Assembly (NCBI RefSeq): GCF_002970935.1
Contig: NZ_CP027194.1
Location: forward strand, 1,426,001 to 1,490,000
Direction of reading: 5' to 3'
Source of the DNA: Lactobacillus sp. CBA3606
GTDB lineage: Bacteria > Bacillota > Bacilli > Lactobacillales > Lactobacillaceae
DNA length: 64,000 nt
The position numbers and the translations under genes are program-made. How positions within the stretch are numbered: position 1 is the first letter of the stretch; the number at the start of each line of letters is the position of its first letter. This document shows, piece by piece, positions 1 through 64,000 of this stretch. The notes beneath the pieces were generated by a model. The model searched no databases, was not told the DNA's origin, and saw only the letters and a program-made list of their open reading frames with translations.

Positions 1-1
1 A

Positions 2-661
2 TTTACCCAGATTGAATTAGAAGTGCAACATGCTGGTGATCAAAAAGTTAGACTTGGCTTTTCACATATTGCTGGCGGGATTTGGCTACCGCGCGTCATT
101 GAAACCTTCGCCCACCATCACTTATTGGCCTCTGTCACGACAGAAGTTGCCATTTCTGAACAACTACTCGAACAGTTGCGTCATCATAAGTTAGATGCCG
201 CTATTTTTTCAACACTACAGCCAATGCAATCAGATGACTTGCAAGTATTTCAATTAGAAACCCACCCTTTATGTGTACTGGCTAACATTCAGCAACCAAT
301 CAGTCGCTTACAGATGGTTGAAGCAACTGACTTACAACAGTTGCCCATCATTGCCCGTTTACCACATTCACTACCAAGAACAGCGTTAACTCGCTATTGT
401 AGTCGTAGTAACGTTCGACCAAAAATCATCTATGAAGCTCATTCTAATCAGCTAGTTGAAAGCTTAGTTGCTCGCAATTTAGGCATCGGTTTTGTCATTA
501 ACGGGTCCGTTGCTTTGAGCCCCAATGTTGTTAAGATTCCACTCAAGCCTAGTCAATCAATTGATTGCTACATGCAACTGGCGGTTCGAAAATCCTTCCT
601 ACCAAACGCTTATCAAACCCGTTGCATTGACTTGCTAAAAGAAATTAAGGTTCAAGAGTAA
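2..661 (+). CDS. LysR-family transcriptional regulator, C-terminal part (cut by window edge)
   Basis: The reading frame is open from the first bases of the window, so the gene begins outside it and the N-terminal helix-turn-helix is not visible. What remains is the LysR substrate-binding domain: it starts with the usual 'VRLGFSHIAGG' first strand after the linker and ends with the LysR-type 'ESLVARNLGIGFV' segment that forms the second lobe. Such regulators bind a small co-inducer and control a nearby, often divergent, gene. The target must lie to the left and cannot be named. A GTG at 23 is only an internal valine. The gene is followed closely by a terminator. Confidence 0.8.
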   Translation, partial: FTQIELEVQHAGDQKVRLGFSHIAGGIWLPRVIETFAHHHLLASVTTEVAISEQLLEQLRHHKLDAAIFSTLQPMQSDDLQVFQLETHPLCVLANIQQPISRLQMVEATDLQQLPIIARLPHSLPRTALTRYCSRSNVRPKIIYEAHSNQLVESLVARNLGIGFVINGSVALSPNVVKIPLKPSQSIDCYMQLAVRKSFLPNAYQTRCIDLLKEIKVQE

Positions 662-675
662 TTGACTGCCCTTTG

Positions 676-705
676 CCACTGTATTCCCCACTACGGTGGT
701 TTTTT
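676..705 (+). terminator. Terminator after the LysR gene
   Basis: Stem CCACTGTA / TACGGTGG (one G-T pair) with a C-rich loop, followed by six T. It is clearly related in sequence to the terminator at 1707-1736 that ends the first small RNA. Confidence 0.8.
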
Positions 706-796
706 GTGCACTGGCTAGCAACTAGTCCCCCTAGGCAAAGTTAGTCATATCTGCTAAACTAGCTCTTAATATTTAACCATTAAGGAAGACTTACAC

Positions 797-1495
797 GTGT
801 TTTACTCACTATTTGATCCAACCTATTTTTTGGTCATCATTGGTTTAATCATCTCAATGGCCGCTTCAAGCTATATCAATCGGACTTTCAAACACTACGA
901 TACCTATCGAAGTCAATCTAATACGACGGGAACTGCAGCGGCGCAGTTTATTTTGACCCAAACGGGGATTAACGACGTGGGCGTTCAAGCCATCAGTGGC
1001 GATTTAACCGACAACTATAATGGACAAACTAAAGTCCTTAGTCTGTCCGCTTCAACAGCACAATCCACGTCGGTCGCCGCCATCGGGGTCGCTGCGCATG
1101 AATGTGGTCACGCTGTACAAGATCACGTGAACTACTGGCCTATGCGGCTCCGAACAGCCCTCGTTCCAGCAGCCAACCTCGGGTCAACGCTATCTTTACC
1201 CATTATTATTGTGGGGGTCTTACTCAGTTACAATCAGACCTTAATTCATATTGGCATTTTGCTATTCTCATTAGCCTTACTATTTCAACTCGTGACTTTA
1301 CCCGTTGAATTCAATGCTTCTAGCCGCGCCTTAAAGATTTTAGCGAGTGGCGGCGTTCTGACGCCGGCAGAAGTTCCGCTAGTCCGCAAAGTGCTTATCG
1401 CCGCAGCATTAACTTACGTGGCGGCTGCGTTAGCCACTTTCTTACAGTTGCTGCGACTAATCATCCTATTTGGCGGTAATCGCGACAATGATTAG
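797..1495 (+). CDS. YugP-family neutral zinc metallopeptidase, membrane-bound
   Basis: 232 residues, the usual length for the YugP (Zn_peptidase_2) family. The zinc motif HECGH is at about residues 101-105 and the downstream conserved 'EFNASSRA' segment carrying a probable third ligand is near residue 172. Hydrophobic stretches at residues 6-24, about 130-165 and 195-225 suggest three or four membrane spans with the active site next to the membrane. The start is GTG at 797, chosen because AAGGAAGA lies just upstream. Substrate unknown. It stands alone between the LysR gene and the small-RNA locus. Confidence 0.85.
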   Translation: MFYSLFDPTYFLVIIGLIISMAASSYINRTFKHYDTYRSQSNTTGTAAAQFILTQTGINDVGVQAISGDLTDNYNGQTKVLSLSASTAQSTSVAAIGVAAHECGHAVQDHVNYWPMRLRTALVPAANLGSTLSLPIIIVGVLLSYNQTLIHIGILLFSLALLFQLVTLPVEFNASSRALKILASGGVLTPAEVPLVRKVLIAAALTYVAAALATFLQLLRLIILFGGNRDND

Positions 1496-1521
1496 GGGCT
1501 TAATAAAGGCTTAGTGAATTC

Positions 1522-1583
1522 TTCACCACATCGGCTGGATTCGTTCACATATTCTTCACACCGGCTCGGTATGATAGTATCAT
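1522..1583 (+). promoter_or_regulatory. Phased TTCAC boxes plus promoter of small RNA 1
   Basis: TTCACC at 1522 and TTCACA at 1544 and 1555 start 22 and 11 bases apart, i.e. on one 11-bp helical register (the slot at 1533 is degenerate). The last box doubles as the -35 element and stands 17 bases from a TATCAT -10 box at 1578-1583. Known PhoP boxes of Bacillus (TTaACA-like, N5 spacing) and CiaR boxes of streptococci have this architecture, so an OmpR/PhoB-family response regulator is the likely binder; which one is inference. Confidence 0.5.
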
Positions 1584-1588
1584 AGCAA

Positions 1589-1736
1589 TTGAGGAACAAC
1601 CTCAACTAGCTACAACACAACCTAAAATTTTTCATTTACTCCTCCAAAGTAATGAAATTCATAGTAACATGCGACCCCCCATCGCATGTTTACCCTACTC
1701 CTTTTTCCACCGTATTCCCCGATACGGTGGTTTTTT
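1589..1736 (+). ncRNA. Candidate small RNA 1 with anti-Shine-Dalgarno loops
   Basis: Four hairpins follow one another: TTGAGG/CCTCAA (1589-1605); TTTCATT/AATGAAA with the 14-base loop TACTCCTCCAAAGT (1630-1657); the perfect 8-bp stem ACATGCGA/TCGCATGT with loop CCCCCCA (1667-1689); and a terminator CCACCGTAT/ATACGGTGG with loop TCCCCG and six T (1707-1736). CTCCTCC in the second loop is complementary to ribosome binding sites, and the other loops are C-rich too. This resembles the logic of streptococcal csRNAs, staphylococcal RsaE and Listeria LhrC, which bind Shine-Dalgarno regions. The 5' end is estimated from the promoter. Family membership is not established. Confidence 0.65.
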
Positions 1737-1767
1737 GATGCTAAATCATTGCCCTTTGAGCAAGCTA

Positions 1768-1797
1768 TTTACTTTTTATGCCATAAATCGTTATACT
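1768..1797 (+). promoter_or_regulatory. Promoter of small RNA 2
   Basis: TTTACT (1768-1773), 18-base spacer, TATACT (1792-1797). Unlike RNA 1 it has no phased TTCACA boxes, so the two RNAs may be expressed under different conditions. Confidence 0.5.
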
Positions 1798-1802
1798 GGT
1801 AG

Positions 1803-1939
1803 CATGGTAGTTGAATTTGTCACTCAACTGCTATACCTTTTCATTTACTCCTCCAAAGTTAATGAAAATAGTCTTGTTAGGTCCTCCAACCTAACAAAAT
1901 GAACACTCCTTTTGCCGTCGCGTAAAGCGATGGTTTTTT
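1803..1939 (+). ncRNA. Candidate small RNA 2, paralog of RNA 1, two TCCTCC loops
   Basis: Same plan as RNA 1: 5' hairpin AGTTGA/TCAACT (1809-1829); TTTTCATT/AATGAAAA with loop TACTCCTCCAAAGTT (1838-1868), nearly identical to the second hairpin of RNA 1; perfect 8-bp stem TTGTTAGG/CCTAACAA whose whole loop is TCCTCCAA (1874-1897); and a terminator CCGTCGC/GCGATGG followed by six T (1915-1939). The conserved loop and divergent flanks suggest an old tandem duplication with selection on the loop. The 5' end is estimated from the -10 box. Confidence 0.65.
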
Positions 1940-2011
1940 ATTTTCTGAAAATTTGCATTTTTAAAAGCTGGGGGCGTATCATAATAAGGTTGATATTAAG
2001 GAGTTGATCAC

Positions 2012-2950
2012 ATGAAAAAGCGCCGTTGGATGGCAGCTTTAGCCACACCATTCATGCTAGTTTCAGCGACTCTGCTCGCTAGTGAAAAATTATATAATTT
2101 TGCTTTTAAGCGGGTAGATTACGTGCCTGAAACATCCGCCGATAAGCAAAAATACGCGACTGATTATTGGGCTTATGTCGATTGGTTGCAACGCCAGCCG
2201 CTCCAAACCTGGCATTTACATCGTGACGATACGGCTAATCAGCTAGTTGCCAAGTTCGTCCCCGCCAAAAACCCGAGTCGGCGCACCGTCATTGTCTCGC
2301 ATGGCTATAAGGGAGATGGTGAAACCATGGCCAATTATGCCTATATGTTTCATAATCTCGGATATAATGTTTTGTTACCCGATGACCGTGGTCATGGTCA
2401 AAGTGCCGGCCGCTATATTAGTTTTGGATGGCAAGATCGCCATGATTATGCGGATTGGGTTCAACAGGTCCTCCAAAAGATGGGCCACCAAGCTGAAATT
2501 GTGCTTTTCGGCGTTAGCATGGGGGGCGCAACCGTGGAAATGATGAGCGGTGAAGTCCTCCCACCACAAGTCAAAGCAATTATTGCGGACTGTGGCTACA
2601 CCAGTCTGGCAGATGAACTCACTTATTTGCTCAAACGCCAATTTCACTTACCAAAATACCCGATTGTACCGCTGGTCAGCTTTATTAATCGCCATCGGAT
2701 GGGCTATTTTATCAGTGATGTGAGTTCAGTAGAACAACTCCGCCACAACACCCGTCCCATTTTCTTTATTCATGGTGAAAAGGACGTTTATGTGCCTAGT
2801 TGGATGTTGAAACAAAATTATCAAGCTGCAGGCGGACCTAAGCAGATGTGGCAGGTGCCAAATGCTAGCCACGCTGAAAGTTTTTGGGTCGACCCCGCTA
2901 CTTATGAAAAACACGTTAAAACCTTTCTTAATCGTTATCTCACTCATTAA
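2012..2950 (+). CDS. Alpha/beta hydrolase, membrane-anchored
   Basis: 312 residues. An N-terminal hydrophobic segment (residues 8-24, after KKRR) looks like an uncleaved signal anchor placing the enzyme outside the cell. The fold shows the oxyanion-region 'VSHGYKGDG', the nucleophile elbow GVSMGG with Ser near residue 169, an acid in 'HGEKDVYVP' near 258 and the catalytic His in 'NASHAESF' near 287. It is similar in layout to B. subtilis YqkD-type hydrolases. The natural ester or peptide substrate is unknown. Ribosome site AAGGAG is 8 bases before ATG. It is a single gene ended by a two-way terminator. Confidence 0.8.
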   Translation: MKKRRWMAALATPFMLVSATLLASEKLYNFAFKRVDYVPETSADKQKYATDYWAYVDWLQRQPLQTWHLHRDDTANQLVAKFVPAKNPSRRTVIVSHGYKGDGETMANYAYMFHNLGYNVLLPDDRGHGQSAGRYISFGWQDRHDYADWVQQVLQKMGHQAEIVLFGVSMGGATVEMMSGEVLPPQVKAIIADCGYTSLADELTYLLKRQFHLPKYPIVPLVSFINRHRMGYFISDVSSVEQLRHNTRPIFFIHGEKDVYVPSWMLKQNYQAAGGPKQMWQVPNASHAESFWVDPATYEKHVKTFLNRYLTH

Positions 2951-3009
2951 AAACAACCTTAAGTTTAGCAACTGCCAACTAATGGCGCCTAAACTTAAGG
3001 TTGTTTTTA
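2948..3009. terminator. Bidirectional terminator between hydrolase and glycerate kinase genes
   Basis: AAAACAACCTTAAGTTTAG pairs perfectly with the copy at 2989-3007; A-run on one side and T-run on the other serve both converging genes. Confidence 0.9.
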
Positions 3010-3012
3010 GGT

Positions 3013-4131
3013 TTATTTACAAGCACTGATAATCCGTGCCAAACGGTCGGCCATGCGGGCTAAATTAGCTGGCCCTTCCTGCATCGCTGCCGCCAAAGTT
3101 GCGACATGGTCCACAATTGGCAATACTGCGGTAACGCCATGATCAGCAAAGGCCTGATTGGCACCTTTTTGATTACCTACCATTAAGTAGCACGCTTTTT
3201 GAGCGGCTTGGGCACGTTCGCTAATCTGAATCGGCACCTTCCCCATAAAGCTCTGATCATCGACTTGCCCCTCGCCAGAAACCACGAAATCAACTGTCGC
3301 AATTTGAGCTGTTAACTGGCTCAAATCTGCAATTAGTTTAAATCCTGACTGGACTTGGGCACCTAGAAAGTACCGTAACGCAAACCCAATGCCACCCGCA
3401 GCACCATCGCCTAAGTGCGCACTAACTTGCCCAGCGGTAACCTGCATAAAATGCTGCATCGCTTGATCATAACTCGCCACTGCTACGGTAGTCAGCCCTT
3501 TTTGAGGACCAAAGATAGTTGCGGCCCCCGTAGGACCAGTCAGCGGATTGGTGACATCCGAGGCCGTGACAAACGTCACTGCTTGGACAGCTTTAGTCAC
3601 CTGAGTTGCATCCCAATGCGCTACGCGACTCAAATCGGCGCCGACCATCTTTAACTCTTGATTTTGCGCATCAAAGAAACGATAACCCAATGCCCGTAAG
3701 ATTCCAGCACCACCGTCCACCGTACCACTGCCGCCAAGCCCAATCACAATCTTTTGGGCCCCACGCGCAATGGCCGCTTTAATCAATATACCAGTACCGT
3801 ACGTGTTCGTCTCAGCAGGCGTTAGCCCCGCCGTAATGAACTGAATACCCGAAGCGGCGGCGACTTCAATCACGGCTAACTTCTGATCCGCAAAGTACCC
3901 ATAAGTTGCCTGAATGGGCCGTTGGTTAATATCAACGGTTGCCACTTGTACCGTCATACCACCAGGTTGATTGGCTAAAAATGCCGCTACCGTTCCTTCA
4001 CCACCATCCGCAATGGCAATTTGGCGAGAGTTGATGCCCTGCTTAGCAAATTGATCTGCCACAATTTGATTGGCTTGAATGCTCGTCATTGATTTCTTAA
4101 ATGAATCAATCGCAATTAGTGCTTCCATCAT
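3013..4131 (-). CDS. glxK: Glycerate kinase
   Basis: 372 residues, the normal length of the GlxK/GarK family, which phosphorylates D-glycerate with ATP. The start 'IAIDSFKKSMTS', the 'IADGGEGTVAAF' segment and the glycine-rich 'VIGLGGSGTVDGGAGILRALG' stretch are family hallmarks, as is 'DFVVSGEGQVDDQS' near residue 285. The start codon (ATG 4131, with a second ATG at 4128) overlaps the stop of the upstream lipoprotein gene by four bases, so the two are translated together. Converges on the hydrolase gene. Confidence 0.92.
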   Translation of the reverse strand: MMEALIAIDSFKKSMTSIQANQIVADQFAKQGINSRQIAIADGGEGTVAAFLANQPGGMTVQVATVDINQRPIQATYGYFADQKLAVIEVAAASGIQFITAGLTPAETNTYGTGILIKAAIARGAQKIVIGLGGSGTVDGGAGILRALGYRFFDAQNQELKMVGADLSRVAHWDATQVTKAVQAVTFVTASDVTNPLTGPTGAATIFGPQKGLTTVAVASYDQAMQHFMQVTAGQVSAHLGDGAAGGIGFALRYFLGAQVQSGFKLIADLSQLTAQIATVDFVVSGEGQVDDQSFMGKVPIQISERAQAAQKACYLMVGNQKGANQAFADHGVTAVLPIVDHVATLAAAMQEGPANLARMADRLARIISACK

Positions 4132-4487
4132 TTTACCCTTCTTAATTTGAGTTGCTGCTGAGCCCCTTGAATCGGTACTAAAAGATAATCAGCCGCCTCA
4201 TTTTTCAATACATAAGTCCCATTATACGCTCCCGCCGTAATGACTAAGTCATCATCACGATTAAAATAATAGTGCCACGTTTGACGTTGCTGATTCGTGG
4301 CATCAATCGTTAACTCAGCTGCGGTAAAAGTTGCCCGACCAATCGTATGAACCCGGCCTGTAACCGTAGTCAACTGCCAGGTGTGTTGCTGTAGAACCGC
4401 CGGATTACGCTGGTCACAAGCACTCAAACCCCCGATGATCATGGCAATGCCTAAGATTAAAGACACCCATTTTAGTTGATATTTCAT
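4128..4487 (-). CDS. Small lipoprotein of unknown function
   Basis: 119 residues from the ATG at 4487, chosen because GGGGGAG lies seven bases before it; an upstream in-frame start lacks this. Residues 1-24 are a lipoprotein signal peptide with lipobox GLSAC, so the mature protein is predicted to be tethered outside the membrane. The rest is a small beta-rich domain with no motif I recognise. It overlaps glxK by four bases, but nothing in its sequence links it to glycerate use. Confidence 0.75.
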   Translation of the reverse strand: MKYQLKWVSLILGIAMIIGGLSACDQRNPAVLQQHTWQLTTVTGRVHTIGRATFTAAELTIDATNQQRQTWHYYFNRDDDLVITAGAYNGTYVLKNEAADYLLVPIQGAQQQLKLRRVK

Positions 4488-4630
4488 TGTTAGCTCCCCC
4501 ATGCCATCAGTATATAATAATTTATATTCGAATTATTATATCCAACATAAAGGGGCCGTTTAACGACCTGAACGTTATTACCAGTGACCATGGCTGTGAT
4601 TTAAAGTCCCTTTATCGCAAACTTAACCAT

Positions 4631-4661
4631 TAAAATAGTCCCCACCGAGTTGGCGAGGACT
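4631..4661 (-). terminator. Terminator of purB
   Basis: On the minus strand AGTCCTCGCC pairs with GGTGGGGACT (two wobble pairs), followed by TATTTTAA. Confidence 0.75.
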
Positions 4662-4677
4662 AATGACTCAATTTTAT

Positions 4678-5976
4678 TTAATCATCTAAGCCTAAACGTT
4701 TAAAGATATCATCAACATGCCGTAAATGATAATGATAGTCAAAAGCATCATCAATCGCTGCTTGATCTAAATGTTGGCGAATTTCGGCATTACTTTCAAC
4801 CAATGGTTTGAACTGCAACTGCTGGTCCCAAGATTGGGCCGTGAGTGGCTGAACTAAATCATAAGCTGCTTCACGTGACATCCCAGTATCAATCAGCTTC
4901 AATAAGACCCGTTGGCTATAAATTAACCCATAGGTGGCATCCATATTCTGCTTCATACGTTCTGGAAAAACAGTCAACGTCCCAATAATCTTTGTAATCC
5001 GCGTCAAGATATAGTCCGTTAAAATCGTCGTATCCGGCAAAATGATCCGTTCAGCTGAAGAATGTGAAATATCCCGTTCATGCCATAATGGTACATCTTC
5101 GTAAGCTGTCATCATGTGTCCACGAATGACCCGTGCTAAGCCAGTCACATTTTCAGAACCAATCGGATTCCGCTTATGCGGCATCGCTGATGACCCTTTT
5201 TGACCTTTATTGAAAAATTCTTCAACTTCATGCGTTTCTGATTTTTGTAAGCCGCGAATTTCAGTTGCAAATACTTCAACACTCGTGGCAATTAACGCCA
5301 ACGTAGCGATGTATTCGGCATGTAAATCACGCGGTAAAATTTGGGTTGAAATTTCTTGTGCCCGAATACCGAGCTTATCACACACAAACTGTTCGACGAA
5401 TGGCGGAATATTGGCGAAAGTTCCTACTGCACCACTAATTTTCCCAGCTTCAACGCCAGCAGCAGCGTGTTCAAACCGTTCAATATCCCGATTAATTTCA
5501 GAATACCACCGTGCCAACTTCAGTCCGAAGGTCGTTGGTTCCGCATGGACCCCATGGGTACGACCCATTTCAACAGTATATTTATATTTTTTGGCTTGTT
5601 GCGCTAATGTTGCTCGTAAATCCTGTAAATCTTGACGAATAATCGCATTGGCTTGCTTTAATCGGTACCCCTGCGCCGTATCAACCACATCGGTACTCGT
5701 TAACCCATAATGGACCCACTTACGTTCAGCCCCTAATGATTCTGAAACATCACGCGTAAACGCCACCACATCATGATGGGTCACAGCTTCAATCTCAGCG
5801 ATACGATCACTATCAAACTTCGCATTGGCACTAATCTTAGCAACATCTGCCGCTGGAATCTTGCCTAATTCAGCCCAGGCTTCATCAGCCGCAATTTCAA
5901 CTTCCAACCAAGCTTGGTACTGGTTTTCTAGGGACCACACTTGGCCCATCTCGGGACGCGTATAACGATCAATCAT
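4678..5976 (-). CDS. purB: Adenylosuccinate lyase
   Basis: 432 residues, full length. Catalyses two fumarate-releasing steps of purine synthesis (SAICAR to AICAR, adenylosuccinate to AMP). The fumarase/aspartase-family signature '[11 protein letters not shown]' with the catalytic serine loop is near residues 260-270; the N-terminal '[15 protein letters not shown]' is typical of the Gram-positive enzyme. Divergent from purA across a shared control region with PurBox-like sites. Ribosome site GAGGA precedes the ATG. Confidence 0.97.
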
Positions 5977-6294
5977 TGCTAATCCTCATTTCTATTTACT
6001 GATTTGCCAACAAAACACGAACATTATTATATCATATCCGCCTAATAATTAATAGTGACGAACAATGAAAAAATATGGCTTATTTTCACTAAGTCGGTTT
6101 TTATCCGCTTGGTTTTATCAACTTATTTAGTTAACTATGAACATTATCAATACAGCAAAATAAGAACATTCGGATTTAGGCTTGCACTTGGAAAGGAAAA
6201 TTGCTATACTCATTCCTGTTGGAGTGATGAACATTTCGTCACTCATTGCTATTAATCATTCATATATTAAAAATACTTTAATGAGGTGGAAAAC
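5977..6294. promoter_or_regulatory. Shared purB/purA control region with PurBox-like sites
   Basis: Three CGAA-type sites match the Lactococcus/Bacillus PurBox AWWWCCGAACWWT closely: 6012-6026 (plus), 6053-6067 (plus) and 6162-6178 (minus orientation). The first lies just downstream of a probable purB -10 (TATAAT-like at 6024-6033 on the minus strand). An open frame at 6055-6255 lies over these sites and is rejected. A PurR regulator acting here is inference from known family biology. Confidence 0.5.
6182..6263 (+). promoter_or_regulatory. purA promoter and leader hairpin
   Basis: TTGCAC (6182-6187), 17-base spacer, TATACT (6205-6210). The leader then contains GAGTGATG/CGTCACTC with a 7-base loop (6222-6244), an 8-bp hairpin without a T-run, hence not a simple terminator. 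Confidence 0.7.
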
Positions 6295-7584
6295 ATGGCA
6301 TCAGTCGTAGTAGTAGGGAGCCAATGGGGCGATGAAGGTAAAGGAAAGATCACAGACTTTTTAAGTCAGGAAGCAGATGTGGTATCACGTTACCAAGGCG
6401 GCGATAACGCCGGCCACACTATCGTATTTAATGGTAAGACTTTTAAATTACGGCTGATTCCATCAGGGATTTTCTTCCATGATAAGCTTAGTATCATTGG
6501 TAACGGCGTCGTTTTAAATCCTAAATCATTGGTTGAAGAACTCCAATATCTGCGCGATAACGGGGTCCAACCAGATAACCTCCGCGTTTCCAACCGCGCA
6601 CATGTGATTTTGCCTTACCATATTCTTTTAGACGGTGCGCAGGAAAAGGCTAAAGCCGGCGGTAAGATTGGGACAACCAACAAGGGTATCGGACCAGCTT
6701 ACATGGATAAAGCCGAACGCATTGGGATTCGGATGGCCGACCTATTAGACAAAGAAACCTTTGCCGCCCTCTTAAAACGTAACTTACAAGAAAAGAACCA
6801 AATCATCACCAAGCTATATGATTTGGAACCCATTAAATTCGATGATATTTTCGAAGACTACTATAACTATGGTCAAGAATTGAAGCCATTTGTGACAGAT
6901 ACCTCGGTTGTCATTAATGACGCCTTAGACGCTGGCAAGCGCGTGCTATTCGAAGGTGCTCAAGGTGTCATGCTAGATATCGACCAAGGGACTTACCCTT
7001 ACGTGACCTCGTCTAACCCCGTTGCCGGTGGTGTCACCATTGGGAGTGGCGTGGGCCCTTCTAAGATTGATAACTGTGTGGGGGTTTTAAAAGCCTATAC
7101 GTCACGAGTTGGTGACGGTCCATTCCCAACCGAACTCTTTGATGAAGTTGGGAATTTCATCCGCGAAACAGCCCATGAATATGGCACAGTCACCAAACGG
7201 CCACGTCGAATCGGTTGGTTTGATAGTGTTGTTCTACGCCATGCTAAACGCGTTTCTGGCTTAACTCATTTAAGTTTGAACTGTTTAGATGTTCTTACCG
7301 GCTTAAAAACCATTAAAATCTGTACCGCATATGACTTAAATGGCAAAACCATTTATCATTATCCTGCCAGCTTAAAAGAACTCGAAGCTTGCAAACCGAT
7401 CTATGATGAATTACCTGGTTGGGATGAAGATATCACTGGCGTGAAGACCTTGGCTGAATTACCTGAAAACGCCCGTAACTACCTCCGCCGTATTGAAGAA
7501 CTCGTCGGTGTTAAGTTGGCAACTTTCTCAGTCGGTCCCGACCGTGAACAAACTAATGTGATTGACCACGACATCTGGAACTAA
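6295..7584 (+). CDS. purA: Adenylosuccinate synthetase
   Basis: 429 residues. Joins IMP and aspartate using GTP, the first committed step to AMP. Start '[18 protein letters not shown]' carries the family's GDEGKGK phosphate loop; 'GGDNAGHT' with the catalytic His and the C-terminal '[14 protein letters not shown]' are also diagnostic. ATG at 6295 is chosen over the upstream in-frame GTG at 6286, because that GTG lies inside the GAGGTGG ribosome site. Followed by guaC after 15 bases, so the two probably form one purine-interconversion unit. Confidence 0.97.
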
Positions 7585-7599
7585 ATAAAGGAGTCGGTT

Positions 7600-8574
7600 A
7601 TGATGGAAATTTTTGATTATGAAGATATTCAACTTGTCCCCAATAAATGTGTCATTAATAGTCGATCCGAAGCTGATACGACGGTAACCCTTGGTGAACG
7701 CCGCTTTAAGCTTCCGGTAGTCCCAGCAAATATGGCAACGGTCATTAATGAAGACTTAGCCGCATGGTTCGCCACTAATGATTATTTTTATATCATGCAC
7801 CGCTTTAACCCTGAAACTCGGCAGCAATTTATTGAAACAATGCATGCCAAGCAACTTTATGCTTCCATCTCAGTCGGCGTAAAAGCCACTGAACATGATT
7901 TCATTGACGCCTTAGCCGCCGCGGCCATCGTACCAGAATATATCACGATTGATATTGCGCACGGCCATGCGGACAGTGTGATTGCCATGATCAAGCATAT
8001 CAAGCAAGTCCTCCCTGCTAGTTTCGTCATTGCCGGTAATGTCGCAACGCCAGCTGCCGTCCGCGACTTAGAAAATGCCGGCGCTGATGCGACCAAAGTC
8101 GGTGTGGGTCCAGGTAAGGCCTGCATCACTAAAGTCAAAACCGGTTTTGGGACCGGTGGCTGGCAATTAGCCGCCGTTCGTTGGTGTGCTAAAGCCGCCC
8201 GCAAACCGATTATCGCTGATGGCGGTGTCCGGACTAACGGCGACATTGCGAAGTCAATTCGGTTCGGTGCCACCATGGTCATGATTGGGTCAATGCTGGC
8301 CGGTCACCAAGAATCACCCGGTAATACCTTAAAAATTGACGGTAAAACTTACAAACAATATTATGGTTCTGCCAGTGAGACCCAAAAAGGCGAACATAAA
8401 AACGTTGAAGGTAAACAAATGCTGGTCCCATATCGCGGCCACTTAGCAGACACCTTGAATGAAATGCAAGAAGATTTACAATCATCCATTTCCTATGCTG
8501 GTGGTCGTGATTTAAAGGCCATCACCAAATGTGATTATGTCATCGTAAAAAATTCCATTTATAATGGTGACTAA
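7600..8574 (+). CDS. guaC: GMP reductase
   Basis: 324 residues, the length of the short Gram-positive GuaC type. Converts GMP to IMP with NADPH, feeding purA just upstream. The IMPDH/GMPR barrel is evident, with '[11 protein letters not shown]' at the N-terminus, catalytic Cys in '[11 protein letters not shown]' (near residue 175), '[16 protein letters not shown]' phosphate-binding loop and '[12 protein letters not shown]' flap. No CBS domains, as expected for GMP reductase rather than IMP dehydrogenase. AAGGAG precedes two adjacent ATG codons (7600, 7603). Confidence 0.95.
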
Positions 8575-8584
8575 TTAAGCAAAA

Positions 8585-8616
8585 GCGGTTGAGATATTGG
8601 TCTCAAGCTCTTTTTT
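8585..8616 (+). terminator. Terminator of purA-guaC
   Basis: AGC..TTGAGA pairs with TCTCAAGCT around a TATTGG loop, followed by six T. Confidence 0.8.
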
Positions 8617-8730
8617 GCTGGTCATTTATGAGAAACGGTCCAGTAAGGCTGGATAAATCAGGTGTTTTCCCCTAACCACCCGCTATGAAAGCGGTTATAA
8701 TTAAGGAAACGACTAATCGAGGTAATTTTA

Positions 8731-9522
8731 ATGGAACATAATCGCGTTTTACGACTAGATCACGGTATTAATTTTCGTGAACTAGGCGGTTACCAGACCA
8801 CTGGTGGCCAGACGATTAAATGGCAAAAATTATTACGTTGTGGTGGGATGTCGCTACTTAGTCCCCACGACCTCACTTATTTAGACCAATACGGATTACG
8901 TTACGATATTGACTTACGGCAAGCGAGTGAAGCCCAGTTATCACCTGACCGCTACCCACAAAGTACCCACTATCGTAATACTTCCGTCTATCCGTTCACC
9001 GATAACCGCCGTTTTGACCGGCGCCTCAAACGGTTAATCAAACGGATGATTATTGACGATAGTTTTAATGCCCAAACCTACGCTCAAATGGTCACTGACA
9101 GTCATCCGATTAAAGTTTGGCAACACCTGTTTGCAACACTTTTAGCTAACGACCAGCCGAATCAATCCCTCGTGTTTCACTGTGCCGCGGGTAAAGATCG
9201 AACTGGCGTAGCGGGTGCCTTAATCATGACCGCTTTAGACGTCCCACGTGATACCATTATGCAAGATTACTTGTTAACCAATGCCGTCTTTATGGCCGCT
9301 GATGAGCTCGACAACGATACCATCATTACTGAAGCCAACAATGGTGACTTAGCCAGCCATTTTAATACCGCCTTAGCGGTCGAAGCAGATAATTTAAAAA
9401 TGGTATTTCATGTTTTCGATGATTTATACGGTGGTGGTCGTGGCTACCTCCGTGAGGCGCTCGGTTTAAGCCTGGCCGACCTTAATGAGTTAAAACAGCT
9501 TTATTTAGATGACCCTGCATAA
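8731..9522 (+). CDS. Protein tyrosine/serine phosphatase, IphP-like
   Basis: 263 residues. The phosphatase signature CX5R is present as 'HCAAGKDRTG' near residues 149-158, with the N-terminal 'NFRELGGY' and 'RCGGMSLLSPHD' segments typical of the Y_phosphatase3 family. Such enzymes dephosphorylate proteins or inositol phosphates. No signal peptide, so cytoplasmic. Start ATG 8731 with GAGGTAA upstream. Converges on the cardiolipin synthase gene with a shared terminator. Confidence 0.88.
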   Translation: MEHNRVLRLDHGINFRELGGYQTTGGQTIKWQKLLRCGGMSLLSPHDLTYLDQYGLRYDIDLRQASEAQLSPDRYPQSTHYRNTSVYPFTDNRRFDRRLKRLIKRMIIDDSFNAQTYAQMVTDSHPIKVWQHLFATLLANDQPNQSLVFHCAAGKDRTGVAGALIMTALDVPRDTIMQDYLLTNAVFMAADELDNDTIITEANNGDLASHFNTALAVEADNLKMVFHVFDDLYGGGRGYLREALGLSLADLNELKQLYLDDPA

Positions 9523-9532
9523 AACGTGCACA

Positions 9533-9578
9533 AAAATAGTCGCTACAAGCATGTGATGACTGCTTGTAGCGACTATTT
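9533..9578. terminator. Bidirectional terminator
   Basis: AAATAGTCGCTACAAGC pairs with GCTTGTAGCGACTATTT around an 11-base loop; serves both the phosphatase and cls. Its ACAAGC/GCTTGT core distantly resembles the CAAGAATT terminator family in this window. Confidence 0.9.
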
Positions 9579-9592
9579 GACTTGCTTGATTT

Positions 9593-11047
9593 TTATAAAA
9601 TTGGTGATAACAATCGTGAAAATGTTTGTTTAAACTTCAACCAAAAGGGCTGATCTTTAAAGTCTTGGACCGTCACTAAACTACTCAACGCTTGATCTTT
9701 TAAGAAGATTTCTTCAAGCTCTTGTGCCAATTCGGTATCATACAAAAAGGCATTCACTTCAAAGTTCAACTTAAAGCTCCGGAAATCAAGATTAGCTGAT
9801 CCAACTGACCCAACCTGACCATCAATCACGATGGTCTTCGCATGAATAAAGCCATTATTATAATAATAAATTTTCACACCGGCTTCAGCTAATTCGCGCG
9901 CATAATATTGCGTGGCTCGATAGACAAAGGCATGATCGGGCTTATCAGGCACGATAATCCGGACATCAACCCCTGACATGGCCGCAATTCGGATGGCATC
10001 TAAAACTGAGTCATCAGGAATCAAGTATGGCGATTGAATCCATAGACGATGCTGGGCCGTCATGATCATTTTAATATAGCCCATCTTAATTTGTTCACCA
10101 TCATTATCTGGACCACTCGAAACAATTTGTAACGAGGTGTTCCCTTTAACTTTGATAACTGGAAACATTTCGGCATTGGGTTCAATGCGATGTTCAGCAT
10201 CCGTGGCGTTCCAGTCCCGAACAAACCGTTCTTGTAATTCAAAGACCCCGGAACCCACAATTCTCAAATGCGTATCCCGCCAATAGCCAAATTTCTTATC
10301 ACGGCCAAGATACTGGTCACCAACGTTAAACCCACCGACATACCCTACTTGACCATCAACAACGACAATCTTACGATGATCCCGAAAGTTAAGGCGGAAG
10401 TCCAAGATTGCCGAATGCCCGCCTAAGAATGGCCGCGCATGCCCGCCTAATTCTTCCAAGTGTTTGAAGAAACTCTTGAACGTGCCCATTGACCCCCAAG
10501 GATCATAGACAACGCGGACATCGACGCCGGCAGCCGCTTTTCGTTCCAATAAATGTAATAATTCATTACCGATCTTATCGTTGTAAAAAGTATAGTACTC
10601 CACATGGACATGGTGCTGTGCAGCTTCAATATCTTTGAACAGCGCCTGAAACTTTTCATGCCCATCCGTAAAAATCTTGACCTGATTCTTACGACTGAGT
10701 AAAGCGCCATCGGAATTCAAGAAAAGACTAACCATCCCACGTACGGAACTGGTAACCGCATCAGCGGGCATTAATTCCGACCCCAGCTCATTGCGTTGCC
10801 GTTGAATCATCTCTTCTAATCGAATTTGGGTTTCTTTCTTCAACCGAAACATCCGATTTTTCGGTAACTTCCGCCCCAAAAAAGCGTATGCGATAAAGCC
10901 CACAACTGGAATCATGATTAAAACTAATAACCATGCCCAAGTGGCGGCAATATCGCGGCGATCTCTAAATACCGTCACAACGGCAGCAATCGCATTGATA
11001 ATAACTATGACGTTCATAACTGGCAAAATGTATTGCACTTGTGGCAC
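9593..11047 (-). CDS. cls: Cardiolipin synthase
   Basis: 484 residues, full length for bacterial Cls. Two N-terminal membrane spans (residues 10-30 and 36-56) are followed by two phospholipase-D domains, each with an HKD motif: 'HRKIVVVD' near residue 223 and 'HAKTIVID' near 402. The enzyme joins two phosphatidylglycerol molecules at the membrane. The GTG at 11047 directly abuts AGGTGG; a GTG three codons later (11038) has better spacing and may be the true start. Confidence 0.95.
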   Translation of the reverse strand: MPQVQYILPVMNVIVIINAIAAVVTVFRDRRDIAATWAWLLVLIMIPVVGFIAYAFLGRKLPKNRMFRLKKETQIRLEEMIQRQRNELGSELMPADAVTSSVRGMVSLFLNSDGALLSRKNQVKIFTDGHEKFQALFKDIEAAQHHVHVEYYTFYNDKIGNELLHLLERKAAAGVDVRVVYDPWGSMGTFKSFFKHLEELGGHARPFLGGHSAILDFRLNFRDHRKIVVVDGQVGYVGGFNVGDQYLGRDKKFGYWRDTHLRIVGSGVFELQERFVRDWNATDAEHRIEPNAEMFPVIKVKGNTSLQIVSSGPDNDGEQIKMGYIKMIMTAQHRLWIQSPYLIPDDSVLDAIRIAAMSGVDVRIIVPDKPDHAFVYRATQYYARELAEAGVKIYYYNNGFIHAKTIVIDGQVGSVGSANLDFRSFKLNFEVNAFLYDTELAQELEEIFLKDQALSSLVTVQDFKDQPFWLKFKQTFSRLLSPIL

Positions 11048-11168
11048 CCACCTATTTTAATGATAAATTCATTTTACCGCAGATAGCCATGAGATAATAA
11101 CATTTTGCGACGATAATCATTGCTTTTTTCGCAGAAAACGGCAATAATTTCGTCAGGGAGGGACCTCA

Positions 11169-11318
11169 ATGTTAGCCATGTTAGGAATTCACGGACTAGG
11201 GCCACTGCGGCTATTTCATTTAACCGAGCGCGCCGCTGGGCCCAAAGGTGCGATTGGCCTCTTATTAATTGTTGTTTTGTTAGTCGTTGCCTATCGTTAT
11301 TATCGACGTCATCATTAA
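11169..11318 (+). CDS. Small membrane protein, 49 residues, unknown
   Basis: Translation from ATG 11169 gives a basic/amphipathic N-terminal half and one transmembrane segment, 'IGLLLIVVLLVVAY' (residues 29-42), followed by the basic tail RYYRRHH. A strong ribosome site GGGAGGG stands six bases before the ATG, which is the main support. A longer open frame at 11120-11323 in another register lacks a ribosome site. The gene is followed by a terminator, so it is probably transcribed alone. Function unknown; the single-span, positive-inside layout would put the C-terminus in the cytoplasm. Confidence 0.65.
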   Translation: MLAMLGIHGLGPLRLFHLTERAAGPKGAIGLLLIVVLLVVAYRYYRRHH

Positions 11319-11357
11319 AATAATTACCGCCAGCTTACTAGCTGTGCGACTTGAACC

Positions 11358-11415
11358 AAAGCAACTAATTACTGCAAGAATTTTATGACTTCTTACAGCA
11401 ATTGGTTGCTTTTTC
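11358..11415 (+). terminator. Terminator, CAAGAATT family member
   Basis: Outer stem AGCAACTAATT/AATTGGTTGCT and inner CTGCAAGAA/TTCTTACAG, followed by five T. One of several terminators here with a TGCAAGAATT-type core. Confidence 0.8.
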
Positions 11416-11599
11416 AACCCCAGGGGCCTGCTTTTAAAAATGCCAACCGTTATCACCGGCACTGATTAAGTTATGAATCAGACCTAACCGATTGCATACT
11501 AACTTAACAATCGGTTGATTTTGATAACCAATCCTAACGCTCACGTGACCGAGCTAGTATAGTTAAAGCCATCACGATAGGGGGAGGCAACTCAGCACG

Positions 11600-13627
11600 A
11601 TGGAAAAGCAAAAAATGCCAACGCGGTCATTGATGGGCATGTTAATTACCTTAGGAGTGGTCTATGGCGATATTGGAACATCGCCATTATATGTCATGAA
11701 CGCCATTATTAATGATGCTGGGCCACTAAAAAAAGCCACGCCCACCTATGTCATCGGCTCAGTCTCCTTAATCTTTTGGACCTTAATGCTGATCACTACC
11801 ATTAAATATGTCATTATCGCCTTACAAGCTGATAACCACCACGAAGGTGGCATTTTTGCGCTCTATGCCTTAGTGCGCCGCCGGTCTAAGTGGCTAATAG
11901 TCGTCGCTTTAGTGGGTGGCGCCGCCCTCTTAGCCGACGGAACTTTGACACCAGCCGTGACGGTAACTTCTGCAGTTGAAGGTCTCCGGGGACTACCTGG
12001 TACCGCTGGCTTTAGTCAGCATCCGTTGCTCGTCCCCCTAACCGTCACCATTATTTTAGTGGGCTTATTCATGATTCAAAACTTTGGCACCACTGGGATT
12101 GGTCGCGCATTTGGACCGATTATGTTAGTCTGGTTCACCTTTTTAGGCCTTGCCGGTTTAGCAAATATTGGACAGGCTCCTCAGATTTTAAAGGCACTTT
12201 CACCTTGGTATGCCGTCCAAATCTTATTCAGTCCGACTAATAAAACTGGAATTTTTATTTTAGGTAGTGTCTTTTTAGCCACGACCGGGGCCGAAGCACT
12301 CTACTCGGATATGGGCCACGTCGGTAAGGCCAATATTAAAGCAACCTGGCCGTTCATCTACCTCATGTTAACCTTAAATTATTTAGGCCAAGGCGCTTGG
12401 ATTATTCAGCACGCGCAACAACCAGCCTATCGCGAGGCCTTGAATTTAAATCCTTTTTATGAAATGATTCCAGCTAATTTTAAAGTTGCTATTATTATTC
12501 TCGCTACCCTTGCCGCCATCATCGCATCTCAAGCCTTAATCACGGGCTCTTATACCTTGGTCGATGAAGCAATCGGGTTAAAATTTCTCCCCCGGATGGT
12601 CATCAAACACCCCAGTAAAGTCCGTAGTCAAATCTACATTAGCACCGTTAATTGGTTACTATGCGGCGGCACCTTAACGATTGTCTGGCTATTCCAGACA
12701 TCGGCTCGCATGGAAGCGGCTTATGGTTTGGCAATTACCATCACCATGCTGATGACGACTATTTTATTGACTCAATTTGTTCAAATGAAGGGCCATTTTG
12801 GCTGGTCATTGGTTTTACTGATTGCCTTTGGGACACTGGAAACCACCTTTTTAATCGCCAGTCTGACTAAATTCATTCACGGCGGCTACCTCACCTTGGG
12901 GCTCACCCTACTAATCTTTCTTGTGATGGTCACTTGGTATTTTGGTAATCGACGCCGGTTACAATACAACCGGGATGAAGAACAGGTCAGTCTACTCGAT
13001 TATCGCCATCAGCTCACCCAGTTAAGCCATGATGACCGCTATCCCTTATTCGCAACTAATCTAGTCTACTTAGCCAAAGTCGATGCTCAATATCGACTCA
13101 AACGGGCGATTTTATATTCCATCTTAGATAAACAACCCAAACGAGCGAAAGTTTACTGGTTTATTACGATTAACGAAACTAATCAACCCTATGATTGTAA
13201 CTATACAGTTGATATGTTGGAGACTCGGAATATCGTCGAAGTTCAACTCAATCTTGGCTTCAAAAAGTCACAACACGTTAACATCTATTTGCGGCGCATT
13301 GTTACCCACCTGATTGCCAACCGGATTATTGACCCACAACATCCGCATTACGGGACCATCAAGCATCGCCAAGTTGGTGATTTCAAATTCGTCGTTCAAA
13401 ATCAACAACTGATGGACCTAACCAGTTATCCGAAGATGCATCAGCTGGACCGCTTATTAATCGGGGGCCGGGTCTTCTTACAAAACATTACGCCGTCACC
13501 AGCCGTTTGGTATGGCTTGGAGTTTAGCGACGTTCTTGAAGAAACAATCCCACTGTTCACCACCCCAGCAACGGATGCTACCCTCACTAATCACACCATC
13601 TGCCATCAGTTAAAGCCACCAAAATAA
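11600..13627 (+). CDS. kup: Low-affinity potassium uptake permease Kup
   Basis: 675 residues, full length. The start '[14 protein letters not shown]' is the signature of the KUP/HAK/KT family, and '[12 protein letters not shown]' and '[18 protein letters not shown]' follow as expected. About twelve membrane spans fill residues 15-450, and a soluble C-terminal domain covers 455-675. Imports potassium, probably with protons. Ribosome site GGGGGAGG lies 12 bases before the ATG. I looked for a c-di-AMP riboswitch in the short leader and saw none. Confidence 0.95.
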
Positions 13628-13657
13628 CCCGTTTTGGCCCCTTTGATGACCGACGCT

Positions 13658-13703
13658 AAATAGGCACCGCAAGAATTTTGTTAATTCTTGCGGTGCCTAT
13701 TTT
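13658..13703. terminator. Bidirectional terminator, CAAGAATT family
   Basis: AAATAGGCACCGCAAGAATT pairs with AATTCTTGCGGTGCCTATTT around a TTGTT-type loop. Lies between kup and the converging AI-2E-type gene. Confidence 0.9.
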
Positions 13704-13749
13704 CTGTTATGCGACACTTTTGCATGGCCCACTGCTTAAGCCCCCGCCG

Positions 13750-14781
13750 TTATTTCTTAGTTGCCACCCGTTTTTGTTCAGAATCCTGGACGCCAATAAT
13801 ATCTAAGAAGAACGCTACAATCGGAATCCCGACAATCAAGCCCCAAGCGCCTAATAAGCTTTCCATAATAATCAGCGTAATAAAGGTAGCAAAAACGGGT
13901 AAATCAGTCCGATCCGCCATTAACCGTGGATGTAAGAAATAAGACTCAAAAGCATGCACGAGAATGACAAGGACGATAATTTCGGCAACATAGACGACGC
14001 CGCCCGCAGCAAACGCCAACAACGTCAATGGAATCATCGACAAGAGTACCCCCGCAACTGGGACTAGTCCTAAGATAAAGACAATAATCGACAACACTAA
14101 GATACTGGGCATCCCAATAATAAAGAAACCAATGGTCATTAAAATTGTGTTGATGGTACAAATAATCAATTGGGTCTCAATAATTTTGCCAAGAATTAAA
14201 ATGAATTTATGGGCTAAATAGTAGACATTTTTAAAGAAGCGACTGAATTTTGAATTTAAAAATTGCCGGCCAAAACTCATCATCCGGCCCCGAGTTAACG
14301 TGAAAATAAAGCTTAAAAAAATCGCGAGAATCACATGGGTGAAGCCAGTCCCGACATGACTGATTTCTTTAACCCCAGTCACTAATAACGACTTACTATT
14401 TTGGATTAACTCACTACTATGAATCGCCTTATTAATCCAAGTATCAATATTTTTATTCAAAACTGGATGATGGGTGATGGCCTTCGCCAACATATCTGGA
14501 ATGACTTTGAGCTGCGCAATTAAAGTCGGCGCGGCGTAAGACAAGGCGCCAATAAAAATCCCCAAGACCAAGACATAGACGACAATGGCCGCCAACCAAT
14601 ACGGTAGATGAGTTTTTAAATTCAACCAATGGCTCACTTTTACCCCTAAAAAGGCAAAAATCGTCGTTAATAAAATAACCGTCGCAAAGCCCCGCATTAA
14701 GTAAACGATAATCATTAAAAATAGTAATGTTAAGTAAAGCGTAATATCATCGCGTTTAAAAAAACGACTGATTCGATCCAT
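13750..14781 (-). CDS. AI-2E family transporter (PF01594 type)
   Basis: 343 residues with about eight membrane spans arranged as in the TqsA/YdiK/PerM family: two N-terminal hairpins, a soluble stretch at residues 75-135, and a glycine- and proline-rich C-terminal membrane block ('ILGLVPVAGVLLSMIPL'). Members export quorum-sensing autoinducer-2 or, in other cases, act as sodium/proton exchangers, so the substrate is open. ATG 14781 is chosen because GGGGGAT lies five bases upstream; an in-frame ATG at 14814 has no ribosome site. Confidence 0.85.
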   Translation of the reverse strand: MDRISRFFKRDDITLYLTLLFLMIIVYLMRGFATVILLTTIFAFLGVKVSHWLNLKTHLPYWLAAIVVYVLVLGIFIGALSYAAPTLIAQLKVIPDMLAKAITHHPVLNKNIDTWINKAIHSSELIQNSKSLLVTGVKEISHVGTGFTHVILAIFLSFIFTLTRGRMMSFGRQFLNSKFSRFFKNVYYLAHKFILILGKIIETQLIICTINTILMTIGFFIIGMPSILVLSIIVFILGLVPVAGVLLSMIPLTLLAFAAGGVVYVAEIIVLVILVHAFESYFLHPRLMADRTDLPVFATFITLIIMESLLGAWGLIVGIPIVAFFLDIIGVQDSEQKRVATKK

Positions 14782-14889
14782 GAACAATCCCCCAAATCTT
14801 TTGCTAGTTGTCATTATAGCATTGCCTGAAACTCAGCGGGGACCCGGTCACTTCATTGGTTGACATTTGACCTGAAAGCCAGTAAGATA

Positions 14890-15161
14890 AACCATAATAT
14901 TAGAGAACGATTAAAAGATGAGTAAATCAGGTGACTGTCCAGCGAGTATCGGGTTGATGAAACGATATCAGGCGGCTGATTGAAGATGGTCTGGTTTAAA
15001 AGTTCGTAGCTTTGGCTACCGACATCACTGCCCGTTAACGCAGTTGCGGATTACTTGTAGTCCGATTGAGGAAGTTAGTGCAACCTAGCTTCGAACTCAG
15101 GTGGTAACCCGACCAACGTCGTCCTGATTGATTTAACGATCAATTAGGACGGTTTTTTTGT
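14890..15161 (+). ncRNA. T-box riboswitch, probably methionine-specific
   Basis: The antiterminator-type T-box sequence AGGTGGTAACCCGACC is at 15099-15114, followed by a terminator CGTCCTGATTGAT/ATCAATTAGGACG and seven T (15119-15161). The 5' half (from GAGAACGA near 14904) can form Stem I. ATG at 14986-14988 in the context GAAGATGG is the best specifier candidate, giving methionine. This fits the MetE-like gene downstream. The specifier call is inference; the T-box and terminator are seen directly. Confidence 0.8.
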
Positions 15162-15198
15162 TCAAAAATAATTAATTTATAAGGAGTGTAATTCAATT

Positions 15199-16326
15199 AT
15201 GACAACTTTAACCCAAACAATTCCCTTTCATTACGATGTGGTGGGGAGCTTATTACGCCCAGCCAGCCTCAAGCAGGCCCATGCACAACTTGCAGCTGGT
15301 GAAATAACCCCCGCAGCCGAATTAAAGTCACAACAAACGGAAATCAAACGCATTGTCGCCGAACAGGTCAAATTAGGCTTGCAGGCCGTTACTGATGGTG
15401 AATTTTCACGTAGCTGGTGGCATTTAGACTTTCTTTGGGGCCTCAATGGCGTTGATAAATATGACTATCATCAGAGTTACAAGTTCAAAGGCGACCACAC
15501 GCGGACCGATAACGCTGAACTAACTGGGAAAGTTGCTTTCAACCCCAACCACCCTTTCTTTGCGGCCTTTAGCTATCTTCAATCAATCGTGCCAGCGGGA
15601 ATCTTAGCAAAACAAACAATTCCGTCACCGACGATGTTATTTCGAGATAACCGTAGTGACAATTGGGCGCAATTCTATGATAGCTGGGAAGCTTACCTGA
15701 CTGATTTAGCTCAAGCTTATCACGCCACGCTACAACACTTTTATGACTTGGGCTGTCGCTATATCCAACTTGATGACACCACTTGGGCTTTCTTAATTAG
15801 CAAGCTCAACGATGACACCCTGACAGCAAGCGAACAGGCGCACTTCCATCAAATGGCAACCGATGCCGTGCAAGTCATTAACGCCAGTTTGGCTGACTTA
15901 CCTGCTGACTTAAAGGTCACGACCCATATCTGTCGTGGAAACTTCAAGTCGACCTACCTCTTCTCTGGAAGTTATCAAGTCGTCGCTAAATATTTAGGCC
16001 AATTACATTATGACGGGTTATTCTTGGAATACGATAATGCCCGCGCCGGTAACTTCGATGTTTTAGACCAAATCTGGAACGGTGATCCGCACAAACAACT
16101 GGTTTTAGGCTTAGTCACCTCAAAGTTTCCAGCACTCGAGCAGCCAGCCGACTTAATCGCTCGGATTAAGTCAGCAGCGACTAAAGTGCCGCTAGCTAAC
16201 TTAGCGTTATCAACCCAATGCGGCTTTGCTTCCACTGAAGAAGGTAATGAGCTAACTGAAGCTGAACAATGGGCGAAGTTAGCCCTAGTCATTAAAACGG
16301 CGCAAACCGTTTGGTCAAAAGCATAA
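15199..16326 (+). CDS. MetE-like methyltransferase (cobalamin-independent methionine synthase C-terminal family)
   Basis: 375 residues, i.e. only the catalytic half of MetE, as in B. subtilis YxjG/YxjH. The N-terminal 'FHYDVVGSLLRPASLKQA' and 'VTDGEFSRSWWHLDFLWG' are the family's substrate-binding segments; 'THICRGNF' (His and Cys zinc ligands, near residue 240) and 'LSTQCGFAS' (zinc Cys, near 338) are retained. Predicted to methylate homocysteine, probably with a folate or other methyl donor; the missing N-terminal domain leaves the donor uncertain. Control by the upstream T-box supports a methionine role. Confidence 0.85.
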   Translation: MTTLTQTIPFHYDVVGSLLRPASLKQAHAQLAAGEITPAAELKSQQTEIKRIVAEQVKLGLQAVTDGEFSRSWWHLDFLWGLNGVDKYDYHQSYKFKGDHTRTDNAELTGKVAFNPNHPFFAAFSYLQSIVPAGILAKQTIPSPTMLFRDNRSDNWAQFYDSWEAYLTDLAQAYHATLQHFYDLGCRYIQLDDTTWAFLISKLNDDTLTASEQAHFHQMATDAVQVINASLADLPADLKVTTHICRGNFKSTYLFSGSYQVVAKYLGQLHYDGLFLEYDNARAGNFDVLDQIWNGDPHKQLVLGLVTSKFPALEQPADLIARIKSAATKVPLANLALSTQCGFASTEEGNELTEAEQWAKLALVIKTAQTVWSKA

Positions 16327-16333
16327 CAATGTT

Positions 16334-16387
16334 AAAGGCATGTTGATTTTGAGTTAATTTTAACTCGCATCAACATGCCTTTTTTAT
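16334..16387. terminator. Terminator after MetE-like gene
   Basis: AAAGGCATGTTGAT pairs with ATCAACATGCCTTT across a long loop containing a nested GAGTTAA/TTAACTC hairpin; six T follow. Confidence 0.85.
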
Positions 16388-16407
16388 TTTGCTAATCATA
16401 ATTTTCC

Positions 16408-16791
16408 TTAATTGCGGGTCGTCCGTGAACGCCAACGTTTCCGCAGTGGATTGACTGACCGTGAATTGCTTGCTTTGACGGGGGCATTTAAGAGCACCAC
16501 GCCAATAATCACTGCCATGAAACCTAACAACTTCGTGCCACTCAAGACTTCGTCAAATGCGACAATCCCAATTAACCCGGTAATAGCGGTACCTACGCCC
16601 GCCCAAATAGCGTAACCTACACTCAGTGGGAGCTGTCGCAACGCCAATGAGAAGCTAAAGACGGCCAAACCGTACAACAACATACCTGCAATACCAATCC
16701 AGGTATACTCAAACCCATTGGAAAGCTTCAATAAGCTTGTCCCTAAAATTTCAATTCCAATCGCTACTAATAACTGTAACCATGCCCGCAT
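16408..16791 (-). CDS. SMR-family multidrug exporter subunit, second of a pair
   Basis: 127 residues with the four-span SMR fold: conserved membrane Glu in 'VAIGIEILGTSLLKLSNGF' (span 1), 'PLSVGYAIWAGVGTA' (span 3 signature) and 'GFMAVIIGVVLLN' (span 4). A basic tail of about 25 residues extends beyond the usual SMR length. Starts 17 bases after the first SMR gene, so they are co-transcribed. Paired SMRs such as EbrAB work as antiparallel heterodimers that export cationic compounds in exchange for protons; the drug range is unknown. Confidence 0.9.
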   Translation of the reverse strand: MRAWLQLLVAIGIEILGTSLLKLSNGFEYTWIGIAGMLLYGLAVFSFSLALRQLPLSVGYAIWAGVGTAITGLIGIVAFDEVLSGTKLLGFMAVIIGVVLLNAPVKASNSRSVNPLRKRWRSRTTRN

Positions 16792-16807
16792 CTGCGTCGA
16801 CCCCCTT

Positions 16808-17116
16808 TTAATGATTCAATAAAATTGCCCCGATAATAATCGCTACTAAGCCGCTAATTCGAGCCAAATTCAAGCGTTCCCGATACACCACCACTGCTAA
16901 GATCACAGTTGCAAATGTGCCGAAGCCAGCCCAAAGTGCATAGGTTATGCCTAATGGTAACGTCTGCATTGCTAACGTTACTAAGACTAACGAACTAAAG
17001 TACCCAATTAAAACCATCACGGTCGGTCCCAAATTTCGAAACCCGTTCGCCTTTTTCAAGAAAAAGCTCCCAACAACTTCCATCACAATCCCAATAAATA
17101 ACAAACCGTATGCCAT
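16808..17116 (-). CDS. SMR-family multidrug exporter subunit, first of a pair
   Basis: 102 residues, standard SMR length: 'IGIVMEVVGSFFLKKANGF' with the proton-binding Glu, 'TLPLGITYALWAGFGTFAT' and 'VAIIIGAILLNH'. Start taken at ATG 17116, six bases after GGAGGTG; the ATG at 17119 is also possible, and the longer frame to 17131 would begin inside the ribosome site. Forms a two-gene operon with the downstream SMR. A 12-bp palindrome lies about 80 bases upstream. Confidence 0.9.
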   Translation of the reverse strand: MAYGLLFIGIVMEVVGSFFLKKANGFRNLGPTVMVLIGYFSSLVLVTLAMQTLPLGITYALWAGFGTFATVILAVVVYRERLNLARISGLVAIIIGAILLNH

Positions 17117-17199
17117 CATTAGCACCTCCAAATTTAAGCTGTCCTACCATTCTAATCGAAAATAATTCGCAAGGCAATCAAAAAGACACACCTGGATGA

Positions 17200-17235
17200 T
17201 TACATTTTGATGACAAACTTGATATCAAAATGTAA
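17200..17235. promoter_or_regulatory. Perfect 12-bp inverted repeat upstream of the SMR pair
   Basis: TTACATTTTGAT and ATCAAAATGTAA are perfect complements separated by 12 bases. It is upstream of a likely promoter (TTGCCT, 17 bases, TAGAAT on the minus strand, about 17147-17177). With no T-run it is better read as a protein-binding site than a terminator. The binder is unknown. Confidence 0.5.
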
Positions 17236-17267
17236 AACTCAAGTTTGGCTTTAAAATTGGGACGACA

Positions 17268-17313
17268 AAAAAGCGCCAAGTCACCAAATTAGCTTGGTTA
17301 ACTTGTCGCTACA
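17268..17313 (-). terminator. Terminator of the hemolysin III gene
   Basis: On the minus strand AGCGACAAGTTAACCAA pairs imperfectly with TTGGTGACTTGGCGCT, then six T. Confidence 0.75.
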
Positions 17314-17324
17314 TTTTGAGTCGT

Positions 17325-17972
17325 TTAAATATAAAAATAGATTGAAAAATACATTAAGGCGGTCCCAATCATCACCGCAACATGCCAGATTACATGTAAG
17401 TATTTAATGTGAGGAATACTGTAAAGTAAGGCCCCTAGCGTGAAAGCCACGCCCCCGGCAACTAACAGCCAAAAACCCGTTAGCCCTAAATTCAACCATA
17501 ACTGCCGCCCGCCGGCTAAACACATCCAGCCCATCAAAACATAAATTACCGTCTCGACCTTATGTAACCGGCCCGGCCAAACGGCATTAACTGTGATGCC
17601 GGCTAGGGCTAGTGCCCAGATGGTCAACAAAATCGTCCAGCCCAACCAGCCCTTAATTGCTAACAGACTAAACGGGGTATAGGTGCCCGCAATCAGAACA
17701 TAGACACCACTGTGATCTAGAATTCGAAAGACTTCCCGCGCCCGGGTAAAATACAACCCGTGAAACAACATCGAACACGTATATAACACGACTAACGAAC
17801 ACCCATAAATCACAAAGGCCGTCCATTCCAATGCTTGTCCATCGTTATATGCTTTTAACATGAGAAAAACAAACCCAACGATACTTAAAATCAAGCCAAT
17901 TCCGTGGGTCACTGAATTCAAAACTTCATTGGTTATTTGATAACGTCGTGATGGTTGTTGCATGCTAATCAC
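17325..17972 (-). CDS. Hemolysin III / TrhA family membrane protein
   Basis: 215 residues with seven predicted spans, full family length. The PAQR/TrhA pattern is seen as 'NSVTHGIG' in span 1, 'SMLFHGLYF' and 'DHSGVYVLIAGTYTPF' in the middle, and 'HVIWHVAVMIG' in the last part; the His and Asp residues are the putative metal site. Despite the name, most such proteins are not toxins; B. subtilis YplQ and E. coli TrhA are linked to membrane-energy or lipid homeostasis. Single gene. Confidence 0.9.
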   Translation of the reverse strand: MISMQQPSRRYQITNEVLNSVTHGIGLILSIVGFVFLMLKAYNDGQALEWTAFVIYGCSLVVLYTCSMLFHGLYFTRAREVFRILDHSGVYVLIAGTYTPFSLLAIKGWLGWTILLTIWALALAGITVNAVWPGRLHKVETVIYVLMGWMCLAGGRQLWLNLGLTGFWLLVAGGVAFTLGALLYSIPHIKYLHVIWHVAVMIGTALMYFSIYFYI

Positions 17973-18055
17973 CTCAGATTTTCATTGTTTATAGCATACC
18001 ATCATATAGTGTTAATATCAACTTACCTAGTCAGTTAAACTAGATAGTGGTTAAC

Positions 18056-18400
18056 TCACTGTTCCGCCTCTTCGGCATGGGCTGCGACCTGCTGAAAAAT
18101 ACTAATAATATGTTTATCGGCTAACTGATAGTGGACATTCCGACCATTGCGGGTCCCAACCACCAACTTTAATTGGCGCAAAACGGACAGTTGATGCGAA
18201 ATATTGGATTGCGTTAATTGTAACCCGGTCGCTAACTCCCCCACGCTTAGACTAGACACGCCCAGCGCATACAGAATACGAGCTCGGGTTGGGTCGCCCA
18301 AAGCCTTAAAAATAGCCGTAATACGCGCGAGTTCATCGGTTTGAGGAATCAATTGATTTAATTTTGTCACCAGTACATCATGCGTTAATTCTGAATCCAT
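18056..18400 (-). CDS. ArsR/SmtB-family metal-sensing repressor (CzrA-like)
   Basis: 114 residues from ATG 18400, chosen for the GGGAG five bases upstream; longer in-frame starts overlap the operator. Winged helix-turn-helix with 'ALGDPTRARILYAL' and recognition helix 'LTQSNISHQLSVLRQLKLV'. The C-terminal helix ends 'DKHIISIFQQVAAHAEEAEQ', a D..H...H..E pattern matching the alpha-5 zinc site of CzrA/SmtB. Divergent from the CDF exporter, so it most likely represses that gene until zinc or a similar metal accumulates. Confidence 0.88.
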   Translation of the reverse strand: MDSELTHDVLVTKLNQLIPQTDELARITAIFKALGDPTRARILYALGVSSLSVGELATGLQLTQSNISHQLSVLRQLKLVVGTRNGRNVHYQLADKHIISIFQQVAAHAEEAEQ

Positions 18401-18450
18401 AGGCACTCCCATTTTCTGATTGTTCTCGACATGTAATGGTGTTACAATAC

Positions 18451-18487
18451 ACATGAACAGTCATTCATATGTATATTCATTCATGTT
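18451..18487. promoter_or_regulatory. ArsR-type operator between repressor and CDF genes
   Basis: TGAA-N6-TTCA imperfect palindrome at 18454-18467, followed by further ATTCAT repeats to 18485. It resembles the 12-2-12 sites of SmtB/CzrA. The position between divergent genes fits repression of both. Confidence 0.55.
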
Positions 18488-18537
18488 TAATTATAGCAAT
18501 TCAACTTTCAAATTCAACTAAGTAGGTGTTTTTTATC

Positions 18538-19425
18538 ATGACCCATACTCATCAAGTCCAACAACAAACCAATGCCTTCAAAATTGGGATTAGCTTAAAT
18601 GCCATTTTCATTGTGCTAGAAGCCAGTTATGGCTTTTCAAGTGGTTCCTTGGCTCTCGTGGCGGATGCTGGCCATAACCTAAGCGACGTTTTAGGCTTAC
18701 TTATCTCTTGGTTAGCCCTCTGGCTCGGTCAAAAAAGTGCGAACGCGAAGTATACGTACGGTTACAAGAGTTCGTCAATTCTAGCCGCACTATTTAACGC
18801 CGTCTTTCTATTAGTCGCAATTGGCGGTATTTCAGTAGAAGCCATTCAGCGCCTCAGCAATCCCGGACCAGTGGCTGAATGGGATGTGATTATCGTGGCG
18901 GCGATTGGGATTGTCGTCAATGGTTTTACGGCCTTACTCTTTATGAAAGGCCAGCAGCATGACTTAAATATCAAAGGCGCCTTTTTACACATGGCAGCGG
19001 ATGCCGGCGTATCACTTGGTGTGGTACTTGCTGGTTTTGTCATCTTGATGACTGGCTGGTATTGGCTCGACCCCGTAATTTCACTCTTAATCGCCCTTGT
19101 CATTTTAATCGGCACCTGGGGGTTATTGCGTGATGCCATGGCTTACTCTTTAGAAGCGGTCCCTAATAATATCGACCAAGCTGCCATTTATACGTATTTG
19201 ATGGCTCAGCCAAGTGTTCGTCAAGTGCATGATCTCCACATCTGGGGCATGAGCACGACGGAAACCGCAATGACCGTCCACCTTTGCCGAGCTACCTTAG
19301 CGGACAATAATGCTTTTCTTGAACAACTGAACAAAGAACTCAGTGACCAGTTCCCGCTAACGCACATTACCATTCAAATTGAATTAGGTAAAGTCGATTA
19401 TGAAACCACTGATAGTTCCATTTAG
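18538..19425 (+). CDS. czcD: Cation diffusion facilitator (zinc/cobalt/cadmium efflux), CzcD-like
   Basis: 295 residues. Six spans and a C-terminal cytoplasmic domain. Metal site residues are visible as 'ADAGHNLSDVLG' in span 2 (H..xD) and 'HMAADAGVSLG' in span 5. The His-containing N-terminus (MTHTHQ) is typical. Exports divalent metal in exchange for protons. ATG 18538 is chosen; the upstream GTG at 18526 is part of the AAGTAGGTG ribosome site. Likely controlled by the divergent ArsR gene. Confidence 0.92.
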   Translation: MTHTHQVQQQTNAFKIGISLNAIFIVLEASYGFSSGSLALVADAGHNLSDVLGLLISWLALWLGQKSANAKYTYGYKSSSILAALFNAVFLLVAIGGISVEAIQRLSNPGPVAEWDVIIVAAIGIVVNGFTALLFMKGQQHDLNIKGAFLHMAADAGVSLGVVLAGFVILMTGWYWLDPVISLLIALVILIGTWGLLRDAMAYSLEAVPNNIDQAAIYTYLMAQPSVRQVHDLHIWGMSTTETAMTVHLCRATLADNNAFLEQLNKELSDQFPLTHITIQIELGKVDYETTDSSI

Positions 19426-19440
19426 CCTCAAACACAACGA

Positions 19441-19488
19441 AAAAATCACTGCAAGAATTAAGTTATAAATTCTTGCAGTGATTTTTTT
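19441..19488. terminator. Terminator, CAAGAATT family
   Basis: AAAAATCACTGCAAGAATT pairs with AATTCTTGCAGTGATTTTT; loop AAGTTATA-type. Lies between czcD and the Tag-like gene. Confidence 0.9.
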
Positions 19489-19511
19489 GTCATCATTAAG
19501 CTACACATACT

Positions 19512-20039
19512 TTAGTCAACTTGAATAATCCCCGCCGCCAACAGAAACATTTGTGTCACCACCGGACCGACAAAGGTAAAATCATGCCGATGCAAGTCAG
19601 CGGCAACGCGGGTCCCTAATGCCGACTGGGTTGGTAACTCATTATCCGGTGCCGGCATGTGGAACGGCGCCTGCGCCACAAAAGCCCATAGATACGCCTC
19701 AAAGCTCCCATATTGCTGTTGGATTTTGACAATAGCTTGCGCATCCTGAATAATTGCATGCAACTTACGGCCATTACGCATGACGTTAGGCGCTTGTAAT
19801 AACCGCTCTAAGTCGAAGTCATCATAGCCCGCCACCACCTCGACCTGCAGACCGGCCATCTGTTGGCGTAAAACCGGTAACTGACTGGCAGCCGCTTGCC
19901 AACTCAACCCCACTTGAAGAATACCAACAATCAGTAATTCAAATAACACATGGTCGTCATGCGTTGGCGTTCCAAAATACTGGTGATAATCGTCGACACC
20001 CGTCGCTGAGAAATCATTGAAATCATCACTTGCAATCAT
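19512..20039 (-). CDS. tag: Divergent DNA-3-methyladenine glycosylase I-like protein
   Basis: 175 residues. The Tag fold is recognisable from 'YHQYFGTPTHDDHVLFELL', 'QVGLSW' with the conserved Trp, 'NVMRNGRKLHAIIQDAQAIVKIQ' and 'FTFVGPVVTQMFLLAAGIIQ'. However, the Glu just before the conserved Trp segment in E. coli Tag (LEGQQAGLSW) is Gly here, and both the N-terminal Cys and the C-terminal H-x3-C zinc ligands are absent. Base-excision activity is therefore uncertain. Its ATG overlaps the folP stop by four bases, so it is the last gene of the folate operon. Confidence 0.75.
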   Translation of the reverse strand: MIASDDFNDFSATGVDDYHQYFGTPTHDDHVLFELLIVGILQVGLSWQAAASQLPVLRQQMAGLQVEVVAGYDDFDLERLLQAPNVMRNGRKLHAIIQDAQAIVKIQQQYGSFEAYLWAFVAQAPFHMPAPDNELPTQSALGTRVAADLHRHDFTFVGPVVTQMFLLAAGIIQVD

Positions 20040-21184
20040 TCATCAGCATTTAACCAGTAACCATTTTCAATTCGATCAAGTAACGTGACCATTTGTCGTG
20101 TTTCAGCCACATCGTGAACGCGTAAAATTCGCCCACCTTTTAGAGCCATCAGCGCTTCGGTCACCAAAGTCATCGGTAACCGATCTTCTTTTTTCAGACC
20201 TAATAAAGCCCCTAAATAGCCTTTTCGTGACACAGCAACCATCATCGGCCGCCGCAGGTAGTTAAATTCGTCAAGGTTCCGCATCATCACATAGTCTTGT
20301 TCACCATGTGCGACCTTAGCGTAACCAATTCCTTGATCTAAGGCAATCCGCTCTAAATCAATCCCCGCCTGCGTTAAATCAGCCAAGTTCTGTTCAAAGA
20401 ATTGCCGCATTTTCCCAGTTAAATCCGTGTAAGATTGGGACCGATTACTATGCATGGTTAAAAGTCCCACCCGACTATCGGCCATCAAAGCGACTTTCCG
20501 CGGATCATCCGTGAAAGCATCAACATCATTAATAATACTAATGCCTTCAGTCAAAACAGCCTGCATGACTGGATACTTATACGTATCGATCGCTAACACG
20601 GCCGTTGGAAATTGTTGTTTAATCGCACGAATATACGGTAAGGTCCGGTCCAATTCAACTGCTGGCGTCACGGCTTTAAATCCCGGGCGCGTCGTCTGAC
20701 CATTCACTTCAATCACATCGGCGCCAGCCTGGAGCATTGCTTCCACATGCTTCAATACGGCCGTCATCGTTTCATACCGGCCACCATCATAAAAAGAATC
20801 TGGTGTAATATTCATAATACCGTAAAGCATCGGCCGCTTGGTCAAATTAAAACGACGGTCACCGACTTGCCAATAAATATCATATTGTTTCATAATTTGC
20901 GTCAATTGAACTTGAACCAAAGCCTGTTGTTGGAACACTAACGGCCATTGTTGGGTAAGTTGTCGACCAGCAGCTTGACTAAGTAAGACCGTTAAGTGTT
21001 CTGGTCCGGCTTGCACCACCCCGTCTAACTGCTGACAAAGTGCCGTTAACTTGACCTGTTGTTCCCGCTCGTAGCCCCCGAATTGTAGTACGAGTTGCTG
21101 TTGACGTTGCACTTGCGCATTGAGGGCCTGGCTAGCAAAATCAGGCTTAGGCGCAAAAGAACTGGTTATATCTTGAACAAACAT
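20036..21184 (-). CDS. folP: Dihydropteroate synthase with N-terminal extension
   Basis: 382 residues, about 100 more than the usual 270-280. The catalytic TIM barrel starts near residue 120 with 'YGIMNITPDSFYDGGRY', then 'GADVIEVNGQTTRPGF', 'AIDTYKYPVMQAVL', 'IINDVDAF' and ends 'ILRVHDVAETRQMV'. It joins DHPPP and p-aminobenzoate. The DIGGESTRPG loop of typical enzymes is changed to IEVNGQTTRPG. The N-terminal 110 residues are Gln-rich with no motif I recognise. The ATG directly follows the stop of the HAM1-like gene. Confidence 0.93.
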   Translation of the reverse strand: MFVQDITSSFAPKPDFASQALNAQVQRQQQLVLQFGGYEREQQVKLTALCQQLDGVVQAGPEHLTVLLSQAAGRQLTQQWPLVFQQQALVQVQLTQIMKQYDIYWQVGDRRFNLTKRPMLYGIMNITPDSFYDGGRYETMTAVLKHVEAMLQAGADVIEVNGQTTRPGFKAVTPAVELDRTLPYIRAIKQQFPTAVLAIDTYKYPVMQAVLTEGISIINDVDAFTDDPRKVALMADSRVGLLTMHSNRSQSYTDLTGKMRQFFEQNLADLTQAGIDLERIALDQGIGYAKVAHGEQDYVMMRNLDEFNYLRRPMMVAVSRKGYLGALLGLKKEDRLPMTLVTEALMALKGGRILRVHDVAETRQMVTLLDRIENGYWLNADE

Positions 21185-21796
21185 TTATAACACCGATCCT
21201 TTCATTTTCGATAGTTGCTGACTTAATTGTCGGGCGGCTTGACCACGATGTGTACGCGGTAATCGCCAAACAGCTGGTAATTCAGCGAGCGTCCGGCCAG
21301 TCGTTGGTAACCAAAAGATGCGGTCAAAGCCACCGGAATATTGACCAGCTGGCGTTGTTGCAATATACCCGTTAATTGTCGCTTGCACCGTTAATAAACG
21401 GCCATCCGGCCAAGCTGCTGCTAGCGTGGCTCGGAGTGTGGCTTGTCGATCAACACCCGTAACCGACTGCAAAGCCGTTAAAATGGCTTGATTACGGGCC
21501 ATGCCACTCATTTCAACACCTAAATCACGAGCTGTGGTGACCCCTAAGGTTGTCGGTAATGCTGGAATTTCAATCCCGCTGTCATCCGCAATCACTGGCC
21601 GTTGTAGCTGTTGCGCGGCAAATTGCGCCTTAGTTACTGCATTCTGCACATAACTCGTAGTTGTTTCACTTGGAAAGCTTAGCTTAGCGGTTTGCGTCAA
21701 ATACGATACTGCAGCAATGCCGTAATAGGCTAAACATAGTTGTAAATCATGGCTCTTAGCTCGATTATTGGACCCAATCAACCAGAGTTTAGTCAT
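21185..21796 (-). CDS. HAM1/RdgB-family nucleoside triphosphate pyrophosphatase in the folate operon
   Basis: 203 residues. Family motifs: 'IGSNNRAKSHDLQ' at the start (canonical SxNxxK), 'VIADDSGIEIPAL', 'SGGFDRIFWLP' (canonical GFGYDPIF) and 'THRGQAARQL' (SHRxxA). Members hydrolyse XTP/ITP to monophosphates. Here the gene overlaps folC by eight bases and abuts folP, so it may instead (or also) remove pyrophosphate from dihydroneopterin triphosphate, the step for which no other enzyme is encoded in this operon. That role is inference. Confidence 0.85.
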   Translation of the reverse strand: MTKLWLIGSNNRAKSHDLQLCLAYYGIAAVSYLTQTAKLSFPSETTTSYVQNAVTKAQFAAQQLQRPVIADDSGIEIPALPTTLGVTTARDLGVEMSGMARNQAILTALQSVTGVDRQATLRATLAAAWPDGRLLTVQATINGYIATTPAGQYSGGFDRIFWLPTTGRTLAELPAVWRLPRTHRGQAARQLSQQLSKMKGSVL

Positions 21797-23123
21797 TAGC
21801 TAACCCCGGCCAACCCGCTTGTTGGAGTTCGCGCATCACATAAAACGAGCCCGCAATAATGATAGCACTATCATCAGTTCCCCGTTGCTGTGCCAGTGTT
21901 ATAGCTGCTTGAATGTCAGTGGCAACTAAAACTTCGGCTTGGGGGTTAAGGGCCTTAGCCGCTTGGGCCAATTCAGTGGCTGGTAAGGCGCGCTTCGGAT
22001 TAGCAGGCGTATTAGTAATCACCAACGCTGCCGCTGGTAAAACTGCTACTAACATCTCAGCATAAGCCTTGTCCCGTAAGACGCCTAGCACCCAAATTAA
22101 CTGCTTAGCTGGGAGTAGCTGGCGAACGCTCCTCACCAAGGCGCGCATGCCATCAGGATTATGTGCACCATCCGCCAACATTAACGGGTCAGCTTGTAAT
22201 AACGTTAAGCGCCCAGGTAACCGAACTTGCCGTAACCCTTGCCGAACAGCTGTATCACTAATCGGTACCATTTGTCGCCGTAAAACGGCGATGGCCGTTA
22301 ACACGAGTCCTAGATTCTGAACCTGATAAGCGCCAATTAGCCCCAATTTTAGTTGTGACCATTGGAACAAGTCACTTGTCGCATCCACAATCGTGCCCTG
22401 AATGGTAACTCGTTGGTTCGTCATCACTAGGTGGTTAGCGGTAATTAAAGGCACTGACTGGGCCGTTGCCTGCGCTTGCAAGACCGCTTTGGCAGCTGGA
22501 TTTTGATCCGCCAATGTCACCACGGTGGTCTGCGGTTTAATAATTTGAGCCTTATTTTTAGCAATCGCTGTAATTGTCGACCCTAAAATCTGCATGTGAT
22601 CAAGCGCAATTTTGGTAAAAACCGTTAATTGCGGTGCCGACAACGCATTGGTGGCATCATACTGGCCGCCTAAGCCAGCTTCCACAATGGCCCATTGGAC
22701 CTTTTGTTGTCGAAACCAGACCATCCCAATCAAAAAATACCATTCAAAAATTGAGATATCAGCTGGAACTAGTCCCAACTGGGTTAACGTCGGCACAATG
22801 GCTTGATAAGTCGTGACAAAGGCGGCCTGACTAATCCACTGGCCATTGAGCTGTAACTGCTCCCGCTCATCATTAATCGCTGGACTACTGAAGCGGCCCA
22901 CCCGATAACCTTGTGCTTGTAAAATTTGGGCTAACATCGCCCCCGTCGACCCCTTACCATTGGTACCGGCTAAATGGATCACGTGTAACTCACGATCAGG
23001 ATGTCCGAGCGCTTGCATAATCCGTCGTAGTAACGGGACCCGATCTGTTTCAGTCACTAGCATGGCTTGATTTAAATGGGCCACTAAGGTCGCATAGCGC
23101 TGTTCCATTGTCATTGCCGTCAT
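21789..23123 (-). CDS. folC: Folylpolyglutamate/dihydrofolate synthase
   Basis: 444 residues, full length Mur-ligase-like enzyme. ATP loop 'HLAGTNGKGSTGAML' near residue 50, 'GRFSSPAINDEREQ', 'AIVEAGLGGQYDATNA', and the second-domain 'LADGAHNPDGMRALV' are all in place. Adds glutamate to dihydropteroate or folates. Ribosome site AGGTGAT four bases before the ATG. Part of the folate operon, between folE and the HAM1-like gene. Confidence 0.95.
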   Translation of the reverse strand: MTAMTMEQRYATLVAHLNQAMLVTETDRVPLLRRIMQALGHPDRELHVIHLAGTNGKGSTGAMLAQILQAQGYRVGRFSSPAINDEREQLQLNGQWISQAAFVTTYQAIVPTLTQLGLVPADISIFEWYFLIGMVWFRQQKVQWAIVEAGLGGQYDATNALSAPQLTVFTKIALDHMQILGSTITAIAKNKAQIIKPQTTVVTLADQNPAAKAVLQAQATAQSVPLITANHLVMTNQRVTIQGTIVDATSDLFQWSQLKLGLIGAYQVQNLGLVLTAIAVLRRQMVPISDTAVRQGLRQVRLPGRLTLLQADPLMLADGAHNPDGMRALVRSVRQLLPAKQLIWVLGVLRDKAYAEMLVAVLPAAALVITNTPANPKRALPATELAQAAKALNPQAEVLVATDIQAAITLAQQRGTDDSAIIIAGSFYVMRELQQAGWPGLAND

Positions 23124-23135
23124 TTTATCACCTGC

Positions 23136-23714
23136 TTAATTGGCAATCCGTTGTAAAAATTCATGTTTTAAATCTAAATTTTCACGAAACTGCCCACTAT
23201 AGTAGCTACTTTCAGTCTGAACACCGGGTTTGCTGACGCCCCGCATTTCCATGCACATATGACGGGCCGAAATCGAAATCGCAATTCCCGCTGGCTTTAA
23301 AATACGCTGTAACTCTTTGGCAATCGTGACCGTCAATCGTTCTTGCACATTCGGCTGTTGACTACAATAATCAATCAATCGTGGAATTTTACTTAACCCA
23401 ATAACTTGCTGATTTTGAGGCACATAGGCCACTTGAACCGTCCCAAAAAATGGCAATAAATGATGTTCACACATTGAATAGAATGGAATATCTTTTAAAA
23501 GGACCATTTCGGTGGGGTCCGTCACGTGAAATAACTTGTAATTATCGAATTCAGGTGCTGTTTTAGTTGCAAAGACTTCGGCGTACATCCGCGCAACTCG
23601 ATCGGGGGTCTCAACTAATCCGGGCCGATCAGGATTTTCGCCGACTGCCGTTAAAATTTCACGGACCGCCTGGCGAATTTTAGCTTGCTTCGTTTCATCA
23701 ATCATCTTGTTCAC
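23136..23714 (-). CDS. folE: GTP cyclohydrolase I
   Basis: 192 residues. Opens GTP to form dihydroneopterin triphosphate, the first pterin step. Zinc and active-site motifs are visible: 'YSMCEHHLLPFFG' (Cys and His ligands), 'QERLTVTIAKEL' and 'SISARHMCMEMRG' with the second Cys. Starts at GTG 23714 or at ATG 23705; both overlap the end of folK. Confidence 0.96.
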   Translation of the reverse strand: MNKMIDETKQAKIRQAVREILTAVGENPDRPGLVETPDRVARMYAEVFATKTAPEFDNYKLFHVTDPTEMVLLKDIPFYSMCEHHLLPFFGTVQVAYVPQNQQVIGLSKIPRLIDYCSQQPNVQERLTVTIAKELQRILKPAGIAISISARHMCMEMRGVSKPGVQTESSYYSGQFRENLDLKHEFLQRIAN

Positions 23715-24207
23715 TCACATTTCCTACATTTTTTATCCAACTTGTATCTGTATTTGCCGCAATCAGCCGTTGTACTTGTGGGCCCACCCAAGGATCTGCC
23801 GCAGCAATCTCGGCAATTGGTAATAACACAAAATTACGTTCCGCCGCATGCGCATGCGGAATCGTCAAGGTAGCCGTTTGTAATTGCCGGGTTCCCCAAA
23901 AAATAATATCTAAATCAATTGTCCGCGGGCCCCAATGAATCAAGCGTTCACGATGCAAACTTTGTTCAATCACATGTAACTGTGCCAGTAATTGCTCGGG
24001 GGTGGCGGTCGTCGTCAAGGCAACGGCCACATTATAAAAATTCGCTTGGTCGCGGTTCCCCCACGGCTCAGTTTCGTACCAATTAGAGACTGCTCGCACG
24101 GTCACCGTTGGGAGCGCCCGTAATTGAGCAATCGCTTGCTTAATATTAGCGACCCGTGGGTGAATATTCGCCCCAACACTCAGGTACACCCGTTCTTCAG
24201 CTGGCAT
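23698..24207 (-). CDS. folK: 2-amino-4-hydroxy-6-hydroxymethyldihydropteridine pyrophosphokinase
   Basis: 169 residues from ATG 24207, selected because it follows AGGTGGAAGGTG; the frame is open further upstream but that overlaps folB. Motifs: 'VYLSVGANIHPRVANI', 'SNWYETEPWGN', 'ERLIHWGPRTIDLDIIFWG' with the metal-binding D-x-D, and 'IPHAHAAERNFVLLPIAEIA'. Transfers pyrophosphate from ATP to the pterin for FolP. Overlaps folB by 11 bases. Confidence 0.95.
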   Translation of the reverse strand: MPAEERVYLSVGANIHPRVANIKQAIAQLRALPTVTVRAVSNWYETEPWGNRDQANFYNVAVALTTTATPEQLLAQLHVIEQSLHRERLIHWGPRTIDLDIIFWGTRQLQTATLTIPHAHAAERNFVLLPIAEIAAADPWVGPQVQRLIAANTDTSWIKNVGNVSEQDD

Positions 24208-24565
24208 GTGGTGCACCTTCCACCTCAATCTCAACGTCATCAAAAATTCCAGGCATTGGAACACTGTATTTACGAATCTTTAAATTAATCAGTGTGACCG
24301 TCGGAAACTGCGTTAATAGCGTTTGTAATAACTGATTAGCAAGTGACTCAATCAATTTATAAGAATGGGTCGTCACGAACTCATCAGCGGCAGCCCGAAC
24401 TTCTGCATAGTTGATGGTTTCATGCACATCATCATGTTGAACTTTCGTTTCAATTGGATACTTAATGGCAATATCTAACGCCAATTGTTGCCCATTACGA
24501 CGTTCTTCTGGTAAAACCCCATTAAACGTATGGACCCGTAAATTATTAATTCGAATTATTCCCAT
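24197..24565 (-). CDS. folB: Dihydroneopterin aldolase
   Basis: 122 residues. 'INNLRVHTFNGVLPEERRNGQ' with the catalytic 'GVLPEE' region, 'TINYAEVRAAADEFV' and 'LIESLANQLLQTLL' are FolB hallmarks; a Lys near residue 97 in 'NLKIRKYSVP' is in the expected place. First gene of the folate operon. ATG 24565 follows AGAGGGAT; the preceding TTG is not needed. A -10 like TATGATTAT is at about 24592-24606 on the minus strand. I saw no tetrahydrofolate riboswitch in the short leader. Confidence 0.94.
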   Translation of the reverse strand: MGIIRINNLRVHTFNGVLPEERRNGQQLALDIAIKYPIETKVQHDDVHETINYAEVRAAADEFVTTHSYKLIESLANQLLQTLLTQFPTVTLINLKIRKYSVPMPGIFDDVEIEVEGAPHAS

Positions 24566-24676
24566 CAAAATCCCTCTTATGCTATTTTTTAACTATAATC
24601 ATAGCATGAAGCCCTCCTAAGTGATAGTAATCCGACAAATATCCCTTTGATTGGGCCCAAATGTTTGGAATTAACC

Positions 24677-24709
24677 TAAAAAAAAGGAGCTTCAGGTTGC
24701 CCCGAGCTC
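24677..24709 (-). terminator. Terminator of cvpA
   Basis: On the minus strand GAGCT and AGCTC close a loop with an inner GGGGCAACCT segment; eight T follow. Confidence 0.7.
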
Positions 24710-24725
24710 TAGTCCGTTCAATAAA

Positions 24726-25247
24726 TTAGGAATCCGTTTCAAATTTAAAAAGTTGACTTAAATATTGACTCGTTAAACCAGGCGTTTGTTTGACAATAAA
24801 CGTGGCGACTGGCGACTGTGTCATCTGCGTTTGAATAAAAGTCGTATTAAATAGGTTCGCCAAGGACAACCCGATAAAAATGACCAGATATGAAATCACA
24901 AATGCCACGACTCCACCTGCTAGGCTATTGACTTGCTTAATTACTGGTAACCACGTGATACTCCGCGAAAGCCGTGCTAACATCCGAATCACCGCCCAGC
25001 CAATAGACGTTAAGATGAAGAACGCAATCAAGTTAATGACTAAGAGACTAATGGCACTAGGATCTAATAAATGTAAGTTAGTCAGTAAGTTACTAATAAC
25101 GGTGCCAAATGGTTGATAGAGCAAACGAGCAAAAATCAACACAACAATCGTGCCAACTAAGTGAAGCATTTCAATTACAAAACCGCGGTGAAAGCCACGC
25201 ATAACTGCAGTTACTAACCACAATATAATAATAATCGTAAAAATCAT
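24726..25247 (-). CDS. CvpA-family membrane protein
   Basis: 173 residues. Four predicted spans with the family pattern 'RGFHRGFVIEMLHLVGTIV' early and 'WLPVIKQVNSLAGGVVAF' before the third span. E. coli CvpA is needed for colicin V production and for envelope-stress tolerance; in Firmicutes the role is unclear. Stands alone between the folate operon and the zinc lipoprotein, with its own terminator. Confidence 0.85.
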   Translation of the reverse strand: MIFTIIIILWLVTAVMRGFHRGFVIEMLHLVGTIVVLIFARLLYQPFGTVISNLLTNLHLLDPSAISLLVINLIAFFILTSIGWAVIRMLARLSRSITWLPVIKQVNSLAGGVVAFVISYLVIFIGLSLANLFNTTFIQTQMTQSPVATFIVKQTPGLTSQYLSQLFKFETDS

Positions 25248-25340
25248 CGAGTTTCCCCCTTTAGTGTCATATCAGTAGTTTAGCAGGTCTAGCCCTTTGA
25301 TGATAGTTATCCGCAGAAAAGTTAAGCTTTCTTTAGGGAC

Positions 25341-25391
25341 TTGACTTACGAGCAAATTTTGGTTAAAGTTAAACAGTAATAATTACTATTT
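25341..25391 (+). promoter_or_regulatory. Zur-box promoter of the zinc-binding lipoprotein gene
   Basis: TTGACT (25341-25346), 17 bases, TAAAGT -10. The palindrome AGTAAT-A-ATTACT flanked by AAAC/TATTT (25371-25391) closely matches the Bacillus Zur consensus (cGTAATnATTACg) and covers the transcription start. Repression in zinc excess is the expected outcome. Confidence 0.65.
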
Positions 25392-25410
25392 AAAAGAACG
25401 GAGTAGTGGC

Positions 25411-26319
25411 ATGCCTTTCAAAAAAATATGGGTCGGTTTAGCATTACTTATCGGATTTAGTAGTCTACTGGCCGGTTGTCAAAATAAGACCAGCTCGCAA
25501 ACAACGACTAATGGCAAGATTAAAATCATTGCTAGCCTAGACTTCTATGGTCAAACTGCTAAAAAAGTTGCGGGTAAATATGGGGACGTTACAGCCGTCA
25601 TTAATCGGCCCAGCGTTGACCCTCACGACTTTGAACCTACTGTCCAAACTGCTAAAGTCGCCAGTAGTGCAGAATTACTCATCTACAATGGCCTAGGTTA
25701 TGATGATTGGATGACTAAGCTCATCACTAATAAAGCCGCTAACGCCAAGGTCATTCAAGTTGGGACGACCGTTGCCGGCCAAAAAAACGGCGCCAATGAA
25801 CATGTTTGGTATGATCCAACGACCATGCCAAAGTTAGCTACTGAAATTGCCCAGCAATTGGGTCGATTACAGCCAGCCCATAAAACGTATTTTTTAAAGC
25901 AGGCTAAGCAATATCAGGCAAGTTTAAAACCCTTAACGGCCGCCGTTAACCAACTCAAGCAAGGTGCCAAGGGCCAAAATGTTGCTGTCAGTGAGCCCGT
26001 CTTTGATTATTCATTAAAAGCCATGGGCTACCATATCAGCAATCGTCATTTTGCATTGGCCATTGAGGAAGGTTCTGATCCGTCACCAAAAGATATTAAG
26101 CAAATGCAAACGGCGATTAAACAACACAAAATTGCGTTCTTTGTTGAAAACACGCAAACGGATAGTAATATCGTGGATAATATGGTTAAATTAGCTAAAA
26201 AATCCGGAGTGCCCGTCTTAAAAGTCACTGAAACTTTACCCGCCAATCAAACTTATCAGCAATGGATGCTATCACAATATCAACAATTAGCAAAGATTCA
26301 AGCTACCACTACTAATTAA
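25411..26319 (+). CDS. Zinc ABC transporter substrate-binding lipoprotein (ZnuA/AdcA/TroA family)
   Basis: 302 residues. Lipobox LLAGC near residue 22 gives a membrane-anchored lipoprotein. The cluster A-I fold is indicated by 'IIASLDFYGQTAKKV', metal ligand His in 'DPHDFEPTVQ' (near residue 72), 'EHVWYDPTTMP' and 'IAFFVENTQTDS'. The His-rich loop typical of zinc ZnuA is absent. No permease or ATPase gene adjoins it, so it must feed a transporter encoded elsewhere. The Zur-like box upstream supports zinc. Confidence 0.88.
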   Translation: MPFKKIWVGLALLIGFSSLLAGCQNKTSSQTTTNGKIKIIASLDFYGQTAKKVAGKYGDVTAVINRPSVDPHDFEPTVQTAKVASSAELLIYNGLGYDDWMTKLITNKAANAKVIQVGTTVAGQKNGANEHVWYDPTTMPKLATEIAQQLGRLQPAHKTYFLKQAKQYQASLKPLTAAVNQLKQGAKGQNVAVSEPVFDYSLKAMGYHISNRHFALAIEEGSDPSPKDIKQMQTAIKQHKIAFFVENTQTDSNIVDNMVKLAKKSGVPVLKVTETLPANQTYQQWMLSQYQQLAKIQATTTN

Positions 26320-26352
26320 GTACCAGGCAGCGGAACAAACTACCTTTTGATG

Positions 26353-26406
26353 CTAAATAGCCACTTCAAGAATTTTGTGAATTCTTGAAGTGGCTATTTT
26401 ATTTTT
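26353..26406. terminator. Bidirectional terminator, CAAGAATT family
   Basis: AAATAGCCACTTCAAGAATT pairs with AATTCTTGAAGTGGCTATTT; T-rich beyond. Between the zinc lipoprotein and MFS genes. Confidence 0.9.
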
Positions 26407-26410
26407 TCGT

Positions 26411-27823
26411 TTATTTAGCCTGCCGTTCATCACGCAAGAGTAATGCTAAAACTAAACCGACAATTTCAATGCCAAGCATTGTTAAAAAGACCACATGGTA
26501 GCCCTGCAAATTAGCAGCCAGTGTTGGCACCCCCGCTTTGAGTTGGGCGGCCGTAACATTTGATAATAGCAAGGTCGCCACGGCTACCCCCGCCGATCCC
26601 AGAATCTGCCGGACGGTCGTAATGACCGCTGTTCCATGCGAAATCAGCTGATCTGGTAAGGAGTTAGCGCCTAAGGTAACAGCTGGCATCATCACAAAGG
26701 CGTTCCCACCTTCAATAATCGCCGCGATTAGAATCATCGTCACTAGATTGAGTTTAGTGGTAATCACTGCTAAACATAACCAGCCAACGACAATCATCGT
26801 CATTCCAATCAACATAATCCGTTTATAGCCAATTTTTTCGGCCAACTTACCGGTTAAGGGATTTAAGATGCTTAAGAATACCGCACCAGGTACTAACGAG
26901 AGGCCTGAAATAAATGGTGACACCTTCAAAATTCCTTGATAGTACAATGGAAAGATAATCGTGACCACGATTAAAGCTACATACGAAATCGCCGTTAAAA
27001 AGATTGCTAAATCATAATTAAATGTTTTAAGTACCCGTAATTCCAGAAGCGGTGTCGTTAATTGGAACTGCCGATAAGCGAAATAAATCACTGCTAAAAT
27101 CGACACAATTAATAATAGCCAGCCCCAAGTCCAATTAACATTTGGCTTGCCAATTTCATTGACCACGTATAAAATACCAGCAAATCCAAGTAACATGACG
27201 ATGGAAATCAAATCCAGCTTTGATGGTTTGCTGACCAATACGTCTTGAATCGTAACAAAGCTTAGTAAAATCAAGATTGTGGCAACAGTAATAAAGACCA
27301 AGAACAAGCCATGCCAATCAGTAAACTTTAAAACGACACCAGAAATGATTGGGCCCGATGCTAACGCAGAGCCCATCACCAAGCCAGCAATGCCCATAGT
27401 GGACCCCCGCTTCATTTCAGGCGTAATCGTCAGTAGGATTGATTGGTATGATGGAAATAGCACGCCAACCGCAGCCGCCTTCACTAATCGACCCACCATC
27501 ATTACCGGAAAACTAGGTGCAAAGTAAATAATAATTGAACCGACGTCGAACAAGACTAAGACTGTTAAGAATAATTTCTTGAAACCGATATTGTTTAATA
27601 ACCATGGACTGATTGGCATCATGACAACCATGGTCAACATAAAGCCCGTCGTGAGCCATTGAACAGTTGACGCCGAAATACCAAAGTCACGCATAAACGT
27701 TGGATAAACCGTCGATAACGATGATTGACTAATTGACATCGTCCAAGTCCCCATGAGTAACGTAAAAATGAACCAGAACCGTCGGCGCCCACTTAACTGG
27801 AGCGTCGCTTTGGTTTGTGACAT
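26411..27823 (-). CDS. MFS drug efflux permease, DHA2 (14-span) type
   Basis: 470 residues with about fourteen membrane spans. DHA2/EmrB-QacA features: 'TVYPTFMRDFGISASTVQWLTTGFML', motif A-like 'PWLLNNIGFKKLF', and the antiporter motif C-like 'GLVMGSALASGPIISGVVL' in span 5. Predicted to export lipophilic or cationic drugs with protons. No regulator gene adjoins it. Start ATG 27823 has a GAGAGGGGA-type ribosome site. Confidence 0.88.
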   Translation of the reverse strand: MSQTKATLQLSGRRRFWFIFTLLMGTWTMSISQSSLSTVYPTFMRDFGISASTVQWLTTGFMLTMVVMMPISPWLLNNIGFKKLFLTVLVLFDVGSIIIYFAPSFPVMMVGRLVKAAAVGVLFPSYQSILLTITPEMKRGSTMGIAGLVMGSALASGPIISGVVLKFTDWHGLFLVFITVATILILLSFVTIQDVLVSKPSKLDLISIVMLLGFAGILYVVNEIGKPNVNWTWGWLLLIVSILAVIYFAYRQFQLTTPLLELRVLKTFNYDLAIFLTAISYVALIVVTIIFPLYYQGILKVSPFISGLSLVPGAVFLSILNPLTGKLAEKIGYKRIMLIGMTMIVVGWLCLAVITTKLNLVTMILIAAIIEGGNAFVMMPAVTLGANSLPDQLISHGTAVITTVRQILGSAGVAVATLLLSNVTAAQLKAGVPTLAANLQGYHVVFLTMLGIEIVGLVLALLLRDERQAK

Positions 27824-27943
27824 TATAAATTCCCCTCTCCTACTTACTTTAGAACTGTTATCAACTAACGATTCTATTGTACCTATTTACTGCCGTGATG
27901 TACAGGTTTGACTACGTATTCTTCAAATTAGTTGGTCGACTCA

Positions 27944-27974
27944 CAAAAAAGGAGTTTGGGATGATCCCAAACTC
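27944..27974 (-). terminator. Terminator of the DUF2187 gene
   Basis: GAGTTTGGGAT/ATCCCAAACTC perfect stem, followed on the minus strand by six T. Confidence 0.85.
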
Positions 27975-28027
27975 GGGCTTTATACTTCTAATACCCACAG
28001 ATTTTGTTTCCCAACACTAATTTAACT

Positions 28028-28288
28028 TTATTCTGCTAGCATTGCTGGACTAACTGCACGCATTTGTGCTTTTTCTTGAGCACTGGGTTCTGCTAGGTGC
28101 ATCTTTTTTAGCGCTATCACCGCTCGATACTGTAATTCGACCACATTAACATCATCTCGCCGATCATAGTGCGTAATGGTTACATAGGCCGCATGCTCAT
28201 ATATTTTTTCAACTTTAGCAAAAAAATCATAATCAGTATTACCGTTTTTTTGACACTTCACCCAATCACCAACTGTAATTTCAGCCAT
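28028..28288 (-). CDS. DUF2187 (YkvS-like) protein
   Basis: 86 residues from ATG 28288, seven bases after GGAGTG. The N-terminal 'VGDWVKCQKNG' then 'FAKVEKIYEHAAYVTIT' matches the KOW-like DUF2187 family, which has a small beta-barrel and no known function. The C-terminal 30 residues are an extra charged helix. Single gene with its own terminator. Confidence 0.65.
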   Translation of the reverse strand: MAEITVGDWVKCQKNGNTDYDFFAKVEKIYEHAAYVTITHYDRRDDVNVVELQYRAVIALKKMHLAEPSAQEKAQMRAVSPAMLAE

Positions 28289-28402
28289 GCCTATCACTCC
28301 ATTTCATAAAATATGCTAATAACATAGCACTGAATTACCGGAATAACAATTATTGGCCCTAATTAGTTCTCTCACTCAACAATCAAAACAATTTTTGAAC
28401 AC

Positions 28403-28437
28403 AAAAAAAAGGAACCGAATTAATCGATTCCTTCGTT
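28403..28437 (-). terminator. Terminator of the rRNA operon
   Basis: On the minus strand AGGAATCGA.. pairs with ..TTCGGTTCCT, followed by eight T, directly after 5S. Confidence 0.85.
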
Positions 28438-28438
28438 T

Positions 28439-28555
28439 GCATGGCAACGTCCTACCCTCGCAGGGAGCGATCCCCCAACTACTCTCGGCGCTAAGAAGCT
28501 TAACTTCTGTGTTCGACATGGGAACAGGTGTATCCTTCTTGCCATCGTCGCCACA
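28439..28555 (-). rRNA. rrf: 5S ribosomal RNA
   Basis: About 117 nt. The conserved loop CCCATGTCGAACACAGAAGT and the 3' end GGGTAGGACGTTGCCATGC are present. Last gene of the rRNA operon, no tRNA between it and the terminator. Confidence 0.95.
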
Positions 28556-28629
28556 CTATTGAGAAACTTGTGCTCTCAAAACTAGCTAATATCAAATTGT
28601 ATTTTTCATCTTACCGGAACACCAATTAC

Positions 28630-33330
<4,701 letters not shown>

Positions 33331-33809
33331 ATGATGAGTTCTAAAAAAGCTCATTTAGTACTTGATTTAAAAATTGTTTGTTTACGAATTGACTTCGCAA
33401 ATGTTTGCTACCAATTCAAGAATTGATAGACCCTACACATTTGATTTGTCGAAACTTTGTTCAGTTTTCAAAGGTCTAATTCGTTGGTTGATTACCTCAA
33501 CGCAACTTAATTATCTTAACATCTTGATTTCTTTTTGTCAACTTCTTTTTTTAATAGAATTAACAATCTCAAGCTGTTTGTTGCCGTTGTGACAACAGGA
33601 ATAATCATATCAATTACTGAAGCAGTTGTCAACAACTAATTTCAATATTGTTTTTCGTATTCCTTGTCGCCGTAGCAGCAACGTGTACTAATATACCAAC
33701 CACAGCCGAAACTGTCAACAACTTTTTACATCTTTTTTAATCAAGATAGCTTATCGACCAGTTCTTTCTTATAATAGAACCTATTAAACTTAACTAAGGA
33801 GTCCAATCC
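33331..33809 (-). promoter_or_regulatory. rRNA operon leader with three tandem promoters
   Basis: Three minus-strand promoters all have TTGACA and exactly 17-base spacers: P1 -35 at 33536-33541 with TAAGAT at 33513-33518; P2 -35 at 33627-33632 with TATGAT at 33604-33609; P3 -35 at 33713-33718 with TATATT at 33690-33695. The remaining leader (33331-33510) holds the 16S processing stem and AT-rich DNA. The VanZ-like gene begins divergently at 33810. Confidence 0.85.
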
Positions 33810-34328
33810 ATGCAACCTACTTGGTACCCGTTTCTACTATTAACCGGTCTCGTCTTAATAATCGCTATTCATATCGCCCATCAAACTCAGCAGGGGCTGA
33901 TACGACTAAAGTGTCTTAGTCTACTCGCTTTTCTCTGGGTACTCACGGCTTTTTGTTACACACCAACTGCTTACGACTTTGGTAGTAACGTCGTCTTGCA
34001 CTACATCCAATGGGGACCCGTTAAACTAATTTTGAATCCTTTTCGCCACCTCGACATTGAGTTTTGGCTCAACGTCGTCTTAACTATGCCACTCGGCTTC
34101 TTACTTGGCTGGAATTTTCCACACTATTCCTGGCGTCGCATCATTGTCCTTGGTTTGATCACCGGCCTGACCCTTGAAACTGGACAATTCATTTTAGATT
34201 GGTTGGTTCACCTTAATCGTTGGGTTGAAGTTGATGACGTCTTAACTAATTGGACAGGTGTCATCATTGGATTCGGTAGTTTTCAGCTGCTAAGCCGCGT
34301 GCCAGGTGGGCGTTGGCTAAAAAAATAA
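33810..34328 (+). CDS. VanZ-family membrane protein
   Basis: 172 residues with four or five spans. The VanZ pattern is 'NVVLTMPLGFLLGW' then 'GLITGLTLETGQFI' with the conserved Glu, and 'RWVEVDDVLTNWTGVIIGF' (the D-D-x-x-x-N-x-x-G motif). VanZ itself gives low-level teicoplanin resistance; most chromosomal homologues have no assigned role. AAGGAG precedes the ATG. Confidence 0.85.
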   Translation: MQPTWYPFLLLTGLVLIIAIHIAHQTQQGLIRLKCLSLLAFLWVLTAFCYTPTAYDFGSNVVLHYIQWGPVKLILNPFRHLDIEFWLNVVLTMPLGFLLGWNFPHYSWRRIIVLGLITGLTLETGQFILDWLVHLNRWVEVDDVLTNWTGVIIGFGSFQLLSRVPGGRWLKK

Positions 34329-34338
34329 CTGTAAGACT

Positions 34339-34376
34339 TAAAAACCACGCTGGCAAAATTTGCCAACGTGGTTTTT
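34339..34376. terminator. Bidirectional terminator
   Basis: AAAAACCACG..TGGCAAA pairs with TTTGCCAACGTGGTTTTT. Between VanZ-like and serine hydrolase genes. Confidence 0.85.
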
Positions 34377-34387
34377 GCTTTAACAAG

Positions 34388-35371
34388 CTATTCTTCAAAA
34401 AATAAGTCAAAAACATGTTGCCGATCTTGGTTCCAAACCTGATTATCGCTCGTCGGATAAACGCGGTTGGTCAAAACGACCAAGCCGAGTTGACGATCCA
34501 AATCAAACGCAATCGCTGGTCCGGTATAACCGGTATGCAGATACTGATGTTTACCTTGGCGTCGCTCCCAACCTAATGTTCGACCTTCAACATCATGCTC
34601 ACCTAACCAATCAAAAACATTTTCATCTAAAACACGCTTACCTTGGTATTCGCCAAAATTCAACATCATTTCAACAAAAACTGTTAAATCCGTTAAAGTT
34701 GAAAACAAGCCGGCATGACCGCTCTCGCCATTAAGCAAGAATGCTTTATAATCATGGACTTGACCTTGGATTTGGCCGCGCCGTGGATCAAATTCCGTTG
34801 GGACAAACCGAATCTTGGGCCGATTCAAGTTATATCCGGTATTCGTCATCGCCAATGGATACAAGATATGATCTTGCACACTGCGCGCTAATGACCCATC
34901 TACCGTCCGAATAATCCAGCCTAAAATAATATAGCCTAAGTCTGAATAAACAACTTTTTCACCGGGAGCTTGTTGCAACTTAGCATCATAAACTGCCGTA
35001 ATCAAGTCTTCTCGATTCATCCCAGATAGATTTTCAATGTCACTTGGCAAGCCACTCGTATGTAACAATAATTGCTTAATCGTTAATTGAGAATGTGCAA
35101 ACCCAGGTAAGAAACGGGCCACTGAGTCATCCAATCGAATCGTATGGTCTGACAATAGTTGGAAAATCCGGGTGGTTGTGCCAACTACTTTCGTCACCGA
35201 TGCCAAATCATATATCATAGAAGCATCTAGTCCGACTGCAAACTCACCATTACCTTGAACACCATGGTAGTACTGGTTAATCCCTTGTGGTGTAATCACA
35301 CTAAACGACGCCCCATAAATATCACCAGCAGCAATACACTTATCAATATATTGTTCTATTTTTTCAATCAC
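34388..35371 (-). CDS. Beta-lactamase-fold serine hydrolase
   Basis: 327 residues. The SxxK nucleophile is in 'DLASVTKVVG' (near residue 58), the Tyr motif is 'VYSDLGYIIL' (YxN-like with Asp-Leu replacing, near 143), and 'LHTGYTGPAIAFD' supplies the third motif region near 273. This is the class C / esterase / D-Ala-D-Ala carboxypeptidase group. No signal peptide is seen, which argues for a cytoplasmic esterase or peptidase over a cell-wall enzyme. Start GTG 35371. Confidence 0.85.
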   Translation of the reverse strand: MIEKIEQYIDKCIAAGDIYGASFSVITPQGINQYYHGVQGNGEFAVGLDASMIYDLASVTKVVGTTTRIFQLLSDHTIRLDDSVARFLPGFAHSQLTIKQLLLHTSGLPSDIENLSGMNREDLITAVYDAKLQQAPGEKVVYSDLGYIILGWIIRTVDGSLARSVQDHILYPLAMTNTGYNLNRPKIRFVPTEFDPRRGQIQGQVHDYKAFLLNGESGHAGLFSTLTDLTVFVEMMLNFGEYQGKRVLDENVFDWLGEHDVEGRTLGWERRQGKHQYLHTGYTGPAIAFDLDRQLGLVVLTNRVYPTSDNQVWNQDRQHVFDLFFEE

Positions 35372-35496
35372 TCGTCACGAGCCTACCTTTCGTCATTGTA
35401 CGCCCTTAGCTTTTAGGCTTCTCATACCCTTTTATCATAACGAAATTCCGAATAAAAGCAACGGCAAACATTTTTTAAAATTTAGAGACATTCCTA

Positions 35497-35525
35497 TTGC
35501 AAACGCTTACTTTATCTGGTAGTAT
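35497..35525 (+). promoter_or_regulatory. Promoter of the long RNA with overlapping cre-like site
   Basis: TTGCAA (35497-35502), 17-base spacer, TAGTAT (35520-35525). TGCAAACGCTTACT at 35498-35511 matches the CcpA cre consensus except at one or two positions and overlaps the -35, suggesting carbon-catabolite repression. Confidence 0.65.
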
Positions 35526-35530
35526 ATTAA

Positions 35531-36068
35531 GTGAGGAAAGGTTATAACCCTCATTAGCAAGCTTCTCAATGAGTTTTGGTTGTCGCCATCACATTAGACA
35601 ACTAGTCTTAACGTTTGGTCGTTACCGAGACCAGTCAGACGTCGTTAAGCGTTATCGGTCCAGTTACTTGCATTGGATGTCTGAACGTTGACCCTTAGAC
35701 AAACGGTAACCGTTATTTGAACCAGCAACAAGTAACATCCGTACGGTTAGTTCCAAATTTCGACTCAGGTTGTAAAAATTTAAGCGGAGGTGCTGTCTGT
35801 CACGAAGACATTACCAAGTTTTAAGCGTAAGTTCGACTTTCGTTAGAATCCGTTTGACGAGTCATGAATCAAGTAAAAATTACTTTTGATCGACTAAAGC
35901 AGATCGCTACAGGAAATACGGGTTAGTCCGTTAGAAGTTGGACACACGTAAAATTGAATAGCATGAAGGTGTAACGTATTAAGAACACAGTACAATTAAT
36001 AATTGCTAATCAGGATTATTCCTCATAAGTAGGACTCAAGTTGAGAAGCCTTGAGCCCTATTTTTTTG
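35531..36068 (+). ncRNA. Long structured noncoding RNA, about 540 nt, unassigned (ROOL/GOLLD-like candidate)
   Basis: The transcript starts about six bases after the -10 box. GTGAGGAA (35531-35538) pairs with TTCCTCAT (36019-36026), and ATTAGCAA (35553-35560) pairs perfectly with TTGCTAAT (36003-36010), so the two ends are closed together. Internal hairpins include GTTGTC/GACAAC (35579-35603), TGGTC/GACCA (35618-35635), AACGG-TAA-CCGTT (35703-35715), GTTACTTG with CAAGTAAC (35664/35729 region), and GTCT../AGAC. It ends in a terminator GGACTCAAG/CTTGAGCCC plus seven T (36032-36067). The size, dense helices and lack of coding are reminiscent of the large 'ornate' RNAs of Lactobacillales (ROOL, GOLLD). 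I cannot confirm the family without a covariance-model search. Confidence 0.7.
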
Positions 36069-36079
36069 TCGTCTGCAAT

Positions 36080-36116
36080 TGAAATCGTTTACACCACTAA
36101 TATGAACTCGTATACT
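36080..36116 (+). promoter_or_regulatory. Aldo/keto reductase promoter with perfect cre site
   Basis: TGAAATCGTTTACA (36080-36093) matches the full CcpA consensus TGWAANCGNTNWCA. It contains the -35 TTTACA (36088-36093), which is 17 bases from TATACT (36111-36116). Repression by CcpA on good sugars is expected. Confidence 0.8.
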
Positions 36117-36140
36117 TGAGTCAAAATAGGAGGTCTTCCT

Positions 36141-37061
36141 TTGAAAAAAATTAATTTAGGTCAAAGTGGCATTCAAGCATCGGCCGTTGCCCTTGGCATT
36201 ATGCGCATGAACGCCCTCGACGTTACCCAAGCAGCCCAAGTTTTAAAATCGGCAGTCGACTTAGGTATCAACTATATTGATGCAGCCGACATTTACGGCG
36301 ACGGTCAGTCATCAACCATTTTTGGTCAAGCCTTAAAGCAGGCTAACATCACCCGTGACCAACTTTACATTCAGACTAAAGGCGGTATTGTTCCCGGTCA
36401 ACGTTATGACTTCTCCAAACAACATCTCATTGATGCTGTTGATGGCGAGCTCAAACGCTTAGGTGTTGATTATTTAGATAGCTTTCTTCTTCATCGACCG
36501 GATCCATTGATGGAACCAGCCGAAGTGGCGGCGGCTTTCAATGACTTACAACGCGATGGTAAAGTACGGCATTTTGGGGTATCTAACTTCAACCCGATGC
36601 AAGTCGAGTTATTACAAGCAGCTCTAAGCCAACGCTTAATGATCAATCAGCTTCAATTTGGTGTCATGCACACTGGTCCAATCGACTTTGGCCTGCACAC
36701 TAATATGCAAGACGACCGTAGTATCAACCACGATGGTGAAATCATTGAGTATTCACGGTTACACAACATGACCATTCAAGCATGGTCACCTTATCAATAT
36801 GGTAATTTTGCTGGAATTTTCTTGGACAATCCTAAATTTCCAAAACTAAATGCGGCAATGCAGACCCTTGCAGATGCTAAGCAAGTTACCAAGAGTGCGA
36901 TTGCAACCGCTTGGATTTTGCGCCACCCAGCACAAATTCAGGTTATCTTAGGGACGATGAATCCAAAACATCTCGCTGAAAATGCCGCTGGAGCAGCAAT
37001 CGAGCTAACCCGCCAAGAATGGTATGATATCTACTTTGCAGCAGGCAATGACTTGCCATAA
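36141..37061 (+). CDS. Aldo/keto reductase
   Basis: 306 residues, NADPH-dependent TIM-barrel oxidoreductase of the YdhF-like group. The catalytic tetrad is visible: Asp and Tyr in 'YIDAADIYGDGQ' (near 48-54), Lys in 'YIQTKGG' and His in 'DSFLLHRPDP'. The C-terminal 'VILGTMNPKHLAENA' cofactor loop is present. Start is TTG 36141 because AGGAGG stands eight bases before it. Substrate unknown. Under a perfect cre site. Confidence 0.9.
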   Translation: MKKINLGQSGIQASAVALGIMRMNALDVTQAAQVLKSAVDLGINYIDAADIYGDGQSSTIFGQALKQANITRDQLYIQTKGGIVPGQRYDFSKQHLIDAVDGELKRLGVDYLDSFLLHRPDPLMEPAEVAAAFNDLQRDGKVRHFGVSNFNPMQVELLQAALSQRLMINQLQFGVMHTGPIDFGLHTNMQDDRSINHDGEIIEYSRLHNMTIQAWSPYQYGNFAGIFLDNPKFPKLNAAMQTLADAKQVTKSAIATAWILRHPAQIQVILGTMNPKHLAENAAGAAIELTRQEWYDIYFAAGNDLP

Positions 37062-37101
37062 GCTATATTGGTTACCCTTTCAGCCTCAATAAAGCGACTT
37101 A

Positions 37102-37154
37102 AACAAATAATTGTTGTCAGAACCTTACGGATTCTTGCAGCAATTATTTTCTTT
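37102..37154 (+). terminator. Terminator after the aldo/keto reductase
   Basis: AAATAATTGTTG..CAGAA pairs with TTCTTGCAGCAATTATTT, then TTTT-rich. Degenerate member of the CAAGAATT family. Confidence 0.8.
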
Positions 37155-37354
37155 TGGCCGCCATTGTTAGCGGTCGTTTTAAGCTGCAACCCCCGTTTTC
37201 TTTAAATTTACCGTAAGAACGGCGAAAACCCAATAAATTCAAGCTTTTATATTTCGAATTTTAGTAAAAATGCGCTATCATTAATACAATGAGTTCTATT
37301 TTATGAAATAAATCAACTAATGATACCAATTGTACTTATCAAGGGAGCCCTGCT

Positions 37355-37774
37355 ATGTCAAAATTCAACATTACACTCATCAACGCGGACCGCGCTAAGG
37401 CAATGCTGACGGAATATAAGGAACAACGCAACCTGTCCATTCCGCGGTTAGCCCATCCGGGTCGTTACATCTTACCAGACTACAAATTAACGCGGCGGCG
37501 GGCGGCTTTCAAAATCGTTAAACACACTTTTTTAACCCCGCATTATAAATCTTACGTTGCAATGGACTCTGATAACGGTCATACGTTATGGTTTCACAAT
37601 TTCGGTTCATTAACTGAAGCCTTGTTTTGGTTAGAAACAGGCCTTAAAACTGGTGATACTGATTCCCACTCTAACTATAAAGAATGGACCGCAAAACACA
37701 CTGACGAAATTGATACTTTCAAGCAAGATTTGCGTCAACATAAAAAGGCCCATCCCAAAAAGAAAAACAAGTAA
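37355..37774 (+). CDS. Unknown basic protein, 139 residues
   Basis: No family recognised. Cytoplasmic, very basic: residues 45-60 hold 'LTRRRAAFKIVKH' and the C-terminus ends in a Lys run. Aromatic residues cluster in 'HTLWFHNFGSLTEALFWLE' (residues 76-94), which looks like a compact alpha/beta domain. AAGGGAG precedes the ATG, codon use matches neighbours and a terminator follows, so the gene is real. The basic tail hints at nucleic-acid binding, but nothing more can be said. Confidence 0.7.
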   Translation: MSKFNITLINADRAKAMLTEYKEQRNLSIPRLAHPGRYILPDYKLTRRRAAFKIVKHTFLTPHYKSYVAMDSDNGHTLWFHNFGSLTEALFWLETGLKTGDTDSHSNYKEWTAKHTDEIDTFKQDLRQHKKAHPKKKNK

Positions 37775-37777
37775 ACT

Positions 37778-37843
37778 CAAATAACCTAAGGAGCGCCCCT
37801 TCAAACTGATTCAGTCTGGTGGGACAATCCTTAGGTTGTTTTT
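37778..37843 (+). terminator. Terminator
   Basis: AACCTAAGGA..CCCC pairs with GGGACAATCCTTAGGTT across a long loop; six T follow. Confidence 0.8.
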
Positions 37844-37932
37844 TATCAAAATCAGGGTTTGAGACCAACGCCTCAAACCCTGATTATTATTTCTTTTTTA
37901 AAAGATACTATCTATAGAAGCTAGTTTGAAAC

Positions 37933-39597
37933 TCAATCCGTTTCTTGGGCTGATTTTTGCGTGCGTTTTTCACTGGCGTAGTCCGTCTTAGTCGAGATCT
38001 CAACATCCCGAGCAATCGCAGTCCGCCGCGCAATCACCGCCGCCTTAGCATTGGCCTTCGCCGCTGCTTTGACCGGATCGGCAGTTAAATCATGGTACAG
38101 CGAGTATAACAAGATTAAACAAACCGCAATCAGTGGAAAACCAGACATCGCACAAATCGACTGAATCGCTTTAAAGCCACCGACTGTCACCAAGCCCAGT
38201 GAGAATAGTAAGAAGATAACGACCCAGCTCATACGATTAAAGCGACTCGGTTGTTGGCCAACTGACAATTCTTTACTCGTAAATGAAGCCGTGATAAAGG
38301 CAAATGAAGAAACGGTCGTTGCTAAAAAGATAAAGCATGATAGGCAGTATAACGCCAACATAATCATCTTAAATGGTAACGTCGTTAAAACGGCCGCAAT
38401 CACCGCAGCTTGACCTTGAGTATTCAAAATGTGGACTAAATTGACAACCCCCATCTTTTGCAAATACAAGGCGTAGCCACCCAAAACGGCGTAGAAGCTG
38501 ACACAGCCAAGTGAGCCCCACAACAACATGCCACCTAAAACTTGGCGAATGGTCCGACCACGTGAAATCCGAGCAATAAATAACCCCATCACTGGCATAA
38601 AGGATAACCACCAACCCCAATAAAAGATCGTCTGACTCTGCATCGCAGTCATTGCACCATTGGGAGCTGAGTTAAAGCTCAAGCTGACAAACTTATTAAT
38701 AAATAAACCGATACTACTGGTTTCTGAATTCAAAATATAAAAGGTTGGTCCCACGACTAACACGACCACTAAAAAGCCAATCGCTAGCCAAATATGGGCA
38801 GAACTTAAGCGACCAATCCCACGCTTCAAGCCATTGAAGACCGCCATCGCAAAAATCACGAAGAGGATGGCAAACAGTCCTAACTTTAAAGTCATGGTAT
38901 CAGCGATTCCGGTAACTTCACTCAATACTTTTGAAATCACTGGAATTTCCATCCCGACGGAGGTCCCAACTCCCCCCATAATCCCAATGATTACTAAGAA
39001 ATCAATGACATTACGCGCAAGTCGTTTCCCCATCCCGGGACCCGCTAAAACAGAAATGGCGGCACTAAGCCGTTGCACTTTGACGTGTTTCACATACATG
39101 GCATACGAAATTCCAATGGTGGCTGGCGCAAACATCATCCACGCCATTGGTCCCCAATTGAATTGTCCCAGCATGTGTGCATAATTGTAAGCCGAAGCTG
39201 AAAACGGCTTAACTCCAAATGAAGGGCTCTGTAAATAACGCAAGGGATCCACGATACTCAACATTAAAATGCTGGCATCAATCCCCGTGGCATAAACCAT
39301 ACTGCCCCAATGGAACGTTGAAAATTCCGGTTTGTCCTTGGGACCGCCTAACTTGGTTTTACCTAATTTACTTAAGCCTAAGTAAATGAAAAAGATAAAG
39401 TTGATGACGTAAACGAGCATGTATAACCAGCTCATGTTACCGGTCAACCAGTTGAGAATCGACCCCAAACCGGTCTCTAATGACTTACCCCCGACTAACA
39501 AAAACACTGAAGCCGCAGCGAATAAGCCAATTGTCGGCAAATACACCCACCAATCAATATTCTTACTTTTTAAAATAATAAACCTGCTACTGAACAT
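37933..39597 (-). CDS. BCCT-family transporter, substrate uncertain
   Basis: 554 residues, twelve spans, with the BCCT span-8 signature 'FYWGWWLSFMPVMGLFIARISRGRT' near residues 325-350. Typical members import betaine, choline or carnitine for osmoprotection or catabolism. Here two specificity regions differ: the glycine-rich 'MGIGLMFWGVAEP' loop of betaine carriers is 'TGIDASILMLSIVDP', and the third Trp of the betaine aromatic box (W-W-x-x-W) is Phe. The C-terminal 45 residues are charged, as in osmosensing members. No enzyme genes adjoin. The first Met at 39597 has only a weak ribosome site. Confidence 0.85.
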   Translation of the reverse strand: MFSSRFIILKSKNIDWWVYLPTIGLFAAASVFLLVGGKSLETGLGSILNWLTGNMSWLYMLVYVINFIFFIYLGLSKLGKTKLGGPKDKPEFSTFHWGSMVYATGIDASILMLSIVDPLRYLQSPSFGVKPFSASAYNYAHMLGQFNWGPMAWMMFAPATIGISYAMYVKHVKVQRLSAAISVLAGPGMGKRLARNVIDFLVIIGIMGGVGTSVGMEIPVISKVLSEVTGIADTMTLKLGLFAILFVIFAMAVFNGLKRGIGRLSSAHIWLAIGFLVVVLVVGPTFYILNSETSSIGLFINKFVSLSFNSAPNGAMTAMQSQTIFYWGWWLSFMPVMGLFIARISRGRTIRQVLGGMLLWGSLGCVSFYAVLGGYALYLQKMGVVNLVHILNTQGQAAVIAAVLTTLPFKMIMLALYCLSCFIFLATTVSSFAFITASFTSKELSVGQQPSRFNRMSWVVIFLLFSLGLVTVGGFKAIQSICAMSGFPLIAVCLILLYSLYHDLTADPVKAAAKANAKAAVIARRTAIARDVEISTKTDYASEKRTQKSAQETD

Positions 39598-39628
39598 ATA
39601 CTTTCTATATAACTATTCGTGCTTCATC

Positions 39629-39891
39629 CTACCATGACCGGTAGTCCCCACGCGTTAATTTCCGACTAGCAATCGGTACACCCCTCCGAGCTAAATTCTC
39701 GCTCGAAGCACTCAGTACCCTCATCATAAGGTTCAAACGGCTTTGCATGACAAACTCTGTTTTTGCTAACTCAAAATCAGTAGCAGAATTTCCTTCTTTC
39801 CGTTGGTGAGTTCATCATGCGCCATACTGACATAAAACTGGACGTGAATCCGTCTTAAATTAATTGCCTCATCTACGTTGGCGTTCACCAT
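39629..39891 (-). pseudogene. Frameshifted small gene upstream of the BCCT gene
   Basis: From ATG 39891 the frame reads 'MVNANVDEAINLRRIHVQF..' for 41 codons to a TAG at 39766-39768. The shifted frame continues without a break as 'TDFELAKTEFVMQSRLNL..', then 'SSENLARRGVPIASRKLTRG', and stops at 39629-39631. Both halves look protein-like and together would give about 87 residues, so a single-base indel near 39775-39785 is the simple explanation. I do not recognise the family. No slippery heptamer is visible, which argues against programmed frameshifting. Confidence 0.45.
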
Positions 39892-40060
39892 ACCTTTAGC
39901 GCTGATAGCTAGTACCAATGCCGATTAATCTCGTCGTCATCAGCACACCACGTAACGATTAATTGTTACATTATCTTGCTAATGGATAACCCCCTTGAAC
40001 TCAGATAAGTTGTTTTTGGTTAGCGACCGCGTGTTGTAAAAAACCGGCCTCATCATACAC

Positions 40061-40158
40061 AAAAAAATCGCACGACAGGGTAACAAGTTACCACCTGTAC
40101 AGCGCGAGCGTCTTATACAAATGCTGATTTCAGTATTTATTCTGATATCTGATGTTCA
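40061..40158 (-). ncRNA. Candidate small RNA, about 100 nt
   Basis: Minus-strand promoter TTTACA (40187-40192), 16 bases, TATACT (40165-40170). A strong terminator follows: GCGC..ACAGG..GGTAAC-TT-GTTACC..CTGT.GTGCG plus seven T (40061-40106). The transcript between has no ribosome site or worthwhile reading frame. It is divergent from the metal ATPase and upstream of the BCCT and pseudogene. It could instead be the attenuated leader of those genes. Confidence 0.45.
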
Positions 40159-40265
40159 TGTATTAGTATACTAGTATAATACGATATGTAAAATGACCAC
40201 GTTCGCAGACGTTTAAGCCTATCATGTTAGGCCTGACTCGGTTTTTAATGGCCTAAAAAGCCCCG

Positions 40266-40326
40266 ATTTGCAGAAAATTAATTGTTTTTTCTGCAAATTA
40301 TTAGTTTTTGTTTAGAATCATTCTTA
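40266..40326 (+). promoter_or_regulatory. Fur/PerR-like box and palindrome upstream of the metal ATPase
   Basis: TTAGAAT-C-ATTCTTA (40312-40326) is a 7-1-7 inverted repeat like the PerR/Fur/Zur boxes of Firmicutes (TTATAATnATTATAA). It lies between a TTGTTT -35-like element (40308) and TTTAAA (40331). Just upstream ATTTGCAGAAAA pairs with TTTTCTGCAAAT (40266-40298), another possible binding site. Confidence 0.55.
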
Positions 40327-40410
40327 TCTATTTAAATAAGGCCATTTTCATGATAAGCTGTTACTATCAACAAAGAGAACGGTTGCATACCGGTGGAGGA
40401 GGAGTTTAAC

Positions 40411-42204
40411 ATGCGTCATTATTACAAATTAATTTTAACCATTAGTATTGGTGTCGTTGCTTTAGGCCTACAGTTTGGGTTACAACTGCCGTTGGCCGCC
40501 CAAATTATCATTACATTAATGGGGACCATCATGGCCTTATCAATGCTCGTGGAAATGATCAAAACATTGCGTACCGGTAAATACGGCGTTGATTTACTAG
40601 CCATTACCGCAATTGTCGCAACTTTGGCCGTTGGTGAATATTGGGCCAGCTTAGTCGTCTTAATCATGTTGACCGGTGGCGACTCCCTCGAGGACTTTGC
40701 TGCTAAGCGGGCCAACACGGAACTAAAAGCCTTGCTTGATAATTCACCTCAAGTTGCCCACCGCTTAACTGCCGAGCAATTAACTGACGTTACCGTCAAT
40801 GCAGTTGCCGTGGGCGATCAATTAGTTGTTAAGCCGGGCGAATTAGTGCCCGTCGATGGTCACTTAATTCAAGGGACAGCGCTATTTGACGAATCCTCAT
40901 TAACTGGGGAATCCAAGCCGATTGAAAAACAAGTTGGCGATGACCTAATGTCTGGCGCTGTAAACGGTGATAGTGCGGTGACCATGTTAGTTGACAAACG
41001 CGCCGCTGATAGTCAGTATCAACAGTTAGTCAAACTAGTCAAAGAATCCGAAGCGCGACCAGCCAAATTCGTTCGACTTGCTGATCGGTATGCCGTCCCT
41101 TTTACACTTGTGGCCTACGTCATTGCCGGGATTGCGTGGTTACTAAGCGGCGATCCGCATCGGTTTGCCGAAGTTTTGGTCGTCGCTTCACCTTGTCCAT
41201 TAATTTTAGCCGCACCGGTTGCCTTAGTCTCTGGCATGAGCCGTACTAGTCGTAACGGGATTGTGGTAAAAACTGGTGATATGTTGGAAAAATTAGCCAC
41301 TGCTAAGTCGGCTGCCTTTGATAAGACCGGCACCATTACCAGCGGCCAACTGACTGTAAACACGATTGTGCCGCAAGCAACCTTTACCGCCGCAACCGTC
41401 TTACATTTAGCCGCCAGCGCAGAACAAAATTCTAGTCATATTTTAGCTCGTTCGATTGTCAAATATGCTAATCAAACACCGCTAAGTCCAGTCACTGATT
41501 TAGAAGAAGTCACTGGTAATGGTGTCACAGCAACTGTCGATGGGCATGCCGTTAAAGTTGGCAAGCTAAAATTTGTGGCCCCAACGACGACCCAAACACC
41601 GTTAACAACAACGGCCATTTACGTGGCAATCGACGATCACTATGCCGGCTATATTACCTTTATTGACAACGTTCGACCAGAAGCAGCGGCGACTCTGCAG
41701 GCTTTACACGCGGGGGGCATCAAAAATATTATGATGCTTTCCGGCGATCAACGGGCGATTGCGGACCGAATTGCCGCTGAAGTCGGGATTGATACCGTCG
41801 CAGCCGACCTATTACCAGCTGATAAAATCAAAAATCTACAAGCACTGCCTAAAACCGAACGCCCGGTCATTATGGTCGGTGATGGCGTGAACGATGCCCC
41901 CTCACTGGCAGTGGCCGATGTCGGCATTGCGATGGGTGCCCACGGCTCAACTGCGGCCAGTGAATCGGCTGACGTGGTTATTTTGAAAGATGACCTCAGC
42001 CGTGTTGTCACCGCCGTTCAGATTTCAAAGGACACCATGCAGGTTGCCAAACAGGCCGTTTGGATTGGCATTGCGATTTGTACCATCCTGATGCTAATCG
42101 CCAGCACCGGGATTATCCCGGCACTGTTTGGGGCGATGCTTCAAGAAGTTGTCGATACGGTCTCAATCTTATGGGCCTTACGCGCGCTCCGTGACCGCCC
42201 TTAA
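40411..42204 (+). CDS. P1B-type metal-transporting ATPase with SPC motif
   Basis: 597 residues. Phosphorylation motif DKTGTIT near residue 308, 'TGES' actuator loop near 168 and 'GDGVNDAPSLAVADVG' hinge are all present. The membrane metal site reads 'ASPCPLILAAP' (SPC), as in the P1B-4 group that exports iron, cobalt or zinc (PfeT, FrvA, CtpD). It has no N-terminal metal-binding domain, also like that group. Span 8 reads 'LQEVVDTVSILWALRAL' and lacks the HEGG(T/S) of many P1B-4 pumps. ATG 40411 follows GGAGGAGG; the earlier in-frame GTG overlaps the ribosome site. Confidence 0.88.
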   Translation: MRHYYKLILTISIGVVALGLQFGLQLPLAAQIIITLMGTIMALSMLVEMIKTLRTGKYGVDLLAITAIVATLAVGEYWASLVVLIMLTGGDSLEDFAAKRANTELKALLDNSPQVAHRLTAEQLTDVTVNAVAVGDQLVVKPGELVPVDGHLIQGTALFDESSLTGESKPIEKQVGDDLMSGAVNGDSAVTMLVDKRAADSQYQQLVKLVKESEARPAKFVRLADRYAVPFTLVAYVIAGIAWLLSGDPHRFAEVLVVASPCPLILAAPVALVSGMSRTSRNGIVVKTGDMLEKLATAKSAAFDKTGTITSGQLTVNTIVPQATFTAATVLHLAASAEQNSSHILARSIVKYANQTPLSPVTDLEEVTGNGVTATVDGHAVKVGKLKFVAPTTTQTPLTTTAIYVAIDDHYAGYITFIDNVRPEAAATLQALHAGGIKNIMMLSGDQRAIADRIAAEVGIDTVAADLLPADKIKNLQALPKTERPVIMVGDGVNDAPSLAVADVGIAMGAHGSTAASESADVVILKDDLSRVVTAVQISKDTMQVAKQAVWIGIAICTILMLIASTGIIPALFGAMLQEVVDTVSILWALRALRDRP

Positions 42205-42231
42205 CCTCACTTAACTAATGGAGATGTTAAC

Positions 42232-42405
42232 ATGCCAGAATGGCTTTTGAACTGGTCTCAAGAATCTTTGATTTTCATTGTTGTGCTCACCTTTGTCGCC
42301 GTTATCCTTTTAAAATTGCCCTTACGGACTGCCATCCTAGTCGACTTTGGCTACATGATTATGGCGTTCCCCTTTGCTTGGCAAAAGCGACATCGGCACC
42401 AATAA
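42232..42405 (+). CDS. Small membrane protein, 57 residues, co-transcribed with the metal ATPase
   Basis: Begins 27 bases after the ATPase stop with GGAGATG five bases before ATG 42232. The sequence has two hydrophobic stretches, 'SLIFIVVLTFVAVILL' (residues 12-27) and 'GYMIMAFPFAWQ' (40-51), split by 'KLPLRTAILVDF', and ends in a basic His-rich tail KRHRHQ. It has no family I know. Its position suggests an accessory or regulatory subunit of the pump, as small proteins do for other P-type ATPases; this is inference. Confidence 0.65.
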   Translation: MPEWLLNWSQESLIFIVVLTFVAVILLKLPLRTAILVDFGYMIMAFPFAWQKRHRHQ

Positions 42406-42413
42406 AATAACTC

Positions 42414-42455
42414 AAAAAGAACGCTCGCAATTTCAAGTTGCGGGCGTTCTTTTTG
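42414..42455. terminator. Bidirectional terminator
   Basis: AAAAAGAACGCTCGCAA pairs with TTGCGGGCGTTCTTTTT. Between the ATPase operon and ade. Confidence 0.9.
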
Positions 42456-42468
42456 GTAAAGTAGTCAT

Positions 42469-44145
42469 TTAGTGTCGTTCAACTGGAATAAACTTAAATT
42501 GATCATAATCAAATAACCCACGATCAGTTAACTTTAAAGTTGGAATGACTGGTAGCGTCAAAAATGACAATGTTATAAAGGGATCAAACGTCATTGGCGT
42601 TGCACATAGCTGATTATAAGCAACTTTAATGGCCGCTAATTGTTGCGCGGCAACCCTATATGAAGCGGTTGATAGTAACCCACCAATTGGCAACGGCATC
42701 GTCGCTAAGACTTTTTGCGTGGTCGCCACTGCAATGCCACCATTCGTTTTTGTGAGTTGATTAATCGCCTGTAAAATGGCCGCATCCGACGTGCCAACCG
42801 CAACAATATTATGGGCATCATGCGCCACGGAGCCAGCTACGGCCCCTTGCTGCAGCTGAAAGCCATGAACTAACCCGACGCCGACTCGCCCCGTCTGATG
42901 ATGACGTTCCACCACTACCATTTTTAAAATATCTTGGGTCAAATCAGCTTGAAATTCACCGGCTACGACTGGCACTTGCTTCACTAAGTGATCCGTTTCA
43001 ATGTGATTTGGTTGCACGCCAATCACATTCACGTTGCCCGTCGTTAATGGCAGCTTCAAATCGGCTAGGGTTGTTTGCTGGTGCAAACGGGTCGCAGTAA
43101 ACGGCAATGGCTGGGTGGCAGCCGCCGTCGTAATCCAGGTGCCATTTTTCATGGTACGCGCAATCTGCACCTTTTTGACATCCGTCAACACCACTAAGTC
43201 AGCCAATTGCCCTGGCGTTAAGCTGCCACGGTCATTCAATCGATGGGCTTTAGCGGCATGATAACTCGCCATGGTATAGGCTAACGCTGGCCGTATACCA
43301 CTCGCAATCGCCAACTTAACATTGTAATCAATCGACCCTTCGGTAATTAAGTCAGCAATCGTTTTATCATCCGTACAAAACGCAAAGCGACCGGCATTAG
43401 CTTCGGTAACCGCCCCAATCGTCGCTTGCACATCACGTTCAACCGTCCCCTCCCGTAAGAAGACCCACATACCGGCTTTCACCCGTTCTAAGGCTTCAGT
43501 CACCGTGGTGCATTCATGATCCGTATCCAGGCCAGCATTGCGCATGACGCCTAATTGGTGGGCATTTAACCCGGCTGCATGCCCATCCGCATGGTAACCA
43601 TGAGCTAATGCATCATGAATCTTAGCCATCGTGTCAGCATCACCGCGCGCAACTGCCCCGTAATCCATCACTTCAGCCAAGCCGTGGACTTCCGGTTCCG
43701 CGTACAACGGTCGTAAATCAGCCGCATGTAAAGTGGCGCCATTATCATCAAAAGGCACGCAGGGAACCGAAGATGGCAGCATAAAACAAACATCCAATAA
43801 CGTTTGACGCGCATCATCAATGAGATATTTTATGCCAGCTACCCCAGCGACATTCGCCAACTCATGCGGGTCAGTCGCCACCGTGGTCACACCGTGCTTA
43901 AGAAGTACCTTCCCAAATTCACTCGGGGCAACCATGGCGCTTTCCATATGCACATGCGCATCAATTAGCCCAGGAACCACCCACTGACCAGTCGCATCAA
44001 CGTGTTGACGTGCTTGATAAGGTTCGTCCTTTAGATTACTGATAATGTGCCCCTGATCAATCCACAAACTGGTCAGTTCAAACTCCCGGGTAAAGACATT
44101 CAACACTTGGGCGCCCGTAATTACCATATCAACTGTTTTTGTCAC
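42469..44145 (-). CDS. ade: Adenine deaminase
   Basis: 558 residues from GTG 44145, chosen because AAGGAGA precedes it; an open frame further upstream runs through the riboswitch. Amidohydrolase metal motif 'VPGLIDAHVHMESAM' near residue 62, 'DPHELANVAG' and 'HADGHAAGL' follow, and the C-terminal Ade-specific 'GGIAVATTQKVLATMPLPIGGL' is intact. Converts adenine to hypoxanthine for purine salvage. Controlled by the purine riboswitch just upstream. Confidence 0.94.
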   Translation of the reverse strand: MTKTVDMVITGAQVLNVFTREFELTSLWIDQGHIISNLKDEPYQARQHVDATGQWVVPGLIDAHVHMESAMVAPSEFGKVLLKHGVTTVATDPHELANVAGVAGIKYLIDDARQTLLDVCFMLPSSVPCVPFDDNGATLHAADLRPLYAEPEVHGLAEVMDYGAVARGDADTMAKIHDALAHGYHADGHAAGLNAHQLGVMRNAGLDTDHECTTVTEALERVKAGMWVFLREGTVERDVQATIGAVTEANAGRFAFCTDDKTIADLITEGSIDYNVKLAIASGIRPALAYTMASYHAAKAHRLNDRGSLTPGQLADLVVLTDVKKVQIARTMKNGTWITTAAATQPLPFTATRLHQQTTLADLKLPLTTGNVNVIGVQPNHIETDHLVKQVPVVAGEFQADLTQDILKMVVVERHHQTGRVGVGLVHGFQLQQGAVAGSVAHDAHNIVAVGTSDAAILQAINQLTKTNGGIAVATTQKVLATMPLPIGGLLSTASYRVAAQQLAAIKVAYNQLCATPMTFDPFITLSFLTLPVIPTLKLTDRGLFDYDQFKFIPVERH

Positions 44146-44164
44146 AACGTTCTCCTTCTGCCTA

Positions 44165-44290
44165 TTGGAGAAAGCAAACGGGTCACCACGGCAAAAAGAG
44201 CTGTGATGACCCATCGACTCAATTCGCTTATAGTCCAGCATTTACGGTGCTGGGTAGAAACTCGCCATCCTTATCATGGCATTATATAGG
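44165..44290 (-). ncRNA. Purine riboswitch (guanine-type) upstream of adenine deaminase
   Basis: The minus strand carries the aptamer core TATAAT..GTTTCTACC..GCACCGTAAATGC..GACTAT at 44225-44290. The specificity base in 'GACTAT' is C, as in guanine/hypoxanthine aptamers; adenine aptamers have T there. The expression platform is GGGTCATCAC/GTGGTGACCC at 44180-44213, followed by a modest T-rich stretch. So high guanine or hypoxanthine should shut off the gene, an end-product logic. Confidence 0.88.
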
Positions 44291-44456
44291 CAATTCGTTT
44301 ATTTTATAAATTTGTTTGTCAGTAACCTTAGCAGACTTCGATTTCAAATGCAACCGCCGTGAGTCTGACTAAGCATTGCTTTACTAACTGGAAGCGTTTA
44401 TGCTATTAGCAACAAGCCAACTTGGCTCACTCAAACAATGTAAGGAGTTCCCTGTC

Positions 44457-45539
44457 ATGAACAATCCAACGATGCTATCTTATATTCGCCGTGAACAAAC
44501 GGTGCTCGGCCAATTATTGACCGGCTATACTGATCAGACCGACGCCGCCTTGGCACCGGCTCCCACTGAAACCACCCACTGGCTCATCTTAGCGACGGCT
44601 TCTAGTTTAAATGCTGCTCGCAGTGCCCAAGGCTATCTCCAAAAAATAGCTGCCGTGCAAGTAGAAGTGGTCGATGCTGAACACTACTTGCATTACGTGC
44701 CGGTCAATCCCTTGATTGACACCGTTATTGGGATTTCACTCAACGGTGAAGATGCTGCGGTCCTCGCTACGATTCAAAAAGTTAAAGCCCAAACCAATGT
44801 CTTTGTCTTAGCTTTAACGAGTCAATTAGACACCCCACTCGTTACGTTAGCTGATGCGAGCTTTGATCTTTTAACTGGTCACGAAACAAGCCCCTACATC
44901 ACATTAAGTTATCAAGCCATCTTGCTAAGTCTGATGTTCTTGGGCCTGCGGAGTGCAACTAAGCGCCAACTCATTACCCCCTTCTTCGCCAACCAAGAAC
45001 TAGACGAATTTGGCTTACTAATCGAACACATTAACGAAACCAGCCAGCGGGCCAGTGATTTCTACCGTAAATTCACCATTGATTTCGGCTTAGCCCCACA
45101 ATTTACTAGTATTGGCGCCAGTGTGTTAGCTGGAACACTGGCCGAAGTTCAAACAAAGTTCACTGAAATCGTGCGTGTTCCCACCCACGGCTACACCTTA
45201 AATGCTTTCACTACCGGCGGTTATCTGGGCACCCATGACAATCATCGACAATTCTATATTGAACTCAATACAACTCCCAGCGTCATGGCAACCATGCAAG
45301 CGGTCAAGACTTATGAATCTCGTCTGACACCACATATCTACACGATTAGCTTGACTGGTGAGCAGCCAACTTTAAATGACGAACAAACCTTACAATTGCA
45401 TCAAGTTGATGATGCGCTAAAAGCACCTTTATTAGCAATTATCCCGTTCCAAATTCTAGCTTGGTATATTGCTAAAGCTAAGGGTATTAACCTCGCACAT
45501 CCAATTTTCACTGACTTTCAAGCCAGTTTACCAAAATAA
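44457..45539 (+). CDS. SIS-domain sugar-phosphate isomerase/deaminase-like protein
   Basis: 360 residues with two SIS domains, like the isomerase half of GlmS and the AgaS/FrlB proteins. 'LATASSLNAARSAQGYL' near residue 40 and 'ISLNGEDAAVLATIQKVKAQTN' form the first SIS phosphate site; 'HGYTLNAFTTGGYLGTH' lies in the second domain. Catalytic residues cannot be assigned by eye. ATG 44457 is chosen, nine bases after AAGGAG. No sugar operon adjoins, so the substrate is unknown. Confidence 0.75.
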   Translation: MNNPTMLSYIRREQTVLGQLLTGYTDQTDAALAPAPTETTHWLILATASSLNAARSAQGYLQKIAAVQVEVVDAEHYLHYVPVNPLIDTVIGISLNGEDAAVLATIQKVKAQTNVFVLALTSQLDTPLVTLADASFDLLTGHETSPYITLSYQAILLSLMFLGLRSATKRQLITPFFANQELDEFGLLIEHINETSQRASDFYRKFTIDFGLAPQFTSIGASVLAGTLAEVQTKFTEIVRVPTHGYTLNAFTTGGYLGTHDNHRQFYIELNTTPSVMATMQAVKTYESRLTPHIYTISLTGEQPTLNDEQTLQLHQVDDALKAPLLAIIPFQILAWYIAKAKGINLAHPIFTDFQASLPK

Positions 45540-45551
45540 TCGATGACTACT

Positions 45552-45582
45552 AGCGGTTGGGCCAAGCCTCAACCGCTTTTTT
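45552..45582 (+). terminator. Terminator of the SIS gene
   Basis: AGCGGTTG pairs with CAACCGCT, six T follow. Confidence 0.85.
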
Positions 45583-45587
45583 ACCCC

Positions 45588-47018
45588 CTAATCCATGTTA
45601 TCAACTGGCTTTAACGACGCTTTAAGCTTGGTCGCTTGACCAACATGGGCTAATCCCAAACCAGTAAACCCACTGATTAATGACATCACTGGACAAAGTA
45701 AACTGAAAAACGCAAATGGCAAGTACTGAATCGTGGGCACGCCCAAGGTAGTCGTTAAAAAGACCCCGCCGACGCCCCATGGGACTAAGTAATTAATAAC
45801 GGTCCCACCATCTTCAAGTACCCGGCCCAACGCCTGGTCTGCTAGTCCACCAGCATTAAACGCTTGGCGAAAAGCACGCCCTGGTAAAATAATGGACAAG
45901 AACTGTTCCCCAACTAATACATTAACGCCGATACAAGTGATGATGCCCGCCGTGACCAGCTTACCATCACTAGTTAACCGTTTGGCTAAGGGCGTCATCA
46001 CCTGACCAATCAACCCAAACTTCATTAAGAGGCCACCTAGTGACAACGTCACCACAATTAAAGCGACCATACTCATCATGCTGACAATTCCACCACGTGA
46101 CAACAAGGTATCGACACTTTGATTACCCGTCTTTGAGACAAAACCCGTATTAATAATCGCCGTTAATTTAGTCATCGAAAGCTGGGGCTGTTCAACCAAA
46201 ATCAACCCTGCTGATACAAAGATATTCAATAGCATCGTTGGAATTGCCGGCATTTTGAACCCTGCACAGATAAAAACCAACACAATCGGCAACAAAGCCA
46301 ACGCTGAAATACTAAAGTGCTGCGTCAAAACCGTCACCGTTTCATTTATTTTCGTCAAACTAGTGCTGCCCGTCGCACGTCCTAAAATGGCAAATAAAAT
46401 CAGACTGATGCCACCAGCTGGTAAAGTACTCCACAGCAAGTGTTTAATGTGGGCAAACAAATCCGTGGCGACCACGGCTGAAGCTAAATTATTCGTTTCT
46501 GACAATGGCGATAATTTGTCGCCGAAAATACCACCACTAATAATGGCCCCGGCCACTAAGGCTGGATTCAAATTCATCGTCACGCCCATACCGAAGAAGG
46601 CAATGCCAACCGTGGAGGTCACTGTAAAAGCACTCCCAACTGCGGCGCCGACTAACGTGCAAACAATGAAAACAGAGGGCAAAAACCAATGGATGTTGAT
46701 TAACCGAAAACCAATAACCATTAACGTTGGAATAGTCCCCGCTGCAATCCAAGTCGAAATCATCGCACCAATCAGAATAAAAATAAAAATTGGAATGATG
46801 CCTTGATCAATGCCTTCTTTAATTCCAGCATTCACGGCAGCCCACGGAAAACCTCGAAGCATCGCCCAGGCAGTCACAACCCCCATAGCTAGTAAAACTG
46901 GCACTTGTGGTGACAACCCCAACCCAATTACCCCCAAGCTCATAATTCCTAAGACAACTAGCAAGACAATCACTGCTTCAAGTGTACTAATTTTAGGTAT
47001 TGTATTCGTTTTTTTCAT
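45588..47018 (-). CDS. NhaC-family transporter, predicted tyrosine permease
   Basis: 476 residues, about eleven spans. NhaC-family features are 'GIDQGIIPIFIFILIGAMISTWIAAGTIP' and 'SGGIFGDKLSPLSETNNLAS', the latter being the conserved Asp-containing ion site. NhaC members exchange sodium for protons or for organic acids. This gene is preceded by a T-box with a UAC specifier, so it is probably expressed when tyrosine is scarce. B. cereus YheL-type NhaC proteins under tyrosine T-boxes are predicted tyrosine importers. ATG 47018 follows AGGAG. Confidence 0.82.
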   Translation of the reverse strand: MKKTNTIPKISTLEAVIVLLVVLGIMSLGVIGLGLSPQVPVLLAMGVVTAWAMLRGFPWAAVNAGIKEGIDQGIIPIFIFILIGAMISTWIAAGTIPTLMVIGFRLINIHWFLPSVFIVCTLVGAAVGSAFTVTSTVGIAFFGMGVTMNLNPALVAGAIISGGIFGDKLSPLSETNNLASAVVATDLFAHIKHLLWSTLPAGGISLILFAILGRATGSTSLTKINETVTVLTQHFSISALALLPIVLVFICAGFKMPAIPTMLLNIFVSAGLILVEQPQLSMTKLTAIINTGFVSKTGNQSVDTLLSRGGIVSMMSMVALIVVTLSLGGLLMKFGLIGQVMTPLAKRLTSDGKLVTAGIITCIGVNVLVGEQFLSIILPGRAFRQAFNAGGLADQALGRVLEDGGTVINYLVPWGVGGVFLTTTLGVPTIQYLPFAFFSLLCPVMSLISGFTGLGLAHVGQATKLKASLKPVDNMD

Positions 47019-47072
47019 TTTTACCACTCCTAATCTCATCTGCTGTAATAACCAGCGTTAAAGTCAAAAAAA

Positions 47073-47290
47073 TCGTCCCTATTGTTCGTTAGAACAACAG
47101 GGACGATTAGACTAGTCGCGGTACCACCCAGATTGAGACTATTCAAAAAGCCTCCACTCACTAGAAGATAACGGCTCTAGTTATTATCCGTTCAGTCTGA
47201 AACTCGGTTACCGTATTTCGAACACAACCCCTGATCGGTTCGCAGCCCCCACCGACTTCCTGACACTCAGACTTGCTTCTACTTGATGTA
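47073..47290 (-). ncRNA. T-box riboswitch, tyrosine-specific
   Basis: The minus strand shows the canonical T-box TGGGTGGTACCGCG (47117-47130) and a terminator GTCCCTGTTGTTC/GAACAATAGGGAC with seven T (47068-47104). Stem I has the typical distal loop GGTGGGGGCTGCGAACC (47237-47253). The specifier position in 'GAAATACGG' is TAC (47213-47215), a Tyr codon. It precedes the NhaC-family gene. Confidence 0.9.
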
Positions 47291-47371
47291 ACGTTTAACG
47301 TTCATTTATTAAGTTGTGGTTAACATTACCACTGATTATTTTAATCGTCAAGCAGTTGTTCTAATTGATTT

Positions 47372-48361
47372 TTAATCTTTCGGCTCAACCGGCGCTTCGA
47401 CCCCATTCACGACAGCTTGCGGTGCTTGTCCGTTTAAAACCGCAATCGCATTCGTGGTCACAATCTTAGCCATCGCATCACGCGCTTCCACGGTGGCATT
47501 ACCAATATGTGGCGTTAAAACCACGTTCTTTAACGCGGCGAATCCTGGGGTTAACTGTGGTTCTAATTCATACACATCTAACGCCGCCCCAGCTAATTGC
47601 TTGGTTTTTAATCGCGCTAGTAACGCCTTTTCATCCAATAATGGCCCACGGGCTGCATTGATCAAGTAGGTACTTGGGCGCATTAACTCAAGTTGTTCAG
47701 CGCCTAATAGATGTGTCGTCTCAGCGGTTAAGGGCGCATGTAGACTCACAACATCAGCTGTCTTTAACAACTCCGGTAACGTTAAATACGTCGCATCCGT
47801 CTTACTAGCCGTAAAAACATCTAAGGGTTGGCGTTGATAATACACGATTCGCATCCCAAATGCGTGCAATCGTTTCGCAACAGCTTGCCCAATGGCACCC
47901 ATCCCAATAATTCCCAGCGTCTTGCCAGCAAGTTCATGACCTAAGAAGAAACAAGGGGCCCAACCCTCAAAGCCCGTCGTTCGCATGACCTGATCACCTT
48001 CAACAATTCGATGAGTCACGGCTAAAATCAACCCAACCGTTACTTCGGCAGTGCTAGCCGTCGAAACTCCGGGCGTATTAGTCACCGCAATCGCCTTAAC
48101 AGCGGCATAATTAACATCAATATTATTAAAACCGGCCCCAAAATTGGCAATTAATTTTAGCTGGGGGGCTTGATCAATAACCGTTTGATCAACCTTGGTT
48201 GATAACGGCGTAATCAGTACCTCGGCATCCGCCACACCAGCAATTAAGTCGGCTTGGCTAATTAGCCCTGGCCCTTGATACATCTCAGGTTGATACCCAG
48301 CCGCTTGTAACGCTTCAATCCCACTCATCGGAATAACTGCTGAAATAAAAATTTTTGCCAT
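47372..48361 (-). CDS. D-2-hydroxyacid dehydrogenase (glyoxylate/hydroxypyruvate reductase-like)
   Basis: 329 residues. NAD-binding 'LGIIGMGAIGQAVAKRL' near residue 150, catalytic Arg in 'INAARGPLLDEKALL', Glu in 'LDVYELEPQL' and His in 'LTPHIGNATVEARDAM'. The adenine-side 'VYYQRQPLD' (Tyr-Gln-Arg rather than Asp) hints at NADPH use, typical of GhrB-like reductases. Start ATG 48361 has AAAGGAAG upstream. An imperfect hairpin at 48387-48420 lies in its leader. Confidence 0.85.
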   Translation of the reverse strand: MAKIFISAVIPMSGIEALQAAGYQPEMYQGPGLISQADLIAGVADAEVLITPLSTKVDQTVIDQAPQLKLIANFGAGFNNIDVNYAAVKAIAVTNTPGVSTASTAEVTVGLILAVTHRIVEGDQVMRTTGFEGWAPCFFLGHELAGKTLGIIGMGAIGQAVAKRLHAFGMRIVYYQRQPLDVFTASKTDATYLTLPELLKTADVVSLHAPLTAETTHLLGAEQLELMRPSTYLINAARGPLLDEKALLARLKTKQLAGAALDVYELEPQLTPGFAALKNVVLTPHIGNATVEARDAMAKIVTTNAIAVLNGQAPQAVVNGVEAPVEPKD

Positions 48362-48445
48362 GGTTGGCAACTTCCTTTCTACAACGAAAGGGCCTCGCTT
48401 GATTTAGCGCTGACCCTTTAACAATCGACTACTGACTATCCTTTA

Positions 48446-49342
48446 TCACCATAAAAATGAAATCATGGATTTTGCTACTTTGGGATTCTGATTTAGCGCA
48501 CAATGAGCTGCTGTGGCCCCACTATAGAAGTCTTCTTGATATTGTGCTAATTTGTCCCGTAATAAATAACTGACCGAGCGCGCCGAAGCTACCGAAACAA
48601 AGCCATCATTGTTGAAGCCATTATCCGTATCACCGATCACATTTAACAGTTTGACGTGTTGCGGAAAATTCTGTCGTTGCTTCAACATCGCAGCAAAATG
48701 TTGCGAAAACCGTACTGGCTTCGCAGCGACGGTCTGCGTTTGCGCTTCAGTCTCAGCATTCAGATACCCCGTCAAGCCATCAAAAGGCCCCGCAATCGTG
48801 ACAACTTTCTGTAAGGTTGGTAAAGCCTGATCAGTGCCATACTTCAGCGCCTGATTCACAATATCATTGGCACCTAACGAATGACCCACAGCATTATAGC
48901 TAGTCACCCCATACTTTGTTTTCAATTGGACTAACACTTGGTGTAACCAATAAATCTGTGTTTTTTGTGGCGCATGATTATCTTGAAAGACCACTTGAAC
49001 CATTGGATTCTTAATGGACTTGTGCCAGTAACCCTTAAACGCCATCACCCCATCTTTATAAACGTGGACGACCAATGCTTTTTGCGCGGCTCCCGCTTGC
49101 TCAGCCTGCTTAATCAAATAATTAGTCGAGGCTGCCCCACCGTTATAACCATGCAAAAAGACGGTCGCTGTACGCGACTTTTGATAGCGTTGACTTAAGC
49201 CGACCACAGTTGTTGGTTGCACGCGGCTGGTCACTTTTGTAATTTTAGTCTGATGACCACTGGCCCCAATTAGCACGACAGTTGCACCGATTACAAACGC
49301 CAATAGTAAAAATTGAATGGCTGTTCTAAATCGTTTCAACAA
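48446..49342 (-). CDS. DUF915 alpha/beta hydrolase, membrane-anchored
   Basis: 298 residues. One N-terminal span (residues 10-28) anchors the enzyme outside. 'VFLHGYNGGAASTNYLI' forms the oxyanion region, 'YNAVGHSLGANDIVNQ' contains the nucleophile Ser in GHSLG, 'DNGFNNDGFVSVASARSVSYLL' the acid and 'GATAAHCALNQNP' the His. DUF915 proteins are common cell-surface hydrolases in lactobacilli with unknown substrates. Single gene. Confidence 0.85.
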   Translation of the reverse strand: MLKRFRTAIQFLLLAFVIGATVVLIGASGHQTKITKVTSRVQPTTVVGLSQRYQKSRTATVFLHGYNGGAASTNYLIKQAEQAGAAQKALVVHVYKDGVMAFKGYWHKSIKNPMVQVVFQDNHAPQKTQIYWLHQVLVQLKTKYGVTSYNAVGHSLGANDIVNQALKYGTDQALPTLQKVVTIAGPFDGLTGYLNAETEAQTQTVAAKPVRFSQHFAAMLKQRQNFPQHVKLLNVIGDTDNGFNNDGFVSVASARSVSYLLRDKLAQYQEDFYSGATAAHCALNQNPKVAKSMISFLW

Positions 49343-49561
49343 AAGTCACCGCTTCCCCCATCATCATTTATCAGTCCTATTCTATGATTGCTTAATTAAT
49401 ATTGTAATGTTTCTATTATGCCACAAAACAACGCCACTGTGTCACTTGCGGTTAAGCGCTGAAACCCTTTAATACCGTTTTATTAGTAATAACCGTATAA
49501 TTAATTTTGACGGCTAAGCACGTTCGCTTAACCAACATTTTAATTATCATTGGAGGGCATT

Positions 49562-50062
49562 ATGTATAATAAAGCATTTAAGTATCCTGATAAAGCCGCT
49601 TACGAATTTGTCATCAAAGCGCTGGCCGCTAAGGGCATCACTTATAAAGAAATTGCGCAAATCACTTATAAGTTGCAAATTAAGTATGTCCCCGAACTAA
49701 CCATCGCCGAATGTGAAACAGAAGCCCAAGAAGTCTTGCATAAGCGTGAACTCCTCAATAATGCAATGGTCGCCTTGGAATTGGATCGGCTAGCCACTGA
49801 AGGCCAGCTCAAAGAACCCCTCCAAGCCATCGTTGCTAATGACGCCGGTGTTTTTGGCGTCGATGAGGGCCTAGCACTCAACATGGCCAATATTTACGGA
49901 ACCATTGGTGTCACTAATTATGGCTACGTGGACAAAGTTAAAGAAGGCGTCATCAAAAAACTAGATACTGATAAATCTGGCGTTGTTAATACCTTTATTG
50001 ACGACCTCGTCGGGGCTATTGCCGCCGCGGTAGCCGCTAAAATTGCGCATAAATACGCTTAA
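49562..50062 (+). CDS. Phosphatidylglycerophosphatase A family protein (YutG-like)
   Basis: 166 residues from ATG 49562, just after GGAGGGC. Strong resemblance to B. subtilis YutG: 'KGITYKEIAQITYKLQIKY', 'DAGVFGVDEGLALNMANIYGTIGVTNYGYVDK' and 'TFIDDLVGAIAAAVAAKIAH'. The PgpA motifs with paired acidic residues (VDEG, FIDD) are present. PgpA makes phosphatidylglycerol, which Cls, also in this window, turns into cardiolipin. Lacks clear membrane spans beyond the C-terminal helix. Confidence 0.82.
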   Translation: MYNKAFKYPDKAAYEFVIKALAAKGITYKEIAQITYKLQIKYVPELTIAECETEAQEVLHKRELLNNAMVALELDRLATEGQLKEPLQAIVANDAGVFGVDEGLALNMANIYGTIGVTNYGYVDKVKEGVIKKLDTDKSGVVNTFIDDLVGAIAAAVAAKIAHKYA

Positions 50063-50078
50063 TTTCGAAAAAAAGCGT

Positions 50079-50131
50079 AAGAGCCGCTAACTGTCATCAT
50101 CAGTTTATGATGACAGTTAGCGGCTCTTTAT
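50079..50131 (+). terminator. Terminator of the PgpA-like gene
   Basis: Near-perfect long stem AAGAGCCGCTAACTGTCATC / GATGACAGTTAGCGGCTCTT, T-rich after. Confidence 0.9.
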
Positions 50132-50185
50132 TTAATTTTTTTCAGGATGCCCCAAATCAATCCAATTGGTTGGAACTGGTTCGCT

Positions 50186-50590
50186 TTAAGCCATTTGGTG
50201 TTCTGATAATGATTTCATCTTTAGATACCGTTGTTCGCGTGGAATAAACATCCGAATTTCATCTTGGTTGAACCCACAAAGTAAGCGATGGTCATCAAAA
50301 ATAATTGGCCGCCGTAATAATTGTGGTGTCTGGCTCAACACATGGACTGCTTCACTTAACGGCATATCTTCAATCGGTGTCGTCTTACTTAATTGCCGAT
50401 AAGCATTCGACTTAGTACTAATTAAATCGTCAATGCCATTATAAGTGTACTGCAATAAATGTTTAATTTCGACTTCGGTCAAAGGCTGGGCATTCATATT
50501 GCGTTCATGGAACGGAATTCGATGCTCTAATAACCAGCGATGGGCTTTGCGACAACTTGCGGTACTTGGTAACACACATAAGTTTATCAT
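50186..50590 (-). CDS. Spx-family regulator with altered redox site
   Basis: 134 residues from ATG 50590 (GGGGAAAAT upstream). ArsC/Spx thioredoxin fold: 'PSTASCRKAHRWLLEHRIPFHERN' at the N-terminus, 'PQLLRRPIIFDDHRLLCGFNQDEIRMFIPR' near the C-terminus. Spx binds RNA polymerase alpha subunits and turns on thiol-stress genes through a CxxC switch; here the first Cys of that pair is Thr (TASC), so the disulfide switch is lost. The RRP motif used for polymerase contact is kept. Probably a paralog acting without that switch. Confidence 0.85.
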   Translation of the reverse strand: MINLCVLPSTASCRKAHRWLLEHRIPFHERNMNAQPLTEVEIKHLLQYTYNGIDDLISTKSNAYRQLSKTTPIEDMPLSEAVHVLSQTPQLLRRPIIFDDHRLLCGFNQDEIRMFIPREQRYLKMKSLSEHQMA

Positions 50591-50798
50591 ATTATTTTCC
50601 CCAATCTTGCTTGCCTCACAGTGCAACCCCCATTATTGTGCACTGTAATAGTTGACGTCATTAATTAACGCCTTAATCATAGCAAAATTTATATCCAATT
50701 ACTAGCTTTTACGGGAAAATAAATTAAATAATTTAATTACCGCAGTTTAGCTGCCGTTATATTCCAAATTTATCAGCGTACCTATCAATTTTTTTATA

Positions 50799-51173
50799 TT
50801 AATCAGCAGGACAATCACTTTGTTGCATCAAATACGTCCTTAACACAATTGCTTGATTATAATGTTCATCCTTAGCGCCATAGAGCAAAATGACATTGTT
50901 TTTTTTAAGTTCATGATTGACGAGCTGACAAAAGTCCGAGCTCAAAGGGTTATTTTCAAGTTCACTTAAGTAACGTTTTTTAAACACCGGATATTTTTCG
51001 GGTTCATGATTGAACCATTGTCGTAATTCCGTTGACGGCGCAATCGTTTTCACCCAATCGTCTAACTGGGCATTAACTTTAGAAATTCCACGCGGCCACA
51101 ACCGATCCACCAAAATTCGATAGCCATCCAAGTCCACTGGTTTAGTATAAATACGTTCTACTCTTAATTTCAC
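50799..51173 (-). CDS. DUF488 family protein (YeaO-like)
   Basis: 124 residues. The family opening 'RVERIYTKPVDLDGYRILVDRLWPRGISK' is diagnostic, followed by 'LDDWVKTIAPSTELRQWFNHEPEKYPVFKKRY' and 'NVILLYGAKDEHYNQAIVL'. Function unknown, cytoplasmic. GTG 51173 is chosen with GGGAG upstream; the frame is open to a TTG at 51182. Confidence 0.82.
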   Translation of the reverse strand: MKLRVERIYTKPVDLDGYRILVDRLWPRGISKVNAQLDDWVKTIAPSTELRQWFNHEPEKYPVFKKRYLSELENNPLSSDFCQLVNHELKKNNVILLYGAKDEHYNQAIVLRTYLMQQSDCPAD

Positions 51174-51324
51174 CCTGCACAACTCCCTTAATTAGTCAGA
51201 TTAACACCCGCTGCTAACCCTATTATAACGCATCATTTCAACGAAATAATGTAACCGAAACCAATAATTTGAACAGTACTGGCAACCGTGGGATAAATGC
51301 TCGTTTTCCCCCCTTGATTAGTTC

Positions 51325-51364
51325 AAAAAAACGAACGTCAGCTTTAAGCTGGCGCTCGTTTTTT
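51325..51364 (-). terminator. Terminator of the deoxyribose operon
   Basis: On the minus strand ACGAGCGCCAGCT pairs with AGCTGACGTTCGT, followed by seven T. Confidence 0.85.
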
Positions 51365-51392
51365 GTCGCATTTAAAACTACCCTCGACCGTT

Positions 51393-52313
51393 TTAAACGG
51401 GCTGGGTCAGCATATCTGTTAATTCCATAGCAGTTGGATAGGACTTTTGTGTTCCCTTCTTAGTAACCGTCATTGCAGCATATTGGTTCGCATGTTGTAA
51501 TGCAGTTGGGATTGATTCACCCTTAGCATAATAGTGAGAAAAGCTCCCGATAAACGAATCTCCAGCCCCAGTTGTATCAACAGCCTTAACCTTCATTCCG
51601 GGGACTAATTCAGAATGTCCCTTTGTAATCCATAAAGCGCCTTTGCTACCTAACGTGATAATTAAATTACCAACACCACGGTCAATCAAATTTTCGGCTG
51701 CTAATGTAATCTCATCTAAATTACTAGTTGGCATACCGGTTAATGTGGCTAATTCAGTTTCATTAGGGGTAAAGAAAGCGACCTTAGAAACATAATTAAT
51801 ATTCAAATCTTCATTAGCCGGTGCCGGATTAAGTAAAACTGGTACGTCATATTTCACACCAAGATCAATCGCATGATAGTTAGTTTCTAATGAGATTTCC
51901 TGTTGCAAGACGATTAACTTTGATTGCTTAATTAAATCAATCTTAGCATCCAGAATAGCCGGCGTTAGCTCTTTATTAGCCCCTTTGATAATCAAAATAC
52001 GATTATCACTCGTTGGATCAACAAAGATTGGCGCAACGCCGCTAGCCTGATGTCCAATACCAATACCGTCAGTACGAATACCACTAGCTTGATAGTTGCT
52101 TAATTGTTGTTTACCAAAATCATCATTACCTACCATTGTAATAAAATTCACATCTGAGCCTAACCGTGCAGCAGCCATCGCTTGATTGGCACCCTTACCT
52201 CCGAAACCCATTTCAAATTCTGGCGCTTCAATTGTTTCACCTTCAATTGGCATCCGATCGACATAAGCAGTTAAATCAATCATATTTGAACCAATTACTG
52301 TAATATCTGCCAT
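51393..52313 (-). CDS. deoK: PfkB-family sugar kinase, predicted deoxyribokinase
   Basis: 306 residues. Ribokinase-family signatures: 'GGKGANQAMAAARLGSDV' near residue 38 and 'VKAVDTTGAGDSFIGSFSHYY' near 246 with the catalytic Asp. By itself it reads as a ribokinase. Its place as the last gene of a deoC-permease-DUF4432 operon, 13 bases after the deoX-like gene, matches the Salmonella deoQKPX deoxyribose operon, so 2-deoxyribose is the likely substrate, giving deoxyribose-5-phosphate for DeoC. Confidence 0.85.
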   Translation of the reverse strand: MADITVIGSNMIDLTAYVDRMPIEGETIEAPEFEMGFGGKGANQAMAAARLGSDVNFITMVGNDDFGKQQLSNYQASGIRTDGIGIGHQASGVAPIFVDPTSDNRILIIKGANKELTPAILDAKIDLIKQSKLIVLQQEISLETNYHAIDLGVKYDVPVLLNPAPANEDLNINYVSKVAFFTPNETELATLTGMPTSNLDEITLAAENLIDRGVGNLIITLGSKGALWITKGHSELVPGMKVKAVDTTGAGDSFIGSFSHYYAKGESIPTALQHANQYAAMTVTKKGTQKSYPTAMELTDMLTQPV

Positions 52314-52326
52314 TACTTACTCCTCC

Positions 52327-53343
52327 TTAGTTTTCTAGACCGGTTGTTACACTGAAATGTCGTTGTTCCATTGGCTTAAGTTGAATTAAAGTACCTGCTT
52401 TTTCAGCGGCATGTTTGCCTTCCGGGGTACTCGTTCCAGGGAGTGCAAATGCAGCAACTTGTTGATCTGCATTATATAAAATCCAACGTGTCGCAATTGG
52501 AAATTGGCTCGTCTTGAACTTTGTTAAAAAATTATGTTGGTCATTCAAATGTAATCTAAATTCGGCAACATCAGTAAATTCAGTTAAGTTCTTTGAGAAA
52601 AACACAATTTCTGGATCATAATGTTGTGGATCATCCAATTGATTAATTAATTGACCACTAGCCTTGAGTTCATCATTATACGCTAACCATTCGGGCGTTG
52701 GATGCACATGACTAGGCACCGTTTGTCGTAATTCAAAAGCTTCATCTGGTAGATTTTGTTCAATACGACCATTTTCAGCATAGGCGTAATTCATATGGCA
52801 CATATACTGTAGTGGCATTGATTGATATTTAGATAAATTCGTCACACTTAAGTTAATGTCAAACAAACCAGCATCTTTACGCATCATTACTGACGGTTCA
52901 CTCAAATAGTGATTGCCAAAGCCCTTAACATATTCAAAATCCGCATGTACAGTCAAAGTTCCCTCACCTAATGTTAGATACGCATGATCCATTTTACTAG
53001 TTGGAAATTCACCGTGTAACTGATAATTATCTTCTAGCGCTGGCGTCCCATTGCCTAACAACCCTGATGTAAATTGGAAGCACCCATAAGTATCTGCAAT
53101 CCCTTTTCCAGGTAATGGTTGTGAAAACATATCCTTCATCTTTAATGAAATACCATCAAAAATAGCATCCCAAATAATTAATCCCATAAAAGGTAATACG
53201 ACCAAGTGACCGCGACTATTATCAATTCGTAACCCTTCAACACTGGAAGGATACGTGAAAGTAGTGGCCTTAAAATCATCATCTTGATACAAAACTTTTT
53301 CACTTTGCCCAAACATAGCATGGGTTAAATTAATTTTTTTCAT
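52327..53343 (-). CDS. deoX: DUF4432/DeoX-like aldose-epimerase-fold protein
   Basis: 338 residues, beta-sandwich of the galactose-mutarotase superfamily: 'GLRIDNSRGHLVVLPFMGLIIWDAIFDG' near residue 35, 'MCHMNYAYAENGRI' and 'VPSHVHPTPEW' near 180-215 supply His residues. Length and operon position match Salmonella DeoX, whose role is not settled; a mutarotase for 2-deoxyribose is plausible. Sits 14 bases after the permease gene. Confidence 0.75.
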   Translation of the reverse strand: MKKINLTHAMFGQSEKVLYQDDDFKATTFTYPSSVEGLRIDNSRGHLVVLPFMGLIIWDAIFDGISLKMKDMFSQPLPGKGIADTYGCFQFTSGLLGNGTPALEDNYQLHGEFPTSKMDHAYLTLGEGTLTVHADFEYVKGFGNHYLSEPSVMMRKDAGLFDINLSVTNLSKYQSMPLQYMCHMNYAYAENGRIEQNLPDEAFELRQTVPSHVHPTPEWLAYNDELKASGQLINQLDDPQHYDPEIVFFSKNLTEFTDVAEFRLHLNDQHNFLTKFKTSQFPIATRWILYNADQQVAAFALPGTSTPEGKHAAEKAGTLIQLKPMEQRHFSVTTGLEN

Positions 53344-53357
53344 TTTAACTACTCCTC

Positions 53358-54725
53358 TTAATTTTCGATACGTTGATGTTTTTGATAGTAATCGTAAGCA
53401 TAGACACCAACCACCGCAAAACTAATGACATTAATAATAAATGATAACGAAATTGAGCCTGTCATATCAGCCACTGCTCCTTGAATTAACGGTGACACAG
53501 CACCACCAATAATTGACATCACAACAATTGCCCCCGCAGTTTCGGTATAACGCTTATCTTTAACAGTATTTAAAGTTTGAGAATAGATGGTTGGCCAACC
53601 GGGACCAAATAGACCACTTGCAAGAATTGCAAAATAAATTGCTGAAATATTTGGCACTAACATGACATATACCAGTGCTAACACACCCACTATGGCAAAC
53701 CCCATTAATACTTGTGAAGATTGAAATTTTTTCATGAGGCTCGTTGCAATGATTTTGCCTAAAAAGAAAGCAATATAGCTATACACCATAAAGGTCGAGG
53801 CATCCCGTTCAGTAATCGTTTTTGAAAAGCTCATAGCTAGCGTAATCGTAAATGACCAGACTGCCGTTTGCATTCCCATATAAATAAATTCGGTTCCAAT
53901 ACCCTTCATAAATTCTTTGTTATGCATAAGGTAACTTAACGTTTCACCGATTTTGGCATCTGCAACTTGTTTAGTGCCCTTTGTAGCATGTGGGCGTCCG
54001 CTTGGAAACTGAGTCAAAGCAAACAGTAACATGCCAATAATCAGAACCACAATGATGTATTTATATGGTAATAACGTTTGTTGCAACATTTTTTGCCCAT
54101 AAGCCAATCGAGCTGCACCATGCATTTTTGCCATCGTAGACTCTAAGCTCGCACCGTCGTTAAAGACTAAATACTTACCTAACAGAATCCCAGCGACTGC
54201 GCCAATCGGATAAAAGATTTGCGAAATATTCAATCGTACCGTCGAAGCCGATTTAGGTCCCATCAACGTCGAAAATGTGTTAGCACTAGTCTCTAAGAAG
54301 CTAAGACCACACGCAATTGCAAATAATGCAATTAAGAACACCCCATAAGTGGCAAGATGTGACGCCGGAAAGAATAACCAACACCCCACTGTATAAAGAG
54401 TTAATCCCATTAAAATTGCAAATTTATATGATGTCTTTTTAATAATTCGACTGGCTGGAATTGCAAGTATGAAGTAACCCAGATAAAAGGCACTATTCAC
54501 AAAAGCACTGGCGGCATTACTAAGCGTAAAAATTGTTCTAAATTGTGTGATTAAAATATTGTTAAGACTAGCTGCGGCCGCCCATAGTGGTATTAATAGC
54601 GACAACAACATGAACTGAAAGATTGGCGTTCGATCTAAATAGCCATCGTCTAATTCCTTAGCATGTAATTTAATCAGACCGAAACGTCGTTGGGACTTTT
54701 TAGACCCAATAATCGGTTTTTCCAT
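53358..54725 (-). CDS. deoP: MFS sugar permease, FucP/DeoP type
   Basis: 455 residues, twelve spans. FHS-family features are 'NNILITQFRTIFTLSNAASAFVNSAFYLGYF' and 'LSFLETSANTFSTLMGP', as in the fucose/proton symporter FucP. Salmonella DeoP, the 2-deoxyribose importer, belongs to this family, and the operon context agrees. It is separated from deoC by 186 bases containing a hairpin and a cre-like site, so it may have its own promoter. Confidence 0.82.
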   Translation of the reverse strand: MEKPIIGSKKSQRRFGLIKLHAKELDDGYLDRTPIFQFMLLSLLIPLWAAAASLNNILITQFRTIFTLSNAASAFVNSAFYLGYFILAIPASRIIKKTSYKFAILMGLTLYTVGCWLFFPASHLATYGVFLIALFAIACGLSFLETSANTFSTLMGPKSASTVRLNISQIFYPIGAVAGILLGKYLVFNDGASLESTMAKMHGAARLAYGQKMLQQTLLPYKYIIVVLIIGMLLFALTQFPSGRPHATKGTKQVADAKIGETLSYLMHNKEFMKGIGTEFIYMGMQTAVWSFTITLAMSFSKTITERDASTFMVYSYIAFFLGKIIATSLMKKFQSSQVLMGFAIVGVLALVYVMLVPNISAIYFAILASGLFGPGWPTIYSQTLNTVKDKRYTETAGAIVVMSIIGGAVSPLIQGAVADMTGSISLSFIINVISFAVVGVYAYDYYQKHQRIEN

Positions 54726-54847
54726 GGTGATAACATTCCTTTCATGTCCGATTAGTATTAAACCTCACAACAGCTTGTCAGTCCTAATACCAATCTACAA
54801 ACTTATTTCAACTATGGGCAGTAGTGCGCCAATGATGTCAATAACCG

Positions 54848-54904
54848 CTTTACAGCGCTTACATTTACAAGGAAATTCATAGCCGTTCTAACAACGGCTA
54901 TCAC
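54848..54904 (-). promoter_or_regulatory. cre-like site and hairpin between deoC and deoP
   Basis: Minus strand: ATAGCCGTT/AACGGCTAT hairpin (54881-54904) right after deoC, then TGTAAGCGCTGTAA (54850-54863), one mismatch from the CcpA consensus. Suggests partial termination and catabolite control of the downstream genes. Confidence 0.55.
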
Positions 54905-54911
54905 TTAATTA

Positions 54912-55562
54912 TTAGGCCTTACCAATAATTTTCATGCTGGCACTGACGCCCAAGCGTGAAGCCCCTGCGTCAATCATTGCTTGCGCTTCTTCCGCAGAAT
55001 GAATACCACCTGAAGCCTTAACTTTGATGCGATCACCAACTGCAGCCTTCATTAACTCGATATCATGAACGGCAGCACCGCGCTTAGAAAAACCAGTTGA
55101 CGTCTTAACAAAATCAGCATTTGCCTTCGCCACGATATCACTAGCTTTACTAATTTCATCATCAGTTAAAAGTGCCGTTTCAATAATCACTTTGACCAAT
55201 TTACCTGCTTGATGACCAACTTCAACTACCGCCTCAATATCCTTTTGAACAATATCGTCATGACCAGATTTAAATTCACCAATATTCATAACCATATCAA
55301 GTTCATCAACACCATCTTTTATAGCTTGTTTACTTTCGGCAACTTTAATAACTGTCGTGTTTGCTCCCAATGGAAAGCCAATGACACAAGCAGTCTTAAC
55401 ATCCGATCCTGCCAATTGTGTATGTACGTGATGCACCCAATATGGATTAACCATGACGGAGAAAAAATGATTAGTTAATGCTTCTTGGGTTACCTGATCA
55501 ACCTGTGCTTCGGTTGCCTCTGGATTTAATAGTGTATGGTCGAGATAATGATTTAATAACAT
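54912..55562 (-). CDS. deoC: Deoxyribose-phosphate aldolase
   Basis: 216 residues. Splits 2-deoxyribose-5-phosphate into acetaldehyde and glyceraldehyde-3-phosphate. Schiff-base Lys is in '[14 protein letters not shown]' near residue 150, with the second catalytic Lys in '[12 protein letters not shown]' near 180 and 'IDHTLL' equivalent at the start ('[14 protein letters not shown]'). First gene of the operon; divergent from deoR. Confidence 0.95.
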
Positions 55563-55594
55563 GTTTTGAAACCCCTTTCTTTTTCAACAAAATC

Positions 55595-55667
55595 ATCATA
55601 TCAGCTATTTGAACATTTGTAAAGTACATACATGAAAAAATGTTCAATCATTAAAATGTGCTATAAT
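55595..55667. promoter_or_regulatory. deoC/deoR divergent promoters and DeoR operator
   Basis: Operator arms TTGAACATTT (55609-55618) and AAATGTTCAA (55638-55647) form a perfect inverted repeat 19 bases apart. The deoC promoter on the minus strand is TTTACA (55618-55623), 17 bases, TATGAT (55595-55600), so the left arm overlaps it. deoR has TATAAT at 55662-55667 with a poor -35. Confidence 0.7.
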
Positions 55668-55696
55668 GACGCTATTAATAACAATGGAGTCTGTCT

Positions 55697-56635
55697 ATGG
55701 ATAATCAGGATAAAATTAAAAACGCTTTAAAAGTTTGTCATTTATATTATGAAGATGGTCTAAGTCAGGGCGAAATTGCCATCAAGTTAAATATTTCTCG
55801 ACCAACAATTTCACGGTTATTACAATTCGCACGCAATCAAGGCTTGCTTAAAATTGAAATCGCCGATCCCTTGAAGGACCTGGATGTATTGGCTACACAA
55901 TTAGAACATCAATACCATTTAAAAAAAGTGGTGTTAATTTTTGATGCAACCAATGATTTAAGTGCCATTAATGAAAAAATTGGGGCAGCTGCAGCTGATT
56001 ATTTAGATAGCATCATTAAGGATCGAGATAGTATCGGTATTAGTTGGGGGAAGACCTTAGAAAGCGTCGCTAACCACTTACACCCTAGTAAGGCTAATAA
56101 CGTGTCGGTCGTGCAACTAAAGGGCAGTGTTTCGGCCAGTGAAATGAATAATTTTGCTAACGATATCATCACTAAATTTAGTACTGCTTTTCACACGGAT
56201 GCGGTCAATTTACCTTTACCGGTTATCTTTGATAATGCCGTTACTAAAAACGTTGTGATGCAAGATCGTTTTATCAATGCTATCGTTCAAAAAGGAATTG
56301 ATACAAATATTGCCTTATTTACTAGTGGTACAGTTCGATCAGATGCCATGCTTTTCAATCTTGGCTATCTGAGAGATACTGAAATTAGTCGCCTACAAGC
56401 ACAGTCAGTCGGCGATGTTGTCTCACGCTTTATTACATCATCTGGACAACTTGCTGATAATGATATCAATGATCGCACCGTCGGCATCCCTTTAACGGCC
56501 TTACAGAATAAAGAATATTCGATTTTAATTTCGGGTTCCAGCCGTAAAGTTGCTTCAATTCGGGGTGCTTTATTGGGCGGTTATGCTAATGTTTTAATTA
56601 CCGATTCACAAACGGCCGCTGCCTTGTTGGGTTAA
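55697..56635 (+). CDS. deoR: SorC-family transcriptional regulator DeoR
   Basis: 312 residues, the length of B. subtilis DeoR. Helix-turn-helix 'LYYEDGLSQGEIAIKLNISRPTISRLLQFARNQGLL' at residues 15-50, then a SorC sugar-phosphate-binding domain with 'DSIGISWGKTLESVA', 'LFTSGTVR' and 'AAALLG' at the C-terminus. Deoxyribose-5-phosphate is the known inducer of the Bacillus protein. Divergent from deoC across a palindromic operator. Confidence 0.92.
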   Translation: MDNQDKIKNALKVCHLYYEDGLSQGEIAIKLNISRPTISRLLQFARNQGLLKIEIADPLKDLDVLATQLEHQYHLKKVVLIFDATNDLSAINEKIGAAAADYLDSIIKDRDSIGISWGKTLESVANHLHPSKANNVSVVQLKGSVSASEMNNFANDIITKFSTAFHTDAVNLPLPVIFDNAVTKNVVMQDRFINAIVQKGIDTNIALFTSGTVRSDAMLFNLGYLRDTEISRLQAQSVGDVVSRFITSSGQLADNDINDRTVGIPLTALQNKEYSILISGSSRKVASIRGALLGGYANVLITDSQTAAALLG

Positions 56636-56691
56636 CTCAAAATCTTCTTAAAAACAATGGTAAGCGCTACTAGTTATCTATAATTCCAATA

Positions 56692-56750
56692 AAAAAAGGT
56701 CAATCTCAATTGTTCTCCTTAGGGAGACACAACTGAGATTGACCTTTTAT
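56692..56750. terminator. Bidirectional terminator
   Basis: AAAAGGTCAATCTCA pairs with TGAGATTGACCTTTT with further inner pairing. Between deoR and the next, converging gene. Confidence 0.9.
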
Positions 56751-56758
56751 TTAACTAA

Positions 56759-57082
56759 TTACCCTTCTCCAACCACTACTTCAACTTGACCACGTTTCGG
56801 CACAAAGTTAATGTTATAGATTGGTTCGCGTAATACTTTTTCATATTCATCCAACACATCCGCTGGTAACGGGGTGTGCGCCGACAACGCTTGCATGAGA
56901 TCATCGACAGAATAAACCTCTGCCATATTAATAAAAATCCGCATATTACCAATCACATCATTTAACAATTCTGTTAAAATTGCGTTTGGTTTACCATTGC
57001 CATCCGTGACGACCACTTGGTTACTGTCAATTTCATTGTGATTAATTCTCGTTAGTTTAACGATATCAAATACATTTAGCAT
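56759..57082 (-). CDS. Unknown cytoplasmic protein, 107 residues
   Basis: No family recognised. Starts at ATG 57082 with GGAGGGTG upstream. A beta-rich N-terminal part ('NVFDIVKLTRINHNEID', 'QVVVTDGNGKPNAIL') is followed by a helix ('LTELLNDVIGNMRIFINMA') and a C-terminal strand pair ending 'RGQVEVVVGEG'. No membrane segment and no cysteine. Clear ribosome site and a shared terminator support a real single gene. Confidence 0.65.
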   Translation of the reverse strand: MLNVFDIVKLTRINHNEIDSNQVVVTDGNGKPNAILTELLNDVIGNMRIFINMAEVYSVDDLMQALSAHTPLPADVLDEYEKVLREPIYNINFVPKRGQVEVVVGEG

Positions 57083-57199
57083 CCTGTCACCCTCCATTAA
57101 GTCGTGCGTTTGTCGTCACGATTAACGCCAAACAACCCTTAGTTTGCTAATAGTTTACCACAAATGACCTTAACTAAAACGGAGGAGCCGTTGAATCAT

Positions 57200-58306
57200 T
57201 TATTTTTCCCGCTGGGCGTAGCGGTCCCAAATTTTGGCCTGTACTTTCGGTGTGGGTAACTGAGTTAAGGCGTCCGCTGTTACCAACTTCCCAGCAAAAT
57301 ACGCTAAATCAGTTGATTCGGTAGTCCCAGCCAATAACTGAATCGTCCATTTTTGATGGGTAAAGGTATGAGTCACCGGTCGCACGGGCAATGGCGCCAC
57401 GACCACTTTAAGTTGATATTCTTGTTGAAAATACAGCTGAACGGCCGTTATTAAGTCAGCCGGCGTGTAGGCATCCGCTAATGCCAAATCCGTCACTTTA
57501 ATCAGTGGGACCGTCCATAAATTAGCCAACATCCCTTGACTGGGACGCTGGGTCATTAACCATTGATCCGCTTGCTTCACCACGACAGCCACATACGCTA
57601 CTGGCTGTGGCCGTGGCTTTTTAGTCTTAACGGGATAATCCAATTCTTTGCCATCTAGATAAGCCTGATTAAACCGTTTGACCGGTGAATGGGCCGTATC
57701 TGGCTGACGAGCCGTCATATAACTAGCGCCTAAATCCATAATTGCTTGATTAAAATCGCCTGGACGGGTCGGTGAAATAATCTTTGCAATCACCCGTTCA
57801 AAAATCAAGCGGGTTTGGGGCTTAGCAATATCCGCATCAATTTCTAATAGGCGACTAAAAACCCGATAAGCATTGCCATCCACCGCTGGTACGGGTTCAT
57901 TGAAGGCAATACTTGCAATAGCGCCTGCCGTATAGGGCCCAATACCAACCAGCTCAACTAATTCCGCAGCTGTTTGCGGCCATTGTCCCGCATAATCAGC
58001 CAATAATTGGCGCGCACAACGTTGCATATTGCGGACCCGTGAATAATAGCCTAAACCCTCCCAGGCCTTTAATAGCCGGTCTTCCGGCGCAGTTGCTAAC
58101 GCAGTAATCGTCGGGAACCAAGTCATGAACCGCTCATAATATGGAATTACCGTTTGGACCTGCGTTTGCTGTAACATAATCTCTGAAACCCAGATATGAT
58201 ATGGGTCGTGATCATGACGCCAAGGCAAATCTCGACCGGCTTCATCAAACCAGGCTAACAACGTCGTTTGAAAATCACTAATTGTTGCCGCTGACCACTC
58301 AATCAT
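57200..58306 (-). CDS. mutY: A/G-specific adenine glycosylase without iron-sulfur cluster
   Basis: 368 residues. Removes A mispaired with G or 8-oxoG. Helix-hairpin-helix 'LVGIGPYTAGAIASIAF' near residue 116, catalytic Asp in 'VPAVDGNAYRVFSRLL', catalytic Glu in 'IWVSEIMLQQTQVQTV'; C-terminal NUDIX-like 8-oxoG domain from about residue 230. The four cysteines that normally hold a [4Fe-4S] cluster after 'MDLGA' are all missing; the segment 'SYMTARQPDTAHSPVKRFNQ' replaces them. Clusterless MutY proteins are known from some lactobacilli. Confidence 0.93.
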   Translation of the reverse strand: MIEWSAATISDFQTTLLAWFDEAGRDLPWRHDHDPYHIWVSEIMLQQTQVQTVIPYYERFMTWFPTITALATAPEDRLLKAWEGLGYYSRVRNMQRCARQLLADYAGQWPQTAAELVELVGIGPYTAGAIASIAFNEPVPAVDGNAYRVFSRLLEIDADIAKPQTRLIFERVIAKIISPTRPGDFNQAIMDLGASYMTARQPDTAHSPVKRFNQAYLDGKELDYPVKTKKPRPQPVAYVAVVVKQADQWLMTQRPSQGMLANLWTVPLIKVTDLALADAYTPADLITAVQLYFQQEYQLKVVVAPLPVRPVTHTFTHQKWTIQLLAGTTESTDLAYFAGKLVTADALTQLPTPKVQAKIWDRYAQREK

Positions 58307-58320
58307 GCAGACGACCTCCT

Positions 58321-58358
58321 AAAAACGCCACGTAACTCCGTTAAAGGGGTCCGTGGCG
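58321..58358 (-). terminator. Terminator of the 122-residue unknown gene
   Basis: Minus strand ACGCCACG pairs with CGTGGCGT with an inner GGA/TCC loop, then five T. Confidence 0.
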
Positions 58359-58370
58359 TCCATTTCTTAT

Positions 58371-58739
58371 TTAATCTAAAGTTCCAGCCAAATCAACTAA
58401 TGTTTTTTCATAATGATCCGTAACACTTGAGTCTTGAAAATCAGCGTTAAAGACAGCTAAAGTTAGATATTCTGGATACTTACTAATAACTGCCGCCAAA
58501 CGCGTATTCATTTCTGGATATTTATGATCCTCATTGTTCAAGATATCGAGACTAGCCTGATAACAAACATTAGCTAGAAACAAATAATCAACAAAATAGT
58601 TAAAGCCTAATTGATTTTTTAGTTTAAAATGCGCATCAGCATCCACCGTTTCATGAATATTCGTTAAATACTTAGAAACAATTTCCTGATATTGACGCAA
58701 CAACTCTTGTTTAGCTTGTGCATGCACTTCCGTCGCCAT
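58371..58739 (-). CDS. Unknown helical protein, 122 residues
   Basis: No family recognised. All-helical by composition, acidic, no membrane span. Conserved-looking aromatic patch 'LGFNYFVDYLFLANVCYQASLDIL' at residues 45-68. GGTGGGG precedes ATG 58739. Lies 31 bases after the Imm5-like gene on the same strand, so they may share a transcript. Confidence 0.65.
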   Translation of the reverse strand: MATEVHAQAKQELLRQYQEIVSKYLTNIHETVDADAHFKLKNQLGFNYFVDYLFLANVCYQASLDILNNEDHKYPEMNTRLAAVISKYPEYLTLAVFNADFQDSSVTDHYEKTLVDLAGTLD

Positions 58740-58770
58740 TTCATCCCCACCTAACTTACTCCTGTGAGAA

Positions 58771-59277
58771 TTATAGCATATGGCGCAATCCTAAATTAAT
58801 GTTTTCAACTAATTCAGCTAATTGCTGATATTGCCAGTGACGTTCAGCGGTTACTGCCGCTTGATCATTAGGTGCCGTTAAATTAACTAACTTAATCCCT
58901 TGATCTGCAGCCCGTAAGGCATTTTCATCGACATACGCCGAGGCAATTGCCCAACTGATACATTCCAAAGCCGCCGCGCCAATTGAACTGGTACTGTTGG
59001 CGATCATCGCCTCAACCTTGGCACTGGCTTGCCGCACTTGATAAACACTTGCCAAATTAACTTGCCATAATTCATTCGCATCAATAGCCAGTCGTAACTG
59101 GCGATCATGCTTCTGATTATCATCGACATATTGCATCGCCTTTTTGGCAATTACTAACGCCCATTTGGCGAGTTGCTGTTGTGAGAGTTCACCGGTTAAT
59201 CCTTCGATTTGGGACCGTATTCCAGGGTCATCATCAATCGATATTTTAGGGTGACTCGGTCTAAAACCTTCCGTCAT
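58771..59277 (-). CDS. Imm5-like putative immunity-family protein
   Basis: 168 residues, all helical. Alternating 'LAKWALVIAKKAMQYV', 'DRQLRLAIDANELWQVNLASV', 'AAALECISWAIASAYVDENALRA' and 'AERHWQYQQLAELV' helices resemble the Imm5/putative-immunity family, in which Ala-rich helices pack in an ADP-ribosylglycohydrolase-unrelated bundle. Immunity proteins protect against polymorphic toxins, but no toxin gene is near. Start ATG 59277 overlaps the stop of a broken upstream gene (TGATG), implying translational coupling. Family call is by pattern only. Confidence 0.5.
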   Translation of the reverse strand: MTEGFRPSHPKISIDDDPGIRSQIEGLTGELSQQQLAKWALVIAKKAMQYVDDNQKHDRQLRLAIDANELWQVNLASVYQVRQASAKVEAMIANSTSSIGAAALECISWAIASAYVDENALRAADQGIKLVNLTAPNDQAAVTAERHWQYQQLAELVENINLGLRHML

Positions 59278-59415
59278 CACGCATTCCTACTTTCTACTAA
59301 TCCTACGACTGTTCCAAATACTTTTAGCGCCACCCCAGCGAAAATAGCTAATTGCCAATAATCGATGTTGGCGCCTTGTGCGGTGGTTACAACATTTTAC
59401 TTGCTCGTCAGTCAT
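59277..59415 (-). pseudogene. Frameshifted small membrane protein gene
   Basis: From ATG 59415 the frame gives 'MTDEQVK' and then nonsense. If one A of the AAAA run at about 59395-59398 is dropped, it continues 'VVTTAQGANIDYWQLAIFAG' and 'VALKVFGTVVGLVESRNA', a credible single-span peptide of about 45 residues. It ends in TGATG overlapping the Imm5-like start. The intact frame upstream could extend further, to 59547. Likely a recent indel, or a sequencing error in the A-run. Confidence 0.45.
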
Positions 59416-59620
59416 AATTGTGTTGCCAAACGTAAAAGCGATTCCCGCTGGTGCTATATTGGCCCGGCGTAACCACATTTGGTAACATAAACAAACTACT
59501 GATACTGATAAATTGTAACAGAAAATAGGCCAACAAGTGACAATCAACTATCAAATTATTGAAAATCTTTAACTCCAGTAGCTGAACCTGCGATTTAACA
59601 CTATAGGACACTCTAGGATT

Positions 59621-59663
59621 CAAAAAAACGGTAGTCCAAGTCTAACAACTCGGACCACCGTTA
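59621..59663 (-). terminator. Terminator of hsp20
   Basis: Minus strand AACGGTGGTCC..AG pairs with CT..GGACTACCGTT, followed by seven T. Confidence 0.85.
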
Positions 59664-59676
59664 AGGCGTTAGCTAA

Positions 59677-60120
59677 TTATTGAATCTCAATGTGTTGCGT
59701 ATCCGCTGCGGCTTTCTTAGGCAACGTTAACTTCAAGACCCCATTCTCATAATGGGCTTCAATCTTCGTCGCATCCACATCAGGCAACGTATATTCACGA
59801 CCAAAGTGTCCAGTTTGCCGTTCACTAGTAATGACATTACCATCTTTATCGCTTTCGTCACTAATACTTTCACGTTTAGCTGTAATGGACAACTTACCAT
59901 CACGATATTTTAGCGCCAAATCTTTTTTCTCAATCCCTGGAACATCAACTTGCATCTCATATTGGTCATCGGTTTCTTTAATATCGGTCTTCAAAATTGC
60001 ATTGCTGGTTGTGCCATTCAAGAAAGAACGACCTAATCCATTCACCAAGTCATCGACCTTCGTTAAATCATTGAACCGATCAAATAAATCATTGTGCCAA
60101 TTTGTCATATCATTAGCCAT
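59677..60120 (-). CDS. hsp20: Small heat shock protein, Hsp20 family
   Basis: 147 residues. Alpha-crystallin domain at about residues 42-145: 'DIKETDDQYEMQVDVPGIEKKDLALKYRDGKLSITAKRES' then 'FGREYTLPDVDATKIEAHYENGVLKLTLPKK', with the characteristic 'GVLKLTLPK' strand. Holds unfolding proteins without ATP. ATG 60120 follows AAAGGGTG. A perfect CIRCE lies upstream, so HrcA should repress it. Confidence 0.95.
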   Translation of the reverse strand: MANDMTNWHNDLFDRFNDLTKVDDLVNGLGRSFLNGTTSNAILKTDIKETDDQYEMQVDVPGIEKKDLALKYRDGKLSITAKRESISDESDKDGNVITSERQTGHFGREYTLPDVDATKIEAHYENGVLKLTLPKKAAADTQHIEIQ

Positions 60121-60186
60121 ATGCAATCACCCTTTCAACTTGTTTACATCTTTAATCCTAATCGTTTGCGGCTTAATTGCAAGAAT

Positions 60187-60213
60187 TTAGCACTCTAAGC
60201 AAGTGAGTGCTAA
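60187..60213. promoter_or_regulatory. CIRCE element (HrcA operator)
   Basis: TTAGCACTC-N9-GAGTGCTAA, an exact match to the consensus, between the 112-residue gene and hsp20. Confidence 0.95.
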
Positions 60214-60217
60214 AATA

Positions 60218-60556
60218 TTAATCCACGCGATAGGCCTGCATATCAACTGGAATCAGCCGTACCACTTTATGGGGAGAAATGGTTAAGTTCTTGGTGGTCG
60301 CTGATTGCGGCCACTCTGTCTTAGGTCGGTCCGCCAATTCCAAGCCCACCAACATCCGAATCCGATCCAAAATATCTGGCACTGCAAATGCGTTATCGCC
60401 CTGATTAAACGATGTTTGTAAGGTCGTCATTTCGACTTGCAAATGATGCTCCCGAAAAATAAATGTGACTGGAATCTCAACTATCTCAGTCGATTGCGGT
60501 GATGCCTGTGCCAGGGTTTGGTCCAGTGCCGTAATAAAAGTTGTAAATTCATCCAT
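60218..60556 (-). CDS. Unknown protein, 112 residues, upstream of hsp20
   Basis: No family recognised. Cytoplasmic, acidic N-terminal helix ('MDEFTTFITALDQTLAQA'), then strands 'EIVEIPVTFIFREHHLQVEMTTLQ' and a C-terminal 'NLTISPHKVVRLIPVDMQAYRVD'. GAGGGGGTG is six bases before ATG 60556. The stop is only five bases from the CIRCE, so read-through from this gene into hsp20 is possible. Confidence 0.65.
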   Translation of the reverse strand: MDEFTTFITALDQTLAQASPQSTEIVEIPVTFIFREHHLQVEMTTLQTSFNQGDNAFAVPDILDRIRMLVGLELADRPKTEWPQSATTKNLTISPHKVVRLIPVDMQAYRVD

Positions 60557-60611
60557 TGATGTCACCCCCTCTAGTTAGGTTAAATTATACTGCAACCGCT
60601 TACCAACGGCA

Positions 60612-60647
60612 TCAAAAAAAGAGTTATGACCGTAGCCATAACCCTTT
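60612..60647 (-). terminator. Terminator of the 47-residue gene
   Basis: Minus strand AGGGTTATG pairs with CATAACTCT-type arm around GCTACGGT, followed by seven T. Confidence 0.8.
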
Positions 60648-60660
60648 AACTGTCAAAATA

Positions 60661-60804
60661 TTAGTTATTAGATAATTTTTTTGCATCTTCGTCGATCGTT
60701 TCAAAACCGGAAACGCCGCTCTTCTTCTTTGGATGCTTTGCACGTTCTTCTTCAGCCTTTTGAATCATAGCTTTTTTCTGTTCCTTGCTAAGCTTTTGTG
60801 CCAT
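60661..60804 (-). CDS. Small basic/charged protein, 47 residues
   Basis: Starts 'MAQKLSKEQKKAMIQKAEEE' and continues 'RAKHPKKKSGVSGFETIDED' to 'AKKLSNN'. GAGGCG stands before ATG 60804 and a dedicated terminator follows the stop, so it is a complete small gene. One long charged helix with a Lys-rich turn, no cysteine, no membrane span. Function unknown. Confidence 0.7.
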   Translation of the reverse strand: MAQKLSKEQKKAMIQKAEEERAKHPKKKSGVSGFETIDEDAKKLSNN

Positions 60805-60970
60805 GATAATCGCCTCTTTTATATTGGTAAACGAAGCCTCGCCTCGTTACTTATTCATTATAGTGCTATTTTGTCCGAATAGCGCACTTTTAGATCAAAA
60901 ATTTTCAAAACCGCTCGCTTGCATTCTGTAATAATAAGATTTACAGTTAAATTATTCAGGAGGGGATACC

Positions 60971-61609
60971 ATGACAAAAGTACTTATCTTAGGGGCTGCC
61001 GGTCAAATCGCCCGGTTAGCTGAACAACAATTTTTAAACGACACGCAAGTAGAACTCACACTTTACTTACGAAATGCACAACGAGTTAACGACTTAAAAT
61101 CAGCGCGGGTCACCATCATTGACGGCGATACAACTGACGTAACCAAGTTGACCCAAGCGATGCAAGGTCAAGATGTGGTCTATGCTAACTTAGCCGGCCA
61201 AAATATCAAGGCGCAAGCTGAGACCGTTGTGACGGCGATGCATACCACCGGACTCAAACGCCTCATTTGGATTTCAACATTAGGTATTTATGATGAAGTC
61301 CCTGGTAAATTTGGCGAATGGAATAACGCTACTTTAGGTAGCTACCTCACCCGTTACTTTGATGCCGCCCAAGTTCTAGAACAATCTGACTTGGATTACA
61401 CTATTATTCGGCCAGCTTGGTTAACAAATAAAGCCGAAACTGATTATGAACTAACCCAACGCCATGATACTTTTAAAGGCACTGAAGTTTCACGTCAAAG
61501 TATTGCCGCGTTAGTCGTCCAATTGGTTCAAAATCCAACCACACAATTACGAACATCTTTAGGGGTTAATAAACCCAATACCGATGGCGATAAACCAGCT
61601 TGGTATTAA
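60971..61609 (+). CDS. NAD(P)-binding atypical SDR oxidoreductase
   Basis: 212 residues. Rossmann start 'VLILGAAGQIARLAEQ' (GxxGxxx), 'VIDGDTTDVTKLTQAMQGQDVVYANLAG' and 'RLIWISTLGIYDE' are typical of the NAD(P)H-binding SDR_a5 group (NmrA-like). 'TIIRPAWLTNK' follows. The catalytic Tyr-Lys pair is not obvious, so it may act as an NADP sensor or quinone reductase. AGGAGGGG precedes the ATG. Promoter TTGCAT-17-TACAGT is at 60919-60947 approximately. Confidence 0.82.
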   Translation: MTKVLILGAAGQIARLAEQQFLNDTQVELTLYLRNAQRVNDLKSARVTIIDGDTTDVTKLTQAMQGQDVVYANLAGQNIKAQAETVVTAMHTTGLKRLIWISTLGIYDEVPGKFGEWNNATLGSYLTRYFDAAQVLEQSDLDYTIIRPAWLTNKAETDYELTQRHDTFKGTEVSRQSIAALVVQLVQNPTTQLRTSLGVNKPNTDGDKPAWY

Positions 61610-61613
61610 TAGC

Positions 61614-61665
61614 CATGTGAGTCAAATGACAACATAGTTTCAGTCATTTGACCCACGTTTTTTTT
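61614..61665 (+). terminator. Terminator of the SDR gene
   Basis: GTCAAATGA pairs with TCATTTGAC across 14 bases; eight T follow. Confidence 0.8.
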
Positions 61666-61812
61666 AATGATTTTTTCATTTTAAACCCGCTTAAATCAAA
61701 CTTCATAATTCACGGACCTTCCAATTTGACGCCACTTAAATGTGGTGTTAGATTGTAAACTTAATTTGAAAATAACCAGGTTTTCTGACCTAGTTTTCAA
61801 GGAGGCTTCACG

Positions 61813-62271
61813 TTGAATTTAAAATGGTATGTTAAACAATTTTCCGGTCTAACAACAATCCAATTACACGATATTTATCAGCTCCGCGCAAAAAGCTTTG
61901 TCCAAGAACAAGCCCGAAGTTATCAAGACCCAGATGATACTGATTTTGACGCTCGTCATATCTTTGCTTACGATAATGGTCACCTAGTCGCCTATGCACG
62001 GATTTATGACCGTGCTGGGGTCGTGACTTTTGGCCGTATCACAACTGATAGTACGTATCGCGGCACTGGTCTCGGTAAACAACTTATGAACCATGTCATG
62101 GCGATTTTAAAAGTCCATTATGCCGATGCCCAGATTGAAATTGACGCTCAAACCCAAGTCCAGAAATTTTACGAAAAATTCGGCCTAACGACCCAAGGAG
62201 ACCCCTTTATCGATTTAGGCGCCGAAGTGATCAAAATGCAAGCACCTGTTCAAGCTTTGGTACTGGCTTGA
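61813..62271 (+). CDS. elaA: GNAT acetyltransferase, ElaA-like
   Basis: 152 residues. 'YQLRAKSFVQEQARSYQDPDDTDFDARHIF' at the N-terminus is the ElaA mark; the acetyl-CoA loop is 'RITTDSTYRGTGLGKQLMNHVM' near residue 75, and 'AQTQVQKFYEKFGL' closes the fold. Acceptor unknown. Start is TTG 61813 because AAGGAGG precedes it. Confidence 0.87.
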   Translation: MNLKWYVKQFSGLTTIQLHDIYQLRAKSFVQEQARSYQDPDDTDFDARHIFAYDNGHLVAYARIYDRAGVVTFGRITTDSTYRGTGLGKQLMNHVMAILKVHYADAQIEIDAQTQVQKFYEKFGLTTQGDPFIDLGAEVIKMQAPVQALVLA

Positions 62272-62284
62272 CGATTACCATAGC

Positions 62285-62337
62285 CCACCATTAACGTCCG
62301 ACTGGCTGACAGTGATGGCCAATGGTGGCTATTTTTT
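62285..62337 (+). terminator. Terminator of the GNAT gene
   Basis: CCACCATT pairs with AATGGTGG with an inner GGC/GCC region; seven T follow. Confidence 0.8.
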
Positions 62338-62498
62338 TACGCTGTATCAGACGATCGCGTGAACTTTCTCAAACTTAAAGTTCAACTTCAAAATAAGACC
62401 ATTACATCTACAGAACTTTGGTATCATATTTATACATTTAAGGTATTAAAGCCTGATTAATCAGCGTTTATACCTGGTATTCAATTCATTAAATCGGC

Positions 62499-62548
62499 TT
62501 GATTGAATTTGTGAGTTGTGTAACAATAGCAATTGTAAGCGTTTTACA
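62499..62548 (+). promoter_or_regulatory. Alcohol dehydrogenase promoter with cre-like palindrome
   Basis: TTGATT (62499-62504), 16 bases, TAACAA(T) (62521-62527). TGTAA-GCGTT-TTACA (62534-62548) resembles a one-base-expanded cre and sits just after the start point, a roadblock position. Rest of the 312-base gap shows nothing else. Confidence 0.5.
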
Positions 62549-62583
62549 TATCAATTAACTAACAAAGTGAGGCACTAATTATT

Positions 62584-63705
62584 ATGAAAATTAAAGCAGC
62601 AGTTGTTAATCAAGTTAATGATCCATTCGTCATTAAAGACGATATTGAATTGGCTGAAATGGGCCCAACTGATTTACAAGTTAAATTAGTTGCAAGTGGG
62701 ATTTGTCACTCGGACGAAGCGATTCGTAAAGGGGATGCTTCCCTGGGTTATCCAGTTATTCTCGGTCATGAAGGTTCGGGAATTATTGAAAAAGTCGGCC
62801 CCCAAGTAAAAGATTTTAGCGTGGGTGATCATATTGTCATGTCTTTTTACGCCGATGGCACTTGCGATAACTGCTTAAAAGGGATGCCAACTAAATGCCG
62901 CCACTATGCCGATTATAATTTAAGCGGCACACGACCAGATGGGTCTGATCATTTCCAAGAAAACGGCGCTCATGTCAGTGATATGTTTGACCAATCCTCA
63001 TTCACGACCCATACGGTCATCGATCAGCGCAATGCCGTTAAGGTGGACAAGGCCTTAGACTTACGGCGCTTAGGACCTTTAGGTTGTGGCTATGTCACTG
63101 GGAGTGGCACTGTTTTGAATAGTCTACAACCACGTCCCGGCCAGACGATTGCCGTCTTTGGGACCGGTGCGGTTGGGTTAGCTGCAATGATGGCCGGTAA
63201 AATTTCTGGTTGTACCGAAGTTATTGCGGTCGACATCGTAGATTCTCGCTTAGCCTTAGCGAAAGAACTAGGTGCAACTCACACCGTTAACAGTAAAACG
63301 GAAGATCCAGTAGCAGCCATCAAAAAGTTAACCAATGGCTACGGCGTTGATTTCACTGTGGATACGACTGGTGTAGAACCCGTAATGGTCGCTGCCATTC
63401 ATGCTTTGGCTCAAGGTGGGACTGCCGCTTTAATTGCCGTTACCGCTAAGAATATTACCATCAGTTCATGGAATGACCTATGTGTTGATGATAAAAAGGT
63501 TATTGGGGTTAACATGGGGGACGCCATTCCTCAAGTCGATGTGCCACGCCTCATTGACTTCTATCAACATGGCATGTTCCCATTTGAAAAGACCGAAAAA
63601 TTCTACAAGTTTGCAGATATTAATCAAGCCAATGCGGACTCCGTGAGTGGTAAAACCATCAAACCCGTCCTAATTATTGACGAAGACTATCAACCTGAAG
63701 CTTAA
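62584..63705 (+). CDS. Zinc-dependent alcohol dehydrogenase (MDR family)
   Basis: 373 residues, of the aryl-alcohol/long-chain MDR type. Catalytic zinc ligands: Cys in 'SGICHSDEAIRKG', His-Glu in 'ILGHEGSGIIEKVG', Cys in 'GPLGCGYVTG'. NAD loop 'AVFGTGAVGLAAMMAG' near residue 200 and an Asp (VDIVD) favouring NAD. The structural-zinc site has three Cys only; the first ligand is Asp in 'YADGTCDNCLKGMPTKC'. Substrate uncertain. A cre-like site precedes it. Confidence 0.87.
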   Translation: MKIKAAVVNQVNDPFVIKDDIELAEMGPTDLQVKLVASGICHSDEAIRKGDASLGYPVILGHEGSGIIEKVGPQVKDFSVGDHIVMSFYADGTCDNCLKGMPTKCRHYADYNLSGTRPDGSDHFQENGAHVSDMFDQSSFTTHTVIDQRNAVKVDKALDLRRLGPLGCGYVTGSGTVLNSLQPRPGQTIAVFGTGAVGLAAMMAGKISGCTEVIAVDIVDSRLALAKELGATHTVNSKTEDPVAAIKKLTNGYGVDFTVDTTGVEPVMVAAIHALAQGGTAALIAVTAKNITISSWNDLCVDDKKVIGVNMGDAIPQVDVPRLIDFYQHGMFPFEKTEKFYKFADINQANADSVSGKTIKPVLIIDEDYQPEA

Positions 63706-63760
63706 TTTAGCTCAAGCCCAAAAAGGGTTCTCTGTCAACTGTTGTTGGTAATCTTTTTAT

Positions 63761-63797
63761 TGGTGCTTAGCCGCGCAACGGCTAAGCACCTTTTTTT
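63761..63797. terminator. Terminator between ADH and transposase remnant
   Basis: GGTGCTTAGCCG-CGCAA-CGGCTAAGCACC perfect stem followed by seven T. Confidence 0.9.
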
Positions 63798-64000
63798 AAT
63801 GCGAACATTAAATGTATACGCAATCTGAAATTATTGAAATTTCCAAAACCATAGGCGGTATGTTTTAAAACTTTAATTTTATTATTCGTCCCTTCCAAAG
63901 GACCGTTTGAATATTGATATCTGAGTGCGTTCTCAATTTAATCTTGGCTATCTCGTAGTTTTGAAAAATGTTTCTCAATCTCCTCTGGAAATTGATTACT
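63782..64000 (-). pseudogene. ISL3-family transposase C-terminal remnant with internal stop
   Basis: Minus-strand frame reads 'NGPLEGTNNKIKVLKHTAYG' then 'FGNFNNFRLRIHLMF', the diagnostic C-terminus of ISL3 transposases. The same frame upstream has an in-frame TAA at 63938-63940, so the copy is broken. It runs off the right edge. Its stop codon (63782-63784) lies in the ADH terminator stem. Confidence 0.85.

Follow-up and report, generated by a model that had tools for sequence, protein, structure and literature searches.

A candidate gene for a large structured RNA in Lactobacillaceae, with paired ends and a cre-like box over its own promoter

Results

Within the window, by which we mean the whole 64-kb stretch of DNA that was analysed, a structured RNA gene candidate occupies positions 35531-36067 of the plus strand, where it combines its own promoter, a 537-nt body with paired ends, and a terminator. 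By appearance this is a free-standing RNA gene. Upstream, on the minus strand, lies a serine hydrolase gene (34388-35371); downstream, on the plus strand, lies an aldo/keto reductase gene (36141-37061). Both names come from the original prediction, which assigned them by reading the sequence alone. The rRNA operon nearby looks incidental. The features discussed below are as follows.

35497..35511, plus strand: putative cre-like CcpA box TTGCAAACGCTTACT, which includes the -35 hexamer (35497-35502); TTGYANNCGNTNNC is carried by 60 of 62 loci
35517..35525, plus strand: extended -10 element TGG TAGTAT (hexamer 35520-35525); identical geometry in 58 of 62 loci
35531..36067, plus strand: structured RNA of 537 nt, its presumed start placed by the promoter and its presumed end by the terminator
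35531..35538, plus strand: P1 5' strand GTGAGGAA, pairing with 36019-36026; invariant in 20 of 20 Lactiplantibacillus sequences
35553..35560, plus strand: P2 5' strand ATTAGCAA, pairing with 36003-36010; in 8 of 8 groups the mean binding of own arms exceeds that of foreign arms
35561..35569, plus strand: GCTTCTCAA, proposed to form a pseudoknot with the terminator loop, to which it is complementary; core in 50 of 51 members tabulated
35571..35730, plus strand: arm module, present once here and four times in the relative L018
35578..35603, plus strand: hairpin GGTTGTC/GACAACT of the variable arm module; covariation
35786..35792, plus strand: GGAGGTG element before a hairpin (Shine-Dalgarno-like); exact form in 34 of 61 members, while 60 of 61 contain GGAGG at some point
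35926..35943, plus strand: hairpin GTCC-GTTAGAAGTT-GGAC; four stem pairs invariant in 20 of 20 Lactiplantibacillus sequences
35964..35972, plus strand: TGAAGGTGT; AGGTG unchanged across all aligned 3' modules (24 of 24)
36003..36010, plus strand: P2 3' strand TTGCTAAT; same basis as the P2 5' strand
36019..36026, plus strand: P1 3' strand TTCCTCAT; same basis as the P1 5' strand
36030..36067, plus strand: intrinsic terminator TAGGACTCAAG / CTTGAGCCCTA, then T7; helix 20 of the consensus structure, 97.7% of cells paired
36041..36049, plus strand: terminator loop TTGAGAAGC, proposed pseudoknot partner; same basis as GCTTCTCAA

The original prediction had described a self-closed transcript of some 540 bases, free of reading frames, that begins at a good sigma-A promoter and ends in a terminator. 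Both helices that were said to join its ends are present at the locus, as is the terminator, whose stem (36030-36040/36050-36060) encloses a loop of 9 nt and is followed by T7; our own scan made no call here because the loops it allows end at 8 nt. The promoter (-35 TTGCAA at 35497-35502, a 17-nt spacer, and a TG-extended -10 TAGTAT at 35520-35525) stands out by its conservation, although it is a poor fit to the consensus, and with 8 of 12 consensus bases it was missing from a scan list with a threshold of 9. The claim about reading frames needs amendment in that a single open reading frame of at least 40 aa does lie inside the RNA body (35569-35691, 40 aa). However, its start codon is present in only 10 of the 20 aligned relatives, among which the frame runs from 8 to 45 codons, and so we do not regard it as conserved. 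Three features of the locus went unremarked in that prediction: the cre-like box over the -35 element, the complementarity between GCTTCTCAA and TTGAGAAGC, and the spread of the RNA over nine genera.

The plus-strand fold has a minimum free energy of -140.5 (z -2.57) and beats 100 of 100 dinucleotide shuffles. Because the minus-strand fold likewise beats its shuffles (z -3.58), folding energy alone is little proof, and it is comparison that carries the case.

By blastn, the RNA is present once in its own genome and in 21 of 21 genomes of the same genus among 100 relatives. An exact pattern for the 3' end, run over named genomes, retrieved 23 stretches, 21 of them in Lactiplantibacillus/uncultured Lactobacillus, Pediococcus, Secundilactobacillus and Paucilactobacillus, and two of them chance matches. 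Seven of the eight pattern matches outside the first genus have an evident 5' end, and the eighth (L032) is linked to the others via L118. Of 397 Lactobacillaceae genomes, 50 gave a match to a model of the 3' module (R1), and three of these we judged false; with a wider model (R2), 82 of the 397 had a match at E 0.01. We counted the 56 genomes with E <=6e-5, for whose 62 loci the upstream parts were read. These genomes represent 9 of 40 genera, six of the 56 have two copies, and RNA length ranges from 451 to 1105 nt among the 60 uncut loci that were measured. The other 26 of the 82 genomes matched by R2 (E 9.5e-5 to 0.01) are uncounted, their upstream parts being unread, and the figure of 56 may therefore be too low.

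Two further searches delimit the family. A pattern for the promoter and 5' end occurs in 37 of 397 genomes, one of which (G131) is a non-member, and a reversed control found none. Model R1 applied to 295 genomes from the whole order gave 8 matches, all in Lactobacillaceae and three judged false. Several candidates were set aside: three g38 genomes (L106, L108 and L109), which have neither the cre-like box nor CUUCUC in the 1.1 kb upstream; Fontibacillus L047 and Candidatus Culexmicrobium L054, both dropped before counting; and two viral contigs whose pattern matches scored only 16.9 bits with model R1. The single non-member noted above, locus L194 of genus g3, is likewise uncounted. There, at about 1660-2010 on the minus strand, a unit of about 300 nt has the same cre-like promoter, an GTGAGGAAGG start and its own terminator but lacks the family core, and it is perhaps a divergent relative of the RNA family.

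Covariation was assessed on 20 full-length Lactiplantibacillus sequences; the 21st, L018, was left out because of its repeats. The consensus structure of 132 pairs consists of the RNAalifold consensus (131 pairs) minus the 7 pairs of one competing helix plus 8 pseudoknot pairs. Of 2626 cells, 98.1% are standard pairs, compared with 37-44% for slid-partner controls. When the Lactiplantibacillus sequences were aligned as the original prediction had proposed, 17 of the 132 pairs changed on both sides (68 cells), and 0 of 500 shuffles reached either the paired share or the change counts. Further pair types are not in excess over shuffles in these 20 sequences (342 of 500 reach the observed value). 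One pair of the GGTTGTC/GACAACT hairpin is illustrative, being CG in 7 sequences, UA in 7, AU in 4, UG in 1 and unpaired in 1 (n=20). One pair of P2 changes from AU to GC in 5 of the 18 sequences that have letters there, and P2 in extended form is the single inverted repeat found by a repeat search. Variation within the genus is too slight to support or refute P1, several 3' helices or the core of the pseudoknot.

Comparison between genera bears on these invariant parts. P1 is found in 49 of 51 members, as placed by script, with one position that is AU, UA (g34) or CG (g22) and one type of UU mismatch in g22. When the 5' and 3' arms of P1 and P2 from 50 of the 51 members (L110 was left out) are exchanged between genera, the own partner has the stronger mean binding in all eight groups, the values ranging from -26.7 vs -12.2 kcal/mol for the first Pediococcus copy to -17.7 vs -15.0 for Secundilactobacillus. 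The best single foreign pairing nevertheless beats the own mean in 5 of 8 groups (-32.9 vs an own mean of -20.7 in Lactiplantibacillus). Overall, a long self-closed structured RNA in chromosomal DNA, as originally predicted, is supported both by covariation and by relatives in nine genera.

Varying Watson-Crick pairs include 78 G-U cells, 14 A-C cells and 29 other mismatches. The excess of G-U over A-C favors an RNA read from the plus strand, with the proviso that the structure was predicted for the plus strand and is biased that way. The same counts bear on whether the element could instead act as DNA, as a cruciform repeat like the multi-copy supermotifs (LPSM) of L. plantarum. According to a passage of PMC5643018, these supermotifs are large, intergenic, transcribed and structured elements of the same genus, present in many copies of 800-1000 nt and not found in other Lactobacillus species. 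We find this explanation barely credible for an element that has one copy in its genome, relatives in nine genera, a promoter and a terminator, and G-U rather than A-C at its varying pairs. It is by their description only that we set the RNA apart from LPSM.

A second proposed contact joins GCTTCTCAA, just inside P2, to the terminator loop. Its 6-nt core reads CUUCUC/GAGAAG or CUCCUC/GAGGAG in 50 of 51 members, as found with a pattern that admitted only CUUCUC or CUCCUC with GAGRRG. At one position of the core U-A becomes C-G in four g34 members, the pairing appears by eye to be extended with other bases in g11, and one pair that flanks the core varies among genera, with mismatches in several. 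The motif pair was not found in six g26 loci nor in L192. RNAalifold had proposed that GCTTCTCAA pairs with TTGAATAGC; within the genus both alternatives are nearly invariant, and we replaced this helix with the terminator-loop pairing because of the other genera. Exchange of loops between genera speaks against the pseudoknot in part: foreign terminator loops pair equally well or better in 4 of 8 groups. A further loop test is weak for it: the own and foreign helix lengths are 6.2 and 5.8 in Lactiplantibacillus, 5.9 and 5.9, and 5.6 and 6.2, in two Pediococcus copies, 7.0 and 5.9 in g25, 7.0 and 5.8 in g11, and 6.0 and 4.2 in g34, and only in g34 is the separation clear.

The same motif could serve a different purpose. 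If CUUCUC pairs with the Shine-Dalgarno regions of mRNAs, then the RNA would be a base-pairing regulator, and the GAGAAG loop would be an internal lock that holds until a target competes. Its presence as CUUCUC or CUCCUC in the 50 members tabulated, these being the only forms that the pattern admitted, speaks for such a role, but the g26 loci lack the motif pair, and the RNA is larger than regulators of this type. A precedent is RsaI, which in the section of PMC9266662 that treats it is CcpA-repressed and pairs with the Shine-Dalgarno sequences of its targets. We consider antisense action through CUUCUC to be the main rival to the explanation given below, although an unlikely one.

Two other conserved elements resemble Shine-Dalgarno sequences themselves: the GGAGG element, and AGGTG, which occurs in the last 150 nt of 61 of 61 members. 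One reading is that the RNA is a message for a small peptide that starts three bases past GGAGG, either alone or in addition to another function (a dual-function RNA). Most aligned Lactiplantibacillus sequences have ATG or GTG at that point and a frame of 17 codons, and among the 22 of 61 members listed, three from g26 have an 18-codon frame in the same place with residues that look similar by eye, three from g34 have frames of 28-40 codons, and frames also begin at the same place in g25 and g11 members. However, the start codon is absent in the window species and its sister, where a GTG within the Shine-Dalgarno-like element keeps the frame, and no frame starts there in the listed Pediococcus (L085, L087, L089, L113) or in Paucilactobacillus L117. 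The g34 and g26 frames are mutually unlike, and the bases of the start region also form a hairpin stem. The codon changes in Lactiplantibacillus (6 synonymous vs 14 replacing) do not look selected, the other two frames being alike in this respect (2/14 and 4/12). We judge a peptide product unlikely and give this reading little weight.

Ribosomes might also bind the GGAGG and AGGUGU elements without any translation. The invariance of AGGUG in the aligned 3' modules fits this idea, and CGGAGGTGC contains a 7-nt exact complement to the 16S rRNA end. Shuffled motifs reach this length in 44% of cases, however, TGAAGGTGT falls below its own shuffles, and the exact GGAGGTG is confined to a little over half of the members (34 of 61). 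Complementarity to rRNA, being no better than that of shuffled motifs, was thus rejected as a basis, and ribosome binding seems to us highly improbable.

Comparison of the relatives shows, at the level of sequence, conserved paired ends, a conserved 3' half, and a variable 5' half whose arms differ between genera, in a gene with its own promoter and terminator. Of 51 members compared with themselves, 8 carry tandem arm repeats: L018 has four of about 165 nt, L107 four of about 65 nt, L087 two to three of about 120 nt, L094 three of about 120 nt, and L100, L111, L113 and L114 two each. The four copies in L018 (712-1816) have a 10-N assembly gap inside them, and so the true copy number there may differ. 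In ten g34 arm copies, chosen by a fixed motif, two pairs of the stem change on both sides in 3 of 10 copies; none of 500 shuffles has as many such cells, but 228 of 500 reach the count of pairs changed on both sides. Another pair of the stem fails to form in 7 of 10 copies, and a slid control (-3) gave a covariation score of 0.222 vs 0.233 with fewer pairs formed. Arms that vary in this way from genus to genus do not point to a single shared ligand.

The original prediction also suggested kinship with ROOL and GOLLD, which the searches do not bear out. Six Rfam matches up to E 10 fall at the locus (35371-36140), with a best E of 0.34, and none is to ROOL, GOLLD, OLE or raiA, the models that had been named for this check. 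The set searched comprises 4227 families, presumably with the GOLLD, OLE and raiA models among them, and on nine relatives up to E 0.1 it gave one chance miRNA match only. A genome-wide search for ROOL (RF03087) also gave no match, but its controls were silent too, so that this search does not demonstrate absence. Collections of phage (50,697 records) and plasmid sequences (72,556 records) contain no match to the RNA, and no tRNA was found in the 64-kb window.

Two known RNAs were considered for the locus and dropped. The single match of the genome to 6S RNA (RF00013) lies elsewhere, at G000:C1:871014-871202, with 38.2 bits under a cut-off of 46.4, and the 6S RNA of this genome may be divergent. 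The RNase P gene (RF00011) is also elsewhere, at C1:407235-407613 (335.3 bits). The window contains one ordinary known element, a purine riboswitch at 44211-44309 on the minus strand (73.1 bits). Among the titles listed from the open-licence literature we found no description of the RNA; older work on L. plantarum RNAs is outside that scope, and prior mention is possible.

A looser likeness to the ornate RNAs persists. ROOL and GOLLD also have several hundred nucleotides and dense helices, and in the sections of PMC12286853 that concern them GOLLD has a conserved 3' and a variable 5' half, both RNAs are placed in phages and prophages, often near tRNA islands, and OLE is a large structured bacterial RNA. 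An RNA-only assembly (a dimer or cage) of independent origin, comparable to OLE, ROOL or GOLLD, would accord with the size, helix density and layout seen here. Unlike ROOL and GOLLD, however, this RNA is without phage or plasmid match and without tRNA in the window, no model of the three RNAs matches it (it resembles OLE only in being large and structured), and sequence analysis gives no sign of contacts between molecules. We rate such an assembly as improbable, though deserving mention.

The promoter region bears on regulation. The box was assigned with the cre consensus as generally known. In 60 of 62 loci the 3' module is preceded, at a distance of <=1.1 kb, by the sequence TTGYANNCGNTNNC, and in 58 this sequence has the exact spacing to the TG-extended -10; the loci were found mostly by the 3' module (the 21 genus members were found by blastn including the promoter, and a few loci also by the promoter pattern). 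The exceptions are L097 and L186. Downstream control stretches of similar length gave 4 matches to the box pattern and 0 to the pattern with the -10. On the upstream antisense strand the shorter pattern matches 12 times, possibly as an effect of the near-palindrome. A -35 element needs none of the bases CG-T--C that follow it, and the cre-like box therefore seems to be under selection of its own. Because the box covers the -35 element, it is strongly suggested that CcpA blocks the promoter during supply of the preferred sugar and that the RNA is made once that sugar is gone; binding of CcpA to the box is our inference. PMC8414754 describes cre sites, and in its pertinent section those over promoters act repressively in B. 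subtilis.

Similar arrangements occur elsewhere. A second cre-like box, TGAAATCGTTTACA (36080-36093, within window 36080-36116), overlaps the -35 of the promoter that precedes the aldo/keto reductase gene (TTTACA, 17 nt, TATACT), and so that gene may answer to CcpA too. Another family of the order has, at L023:1501-1806, about 250 nt that end in a terminator and are headed by a cre-like promoter with the geometry seen here. This unit shares the promoter alone with the family and was rejected as a member; it is possibly another CcpA-controlled small RNA.

Gene neighborhoods bear on whether the RNA is a leader. Within the stretch examined, the aldo/keto reductase gene lies downstream in 19 of 21 genus members and not in other genera, and the serine hydrolase gene lies upstream in 8 of 21. 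Other genera have different direct neighbors with two exceptions, a 139-aa protein and a membrane protein that is common to two Lactiplantibacillus and three g34 loci. The RNA is therefore not the leader of one gene, and its position is partly inherited. The 139-aa protein, encoded at window 37355-37774 and shared by Lactiplantibacillus and Pediococcus, has no Pfam match at E 0.1. All 14 genomes of these two genera that were tested have its gene 0.5-2.5 kb away from the RNA, in varied arrangements. In Secundilactobacillus (2 of 2) the gene sits on a different contig. Of 38 genomes that have the RNA, 22 lack the gene, and of 22 genomes in which no RNA was detected, 4 have it. We take the proximity to reflect shared ancestral order and do not regard the protein as a required partner.

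Discussion

These observations lead us to propose that the locus represents a new family of large chromosomal RNAs that is probably repressed by CcpA and that would act as a multi-arm binding platform when the preferred sugar runs out, a proposal to which we give slightly better than an even chance. When preferred sugar is present, CcpA would sit on the cre-like box over the -35 element and block the promoter; upon exhaustion of that sugar, the RNA would be made. The paired ends, joined in most genera by pairing of the terminator loop to the 5' part, could make the RNA long-lived. Its arms, copied in tandem in some lineages, may be binding sites for a protein or for another RNA, in which case the RNA would act in trans, as a multi-site platform or sponge, and would alter gene expression under sugar limitation. 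A multi-site platform is our first choice because of the size of the RNA, its closed ends and its copied arms.

Other bacterial RNAs offer points of comparison. CsrB and RsmZ are sponges, and CsrB uses repeated hairpin arms to bind many copies of one partner; SR1 is a catabolite-controlled, dual-function RNA with a peptide. We know of no motif that any of these shares with the RNA described here. RosA and RsaI are small regulators, unlike this large RNA, and to our knowledge they lack arm modules like those seen here. In function RsaI and RosA come closest all the same, as stand-alone, trans-acting RNAs under CcpA repression, and the mark of such RNAs, a cre box at their own promoter, has a counterpart in the cre-like box found, from sequence, at nearly all of the loci (60 of 62). 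In the parts of the sources that deal with them, RosA of B. subtilis is a CcpA-repressed sponge RNA (PMC8216469), and RsaI of S. aureus is a CcpA-repressed RNA that represses targets in trans by pairing with Shine-Dalgarno or 3' regions (PMC9266662). Similarly, the account of 6S RNA in PMC8414754 includes a cre site at the 6S gene in about a third of lactic acid bacteria and describes 6S RNA of Lactococcus lactis as a CcpA-repressed trans-acting RNA. The likeness to 6S RNA lies in the cre site at the gene; the difference lies in size, the 6S model having 187 positions.

In its broadest form, our proposal would be that these RNAs constitute a new class of large RNA machine that is switched on at exhaustion of the preferred sugar, with a closed-end conserved core and lineage-specific, tandem-copied arms, and that works as a scaffold, a sponge or an RNA-only assembly. 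We offer this only tentatively, as something that may well prove wrong. Large structured bacterial RNAs are few, and several are without known function, according to the portion of PMC12286853 that surveys them. If the broader proposal is true, then an RNA machine ties carbon catabolite control to a post-transcriptional programme. The RNA is single in its genome and belongs to a group that includes much-used food bacteria (Lactiplantibacillus, Pediococcus). Its deletion should be easy. Sugar provides a testable trigger for the RNA, and the repeated arms provide a natural series for tests of arm binding.
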